A DNA stretch of 21,135 nt. Source: a virus. Shown piece after piece: positions 1 to 21,135 of the stretch (positions within the stretch are counted from its first letter, which is position 1; the number at the start of each line of letters is the position of its first letter). The notes beneath the pieces were generated by a model, which did no database searches, was not told where the DNA came from, and worked only from the letters and a program-made list of their open reading frames with translations. The translations under genes and the position numbers were made by a program. The DNA lies in the IMG/VR virus record IMGVR_UViG_3300040808_001620, positions 1 to 21,135 of that record; one strand, 5' to 3'.

Positions 1-2548
1 CATCGTCAAATGGCAGTTCTTTGAACCACTCTGGCAAACGTAGTTCATCTGTTGGATATGCTACACTTGTATAGCCTAGTGGATTCTGTTTTAGTTTACA
101 AACAATAACCTTCATACCATCAACAATCTCTTGCGAGTATTTGTCACCGTTCATACGTTTTAGTGTATTCCAGTTGATACTTGCTCGAACGTGTCCGGGC
201 ATGTTTGCTTTGCCTTGTTTTTGTTCTAGTCGCTGATAGTGACCAATCTTATTTGCACGTTTAGGAGAACCTTTCTCCCAACCAGGCATCTCTTGGAACT
301 CTTTGCGGAACTTTGTAATACGTTCTAGTACATCTTCCTGCGGAGTATCAGTAAGCACCATAAGCAATAGTTCGCTCAAAAATTTCTGCATAAACACAGG
401 CGTATCTGACCTACGCAAGTCCAAGCCCATTGCCTTTACCTTGCCTGGCTTACCGTCTACATCTGTTCTAAAGCCTTCGTTGTCAATAACCAATGCCGCA
501 TAACGCTTTTTAGTAATGTACAAACCCGACTGTGCAACAATTTCTCTACCTGCTGCAATAACATCCGAACGTGTTTTTGGACAATGAAATGCTTGTACCA
601 TAAACTTTTCAAAAGTTGTATTTGCTTGTTCGCAAACTTGATCATACAGTGCAATACATTTGTCAATATTAAAGTCAAGACGTCCAGCTTCTACATCTTC
701 TTGTAGCACAGGCCATGCACTAAAGTACACAGAGTCAGTATCACCGTAAATAACTGCTTTACCTACGTGATCATATTCGCCTGTAATACAGTTGTTTACT
801 TCTGCGCTCATATGCTTAACAATCTGTCTACCTGTCAATGTAGTAGACTGACCGATACGTTTATCGAAGAACCTACAACCTGGGTTAAGAATCGCACCAT
901 ACAAACTGTTCAAGTTAATCTTTTTAACCAACTGTCGTTTATCCCAGTATTCGATTTCAGCTTCATTGCCTGCGTCTTTTGCTTTCTTAAGCATTTTCTG
1001 CATGTCTTTACGTTCTGCATACCACCGTTTAAGAATACCTGGAATAACACCTTCGAACTCTGTTGTAAAGATTGTGCCGTTAGCACTAAGCATCCACGGC
1101 ATTTGACTGTCGAAGATTAGTTGATAAATCTCTGCACCTGACAGCACATCCGAACGTCCATCTTCCCAGTCAACTGTGAGTGCAACATCCTTGCGCTGGT
1201 CCATTACAGCTTCATATTCTTCAGTAGCAAATCGTCCTTCCCAACTACCTGCAAACGACTTCTTCTTAAGAGTCATATCTTCGTGTACACGGGCATCTGA
1301 AATTTCAGGACGTATCTGTCCTATAATAGTTTCTGGCGCCATATTCAGCGCACGAATTACTGATGGATACAGTGAGTTCAAGTCCATTGAGCCGATATAT
1401 TTGTGCAAGCCTTTTTTAGGAAATGCAACATATGCACCTGCGGCTTGTGTATTTTCATCGTCACGCTTAGGACGATTTGGTACACGCAAATCTCTGTTGT
1501 GTGCTTCGTTGATAATACCTTGCTCTGTAACAGCAACGGCACCCATTGTTGTTTGCAGTAGCACAGTGTTTTCGTGTGCAACAGTATTAGAAAGATCAAT
1601 AAAGCGTAGCTTTTTATCTAGTTTATCTAGTAGTGCAGTATCCTGAATGTTATATTCAATAAACTTGCGGAAGTCGTTGTTATACAACTGATCCAACGTA
1701 CCTTCATACGGTACCTTGTTTTCGCCTACTTCAATCTCACCGATTGCATCCAGTCGATATGTATGACGTTCTTCATAAGTGTACTTACGATACAGTTCCA
1801 AACTATCCAAGTGTACACGACCTACTAGATCAAACGTAACTGCTGCTTTGCCATATTTTTCATATTCACGCTTCTTGGGCAACTGTCCCCACAAGCAGAA
1901 TCTACGTGTGTCGTCTTTGCTTAGTACACGGGCAGTTCTGTTTACAGTATACGGAATATCATAACCTTCACTGTTCCAGCCACTTAAGATATCAGCATCA
2001 TCAATCAATGTCAAGAACGTGTCAATCATATCACCTTCACGTTCAAACAACATTACATTTTCGATGCCTTCGAGCTCTTTCTTTGCCTGCTCCATTGTAA
2101 GCGTCTTAGGTGGAACAGCAAGACACACCATTGTTTCTAACCACTGTAAGTATACACTTATAGATGTAATGGGCATAAATGGATCTGCTGGATCAGCAAA
2201 GCCACGCTCTGGATCAAAGTCTGTCTCAATATCGAAAAACGCAATGTTTAGTTTAGGAGCATCTTGGTTGAGATAGTTCTCACTCAAACACTGGAAGATT
2301 GGATTGATGTCGCTTTCAAACAATTTCTTGCCTTTGTTAATAGCAACTTCTTTGCGAAAGTCTTTTGTGTTCTTACATACAATACGACTTAAAGGATCGC
2401 CGTACACACTCTTGTACTTGCCTCGAGGGTCTTCGTAATAGAAAGTATATTTTGCTTGGTATTCGTGAAAGTGTCGCTTTCCGTCTCTGCGTTCTACGAC
2501 ACGTATAATATCTTGATCACGATCGAACATCGCGTCTACGTAAGGCAT
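1..2548 (-). CDS. 43: T4-like family B DNA polymerase (gp43), 3' end cut by window
   Basis: Replicative DNA polymerase with 3'-5' proofreading exonuclease. Translating from ATG at 2548 gives about 849 residues, open to the window edge; T4 gp43 has 898. Exonuclease motif I is FFDIETDFDPE with D106 and E108. Polymerase motif A is MDLNSLYPSV with D389, motif B is KKINLNSLYGA, and motif C is YGDTDSVY with D603 and D605. The spacing matches T4 gp43 (D112/E114, D408, D621/D623). The start is supported by AGGAGA (2558-2553) just upstream. It is the last visible gene of the dsbA-orf92-43 operon. All catalytic acids are intact, so it should be active. It would work with the clamp loader, whose gp44 subunit lies at the other window edge. 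Confidence 0.97.
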   Translation of the reverse strand, partial: MPYVDAMFDRDQDIIRVVERRDGKRHFHEYQAKYTFYYEDPRGKYKSVYGDPLSRIVCKNTKDFRKEVAINKGKKLFESDINPIFQCLSENYLNQDAPKLNIAFFDIETDFDPERGFADPADPFMPITSISVYLQWLETMVCLAVPPKTLTMEQAKKELEGIENVMLFEREGDMIDTFLTLIDDADILSGWNSEGYDIPYTVNRTARVLSKDDTRRFCLWGQLPKKREYEKYGKAAVTFDLVGRVHLDSLELYRKYTYEERHTYRLDAIGEIEVGENKVPYEGTLDQLYNNDFRKFIEYNIQDTALLDKLDKKLRFIDLSNTVAHENTVLLQTTMGAVAVTEQGIINEAHNRDLRVPNRPKRDDENTQAAGAYVAFPKKGLHKYIGSMDLNSLYPSVIRALNMAPETIIGQIRPEISDARVHEDMTLKKKSFAGSWEGRFATEEYEAVMDQRKDVALTVDWEDGRSDVLSGAEIYQLIFDSQMPWMLSANGTIFTTEFEGVIPGILKRWYAERKDMQKMLKKAKDAGNEAEIEYWDKRQLVKKINLNSLYGAILNPGCRFFDKRIGQSTTLTGRQIVKHMSAEVNNCITGEYDHVGKAVIYGDTDSVYFSAWPVLQEDVEAGRLDFNIDKCIALYDQVCEQANTTFEKFMVQAFHCPKTRSDVIAAGREIVAQSGLYITKKRYAALVIDNEGFRTDVDGKPGKVKAMGLDLRRSDTPVFMQKFLSELLLMVLTDTPQEDVLERITKFRKEFQEMPGWEKGSPKRANKIGHYQRLEQKQGKANMPGHVRASINWNTLKRMNGDKYSQEIVDGMKVIVCKLKQNPLGYTSVAYPTDELRLPEWFKELPFDD

Positions 2549-2618
2549 TTATTTCTCCTGTTGCTTATGGCCAACTTAACCATCTACCTGTCCGTAAGTG
2601 GACGACTCTTTGTATATA

Positions 2619-2897
2619 TTAAAATACAAACAATTGGAAAAGCGAAATGGTATTCATGATAACGAACCAACTACATAGTACAATAACGAATGCTGCTTTT
2701 CTAATCACTGCACTAACAACTCCTAGTATACTTCCTATCAGATACATAGGAATAAAAATCTTAGTAGCAGGTGCTAGTACTGTGTAAGTAAGCACTGCTG
2801 AGGCACATATTAATAATGCAGCCTCAGCCATTTCAGCATAAAATGCAACTGGTGATGAAGTATAACTGTCTTTTAAAAACTGTTTTATTCGTCTCAC
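2619..2897 (-). CDS. small membrane protein, three predicted TM segments
   Basis: 92 residues, not recognised. After a short charged N-terminus (RRIKQFLKDS) there are three hydrophobic stretches at roughly residues 25-45, 48-66 and 68-92, so an integral inner-membrane protein is likely. The start is GTG, and its GTGA overlaps the TGA stop of the upstream DsbA-like gene, which implies translational coupling. TAGG about 9 nt upstream could be the ribosome site. It sits between a late-transcription protein and the polymerase, far from the lysis genes, so a holin role is not favoured by context. An AT-only inverted repeat (TTTGTAT/ATACAAA, 2609-2630) covers its stop codon. Confidence 0.75.
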   Translation of the reverse strand: MRRIKQFLKDSYTSSPVAFYAEMAEAALLICASAVLTYTVLAPATKIFIPMYLIGSILGVVSAVIRKAAFVIVLCSWFVIMNTISLFQLFVF

Positions 2898-3154
2898 TTA
2901 TCATAACCTAGCGTTGTAATCAACGTCTCAAGATCATCAAAGTCACTGTAATGCTTGTCCCAGTCACGGTTTTTAGCGATTTTAATTGCTTTGTTAATCA
3001 TAGCGGGTTTAATATCAAGCTCTTCTGCAACTGCTTTTACTGTATCTTTAAGGCCTGCTTGTAAATCTTCTACTTCTTGCATAACTGTAACGCCTTCACG
3101 AACAAGTCGTTCTAGTTTTGCTTTTTCTTCTGGACCATAGGTACGATCACTCAT
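2894..3154 (-). CDS. dsbA: DsbA-like dsDNA-binding protein (late transcription)
   Basis: 86 residues, charged and helical. It resembles the T4 DsbA family, a small dsDNA-binding protein tied to late-gene transcription in T4. The centre (VKAVAEELDIKPAMINKAI) looks like the helix-turn segment that in T4 reads as a DELGVDGKMFNRLL type. Start ATG at 3154 has AGGAGA shortly upstream (3167-3162). It is the first gene after a near-consensus sigma70 promoter, and it is coupled by a GTGA overlap to the membrane protein and then gp43. The call rests on size, composition and this local similarity, not on an alignment. Confidence 0.7.
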   Translation of the reverse strand: MSDRTYGPEEKAKLERLVREGVTVMQEVEDLQAGLKDTVKAVAEELDIKPAMINKAIKIAKNRDWDKHYSDFDDLETLITTLGYDK

Positions 3155-3182
3155 AAGGTTCTCCTGTTAATAAGTTTAAATA

Positions 3183-3211
3183 ATTATAGTATAGTTTTAT
3201 TGAAAAGTCAA
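3183..3211 (-). promoter_or_regulatory. near-consensus sigma70 promoter of the dsbA-orf92-43 operon
   Basis: On the minus strand, TTGACT (3211-3206) is followed by exactly 17 bases and then TATAAT (3188-3183). The -35 matches five of six bases and the -10 all six. Transcription should start near 3176, about 20 nt before the DsbA-like start at 3154. The host RNA polymerase should recognise this unaided, so early or middle expression of the polymerase operon is expected. Confidence 0.8.
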
Positions 3212-3229
3212 GTGTTAAAACACTTTTTT
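3210..3229. terminator. short hairpin with T-run at the end of the 3215 gene
   Basis: AAGTGTT (3210-3216) and AACACTT (3219-3225) form an inverted repeat. In practice this is a 6-bp stem with a 4-base loop. On the plus strand it runs into TTTTTT (3224-3229). On the minus strand the repeat overlaps the TAA stop of the upstream gene and is preceded, not followed, by the A/T run. It therefore looks better as a plus-strand terminator, with weak activity at most for the coding strand. Confidence 0.45.
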
Positions 3230-3847
3230 ATTGTCAAATGCACGTTCCCATCCAAAGAACTGTGCTTTGTAGTCCGAATGGTCATCGCTTGATAGATTCT
3301 CCCATTCGTCTTTGCGTTGGTATAAACGCATTGCGCCATCATACCAATCTGTTGAGTCTATAATACTTTCTAAACGTTCTTTCGCAGCTTGTGCTGCTTC
3401 TATAGTATCAAAGTCTTGTTCGATGTGTATCACTTCCATTACTATGTCATGTGTAACATAATCTAATGAAAAGTCAATTCCCCATTTAGGTTTAATGTTT
3501 AATAGTTTTTGTAGTATAGGACGATGTCTACAAACTTCTTTTATTTGTTCTCTTGCTTCGCCTGCAAATGCATAACGAGTTAGTAGCATACAGTGGTCTA
3601 ATACAAGACCATGTTCACTTTGCTCCGTATCTTGGTACCATTCTTGCACAGGCGCTATATGATATTGTATTTCTCTATTAAGTTCTACACCGTTTGCTTC
3701 GTAGTGTAAATGCTCTAGAGGTGTAGGAACTTCATATCCGTCCTTGTCAAAGTCTTTGAACGGAAGTGTTTCTACAAGATGTCGTTGGATTGGTTTTCTA
3801 AGGTAAGGATCATTAGTAAAATTAGGATGTAAGTTTACTAGTCTCAT
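3215..3847 (-). CDS. conserved T4-like marine phage protein of unknown function
   Basis: 210 residues from ATG at 3847. This start is chosen because its ATGA overlaps the TGA stop of the upstream gene (3846-3844) and AAGGA lies just upstream; an in-frame start at 3868 would overlap more. The protein is soluble, rich in aromatic, His and acidic residues, and has no membrane segment. A segment reading KPKWGIDFSLDYV is followed by MEVIHIEQDFDT. I recall comparable segments in unassigned proteins of T4-like marine phages, but I know no function. It is the last gene of the run that ends at the hairpin at 3210-3229. Confidence 0.7.
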   Translation of the reverse strand: MRLVNLHPNFTNDPYLRKPIQRHLVETLPFKDFDKDGYEVPTPLEHLHYEANGVELNREIQYHIAPVQEWYQDTEQSEHGLVLDHCMLLTRYAFAGEAREQIKEVCRHRPILQKLLNIKPKWGIDFSLDYVTHDIVMEVIHIEQDFDTIEAAQAAKERLESIIDSTDWYDGAMRLYQRKDEWENLSSDDHSDYKAQFFGWERAFDNKKVF

Positions 3848-4422
3848 TTTTCCTTTAGCATTGCCCAAAGCTCATCAGCAATTGATTCGTATGCTTTACC
3901 TTTGTGCTTTTCTTTGCGAGGTAATACCTTCTTCTTGTCTTTGTGTGCTCCGCCTGCTCCGCTTTTGCGAATATCCTGCATTGCTTGTGCATTTGGGTCA
4001 CGTGGCTTAATTAAAGGTTTTTGCATTTGTGCTTCTAGCAGAGACTCTAGTTGTGCAACACGAGCTTCTAGAGCTGCAATACGGTCTTCTTCTTCGCCTA
4101 CTAGTTTATCCTTTAAAGGATGCTTTGTGCGTCCTGGTTGTGCTTTAGGCATTGGATCTTTGCCTTTTGCTTGACCGGCACTACCTGTCTTTTGTTTACC
4201 TTCTGTTACTACACCTGCTAGTGCAGCAAAGTCTGAAATACTATCGATATCAAGAGGCATACTACCTTCACTTACTTCAACACTTTCTTCAAGATAATTT
4301 TTAGTAGGTGGTGCATCTAAATTGCCGCCGCCTTGTGCTACTTGCTGTAGTTTTGCTAAATCTTCTCTAGGATCAGTTGGATCCATTTGGAATAATTGTT
4401 GTTGTAGTTTGTGAAAATCCAT
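3844..4422 (-). CDS. unknown protein with central coiled coil and basic linker
   Basis: 192 residues from ATG at 4422, placed 2 nt after the TAA stop of the upstream gene with GGGAGGAAG in front. An in-frame start at 4446 would overlap that gene and lacks this site. The N-terminal third is Gln- and Asp-rich (DFHKLQQQLFQMDPTDP). The middle is low-complexity and Lys/Gly/Pro-rich. A coiled-coil heptad run reads EDRIAALEARVAQLESLLEA. A very basic stretch (HKDKKKVLPRKEKHKGK) precedes a short helical end, ADELWAMLKEK. This build suggests a scaffold-like or DNA-associated virion protein, but that is inference. It is coupled to the next gene by ATGA. Confidence 0.75.
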   Translation of the reverse strand: MDFHKLQQQLFQMDPTDPREDLAKLQQVAQGGGNLDAPPTKNYLEESVEVSEGSMPLDIDSISDFAALAGVVTEGKQKTGSAGQAKGKDPMPKAQPGRTKHPLKDKLVGEEEDRIAALEARVAQLESLLEAQMQKPLIKPRDPNAQAMQDIRKSGAGGAHKDKKKVLPRKEKHKGKAYESIADELWAMLKEK

Positions 4423-4424
4423 TG

Positions 4425-4838
4425 TTACTTCTTCCTCCCGGCACAATGTGCTTTTTGGCTAAATCCTTTTGGATTGGAGCAGTTGATACTTCTTTTGTAT
4501 TTTTCTGACCATTTTTCGTTTACTGATTCTTCTAGTTGTCTGCCGCCCATCTTCTGTATTGCGTTTTCTACGTACAGTGCAAGCTCAAAATCTAGTTCTG
4601 TTAGGCCTTTAACATCGTGTGTAGTAATAGCTATAGTTACTTCATTGTAAAAGTTCATGAAATCTGCAAAGTGATCTAATTTAATCTGTGGCTTTTCGAG
4701 GAACATTAAAAAGCGTAGCACAGTATTATAATCATCTAGAGCAATTTTTTTGTATAGATAAGTGCCCTTTCTAATTTCCCAATTAGGAAGGAACTTTTTT
4801 CTAATCTGTTCTGCTTGCTCTATATCTAGTTTTTTCAT
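4425..4838 (-). CDS. pterin-4a-carbinolamine dehydratase-fold protein with virion-type two-Cys tail
   Basis: 137 residues. Residues about 8-97 match the pterin-4a-carbinolamine dehydratase (PCD/DCoH) pattern: an N-terminal part ending in the TYLYKKIAL strand, then FYNEVTIAITTHDVKGLTELDF, which parallels the family's YN-V-x-L-x-THD-x-x-GLT-x-x-D core. H74 and D75 of THD are kept. The family's DHHP is here D55-H56-F57-A58, so one catalytic His and the Pro are missing. Residues 115-137 form a basic tail with C120 and C132 (NCSNPKGFSQKAHCAGRKK), a tail type I recall on several T4-like marine phage proteins. Impaired dehydratase activity and a structural or binding role are inferred. The start ATG overlaps a TGA in ATGA, where the TGA ends the -1-frame tail of the upstream gene. 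Confidence 0.75.
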   Translation of the reverse strand: MKKLDIEQAEQIRKKFLPNWEIRKGTYLYKKIALDDYNTVLRFLMFLEKPQIKLDHFADFMNFYNEVTIAITTHDVKGLTELDFELALYVENAIQKMGGRQLEESVNEKWSEKYKRSINCSNPKGFSQKAHCAGRKK

Positions 4839-4948
4839 TTTTTCTTTGCTAGTTTAGTTGCTGTTGCATACATTACTGCTTCTGCATCTTTGCCATAACG
4901 ATCTTTGAAATCGCCTTTGGCTTTTTTCATACCTTTAACTATCTTTTC
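4835..4948 (-). CDS. -1-frame C-terminal extension of the Cys-rich protein
   Basis: Open in the -1 frame relative to the 5592-4939 gene. From 4948 it adds 37 codons to TGA at 4837-4835 and includes FKDRYGKDAEAVMYATATK near its end. That type of basic end (RYG-x-x-A-x-x-VMYATATK) is one I recall at the C-terminus of many T4-like marine phage proteins. An ATG at 4930 could start a separate 31-residue peptide, but no clear ribosome site precedes it. The stop overlaps the next gene's start as ATGA, the usual junction here, whereas the zero-frame stop leaves a 100-nt gap. A frameshift fusion of 252 residues is therefore favoured. Confidence 0.7.
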   Translation of the reverse strand, partial: EKIVKGMKKAKGDFKDRYGKDAEAVMYATATKLAKKK

Positions 4949-5592
4949 TTTTTTTTTACTTCGCCTGTGCTAAGTGTGCGTTCTGCTAGACGTGCATGTA
5001 GGCTAGACTTATATTCGTCTTTTTTGCTTTCTGCATGCATTGCTGCCATATGCTTTTTATACTTCTTAGTACCTTTTTTATGTGGGCTTTTGCCTTCCTG
5101 CACAGCATTACAGTTGCAGTGTTTGCAAGTTGGCGGACATGTGCAGTCTTCTGCTTTAACATCACTACCACAGCACTTGTCTGAGCAATGTGTGTCTCTT
5201 GCTTCTGTAACTTCTTCGCTAAACTTCTGATCATAATCCATTGTATGATATACACTGCCCATGTAATCAGCTGCTTTAGTAATTTTTGATTGCATCCAGC
5301 CTTCGATACCTTCTGCTTCGCTTACACCTTTTAGCATGTCATGTAGCTTGATAGCATACTTTGCGATTTTATACAAATCAGCACGAGCCATTTGCACTTC
5401 ATGATCACGTTCTGCGATATCAGCAAGTTCGCCTAAGCCTTCCTTTACTTTATCTTTCATATCTGTTCCTCGTTTTTTCTTTGTAGTATCAAGTTCTTTT
5501 TTATCTTTTTTAGGTTCGTCTTTATCAGGCCGTAAGGCTGACAACTTATTATAGTTCTTATAACCGTGTTTAAGACTTTTTATGACTCCCAT
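4939..5592 (-). CDS. Cys-rich virion-type protein, zero-frame product
   Basis: 217 residues in the zero frame from ATG at 5592, with AGGAG at 5603-5599. The N-terminus is strongly basic (residues 1-45). Residues about 46-122 form a helical domain (ELADIAERDHEVQMARADLY and onward, KITKAADYMGSVY), a segment I recall from proteins of T4-like marine phages, probably capsid-associated, with no assigned function. Residues 136-161 hold eight cysteines (136, 140, 141, 150, 152, 156, 159, 161), which could bind metal such as zinc. The rest is Lys/His-rich. The zero frame stops at TAG (4941-4939), two codons after an A AAA AAG slippery heptamer. A -1 shift would give a 252-residue form. Confidence 0.85.
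   Translation of the reverse strand: MGVIKSLKHGYKNYNKLSALRPDKDEPKKDKKELDTTKKKRGTDMKDKVKEGLGELADIAERDHEVQMARADLYKIAKYAIKLHDMLKGVSEAEGIEGWMQSKITKAADYMGSVYHTMDYDQKFSEEVTEARDTHCSDKCCGSDVKAEDCTCPPTCKHCNCNAVQEGKSPHKKGTKKYKKHMAAMHAESKKDEYKSSLHARLAERTLSTGEVKKKKR
4948..4954 (-). promoter_or_regulatory. candidate programmed -1 frameshift site (A AAA AAG)
   Basis: The minus strand has nine A then G (4957-4948), giving A AAA AAG in the correct register: GTA AAA AAA AAG AAA AGA TAG. This is the classic bacterial -1 slippery heptamer, as in dnaX. Slipping moves ribosomes into an open frame with a conserved-looking tail. The TAG two codons downstream may help pausing. I see no strong downstream hairpin. 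A one-base error in the homopolymer would give the same picture. Confidence 0.6.
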
Positions 5593-5609
5593 ACTACGCT
5601 CCTATGTTA

Positions 5610-5617
5610 TATTTATG
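5610..5617 (-). promoter_or_regulatory. late-type promoter motif CATAAATA
   Basis: CATAAATA on the minus strand differs from the T4 late element TATAAATA only in the first base and fits the NATAAATA form described for T4-like marine phages. It overlaps the stop of the 53-residue gene and lies 18 nt before the ATG at 5592, so a transcript would begin close to the AGGAG. Confidence 0.5.
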
Positions 5618-5774
5618 CTTTTTTAGACTTAGGCTTCTTTTTCTTGCCGCCCATTAAGTTGTCACTGTCTAGTCCGTTTTTAGGAATACGTTTTTGCATA
5701 GGAGCAACTGGTGCATTCACACTTGCAATTGCACCTGCGGTAGTAGTTTCTTTTACAATATCTTTCATCTTCAT
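5613..5774 (-). CDS. 53-residue protein of a small marine-phage family
   Basis: Reads MKMKDIVKETTTAGAIASV at the start, continues with NAPVAPMQKRIPKNG, and ends in a basic run (GGKKKKPKSKKA). I recall the TTTAGAIASVNAPV core from short T4-like marine phage proteins, but know no function for it. TAAGGA lies about 9 nt before the ATG. The ATG overlaps the upstream gene's TGA (5773-5771) as ATGA. A second ATG two codons in (5768) is also possible. The hydrophobic middle followed by a Lys-rich tail would suit a small DNA- or capsid-bound peptide, which is inference. Confidence 0.75.
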   Translation of the reverse strand: MKMKDIVKETTTAGAIASVNAPVAPMQKRIPKNGLDSDNLMGGKKKKPKSKKA

Positions 5775-5941
5775 TTTAAGTATTCCTTATATGTTTTCCA
5801 ATAGTTTTGGCGTTCGTTAGTGCTTGCTCGTCGGAGCTCGTGTTCTTTTAACTTAGCAACATAATGACTTGTTTCTATGTCGCTAGTGTCTGGGAATAGT
5901 TCTACTATTTTTTCTTTCGTCCACTCTTCATGTTTGCGCAC
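5771..5941 (-). CDS. 56-residue protein with non-ATG start, overlapping the DUF5661-type gene
   Basis: Starting at GTG (5941-5939) the frame runs 56 codons to TGA at 5773-5771. The sequence begins RKHEEWTKEKIVELFPDT and ends ERQNYWKTYKEYLK. It is charged and helical, with normal protein composition. A TTG one codon upstream is an alternative start; AGGA lies 7-10 nt before these. The first 37 nt overlap the 3' end of the 338-residue gene in another frame, and its stop overlaps the next ATG as ATGA. The non-ATG start makes it easy to miss. The function is unknown. Confidence 0.65.
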   Translation of the reverse strand: MRKHEEWTKEKIVELFPDTSDIETSHYVAKLKEHELRRASTNERQNYWKTYKEYLK

Positions 5942-6921
5942 CAATGATACATCCTCGCTTTCTCACCTGAGCTATTCTTGGCTCTCTTTCTTAAACTTGT
6001 AACACTACCATTGCAACTAGCACCTGCACGTTTTACACGCCCTGGTCTGCTTTTGCCTTTTTTCTTACCATCCGCAAAGTTTTCGTTATACGCTTTGTCT
6101 GTTGCAGACTTTGCACGATCAGCATCTGGATGTTTTGGATTTATAGTAACTACTTCGCCATTAATAAGTTCTGCAATGTTTGCACTCTTGCCTACAGTAT
6201 CTAACAGTTGATGTAGTTTATCATCGGGATCATAGTTACCGCTTTCGTAACCTTTTTTACCACGCACTTCGGTGCGCTTACCTGTCTTAGTATCTTTGAT
6301 GTGCAGAATATACATGTCGTAGTCACGTTCTAGTTGTAACTTGTATGCTTCGTTTATATCGTCACTGAACTTTGTATGTAGTTTTCTAGTTTTTCTACGT
6401 CCTGAAAGTTTTGCTGCTTTATAGCCTTTGCGATAAGACTTTGATTTTAGAGCTCTTTCGATAAATTTTAAATGATCATAATAGTTAGGATCTTCAGCGA
6501 TATGATCTAACGCAATTTCTTTTGCAATTTTAAAGTCTGATGTGTGTTCGTATTCCGCTTCAATGCCCATTTCTAACTGCTTTAGGATATGTCCTGTACT
6601 TACATTGTGCATATCGGCAAGCTCTTTGACGCTAGGCGTAGGCTTGTCTAGATCATCTACACTGTGACCACCTTCCATTAGTGCCCACTCCATTGCTGTA
6701 TACCGTTTTTCTTTGTCTTCAGCCATACCTAAGTTAAAAAGCACATTAGTTTTAGAACCTTTTACTTTTTTGCTTAGTGTAGGTGGACGTCCATCTTTGT
6801 CAACAGTGTTACCAAACTTTGCTGCTTGCTTTTTAAGTTCGTTTGGACCTACATCAACAGTTTGATTCTGTTTAGTTATACGTCCAACACCTGCTGCTTC
6901 TTCTAGATCCTTAGCTCTCAT
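5905..6921 (-). CDS. capsid-type protein with CTS-like N-terminus, DUF5661-type domain and two-Cys tail
   Basis: 338 residues in modules. Residues 1-10 (MRAKDLEEAA) resemble a T4 capsid-targeting peptide with an L-E-E|A processing site. Residues about 14-67 (RITKQNQTVDVGPNELKKQA to NVLFNLGMAE) form a block I recall from T4-like marine phage proteins. Residues about 95-158 (VKELADMHNVSTGHILKQLE, HTSDFKIAKEIALDHIAEDP) match the DUF5661 type. The last 40 residues carry C303 and C328 in a basic tail ending SGRKKK. Taken together it is probably packaged in or bound to the capsid; the biochemical function is unknown. ATG at 6921 overlaps the previous stop as ATGA. Confidence 0.85.
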   Translation of the reverse strand: MRAKDLEEAAGVGRITKQNQTVDVGPNELKKQAAKFGNTVDKDGRPPTLSKKVKGSKTNVLFNLGMAEDKEKRYTAMEWALMEGGHSVDDLDKPTPSVKELADMHNVSTGHILKQLEMGIEAEYEHTSDFKIAKEIALDHIAEDPNYYDHLKFIERALKSKSYRKGYKAAKLSGRRKTRKLHTKFSDDINEAYKLQLERDYDMYILHIKDTKTGKRTEVRGKKGYESGNYDPDDKLHQLLDTVGKSANIAELINGEVVTINPKHPDADRAKSATDKAYNENFADGKKKGKSRPGRVKRAGASCNGSVTSLRKRAKNSSGEKARMYHWCANMKSGRKKK

Positions 6922-7139
6922 TTTTTCTTACGTCCTCTAAATTGCACAGCCCCTGTCATGTAAGGTTTTGAGAACCAAAGTTTAAACCAGTCTTTGTCTC
7001 CTGGCTTAAGATTCATTTCTTTTTCTTTTTTCTTTAGCTCAGCAGCAGTTTCGGATGGATTTTCTTCAATTTTGTACTCAGTATAACCTGTGTACTTGTT
7101 GCGTATACCTGCTAAGTGTTGAAGATCTTTTATATCCAT
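6918..7139 (-). CDS. small basic virion-type protein
   Basis: 73 residues: MDIKDLQHLAGIRNKYTGY, an acidic/Lys helix (ELKKKEKEMNLKPGDKDW), an aromatic segment (FKLWFSKPYMTGAV) and the basic end RGRKKK. The N-terminus resembles the neighbours' short N-terminal motif but lacks the Glu of the L-x-E site, so processing is doubtful. I recall similar short proteins from T4-like marine phages without known function. It lies between the nucleotidyltransferase (3-nt gap) and the DUF5661-type gene (ATGA overlap), so it is co-translated with them. Confidence 0.75.
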   Translation of the reverse strand: MDIKDLQHLAGIRNKYTGYTEYKIEENPSETAAELKKKEKEMNLKPGDKDWFKLWFSKPYMTGAVQFRGRKKK

Positions 7140-7142
7140 AGA

Positions 7143-7913
7143 TCATATGCCCATCTTTTCAGCCATAGCATCTAGTGTTCTTGCATCAACATGCATAAAA
7201 CGTCTTGCTGCATTGGCGGCACTAATAGATTCGTCTTTCATCATCTTCAGTGCCATTAGATACTCTTGTTTATAAACCTTAGAACTAATAATCTTCTTTA
7301 GATCACTAATAGGCGATCCTTCTTCAACTGGTTCTGCAACACCCATACCTTTGCGTACAGCGTTAAACATTGTTTTAGCAAGTTTAGGATCAGGCACGCC
7401 TTTTGCAAAAGACTCTAGTTCGCCCTGTGCTGCTAATGCTCGCATTTTACTTGCACTCATGCCGCTTACATCGTCTGCGTCTGGATCACGTTCGCCTGCA
7501 CTAACAACTTTTAGTGTATCAAACTTGAAAGGTACTTTTCCGCTCTTGTCAGGTTGACCGTTGTACTTGTCAAACATGGCTTGGAAGCCATCGACTCTGT
7601 CACTACCAGCAATAAACACAACATCAGTATATCCTAAACTCTGTAGCATTTCTAATGCCTGTACAGGTGTGCGTACACTCTGATGTCCTACATTAACACT
7701 TGGAAAAAACTGCTTTGCAAACTTTAATTTAGTTGCGAAGTCTAGCGGATCTGTTTTAGGCTTTTGTGTTTGACTTAAGAATAGATAATGATCACCGTCT
7801 ATGCTAGTTAGCTTGTCTACTAGTTTGGCATGACCAACAGTTGGTGGATTAAGTCTACCAAATGCTAGTACTGCTTGTTTTTTCGGTGCTTCAAATAATT
7901 CTCTTAAAAACAT
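7143..7913 (-). CDS. cytidylyltransferase-like nucleotidyltransferase with CTS-like N-terminus
   Basis: 256 residues. After MFLRELFEAPKK, whose L-F-E|A looks like a prohead-protease site, a Rossmann-type nucleotidyltransferase domain begins. It has strand AVLAFGRLNPPTVGHAKLV with TVGH at 25-28 (the (H/T)xGH signature). FIAGSDRVDGF follows at about 100-110, and GMSASKMR at 151-158 corresponds to the ISSTxxR motif. Enzymes of this fold move a nucleotidyl group onto phosphorylated alcohols or mononucleotides; the substrate cannot be told. Residues about 205-256 form an extra helical domain. AAGGAT precedes the ATG. A packaged enzyme acting early in infection is inferred from the N-terminus and neighbours. 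Confidence 0.85.
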   Translation of the reverse strand: MFLRELFEAPKKQAVLAFGRLNPPTVGHAKLVDKLTSIDGDHYLFLSQTQKPKTDPLDFATKLKFAKQFFPSVNVGHQSVRTPVQALEMLQSLGYTDVVFIAGSDRVDGFQAMFDKYNGQPDKSGKVPFKFDTLKVVSAGERDPDADDVSGMSASKMRALAAQGELESFAKGVPDPKLAKTMFNAVRKGMGVAEPVEEGSPISDLKKIISSKVYKQEYLMALKMMKDESISAANAARRFMHVDARTLDAMAEKMGI

Positions 7914-7922
7914 TGCCTATCC

Positions 7923-9008
7923 TTAGTTTGGCTGCCAGCGTGATCTAGGTACAAGTTTTGTCTTAGTATCTAGTGCAACATAACCTTCGCCGCCTTTTTC
8001 ACCTGCTGTAGTTGCTTTTACATCTGAGTCAGCATCATCTAATTGATCAATAATATGATCTTTTACAGTCATGATCTTTTTTACTAGTCCAAATATGCTA
8101 GGTAATGCTTTTGGCATTTGCTCTGCCATACCTTTGATTTTTGCTTGCTTGTTAGCACTGACTTTACTGGTGGCTAGCCAATCAAAAAAGCTGTTTTCGA
8201 TGTTTTTTAGTTGTTGTGTGCGTGTCATATGATTAACATACGTATAAATGATGTTTTTCATATCACTTAAACCTTGCACAGGTGCCAAAAACTTGTCAAT
8301 GATTGGTCCTGTTTTAGCAGCCATTGCTCTAATTTCTTTTACTTCTGCTGTATCAACTTTGGGCTGGTGTGATGTATATGTTTGTCCTAGTACAACTGCA
8401 TCTTCACTGTTTAGTTCTTGTACATCTGATATAGGCTGTCCTGCTTTGTCACCAAAAAACTCATATTTGCCATGCACAGCAACACCGACTCTACTATCGT
8501 CAATGCGACTACCTAAATCGCTAGTTTTATCTACATCATATGTAACTTTGTTTGGTGTAAATTGATACGTTGTATCTGTCTGAGTTGGAAGTTTACGTGG
8601 CGTCCATAGCAAGTCACCATACACATACCCTTTAAAATCAGGAGGTGTTGCACGTTCCATTATTTTAAAAATTTCACTCATATCAGCTGCAAAGTCTTTG
8701 CGCCAATCTTCGCCTTTGCCTGTATTAAGTATAAACTTTGAAAGGTCTTGTGGACTAGTTGATTTGTTTCTGCCCCAGCCGTTTTTGCCTACGAGCACAA
8801 ACTGTCCATTAGGTTCCCTCCCCCAATAAACTGTTGGGTTGCCATCCCATTTAATTGCTACATCTGAACTGTCTTTGCCTAGTTTTTCAAGGATATCGGC
8901 TGCTTTGTTAGCACCTTCTGATCCGTCGACAAACACAAGGTCTTCTAAGTGTTGATATTCTCTACCTACTTTTGCTTCTGTTAGTATACGGAACTCTGAG
9001 AAACGCAT
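7923..9008 (-). CDS. KxDG nucleotidyltransferase / ligase-like protein (DUF6267-type) with CTS-like N-terminus
   Basis: 361 residues. The N-terminus MRFSEFRILTEAK resembles T4 internal-protein targeting peptides, with L-T-E|A as the cut site. AIKWDGNPTVYWGRE (K53, D55, G56, R64) has the KxDG plus Arg layout of the ATP-dependent DNA/RNA ligase and capping-enzyme superfamily. GYVYGDLLW (128-135) can serve as motif III, EGYVAL (341-346) as motif IV and TKLVPR as motif V. The region between is longer than in minimal ligases. I assign it to the phage family labelled DUF6267 from memory. A lysyl-AMP intermediate is inferred; the acceptor is unknown. Its ATG overlaps the previous TAA by one base. 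Confidence 0.75.
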   Translation of the reverse strand: MRFSEFRILTEAKVGREYQHLEDLVFVDGSEGANKAADILEKLGKDSSDVAIKWDGNPTVYWGREPNGQFVLVGKNGWGRNKSTSPQDLSKFILNTGKGEDWRKDFAADMSEIFKIMERATPPDFKGYVYGDLLWTPRKLPTQTDTTYQFTPNKVTYDVDKTSDLGSRIDDSRVGVAVHGKYEFFGDKAGQPISDVQELNSEDAVVLGQTYTSHQPKVDTAEVKEIRAMAAKTGPIIDKFLAPVQGLSDMKNIIYTYVNHMTRTQQLKNIENSFFDWLATSKVSANKQAKIKGMAEQMPKALPSIFGLVKKIMTVKDHIIDQLDDADSDVKATTAGEKGGEGYVALDTKTKLVPRSRWQPN

Positions 9009-9331
9009 TAGTACTCTCCATTTCTCAATCTATCCATTTCTTCACGACAAATACTAGACATTAACATTTTTGTATCGTCAAGTGTGAGAAGTTCTTTTGG
9101 GTCTCTGCAAACATTATACTTGCTGTTATACATAGCACATGCTGCTTCTATCATAGGCTTTAGTGCAGGAAAGAAATTACTGTCTTTTGCTTTGACTTTC
9201 TTTTGTAGATCTACCATACAAGGCATGTAATGACGACGATAAAAGTCTTTGTCATTACGCATGAAGATTTTCATGTCTTCTACAATGTCAAAAGGTAATT
9301 CTTTTGTTTCAAATTCTACTAATCTTACCAT
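9008..9331 (-). CDS. conserved small T4-like marine phage protein, unknown
   Basis: 107 residues with no membrane segment. The pattern NDKDFYRRHYMPCMVDL, then FFPALKPMIEAACAMYN and MLMSSICREEMDRL, suggests an all-helical protein. I recall proteins with the DFYRR-x-x-Y core in T4-like marine phages, usually unassigned. The start overlaps the previous gene's end by 7 nt, and its stop (TAA) shares one base with the next start, so it is co-translated with the ligase-like protein. A partner or regulator role for that enzyme would fit the coupling but nothing in the sequence proves it. Confidence 0.7.
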   Translation of the reverse strand: MVRLVEFETKELPFDIVEDMKIFMRNDKDFYRRHYMPCMVDLQKKVKAKDSNFFPALKPMIEAACAMYNSKYNVCRDPKELLTLDDTKMLMSSICREEMDRLRNGEY

Positions 9332-9888
9332 TTGCGACAGCTCCAGTAACGTGCTTTTGTTCTTGGTCCTGGATTATCACAGTTGTGTCTTGCACGGAAT
9401 GAACGTCTACGTGCTGGATTAGACTTTTTGATTTTCATGTTAGGGTCGCCAAAGTTAACTTTCTTAACATTCTTGGTCTTAGGATCCTTAACGTATACTT
9501 TAAACTTTTTAACATCGCCACGCATTGGCTTGCCTAGTGGAACTTTACGTCCTTGGTACTCTGCTTCGTCCATGTCTTCATCTTCGTTGTACCACATAAC
9601 ACCGTATTGCTCGAAAAACTCGTCACCGTCGTAAGTTTCTTCGTCGAGATCCATTTCTTCATCAGTGCTGATTTCAATGTCAAAGTCATCGTAGCCATTT
9701 TCAAACATCATGTCTGCAAGACGTTGTGCAAACTCATTTGACTCTTCTTCGCTTAGTCCTCTAGGCAAAGGTATTTCAATGGCTGTGCCGCCTTGTTCTG
9801 TTTCGAAAATATCTTGACTAGGAAAAACACTTTCGTCTAGTTTAATACCTTCTTGTTTTTCCATTACTATTCTTACAAAGTGTTCCAT
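9325..9888 (-). CDS. acidic protein with basic virion-type two-Cys tail
   Basis: 187 residues, strongly bipolar. The N-terminal part is acidic, with ENGYDDFDIEISTDEEMDLD and more Asp/Glu to about residue 108. From about 110 it turns basic: YQGRKVPLGKPMRGDVKKF, YVKDPKTKNVKKVNFGDP, and the tail SFRARHNCDNPGPRTKARYW with C170 and C184 near the end. I recall the tail block from several T4-like marine phage proteins, where it seems to be a portable module. A capsid or DNA-binding role is inferred. AAGG near the upstream stop could be the ribosome site for ATG 9888. Confidence 0.8.
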   Translation of the reverse strand: MEHFVRIVMEKQEGIKLDESVFPSQDIFETEQGGTAIEIPLPRGLSEEESNEFAQRLADMMFENGYDDFDIEISTDEEMDLDEETYDGDEFFEQYGVMWYNEDEDMDEAEYQGRKVPLGKPMRGDVKKFKVYVKDPKTKNVKKVNFGDPNMKIKKSNPARRRSFRARHNCDNPGPRTKARYWSCRKW

Positions 9889-9897
9889 GTCGCTACC

Positions 9898-10263
9898 TTA
9901 ATGATTTAGATTAATATTACTTACTGTACCGTCAGTCCAATTGCTTACATAAGCACGGACCCATACATAGTTGCCTGTAAAATTATATATGTGCGATCCA
10001 GTGTTATAAACACCGCTATCATCTGTACTTGTTAATTCTGTGTTAGAAATAGTAAACCAATCATCTGCTCCGGGATCGACAGCAAGTGTACCTTGCATCT
10101 GTATAGTTCCTTGGAACCCACTGACAGTATATTGGACAGTATGCAAACCGTCACTACGTCCATAGTAACCGTCGCCTCTGTACTTGTCACCTGTAAGGGT
10201 TTGTACGCTACTATCCCCTACGTGTGTTTGATTTGATAAAATTATTTCACTATTACTCGGCAT
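9898..10263 (-). CDS. beta-rich Thr/Ser/Asn protein, possible virion surface protein
   Basis: 121 residues from ATG at 10263; an in-frame GTG at 10323 would overlap the upstream gene by 56 nt. The sequence is rich in Thr, Ser, Gly, Asn and Tyr (SSVQTLTGDKYRGDGYYGRS, GTIQMQGTLAVDPGADDWF, GNYVWVRAYVSNWTDGTVSN), typical of a small beta-sandwich, with no Cys and no signal peptide. Such composition suits an accessory capsid or fibre-like protein, which is inference. No ribosome site is visible. A GATAAATA late motif lies 6-13 nt upstream. Confidence 0.65.
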   Translation of the reverse strand: MPSNSEIILSNQTHVGDSSVQTLTGDKYRGDGYYGRSDGLHTVQYTVSGFQGTIQMQGTLAVDPGADDWFTISNTELTSTDDSGVYNTGSHIYNFTGNYVWVRAYVSNWTDGTVSNINLNH

Positions 10264-10267
10264 ACTG

Positions 10268-10942
10268 TTATTTATCAGTTTTTGGACTGTAAACAATTTT
10301 ATCCACACGTTGGATGTTGCCACCTACAATAAGGTTTACTAGATTAAGTACCTTTTCGTCACGAACGTAAAAGTATAGGCCTTTGGTATAACCATTGTTT
10401 TGTATTTCGTTATATGTGACTGGACCTATTCTTACTTTATCAGGGTTGCTGTCTACCCAATTAGTAAAATTACTAGCAGTCTTTTTCCCTAGTGTAATCT
10501 TATATTGCATAGTTGTAGGTTGATGTACTACAATCGTATTTGCTTCTAGAAGATTTATGTTACTAGAATCAGGCTCCCAAAATTCTACTATATTTTTTAC
10601 TTTAGTAGACAGTCTTTTCAACCAATTGAGGTTATTAGAGTAGACTTGTATCCGCGGATGTTCCACTCTAAGTTTCATATCATTAAAATTTGTAAACTCG
10701 TGGAACAATATTTGTGCCTGCTGAAACTCAGACTTTTCTATCCACTCACTGCGTAATCCTCTAGTGAAAGTAAGTTGTTCTTCTCCACTTTCAAGTTGGC
10801 TCTGCAACTTATCTAAGTTTTGTTTAGCCCATGCATAGTTCTTTTCACGAAAGAGGTGCGAAAGCTGATTGCGAACAACCAGCTTATATGCATATTCATT
10901 GTAGAATAATTTTGTTGTTTCAAACTTCAACAAGTACGGCAT
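10268..10942 (-). CDS. unknown protein overlapping the end of clpA
   Basis: 224 residues from ATG at 10942 (MPYLLKFETTKLFYNEYAYK); an in-frame ATG at 10990 would overlap clpA by 71 nt, against 23 nt here. No membrane segment. An N-terminal helical part (HLFREKNYAWAKQNLDKLQS) is followed by mixed alpha/beta sequence (MKLRVEHPRIQVYSNNLNWL, GLYFYVRDEKVLNLV). I recall proteins with a similar opening in T4-like marine phages, of unknown function. The overlap with clpA implies coupled translation and perhaps a related role. AAGAGG directly abuts the ATG, which is too close for a normal ribosome site. Confidence 0.7.
   Translation of the reverse strand: MPYLLKFETTKLFYNEYAYKLVVRNQLSHLFREKNYAWAKQNLDKLQSQLESGEEQLTFTRGLRSEWIEKSEFQQAQILFHEFTNFNDMKLRVEHPRIQVYSNNLNWLKRLSTKVKNIVEFWEPDSSNINLLEANTIVVHQPTTMQYKITLGKKTASNFTNWVDSNPDKVRIGPVTYNEIQNNGYTKGLYFYVRDEKVLNLVNLIVGGNIQRVDKIVYSPKTDK
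10269..10276 (-). promoter_or_regulatory. late-type promoter motif GATAAATA
   Basis: GATAAATA fits NATAAATA. It overlaps the last codons and stop of the 10942-10268 gene and ends 5 nt before ATG 10263, so a transcript from it would begin about at the ATG and be leaderless. Confidence 0.4.
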
Positions 10943-13166
10943 CCTCTTCACACTGTAAATGCAATTGATTATCTTCTGCATTATAATCAATATTTAGTAT
11001 GCCGCCGTTTTTAAGTTTTCCAAACAGTAATTCTCTAGAAAGCTCTTTCTTGATTTCGTTATCAATTACACGTTGCAAAGGACGAGCACCCATTTTAGGA
11101 TTAAAGCCTTTGTCTACCAAGTAGTCAAGTGCTTCGTCTGATACATTAACAACAATGCCTTTGTCTTTGACCATTTCTCTAAGCTCATGCAAGAACTTAC
11201 CAACAATTTTAAGCATAACTGGCTTGCCAAGTTTAGCAAATGTAATTGTTGCATCTAGTCTGTTGCGGAATTCTGGAGCAAAATACTTTTTAAGAGCTTT
11301 ATCTTCATACTCGTTTTCCATTTCGTCGTTAAAGCCAATTGTATTTTTCTCTGCATCTGCTGCACCTAGGTTAGTTGTTAGGATTAGCACACAGTTACGT
11401 GCATCTGCTTCCTTACCGTTAGATCCAGTAACAATACCATTGTCCATAAGTTGTAGTAAGATTTGACTTACATCTGGGTGTGCCTTTTCAATCTCATCTA
11501 ACAACAATACACAGTTAGGATGTTCTTGTAATTTAGTAATCAGCTGTCCCGCTGAGTCTTCGTAACCAACATAGCCTGGAGGTGAACCAATAAGTTTAGC
11601 TACACTGTGACGTTCTTGATATTCACTCATGTCAAAACGTATTAGTTCTGATCCTAGCTCAAGTGCTAGTTGTTTAGCAGTCTCAGTTTTACCTGTGCCT
11701 GTTGGACCCATAAACACAAAGCTGCCAATTGGACGATTGTCTGGTTTTAGACCTGCTTGTGCAACTAAGATTTTATCAACTAGAGCTGTAATTGCTTCGT
11801 CTTGTCCATAAACTTTTGCTTTAAGGTTCTTTTCAAGATTAGCAAGACCTTCTGTTTCTGTTTGTGCAACAGTTTCGACAGGAATCTTAACCATTTTGCT
11901 TAATTCAAACTCAATCTCAGCTTCACCAACAACTTTATCTTCAGTTTGTCCTTTAAGATTAAAGCGACTACATGCTACATCAATCAAGTCAATTGCTTTG
12001 TCAGGCAACTTTTTATCATTTTGATATTTTACACTGAGCTTTACTGCTGCCTCGATTGCTTGTTCTGTAATTTGTGTGGAATGAAAATCTTCATAATACT
12101 TTTTAATACCACGCAAAATGTCTTTTGTTAGTTCTGGTGTAGGCTCGTCAACAGTTACACGCTGGAATCGACGCATAAGAGCACGATCTTTTTCAAAGTA
12201 CTTGCGATATTCTTCCCATGTAGTTGAAGCAACAACTTTTAGATTGCCTTTAGTTAGTGCAGGCTTTAACATATTAGCAAGATCGTTTGATTTATCACTG
12301 CCGCCAGCGCCAGCACCATTCATCATGTGTGCTTCGTCAATAAACATCACAGTCTTGCCTTTGCGTTCTAGTCCTTTAAGAACAAGTTTCAAACGTTCTT
12401 CAAAGTCGCCACGATACTTTGAACCTGCAAGCATTGCACCAATATCTAGATTGTATACTTCATACTCTTTTAAGAATTCTGGCACATTATCATTTACAAT
12501 ATTATATGCAAGTCCTTCTGCAATAGCAGTTTTACCGACACCTGGATCACCTACTAGGAGTACGTTATTTTTACTTCGCCGTCCTAGTGCTAGTGCAATA
12601 CTATCTAGCTCTTCTGAACGTCCGATGATAGGATCAATTTTGCGTTTACTAGCAAGACGGTTTAAGTTAACAGTAAATGCATTAAGCGCACGGTTCATTG
12701 CTCCTGAGAGTTCTTCATCTTCGTATTCTGCTGTTACGCCGTCGTCGAGATAAGAAACAAAACTTTCTTTAGCTACGCCTGCTTTTTCTAGCCAATAGTT
12801 ACTAATGCTCTTCTTTTCACTGAGCATACTAATAAGAACATCAGATAATTCGATATGATTTCGTCCTGAAAATAATACCTGTGTAAAGGCACGATTAAGA
12901 ACACGTTCTACTGATTGAGTCTTTTTAGGTTTATAAGTTGGTTCGTCTATAACAATTTCTTCGCAACCGGTTTTAAGATGATTTTCTAAATTAGACTTGA
13001 CAAATTTAGGGTCAACACCATAACCTTCCATAAGTGTTTCAAATTTTTCTTCGCACAGCATAGCAAACAGCAGATGTTCTACTGTAACATATTCGTGATT
13101 AAGTTTGCGAGCGTCTTTGATTGATTTTTCAAAGACTAGTTTTAGGTCTTCGCTAGGTTCTACCAT
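10920..13166 (-). CDS. clpA: ClpA-like double AAA+ unfoldase
   Basis: 748 residues, close to E. coli ClpA (758). The N-domain covers about 1-140. The first AAA+ module has Walker A GDPGVGKT (206-213) and Walker B VMFIDEAH (D277, E278). The second has GPTGTGKT (487-494), pore loop GYVG (531-534), VLLLDEIEK (D557, E558) and the PEFRNRLD sensor region. NTIGFN carries IGF at 610-612, matching the IGF/IGL loop with which ClpA/ClpX dock onto ClpP. No ClpP gene is in the window, so pairing with host ClpP is inferred. It has its own promoter overlapping the end of dnaJ. GGAG lies about 12-15 nt before the ATG. Confidence 0.95.
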   Translation of the reverse strand: MVEPSEDLKLVFEKSIKDARKLNHEYVTVEHLLFAMLCEEKFETLMEGYGVDPKFVKSNLENHLKTGCEEIVIDEPTYKPKKTQSVERVLNRAFTQVLFSGRNHIELSDVLISMLSEKKSISNYWLEKAGVAKESFVSYLDDGVTAEYEDEELSGAMNRALNAFTVNLNRLASKRKIDPIIGRSEELDSIALALGRRSKNNVLLVGDPGVGKTAIAEGLAYNIVNDNVPEFLKEYEVYNLDIGAMLAGSKYRGDFEERLKLVLKGLERKGKTVMFIDEAHMMNGAGAGGSDKSNDLANMLKPALTKGNLKVVASTTWEEYRKYFEKDRALMRRFQRVTVDEPTPELTKDILRGIKKYYEDFHSTQITEQAIEAAVKLSVKYQNDKKLPDKAIDLIDVACSRFNLKGQTEDKVVGEAEIEFELSKMVKIPVETVAQTETEGLANLEKNLKAKVYGQDEAITALVDKILVAQAGLKPDNRPIGSFVFMGPTGTGKTETAKQLALELGSELIRFDMSEYQERHSVAKLIGSPPGYVGYEDSAGQLITKLQEHPNCVLLLDEIEKAHPDVSQILLQLMDNGIVTGSNGKEADARNCVLILTTNLGAADAEKNTIGFNDEMENEYEDKALKKYFAPEFRNRLDATITFAKLGKPVMLKIVGKFLHELREMVKDKGIVVNVSDEALDYLVDKGFNPKMGARPLQRVIDNEIKKELSRELLFGKLKNGGILNIDYNAEDNQLHLQCEEDAVLVEV

Positions 13167-13197
13167 AGTGTTTTTATTACTCCGTTTACTTTAAACT

Positions 13198-13226
13198 AGT
13201 ATACTATTGCTTGACTAGGATGTCAA
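13198..13226 (-). promoter_or_regulatory. near-consensus sigma70 promoter of clpA
   Basis: TTGACA (13226-13221) perfectly matches the -35, with a 17-base spacer and then TATACT (13203-13198). The -35 lies in the last codons of dnaJ (Asn-Leu-Thr-Ser-stop). The start should fall near 13191, about 25 nt before ATG 13166. Like the promoter at 3183-3211, it should be read by unmodified host polymerase. Confidence 0.8.
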
Positions 13227-14021
13227 GTTGTTTCTAATTTTTTTGAGCTTGTTAACAATGTTGTTATCAGCTATTCTTTCTATCTTCGGTATCACTGTTA
13301 AAATTAAATTACCCCTTTTGCCTGTTTTAAAGTCAGGTGTGCCGTAGCCTGACAGTTTGAACTTTGTAAATTCTCTTGTAGCAGCAGGAATATTTAAACT
13401 TATTGTTTTGCCATCAACTGTTTTAATATCCTTCTTAGCGCCTACTATTAAATCTAGTGCATTGATGTAGGTATCTTGAAACACATCGTTTCTTTCTCTT
13501 TGATATCCCTTAGGCATCTTTACGTTTATTTGTATTAATAAATCGCCACGTAAATTATTTTGCACATAGTTGCCATACTGTCTAAATCGCATGTTCATCC
13601 CATTATGTACACCTGGCGGAATATCGACATTTAAGTGTTCGACTTGTCCTGTGTTAAGTCTATATGACACTACAACCTTTTTACCGATATAAACATCTCC
13701 TAAATCAATTGTGGTTTGCAAATGGATATGAGGGTTGACTGGCTGTCGCATTTGGGAAAAAATATCACCAAATGGATTAGCACCATCTCTAAAATGCTGA
13801 TGGTTGAAATTAAATCCTCCCATGCCAGCAGTTTGCCCATGGTCGTATTGTGCCCTTTTATGCGGATCTTTTAGGGTATCGTATGCTTCGTTAATTTCTT
13901 TGATTTTAGAAGGGTCACCACCGCGATCGGGATGATGTTGCATTGCTAGTTTACGATAGGCCTTTTTCAAGTCATCGTTGCTAACATCTTTATGTACACC
14001 TAATACAGAATAATAGTCCAT
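13215..14021 (-). CDS. dnaJ: DnaJ-like (type II, no zinc finger) co-chaperone
   Basis: 268 residues. The J domain spans about 1-62, with HPD at 30-32 (AMQHHPDRGGDP) and the following INEAYDTLKDPHKRAQYD helix. A Gly/Phe-rich linker (GMGGFNFNHQHFRDG) follows, then two C-terminal substrate-binding beta domains (about 100-250). The four CxxCxGxG zinc repeats of DnaJ proper are absent, so it is CbpA/type II-like and shorter than CbpA (306). Such proteins stimulate Hsp70 ATPase through HPD, so host DnaK is the expected partner. It precedes clpA directly, and the clpA promoter begins inside its last codons. The ribosome site is weak (ATAAG). Confidence 0.95.
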   Translation of the reverse strand: MDYYSVLGVHKDVSNDDLKKAYRKLAMQHHPDRGGDPSKIKEINEAYDTLKDPHKRAQYDHGQTAGMGGFNFNHQHFRDGANPFGDIFSQMRQPVNPHIHLQTTIDLGDVYIGKKVVVSYRLNTGQVEHLNVDIPPGVHNGMNMRFRQYGNYVQNNLRGDLLIQINVKMPKGYQRERNDVFQDTYINALDLIVGAKKDIKTVDGKTISLNIPAATREFTKFKLSGYGTPDFKTGKRGNLILTVIPKIERIADNNIVNKLKKIRNNLTS

Positions 14022-14064
14022 ACAATTACTTATCGTACGGACTATTGCGTTTACTTAGTAGTGA

Positions 14065-14397
14065 TTACTTTTTCTTGATAGCATCAGCACCAAAGAATGC
14101 TGCAACTAACGCAGAAATAGCAACAAAGTATGTAGGAGCAATGTCGCCAACAATTCCTGCTGCTGTGTCTAATCCTAAGAAACTAGTTGCAACAATAGTA
14201 AATGGATATAGTAGCATACCAAATAGTGCAAACCAAGTCATGTTGCGCATTGCATCACGCTGCGCATCTTTGTCTTCTAGTTCTTTACGCTTAAACTCTA
14301 GGTGCATAGCCATTTCTTCTTTTGAAATGTGTCCGTCACCGTTTGTGTCCATACCTTCAACTGCTGCTGCGTCGATTGTTTTAGTTTCTTCTGCCAT
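14065..14397 (-). CDS. EF-hand membrane protein in the lysis block (holin candidate)
   Basis: 110 residues. Residues 17-28 (DTNGDGHISKEE) form a full 12-residue EF-hand loop with D17, N19, D21, H23 as backbone position, S25 and E28, so calcium binding is plausible. After a charged helix come two hydrophobic segments, about 53-76 and 82-106, and the short end AIKKK. A soluble N-terminus plus two membrane helices, at about 110 residues and near endolysin and spanins, would fit a holin or antiholin. That is inference. ATG 14397 overlaps the upstream TAA by one base (TAATG). Confidence 0.8.
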   Translation of the reverse strand: MAEETKTIDAAAVEGMDTNGDGHISKEEMAMHLEFKRKELEDKDAQRDAMRNMTWFALFGMLLYPFTIVATSFLGLDTAAGIVGDIAPTYFVAISALVAAFFGADAIKKK

Positions 14398-14756
14398 TAC
14401 TTATCTCCCTCAAGTTTTTTAATTCTGGCGTCTAGTTCTGGCCATACATCAAACTCGTGTAGTTCTTTGCATGGATGACTATGCTTTTCTAGTTGTTCGA
14501 GACGAGCCTCAATCTCGTCAATCTTTGAAGTTATTTTAGGATATTTTACACGCCAAGCATTTGGATCATTTTGTAACCAAGTCCATCCCCAGCGTATTGC
14601 TAGATATTCTAAAGTAGCATCAAATTTCTGAACACCCCATGTTGCCATTCTAGTGTCTTTAAACCAGAATAAAAATGCGGCACCTAGTAGTGACCCTGCA
14701 ATACTAGTGTAAATCCATAAGCGGTCTCCCGCCATTTGTGTAATCATGTCCCACAT
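14397..14756 (-). CDS. membrane protein with coiled coil, lysis-block partner
   Basis: 119 residues with a hydrophobic segment at about 14-32 (WIYTSIAGSLLGAAFLFWF), then a Trp-rich part (YLAIRWGWTWLQNDPNAW) and a coiled-coil end (KIDEIEARLEQLEKHSH and ELDARIKKLEGDK). GAGGGAG lies a few bases before ATG 14756. It directly precedes the EF-hand protein with a one-base overlap, so the two are probably made together. A bitopic protein with a coiled coil could be a pinholin-type or holin partner. No family is recognised with certainty. Confidence 0.75.
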   Translation of the reverse strand: MWDMITQMAGDRLWIYTSIAGSLLGAAFLFWFKDTRMATWGVQKFDATLEYLAIRWGWTWLQNDPNAWRVKYPKITSKIDEIEARLEQLEKHSHPCKELHEFDVWPELDARIKKLEGDK

Positions 14757-14836
14757 AATAACTCCCTCAAAATGTTACTAAGTGTATTTATGCTAAAGTG
14801 TTAATAGTAAAGAACAGGGACAGAGTACCAGGAATT
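14757..14836. other. 80-nt intergenic leader between o-spanin and membrane-protein pair
   Basis: It holds the CATAAATA motif at 14785-14792 and the GAGGGAG ribosome site next to ATG 14756. I see no convincing terminator hairpin after the o-spanin stop (TAA at 14839-14837). Confidence 0.6.
14785..14792 (-). promoter_or_regulatory. late-type promoter motif CATAAATA
   Basis: CATAAATA on the minus strand in a true intergenic gap, 29 nt before ATG 14756. This is the best placed of the four NATAAATA sites, leaving room for a normal leader with GAGGGAG. It would drive the two membrane proteins late, when lysis is due. Confidence 0.6.
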
Positions 14837-15313
14837 TTACCACACCTTCCAAAAAGGGTCCTTTTCTTCCTTTTCCTGCTGTTGTGCATCTACTTGTGCC
14901 TTTGCTCCGTCGATTTCTGAGTTAGCAGCATCGAGTGCTTCGTTTGCGTTCTTATAGTAGTTTTCGTATGCAGCAACAATTGCTTTCTGCTGTTGTATAT
15001 AAGATCTTATGTCATTGAAGTTAAGCGATAGATTTTCATATCCTTTGTCTGTTAGTGCAAAGAATACAATAGGTCTGCCATTCTTTGAAAGTTCGGCAAC
15101 CTTTTCTTCAAAGTTTTCAGGAGTAAGAAGTATCCAATTAACTTCTTTCATGTTAATCTGTTCTGGATTAGGAAGTACTAGTTCAGGCTTCTCAATTGGC
15201 TTTGCAGATACTTCTATGCGCTGCGGCATAGACGAAGTACAACCACTAATCGCTAGCAGTGTCAGCAGGGCCAGGCCATAACCAAGGACATTCCCTGTTA
15301 AAAGCTTTACCAT
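14837..15313 (-). CDS. outer-membrane lipoprotein, o-spanin (Rz1-like) candidate
   Basis: 158 residues. The signal sequence has a basic start, the hydrophobic core GYGLALLTLLAI and lipobox ISGC with C25 as the lipidated residue. Then come a Pro-containing part (KPIEKPELVLPNPEQINMK), a central domain and a coiled-coil end (KNANEALDAANSEIDGAKAQ) that is Gln/Glu-rich. Rz1-type spanins link the outer membrane to Rz for the last lysis step. This one is longer than classical Rz1. Its first 68 nt lie inside the upstream i-spanin gene in another frame, the typical Rz/Rz1 overlap. ATG 15313 has no strong ribosome site. Confidence 0.75.
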   Translation of the reverse strand: MVKLLTGNVLGYGLALLTLLAISGCTSSMPQRIEVSAKPIEKPELVLPNPEQINMKEVNWILLTPENFEEKVAELSKNGRPIVFFALTDKGYENLSLNFNDIRSYIQQQKAIVAAYENYYKNANEALDAANSEIDGAKAQVDAQQQEKEEKDPFWKVW

Positions 15314-15716
15314 CTTTTGCTTCCTTTTCTTTATCAGTTAATTCTGCGCCTGCAAGTAGTTCAAAACATCTACCTGCATTTATTGTACCTCTGTTTACTA
15401 GTTTTTCTACAAGTCCGGGCTTGTTAGATCCTAGTACTGCTAGATCGTGCTTTGCTAATTTATCTGATAACACATTGTTTTGTTGACGTATTGCAGCAAA
15501 TTCTGCATTTACACGAGTTAATTCTTCATTTGCTTTTTTAAAGTCTGCTTGTAAACTAGCAACAGCCGCTTCACTTGTAGCAACGGCTGTTTCTAGTTTT
15601 GCATTGTTTTCGTTGAGGATTGCGATGCGTTCCTGTGTATCTTGATAATACATCCAGCCTGCACCGCATAGTGCTAGCATCATAATTCCCATTACTGCTG
15701 CTAGTTTCATCCCCAT
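15246..15716 (-). CDS. inner-membrane i-spanin (Rz-like)
   Basis: 156 residues. One N-terminal membrane helix (about 4-24, LAAVMGIMMLALCGAGWMYY) is followed by a long periplasmic coiled coil (about 28-90, ERIAILNENNAKLETAVATS through RQQNNVLSDKLAKHD), then a globular end with C138 and C149 nearby (INAGRCFELLAGAEL, FNRECPWLWPG). This is the Rz layout. The position just after the endolysin and overlapping a lipoprotein supports it. GGAGA lies just before the lysin stop; ATG 15716 follows that stop by one base. The two C-terminal cysteines could form a disulfide in the periplasm, which is inference. Confidence 0.85.
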   Translation of the reverse strand: MGMKLAAVMGIMMLALCGAGWMYYQDTQERIAILNENNAKLETAVATSEAAVASLQADFKKANEELTRVNAEFAAIRQQNNVLSDKLAKHDLAVLGSNKPGLVEKLVNRGTINAGRCFELLAGAELTDKEKEAKDGKAFNRECPWLWPGPADTASD

Positions 15717-15717
15717 A

Positions 15718-16596
15718 TTAGTCTCCTAGTAGTTTACCAAGTGTAGCTGGTCCTGCAATACCGTCTGCTGTTAGACCGTTTGCTGCCTGCCACTCTTTTA
15801 ACGCACGTTCTGTGCCTGGACCAAATGCGCCATCTGCACCGATACCTAGTGCTTCTTGCATCATTTTAACACCTTCGCCACGTGAGCCTTTGCGTAGTAC
15901 ACCGATATCGTCGATATCTATATCACCGTCGTCACCATCGTCTGTACCTAGGTCATCTGCATCCATGCCTAGCACCTGTAGTGCATGTTTATAACGCTTC
16001 TGACGATCTTCTAGTCCAATGTTGCCACCGTTGATCTTTTTAGTCATTTTTACAACATCATCTGTGTCTGCAATGTCGTTTAGATTGTTTGCGTCCCAGA
16101 ACCAGCAAGCTGATTCAATAGCACCTGCTGGAGTAGCTACATATTCTGCTGCTTCTTCTGCTGTCATATCTACACTCTTACCAAAGCGTGTATAGTTGTC
16201 ACGTCCTGTTAATTGCTTTAGACCACGACCGCGGAATCTCCAACCATCACCTTCTTCAGTGTTGCCCATTTTGTATTTACGGAACTCGTCGTTGTAAACA
16301 CGATTAGCAATCATTTCTGGGTTACGTGCATATTCATCTGCGTCTGCTTTTGGTGGCTCGCCAAAGTAACGTCCAAATACTGAACGAAGTGCTTTTGCTG
16401 AATAGTTTAGATTTTCTTCTAGGCGTTTAAAACCGCCTGATTCGTGGGCGCACTGGCTTAAGAAGTGTGCTACACGGCGTTCTGTTGTAATACCATACTT
16501 TGGTAGTAGTTCGCATAGTGCGTCATACCAATCATCTGCATCAGCGGAGATAATCTCGGCAAGATGGTCTTTAGTAAAGTCAAATTCAAAGCTCAT
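15718..16596 (-). CDS. GH19 endolysin with C-terminal peptidoglycan-binding domain
   Basis: 292 residues. A chitinase-19/lysozyme-type catalytic domain spans about 10-205: RVAHFLSQCAHESGGFKRLE holds the likely catalytic E52 and the second acid near E60/E61, NLNYSA follows, and FRGRGLKQLTGRDNY is the family's substrate-cleft motif. Residues about 232-290 are a PG_binding_1 repeat (VLRKGSRGEGVKMMQEALGI, DGAFGPGTERALKEWQ, GLTADGIAGPATLGKL). The two are joined by a very Asp-rich linker (212-230). There is no signal peptide, so holin-dependent release is expected. It is the first gene of the lysis block, with AAGGA before ATG 16596. It cuts host peptidoglycan glycan strands. Confidence 0.95.
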   Translation of the reverse strand: MSFEFDFTKDHLAEIISADADDWYDALCELLPKYGITTERRVAHFLSQCAHESGGFKRLEENLNYSAKALRSVFGRYFGEPPKADADEYARNPEMIANRVYNDEFRKYKMGNTEEGDGWRFRGRGLKQLTGRDNYTRFGKSVDMTAEEAAEYVATPAGAIESACWFWDANNLNDIADTDDVVKMTKKINGGNIGLEDRQKRYKHALQVLGMDADDLGTDDGDDGDIDIDDIGVLRKGSRGEGVKMMQEALGIGADGAFGPGTERALKEWQAANGLTADGIAGPATLGKLLGD

Positions 16597-16607
16597 ATTC
16601 TGGTCCT

Positions 16608-17318
16608 TTATACTACGATTCTTTCAAGTACAAGTGTGTTACCCTCGTTTTCGAAAGCCAACTTGTGTCCGTATTTAGTAATATTGTAGTCTCCGACGTA
16701 CTTAGAGAGGAAAATTATTTCTGCAAAATCATTTGCATTAAAACTTTCTTGTATTGCATCTAGTGTTTCTTGTGTAGGTCCATAATCCACAAAATTAAAT
16801 GCAATTGGGTCTGCATAGGCTTTCTTAATGGTAAGTTTGTCACCTACCATGTTTACTTCTTCTAAGTAACTGCGGTTAAAAAATTCTTTATAGTTTGATT
16901 CTTGCATAGTTGCTGCATAAGCATCGCTGTCTACAGGAATATCATTTGTAATGTTTTCGATAGTTGCTTCGTTACTACGGAAGTTTTTATGATATCTATA
17001 CTTGATTTTGTCTAATCCTGTAATCTTACCTACACCGTCTAGTATTTCAGCAATTTGTTCGGGTGCGTGTCTTGATCTTTCCATCTCAATGAACACTTTA
17101 TATGTACCGTCACTTTGCTCACCGGGTGTGCTATCAGCATCTAGTACAAACTCATAACCTTTTTCTAAAAAGTTTTCAAGATCCTTTGCTGCTTCTTGTT
17201 CTTTAACACTAAAACTAAGTGTAACAATGTCAGCATCGTCGCCCATTTTGCTTTTGTAACTATCGATTTCAAAAACATCGTATACTAGGTCTTCTAAATC
17301 TCTTTGTCTAAGTCCCAT
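16608..17318 (-). CDS. conserved T4-like marine phage protein, unknown
   Basis: 236 residues, acidic, no membrane segment. It opens with MGLRQRDLEDLVYDVFEIDS and includes KGYEFVLDADSTPGEQSDGT, which I recall as a block from proteins of pelagiphages and related phages without assigned role. The C-terminal third has mixed alpha/beta character (DNITKYGHKLAFENEGNT type). It shares one base with the preceding gene's stop (TAATG) and always seems to pair with that type of neighbour, so the two may act together, possibly as virion parts. That is inference from context. Confidence 0.75.
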   Translation of the reverse strand: MGLRQRDLEDLVYDVFEIDSYKSKMGDDADIVTLSFSVKEQEAAKDLENFLEKGYEFVLDADSTPGEQSDGTYKVFIEMERSRHAPEQIAEILDGVGKITGLDKIKYRYHKNFRSNEATIENITNDIPVDSDAYAATMQESNYKEFFNRSYLEEVNMVGDKLTIKKAYADPIAFNFVDYGPTQETLDAIQESFNANDFAEIIFLSKYVGDYNITKYGHKLAFENEGNTLVLERIVV

Positions 17319-17833
17319 TATACTGTATCCTCTGTTCCTGCTAATGCTGCATCGGCATCTTGTGGTTCTTGCATAGGTGTTGGCGCAACTGCTGGCTGTT
17401 GTTGTGCTGCTTTTTGCTCTTTGTATCCACCGTAAACATCGCCTAGTAAACTCTTAGGCATTTTAATTGTCACTAACCAAACAGGTTTGCGATCTAGTTT
17501 ACCTTTTTTGGTACCCGGACGCATGTCGCCTGGTTCTCTAATTTTTCTTGGAACAACAACATAATCTTTTTTGTAGGTGACTTTGCAGTCATAATCAACT
17601 AATCGTTTTGCACCCATAGGATCTGGCATTTCTTCAGCATCCCATACAAATGCACAGGTAACCCAATGTCTATCAATATCAGGGCCTTGTGCTAGTTCGC
17701 CTTCTTCCCAATTCTTGTATACATATAGATCTAGTTCGTCTATTACTCGCTCAAAATCTTTTAATATGCTAAATGCAGAATCTGAGTTGTATAGGTTTTC
17801 TATATTTTTTACAATATCTAAGGTATCTTTCAT
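17318..17833 (-). CDS. conserved T4-like marine phage protein, partner of the 16608 gene
   Basis: 171 residues. A helical start (MKDTLDIVKNIENLYNSD) precedes a beta-rich core with HWVTCAFVWDAEEMPDPMGA and DYDCKVTYKKDYVVVPRKI, then RKPVWLVTIKMPKSLLGD and a disordered Gln/Ala/Pro end (AAQQQPAVAPTPMQEPQD). I recall the W-V-T-C-x-F-x-W ... DPxGxxRL block from marine phage proteins of unknown function. AAGGGAAAG precedes ATG 17833. A GATAAATA motif 23-30 nt upstream suggests late expression with the next gene, in keeping with a structural role. Confidence 0.75.
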   Translation of the reverse strand: MKDTLDIVKNIENLYNSDSAFSILKDFERVIDELDLYVYKNWEEGELAQGPDIDRHWVTCAFVWDAEEMPDPMGAKRLVDYDCKVTYKKDYVVVPRKIREPGDMRPGTKKGKLDRKPVWLVTIKMPKSLLGDVYGGYKEQKAAQQQPAVAPTPMQEPQDADAALAGTEDTV

Positions 17834-17855
17834 GTTGTCTTTCCCTTGTTATAGT

Positions 17856-17863
17856 TATTTATC
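17856..17863 (-). promoter_or_regulatory. late-type promoter motif GATAAATA
   Basis: GATAAATA on the minus strand, intergenic, 22 nt before ATG 17833. A transcript starting about 6 nt after it would include AAGGGAAAG as ribosome site. It is one of four such motifs in the window. Confidence 0.55.
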
Positions 17864-17918
17864 GTAATTGAGGACTTAACTAATAGTTTTTTCTCTGACG
17901 TTTATTGCTAAATATCTT

Positions 17919-17953
17919 TGTAGGGCATTGTTCCTACGGGCAATTACCCTACA
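17919..17953 (+). promoter_or_regulatory. structured 5' leader of phoH with two alternative stems
   Basis: TGTAGGG (17919-17925) can pair with CCCTACA (17947-17953), with an inner ATTG/CAAT stem (17927-17930 / 17941-17944). The same GTAGG (17920-17924) can instead pair with CCTAC (17933-17937). Only one stem can form at a time, the layout expected of an RNA switch or attenuator. It lies 12 nt before AGGAGG. No known riboswitch class is recognised. Confidence 0.5.
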
Positions 17954-17978
17954 GCAAATCCATATAGGAGGACACTTA

Positions 17979-18701
17979 ATGGGTGCAAAAAGAAAAGCAC
18001 AAAAACGTGCAAACGGCAACTACACTAATGTAGTTGACTTTAATGTTCATCAAAAGAAACAACAATCAGTTTCAATTATTCCAAGAAACAAAAATCAAGA
18101 GCAATACGTACTAACACTGTTAGACCCGTCGAAAGATATAGTCTTTGGCATCGGGCCGGCAGGAACAGGAAAAACGCTGTTAGCTGTACAAGTGGCTGTT
18201 AAACTGTTCAAGGAAGGTAAAATTGATAAAATTATCGTTACAAGACCTGCTGTTTCGGTTGATGAAGATCTAGGATTCCTACCAGGAACACTAGAACAAA
18301 AAATGGCACCCTGGACAAGGCCTATCTTCGATGTACTTCGCGAATATTTTGATGCCCGTCAAATTGAAGGTATGATCGAAGAAGGAATTATTGAAATTGC
18401 TCCACTAGCATATATGCGTGGACGTACTTTCAAAAATGCATTTATACTTGCAGATGAAATGCAAAATGCTACACCTAATCAAATGAAGATGCTATTGACA
18501 AGATTGGGTGAAAATTCCATGATGGCTGTAACAGGCGACCTAGCACAAGCAGATAGACTCAAAGATAATGGTCTTATTGACTTTACAAATTTACTCGAGT
18601 CTCAAAACACAACCCATTTGGACGTAGTCCGTTTCCATCAAGGAGATATTGAAAGACATCAAGCAGTAAAAGAAGTTTTACAAGTATACGGTGACGATTA
18701 A
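17979..18701 (+). CDS. phoH: PhoH-family ATPase
   Basis: 240 residues from ATG 17979, with AGGAGG at 17966-17971. The P-loop is GPAGTGKT and the Walker B is AFILADEMQN. The blocks IVTRPAVSVDEDLGFLPGTL, PLAYMRGRTF and MAVTGDLAQADR are all typical of PhoH. There is a short basic N-terminus (KRKAQKRANG). In marine phages phoH is common and often discussed as phosphate-related; the true function is uncertain, and family members are linked to RNA metabolism. It is the only plus-strand gene, convergent with the gp44-thyA operon and divergent from the 17833 gene, so it is regulated separately. I see no Pho box. Confidence 0.96.
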   Translation: MGAKRKAQKRANGNYTNVVDFNVHQKKQQSVSIIPRNKNQEQYVLTLLDPSKDIVFGIGPAGTGKTLLAVQVAVKLFKEGKIDKIIVTRPAVSVDEDLGFLPGTLEQKMAPWTRPIFDVLREYFDARQIEGMIEEGIIEIAPLAYMRGRTFKNAFILADEMQNATPNQMKMLLTRLGENSMMAVTGDLAQADRLKDNGLIDFTNLLESQNTTHLDVVRFHQGDIERHQAVKEVLQVYGDD

Positions 18702-18707
18702 AATTAC

Positions 18708-18962
18708 TTAGGGAAGTGGATCTTTTGAAACACTTCCCGCTTCTTTCTTGATTAGATAGAGCAAATACTCGTTTTGGGTATAAATTAAGTTCCACGATCT
18801 TCCTTTTATCGGAGGACGACCCATGTCATCGAAAAGTATTTCTAGCAAGACGTATTTCTTCAGCCAAATCGTTTTCTTGCTAAAACTACTGCGCACCGGA
18901 AACCATGCAAATTTTTCATGGGCTTTTTCTACCTTGTCGAAATAAGCACTTATATGCTTCAT
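18708..18962 (-). CDS. 84-residue unknown protein downstream of thyA
   Basis: Not recognised with certainty. It is basic and aromatic-rich (KAHEKFAWFPVRSSFSKKTI, WLKKYVLLEILFDDMGRPPI, WNLIYTQNEYLLYLIKKE), with no clear membrane segment. The pattern of a W-x-x-KY-x-x-x-E strand, then GRPP and a tyrosine-rich end suggests a compact beta/alpha protein. Its ATG overlaps the thyA stop as ATGA, and its last codons form one arm of the hairpin before phoH. Co-translation with the folate/thymidylate genes hints at a role in nucleotide metabolism or simple hitchhiking. Confidence 0.7.
   Translation of the reverse strand: MKHISAYFDKVEKAHEKFAWFPVRSSFSKKTIWLKKYVLLEILFDDMGRPPIKGRSWNLIYTQNEYLLYLIKKEAGSVSKDPLP
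18711..18738. terminator. hairpin between convergent phoH and the thyA operon
   Basis: GGGAAGTG (18711-18718) and CACTTCCC (18731-18738) form a perfect 8-bp stem with a 12-base loop. For phoH it begins 9 nt after the stop and is followed by a pyrimidine run (CTTCTTTCTTG). For the minus strand it is followed by TAAGTAATTTT. It probably ends transcription from both sides, and it is made from the last codons of the 84-residue gene. Confidence 0.65.
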
Positions 18963-19825
18963 ACAGCCATAGGTGCCTTAATGCTTGGCATAGGATTATA
19001 GTCTTTTAATTTGTATTGCGTAGGAGTAGTTGCTAACAATTGATCTAGTGTAGCAAATGCAGGCATTTCTAGTGTAGGTGCTTTTTGTGGCTTACGACTG
19101 ATCTGTTGCAACACCTGTGGAATATGATTGTTGTAGATATGACAATCACCGCCAGTCCATACAAAGTCGCCCACCTTTAACTCCAAAAGTTGTGCAAACA
19201 TATGCACCAGTAAACTGTAACTTGCGATATTAAAAGGCACGCCTAAGAACATATCAGCACTACGCTGATACAGTTGACAACTTAATTCACCGTCCTGTAC
19301 ATAAAATTGGAACATAGTATGACACGGTGGCAGTGCCATCACAGGTACTCTATCAGCATTCCATGCACTTACGATATGCCGCCGACTCATAGGATCAAAC
19401 TTAAGGCTTTCCAATACTTGTGCGATTTGATCTACATGTCCTAGTTGTGCATCCCAAGTACGCCATTGATGACCATATACAGGTCCTAGGTCTTTAGTAG
19501 TATCATTGTTTACATACCCTAGATTTTTTGCCTGATGATCTGCATTTGCAGTCCAAATAGTAGTTTTATCAACTAGTTCTTCTCGAGGTTTGCCATAATG
19601 TATTTCTGCTAGACGTCTTTCATCACTCGATCCTTCTAAAAACCAAAGCAGTTCTGACACTACACTTTTCCATGCTAGTTTTTTAGTAGTAACTGCTGGA
19701 AAACCTTTGCGTAGATTGAAACGCATTTGATAACCAAATACACTTTTTGTTCCTACTCCAGTTCTGTCTTCACGATCCTTGCCATTTGCAAGTATGTACG
19801 ATAGTGCGCCTAGATATTCTTTCAT
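18959..19825 (-). CDS. thyA: thymidylate synthase (ThyA)
   Basis: 288 residues from ATG 19825. It makes dTMP from dUMP using methylene-tetrahydrofolate. [20 protein letters not shown] aligns with the E. coli ThyA start, and this ATG overlaps the DHFR stop as ATGA, so I prefer it to the in-frame ATG at 19837. Catalytic C168 is in ALPPCHTMFQFYV; the phosphate-binding Arg pair is in SRRHIVSAWN; GVPFNIASYS and the CHIYNNH end motif are present. T4 td is 286 residues. It pairs with the DHFR upstream, which regenerates tetrahydrofolate, so the phage supplies its own dTMP. Confidence 0.97.
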   Translation of the reverse strand: MKEYLGALSYILANGKDREDRTGVGTKSVFGYQMRFNLRKGFPAVTTKKLAWKSVVSELLWFLEGSSDERRLAEIHYGKPREELVDKTTIWTANADHQAKNLGYVNNDTTKDLGPVYGHQWRTWDAQLGHVDQIAQVLESLKFDPMSRRHIVSAWNADRVPVMALPPCHTMFQFYVQDGELSCQLYQRSADMFLGVPFNIASYSLLVHMFAQLLELKVGDFVWTGGDCHIYNNHIPQVLQQISRKPQKAPTLEMPAFATLDQLLATTPTQYKLKDYNPMPSIKAPMAV

Positions 19826-20307
19826 TTTCTTTTCCAAATCTCAAATTTTACTTCCTCATGATCTTTTGACCATGTGCAAATAAATGTGTTTTCGATGTCT
19901 TGTAATGGCAAAAACGTATCACAGTCGTATGTGCCTGGAATACGACTTAGATAAAATTCGTCGATTATTCCTAGTGTTTGCTCAATTATATTTGGACCAC
20001 CGATAATCCAAGTGATGATTCCAGGATTGTCGTCAGCATACAACCCAATTTCATGTTTTAAATCACCGTTTATATAATGATGTGCTCCTGGAAATTCTTC
20101 TTTGCGACTTGTTGCTAATATGTTTACACGTTTAGGTAATGGTCGAGGCATATGAGGATCTTCCCAAGTAGTAGATCCCATGATGACAGTATGCCCTGCT
20201 GTGTTTTCTTTAAACCATTTTAGGTCTCGACTATTATTAGGCCAAGGAAGAGTACCGTTTTTCGATACTCCTCCTTGATCATCGCATGCTAGTATTGCTT
20301 TAATCAT
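19822..20307 (-). CDS. folA: dihydrofolate reductase
   Basis: 161 residues, the usual length (E. coli 159). [20 protein letters not shown] is the N-terminal strand and loop; D28 in [11 protein letters not shown] is the catalytic acid, equal to E. coli D27; [10 protein letters not shown] and [12 protein letters not shown] are the NADPH-binding motifs. It reduces dihydrofolate formed by the thymidylate synthase encoded next. Starts and stops are fused both ways: ATGA with the ferredoxin gene before and ATGA with thyA after. Equivalent to T4 frd, which likewise precedes td. Confidence 0.96.
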
Positions 20308-20657
20308 TCTATTACCTTTATAGGGATGCTTTTTTCGACAAACATCTCATATTTGTTTGGGACCATATCCCACTCGGCAGCATCTGCAGGCGGCTCTAGT
20401 TCATCTATAATATTAGGCCATTCGGCAGAATGACGCCTGTTAATTTCTTCCCAACGAATGCCTTCTTCAGTAGAAAGGGCATTTTCTGGTACGATAGCAT
20501 TCACTGGACATTCAGGTTCACAAACACCGCAGTCAATGCATTCGTCTGGGTTAATAACTAGCATGTCTGGTCCTTCGTAAAAACAATCTACAGGACAAAC
20601 AGCTACACAGGTTGTATGTTTACATTTTACGCAATTGTCTGTTACTAAGTATGTCAA
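20304..20657 (-). CDS. fdxA: 7Fe ferredoxin ([3Fe-4S][4Fe-4S], FdxA-like)
   Basis: 117 residues, with all nine cysteines of the Azotobacter FdI type: C9, C12, C17, C21, C25, C40, C43, C46, C50. In FdI, the Cys at 8, 16 and 49 hold the [3Fe-4S] cluster and 20, 39, 42 and 45 the [4Fe-4S]. [28 protein letters not shown] and [18 protein letters not shown] are nearly that protein's sequence, and the C-terminal ENIxxxWPNI-like part ([10 protein letters not shown]) also fits. It carries low-potential electrons; partners could be a host enzyme or phage ribonucleotide reductase elsewhere. It is joined by ATGA to gp44 and to DHFR. A host-derived metabolic gene is likely. Confidence 0.95.
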
Positions 20658-21135
20658 TTTAACCTCGCTAGACGGATAAGAGTTGCCGCCAAATTAATTT
20701 CTGGATCTACCACAAGTGTATGATCAACCATACCTTGCTTAATAATTAGCACTGCTTGGTCTTGTTGTTCCTCGCTTCCGAATAGTTCGATGTTATCATA
20801 CAACCAGCGATATACATCTTCCATTTCTTCTGCACGAATCTTGCCACACAGTAGTTTACGTGCTTCTTGTATTTTACCTGCTTTGAAAAGTTCTACCATA
20901 TCAACTTTCCAATCTGCTGCTCCTGTGTCACCTTCGCCTGGAGCAACTAACATACCATCTTGCGAATTCATCTGCACCATATTAATACACTTGCGCAAGT
21001 CTGGATATGTTGCTTTTACATAGGTATCGAGCGTATCCAAATCAGGAGTAACACCTTCGGTAATAAGGATTTCAGCAACTCGAGCTGTGAATTCAGTTTG
21101 GTCAATTTTAGCAATGTGGAAACCTTGACACCTAC
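20654..21135 (-). CDS. 44: sliding-clamp loader large subunit gp44, C-terminal part only
   Basis: The frame is open from the window edge (codon at 21133) to TGA at 20656-20654, about 159 residues. It begins [20 protein letters not shown] and continues [20 protein letters not shown] and [12 protein letters not shown]. This is the part after the AAA+ core of T4 gp44, where the 'SRC' sensor motif is followed by the lid domain and collar; YPDLRKCIN matches the family's lid helix. The N-terminal P-loop part lies outside the window. gp44 with gp62 loads the clamp gp45 for gp43. A TTG inside at 21040 is not the start. Its stop overlaps the ferredoxin start as ATGA. Confidence 0.88.

Follow-up and report, generated by a model that had tools for sequence, protein, structure and literature searches.

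Does the gene at positions 4939..5592 of this window make one protein or two? The window is the whole of a 21,135-base IMG/VR virus record, and on its minus strand the zero-frame end of the gene reads GTA AAA AAA AAG AAA AGA TAG. A slip back by one base on the run of A's would carry decoding past the TAG into a second open frame. The features concerned are the following.

4939..5592, minus strand: zero-frame open reading frame of the short form, 217 aa, a Cys-rich modular phage protein ending in AERTLSTGEVKKKKR before the stop; 245 relatives in IMG/VR
4949..4957, minus strand: slip site, a run of nine A's (A9) and then G; A9 is kept in six lineages
4954-4948, minus strand: heptamer A AAA AAG in exact -1 register, by direct reading
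4939..4941, minus strand: zero-frame stop TAG, two codons past the AAG, by direct reading
4948..4983, minus strand: first half of a module of about 49 aa, ERTLSTGEVKKK, in the zero frame; aligns without gaps with in-frame modules (ERSLTKGEEnKKEK...)
4835..4948, minus strand: second half of the module, read in -1 as 37 codons (EKIVKGMKKAKGDFKDRYGKDAEAVMYATATKLAKKK) plus a TGA; backed by about 100 distinct module instances and an excess of changes at third positions
4892..4921, minus strand: weak predicted stem (z about -2.5), 27 nt past the A run, a distance atypically far for a stimulator
4425..4838, minus strand: next gene, a pterin-4a-carbinolamine dehydratase (PCD; PF01329, E 5.8e-17)

The slip site and its two predicted products

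A reading of the DNA made from the letters alone (the sequence-only reading) had placed A AAA AAG, within nine A's and a G, in the -1 register two codons before the TAG, with a -1 frame then open for 37 codons. Both statements are correct, as is the overlap, as ATGA, between the tail TGA (4837-4835) and the next gene's ATG. The gap of 100 nt that it gave after the zero-frame stop is also right. Its remark that this gap is unlike the other junctions holds only in part, the other gaps lying mostly between -71 and +80 nt, with one of 312 nt.

The heptamer follows the X XXY YYZ pattern of -1 frameshift sites and stands just before the zero-frame stop, here and in the other A9 lineages of this gene. 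The run also has the length, about nine or more A/T, at which transcriptional slippage occurs, and it is the sole A/T run of at least eight in the window. Upstream of the site we looked for a Shine-Dalgarno-like stimulator, an optional trait of this class of frameshift, and found none. Structure prediction 3' of the site established no convincing stimulatory hairpin; the mean z of the stem is -1.8 in the A9 members of this gene vs -0.8 in other module instances, and the stem is not specific. Pfam and PHROG profiles gave no match to the window's protein and lend no support to the virion-type role given to it by the sequence-only reading; the fixed ratio of forms in the virion, which that reading thought possible, is likewise a conjecture. 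The same profiles annotate other genes of the window:

7143-7913, minus strand: cytidyltransferase family
10920-13166, minus strand: ClpA-like ATP-dependent protease chaperone
15718-16596, minus strand: endolysin with a peptidoglycan-binding domain

Judged from the sequences compared below, this gene very probably has two protein products. Most decoding would end at the TAG and yield the 217-aa short form. At A9/A AAA AAG, a sizeable fraction would slip back one base and read the 37 codons, giving a long form with the complete helical module (ERTLSTGEVKKK joined to EKIVKGMKKAKGDFKDRYGKDAEAVMYATATKLAKKK).

A tail module split in some relatives and whole in others

The module occurs in about 100 distinct instances in IMG/VR contigs, joined to many different proteins, with the consensus ER[ST]L[TS]KxEExKKEKxVKGMKKxKxDFKxRYGxDAExVMYATATKxAKK. 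Once the shift is applied, the window product aligns gap-free with modules read in frame, and about 100 other instances, close relatives of the window's gene among them, are read in a single frame. In a first scan of 98 instances, breaks inside the module were found only in members of the window's gene, each at an A9 site.

The alignment of homologues, to which the sequence-only reading had looked for A AAA AAG, came out in favor of its frameshift. A9 with the tail in the -1 frame is present in six divergent lineages (window/L004, L005, L014, L037-L040, L052 and L258), which comprise at least nine separately assembled contigs; others encode the tail in frame. Independent assemblies of the same virus concur on A9 in two cases (the window and L004; L037-L040). 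In a further member, L259, the A9 lies slightly upstream and the shift is likewise -1. In-frame fusions without a slip site, which that reading would have taken as evidence against it, do exist: L035, L083 and L104 carry the whole module of the same gene in one frame, without A9. They count for the tail and not against it, as they indicate that the tail is a genuine part of the protein; only members with a slip site lack an in-frame tail. The proposal of two forms, with and without the tail, thus has strong comparative support from the six A9 lineages, the in-frame relatives and the counts of A runs given below.

The two states can lie close together. For instance, L041 and L091 resemble the gene of L037, and a one-base difference ahead of the run puts their module in frame. 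To account for the slip state on a tree of the shared domain, at least four changes are required along well-supported branches.

Among the six slip lineages, most changes in the tail hit third positions when its codons are read in -1; by this sequence comparison, purifying selection acts on the tail in that frame. The residues that precede its methionine (EKYVKG) are conserved as well. The tail stop abuts the next ATG in 6/6 lineages (ATGA, TAATG or TAATATG). The sequence past the tail differs in four of the six, so the frameshift is not tied to the PCD gene, to which the sequence-only reading would have it feed ribosomes.

A Pfam/PHROG search with the tail retrieved only a family of unknown function, and a PDB sequence search with the module gave no match. 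In an AlphaFold model of the in-frame relative L035 the module forms two helices, at low confidence (pTM 0.32). Perhaps the tail serves in docking or targeting of a minority of copies.

The phages that carry the window's gene are an uncultured, mostly marine group. A GTDB search retrieved three relatives, all of which lack a usable slip site, and the A9 arrangement of these gene families did not turn up in the cultured-phage collection that we searched. A tblastn search of cultured phages with P0001, family D (described below) and the fused proteins gave a short family D core as its sole match. In the open-licence literature we found no earlier report of these sites.

Nine A's in other gene families and across contigs

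The same device recurs in three further gene families, which we call B, C and D. In family B (L101, L117, L096, L137 and others) the module stands behind an A9 -1 site, AAA AAA AAA GAC TAG. Family C (L257, L094 and copies of it), which in its N-terminal part shows kinship with the window's protein, also has the module behind an A9 -1 site. One family C contig has ten A's (A10) and the module in frame (L172, 5558), while L094 (6913, plus strand) and several other contigs have A9 and need -1, with otherwise identical flanks; the length of the run therefore varies in nature or in the assemblies.

Family D (L281-L359 and L394) matches PHROG 14154, 'virion structural protein', and weakly matches Atu_ph07 gp044, which is annotated as a virion structural protein. 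Its gene ends in TCA AAA AAA AAG TAA or the like, with a C-terminal domain of about 110 residues in the -1 frame. Counting clusters at 90% identity as lineages, 37 of 44 combine 8-10 consecutive A's with a -1 domain of 100 codons or more, and in all 37 the zero-frame stop comes soon after the run. Members with A10 still require -1. The remaining seven clusters have neither an A run nor a long -1 frame, and in several of them a match to the domain lies a little downstream in a different frame, as a gene of its own. The family D core was matched in Agrobacterium phage Atu_ph07 and Xanthomonas phage XaC1, neither of which has the A9 arrangement: in XaC1 the core and the domain are two genes with an ATG each, and in Atu_ph07 they form one long frame.

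Two kinds of conservation surround the family D site. Just before AAA AAA, the fourfold-degenerate position holds an A in 36/36 (log10 P -10.3 on the assumption of independent lineages, a value that ignores kinship, as the independence of lineages from one family is incomplete). In most lineages a hairpin starts about 5-9 nt 3' of the site (mean z -3.4 vs +0.2 for control stretches). Among 26 gap-free members, 7 of its 11 pairs show two-sided compensatory changes vs 2.6 in shuffles, and the signal is lost when the partner is slid by 1-3 columns.

Two other A9 sites were seen, in L375 (G006, 11692-11700, minus strand) and L381 (G007, 97792-97800, minus strand). At each a long open reading frame ends soon past the run, and the -1 frame stays open for about 110 and 50 codons, respectively.

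We counted homopolymer runs across 1.97 Mb of contigs. Sense-strand A9 runs comprise 13 with a -1 break, none with a +1 break and 12 read through; the corresponding counts are 1, 2 and 32 for A8 and 0, 1 and 1 for T9. Beside the module, each of the 48 runs of six, seven or eight A's whose upstream frame could be scored is in frame, and A9 runs need -1 in 20 cases, are in frame in 10 and never need +1. In the ten in-frame cases it is the -1 frame that closes early, after 1-3 codons, and slipping would there yield a short form. These cases are the mirror layout and would also give two forms.

The 275-kb relative that holds L014 (G001, L395-L408) has only two A9 runs, the site in the window's gene and the family D site, vs about 11-14 expected under low-order Markov models and 5.5 at order 5; several longer runs are expected as well. 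Its A/T runs of at least eight are strongly depleted (6 of length 8 vs about 25-38 expected). Slightly more likely than not, A9 is a reserved recoding signal in these large phages. It would be avoided elsewhere and kept or regained at protein-module junctions and before the family D C-terminal domain, so as to add the module to a fixed share of copies of each protein. The layout would be one of two mirror forms (short by default and long upon a shift, or long by default and short upon a shift).

The same genome encodes an alphaproteobacteria-type permuted tmRNA (L404, 10771-11171, minus strand; Rfam RF01849, 127.8 bits) and ten tRNAs. The type of tmRNA suggests an alphaproteobacterial host. 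Many of its proteins share a similar short N-terminus (MKIRDLLEG, MKINEI or MLLREFF; L405 and L399), a sequence likeness that might mark a targeting peptide.

Ribosomal shift, transcriptional slippage and other explanations

Programmed -1 recoding that yields a short and a long form is, on the comparative evidence, a confident reading of the window's gene, with a ribosomal shift as the favored mechanism. The shift would proceed by tandem slippage of tRNA-Lys on AAA AAG. In E. coli, an A9 cassette gives about 40% of -1 product, and the efficiency of poly-A sites grows with run length, from 10% at 7 As to 40% at 9 and 63% at 11 (PMC3711429); by that cassette, about 40% would be expected here.

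The chief rival, not considered by the sequence-only reading, is that RNA polymerase adds an extra A at A9 in a fraction of transcripts and so brings the tail into frame with no shift by the ribosome. Bacterial RNA polymerase does slip efficiently at nine A's, as in Thermus dnaX (PMC5009743). This account would fit the switch from in-frame to shifted genes only at nine A's, the conservation at degenerate sites of A's upstream of the minimal heptamer, and the different registers of the run among gene families. The published trend in efficiency favors A9 too, without telling the two mechanisms apart. Two observations oppose it: no site needs +1, and the covarying hairpin of family D lies 3' of the site, in a stretch that the polymerase has yet to transcribe. 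Since this hairpin sits at the position of a stimulator and cannot act on a polymerase that is not yet there, family D is best read as ribosomal. It is in family D, and only there, that covariation supports a ribosomal shift. For the window's gene, which belongs to the same phage group, a ribosomal mechanism is favored over a transcriptional one by analogy, and we consider slippage of the polymerase rather unlikely.

Errors of sequencing or assembly would have turned true A10 runs into A9, the genes being ordinary in-frame fusions. All breaks are indeed of the type expected from one lost A, and the A10 of L172 is in frame at a place where L094 and its relatives have A9. The same errors should also have left A8 runs with -1 breaks, and just 1 of 35 classifiable A8 runs has one. 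Independent assemblies agree on A9 (the window and L004; L037-L040), and family D is as hard to reconcile with error: the stop is close to the run in 37/37 lineages, the covarying hairpin adjoins it in most, and members with A10 need -1 as well. We hold error to be very improbable.

No better placed is phase variation, by which replication slippage would switch the run from A9, without the tail, to A10, with it, and back within a population. It could draw on the A9/A10 difference between L094-type contigs and L172, on close relatives in and out of frame (such as L037 vs L041) and on the repeated changes of slip state on the tree. Against it, the window's gene has A9 and is out of frame in every slip-lineage contig found, family D is out of frame in each lineage with a run, whatever its length, and the conserved 3' hairpin is left unexplained.

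Least probable of all is a frameshift mutation that arose recently and left the tail to decay, or a separate tail made by reinitiation or an internal start: there is an ATG within the tail (KGM) and an early -1-frame ATG in 10 of the 37 family D lineages, but purifying selection acts on the tail in -1, EKYVKG is conserved before the Met, the first 15 -1-frame codons hold no ATG in 27/37 family D lineages, and relatives with separate genes have no A run. Judging from these sequence patterns, random homopolymer or base-calling error, decay and reinitiation do not explain what is found.

Known systems and what the recoding would mean

Among tailed phages, the best-known cases of frameshifting are those of tail chaperones and of a small number of capsid genes. 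In T7, a -1 shift in capsid gene 10A/10B extends the product at its C-terminus to give a minor capsid protein. The present genes are alike in extending a fraction of the copies of a phage protein by a -1 shift near the C-terminus; they differ in the slip site and the protein, and in that several unrelated genes use the device, three of them with the same tail module. Lambda-like tail assembly chaperones (gpG/gpGT) also have a conserved -1 shift in phage late genes, but with other slip sites, and the phages here are large and of another group; we found no homology to a tail chaperone. In slip sequence the nearest systems are the dnaX genes of E. coli (a ribosomal shift on A AAA AAG) and Thermus (transcriptional slippage at A9), which are of the same class and likewise draw two products from one gene. 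The dnaX layout, with a long zero frame and a short -1 frame, is mirrored by the in-frame A9 members. In the window's gene, by contrast, the -1 product is the long form, there is no upstream Shine-Dalgarno stimulator, the genes are those of phages, and the appended module is common to many proteins. The GeneTack survey described poly-A clusters with A_AAA_AAG and A_AAA_AAA sites whose efficiency rises with run length, as would apply here, although its scope was complete prokaryotic genomes (PMC3711429).

If the reading is right, the long form would give peptides across the shift or from the tail, such as TLSTGEVKKKEK and DAEAVMYATATK. A single recoding signal would then serve four or more gene families in uncultured phages. 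One of these is similar to a virion structural protein and keeps the signal over 37 lineages, and three append the same module, presumably to only a fraction of copies. Recurrence across genes together with avoidance elsewhere makes this more interesting than a single site. Several proteins are accordingly predicted to have two forms, which standard gene calling overlooks, and how the copy number of such parts is set would become accessible to direct tests.
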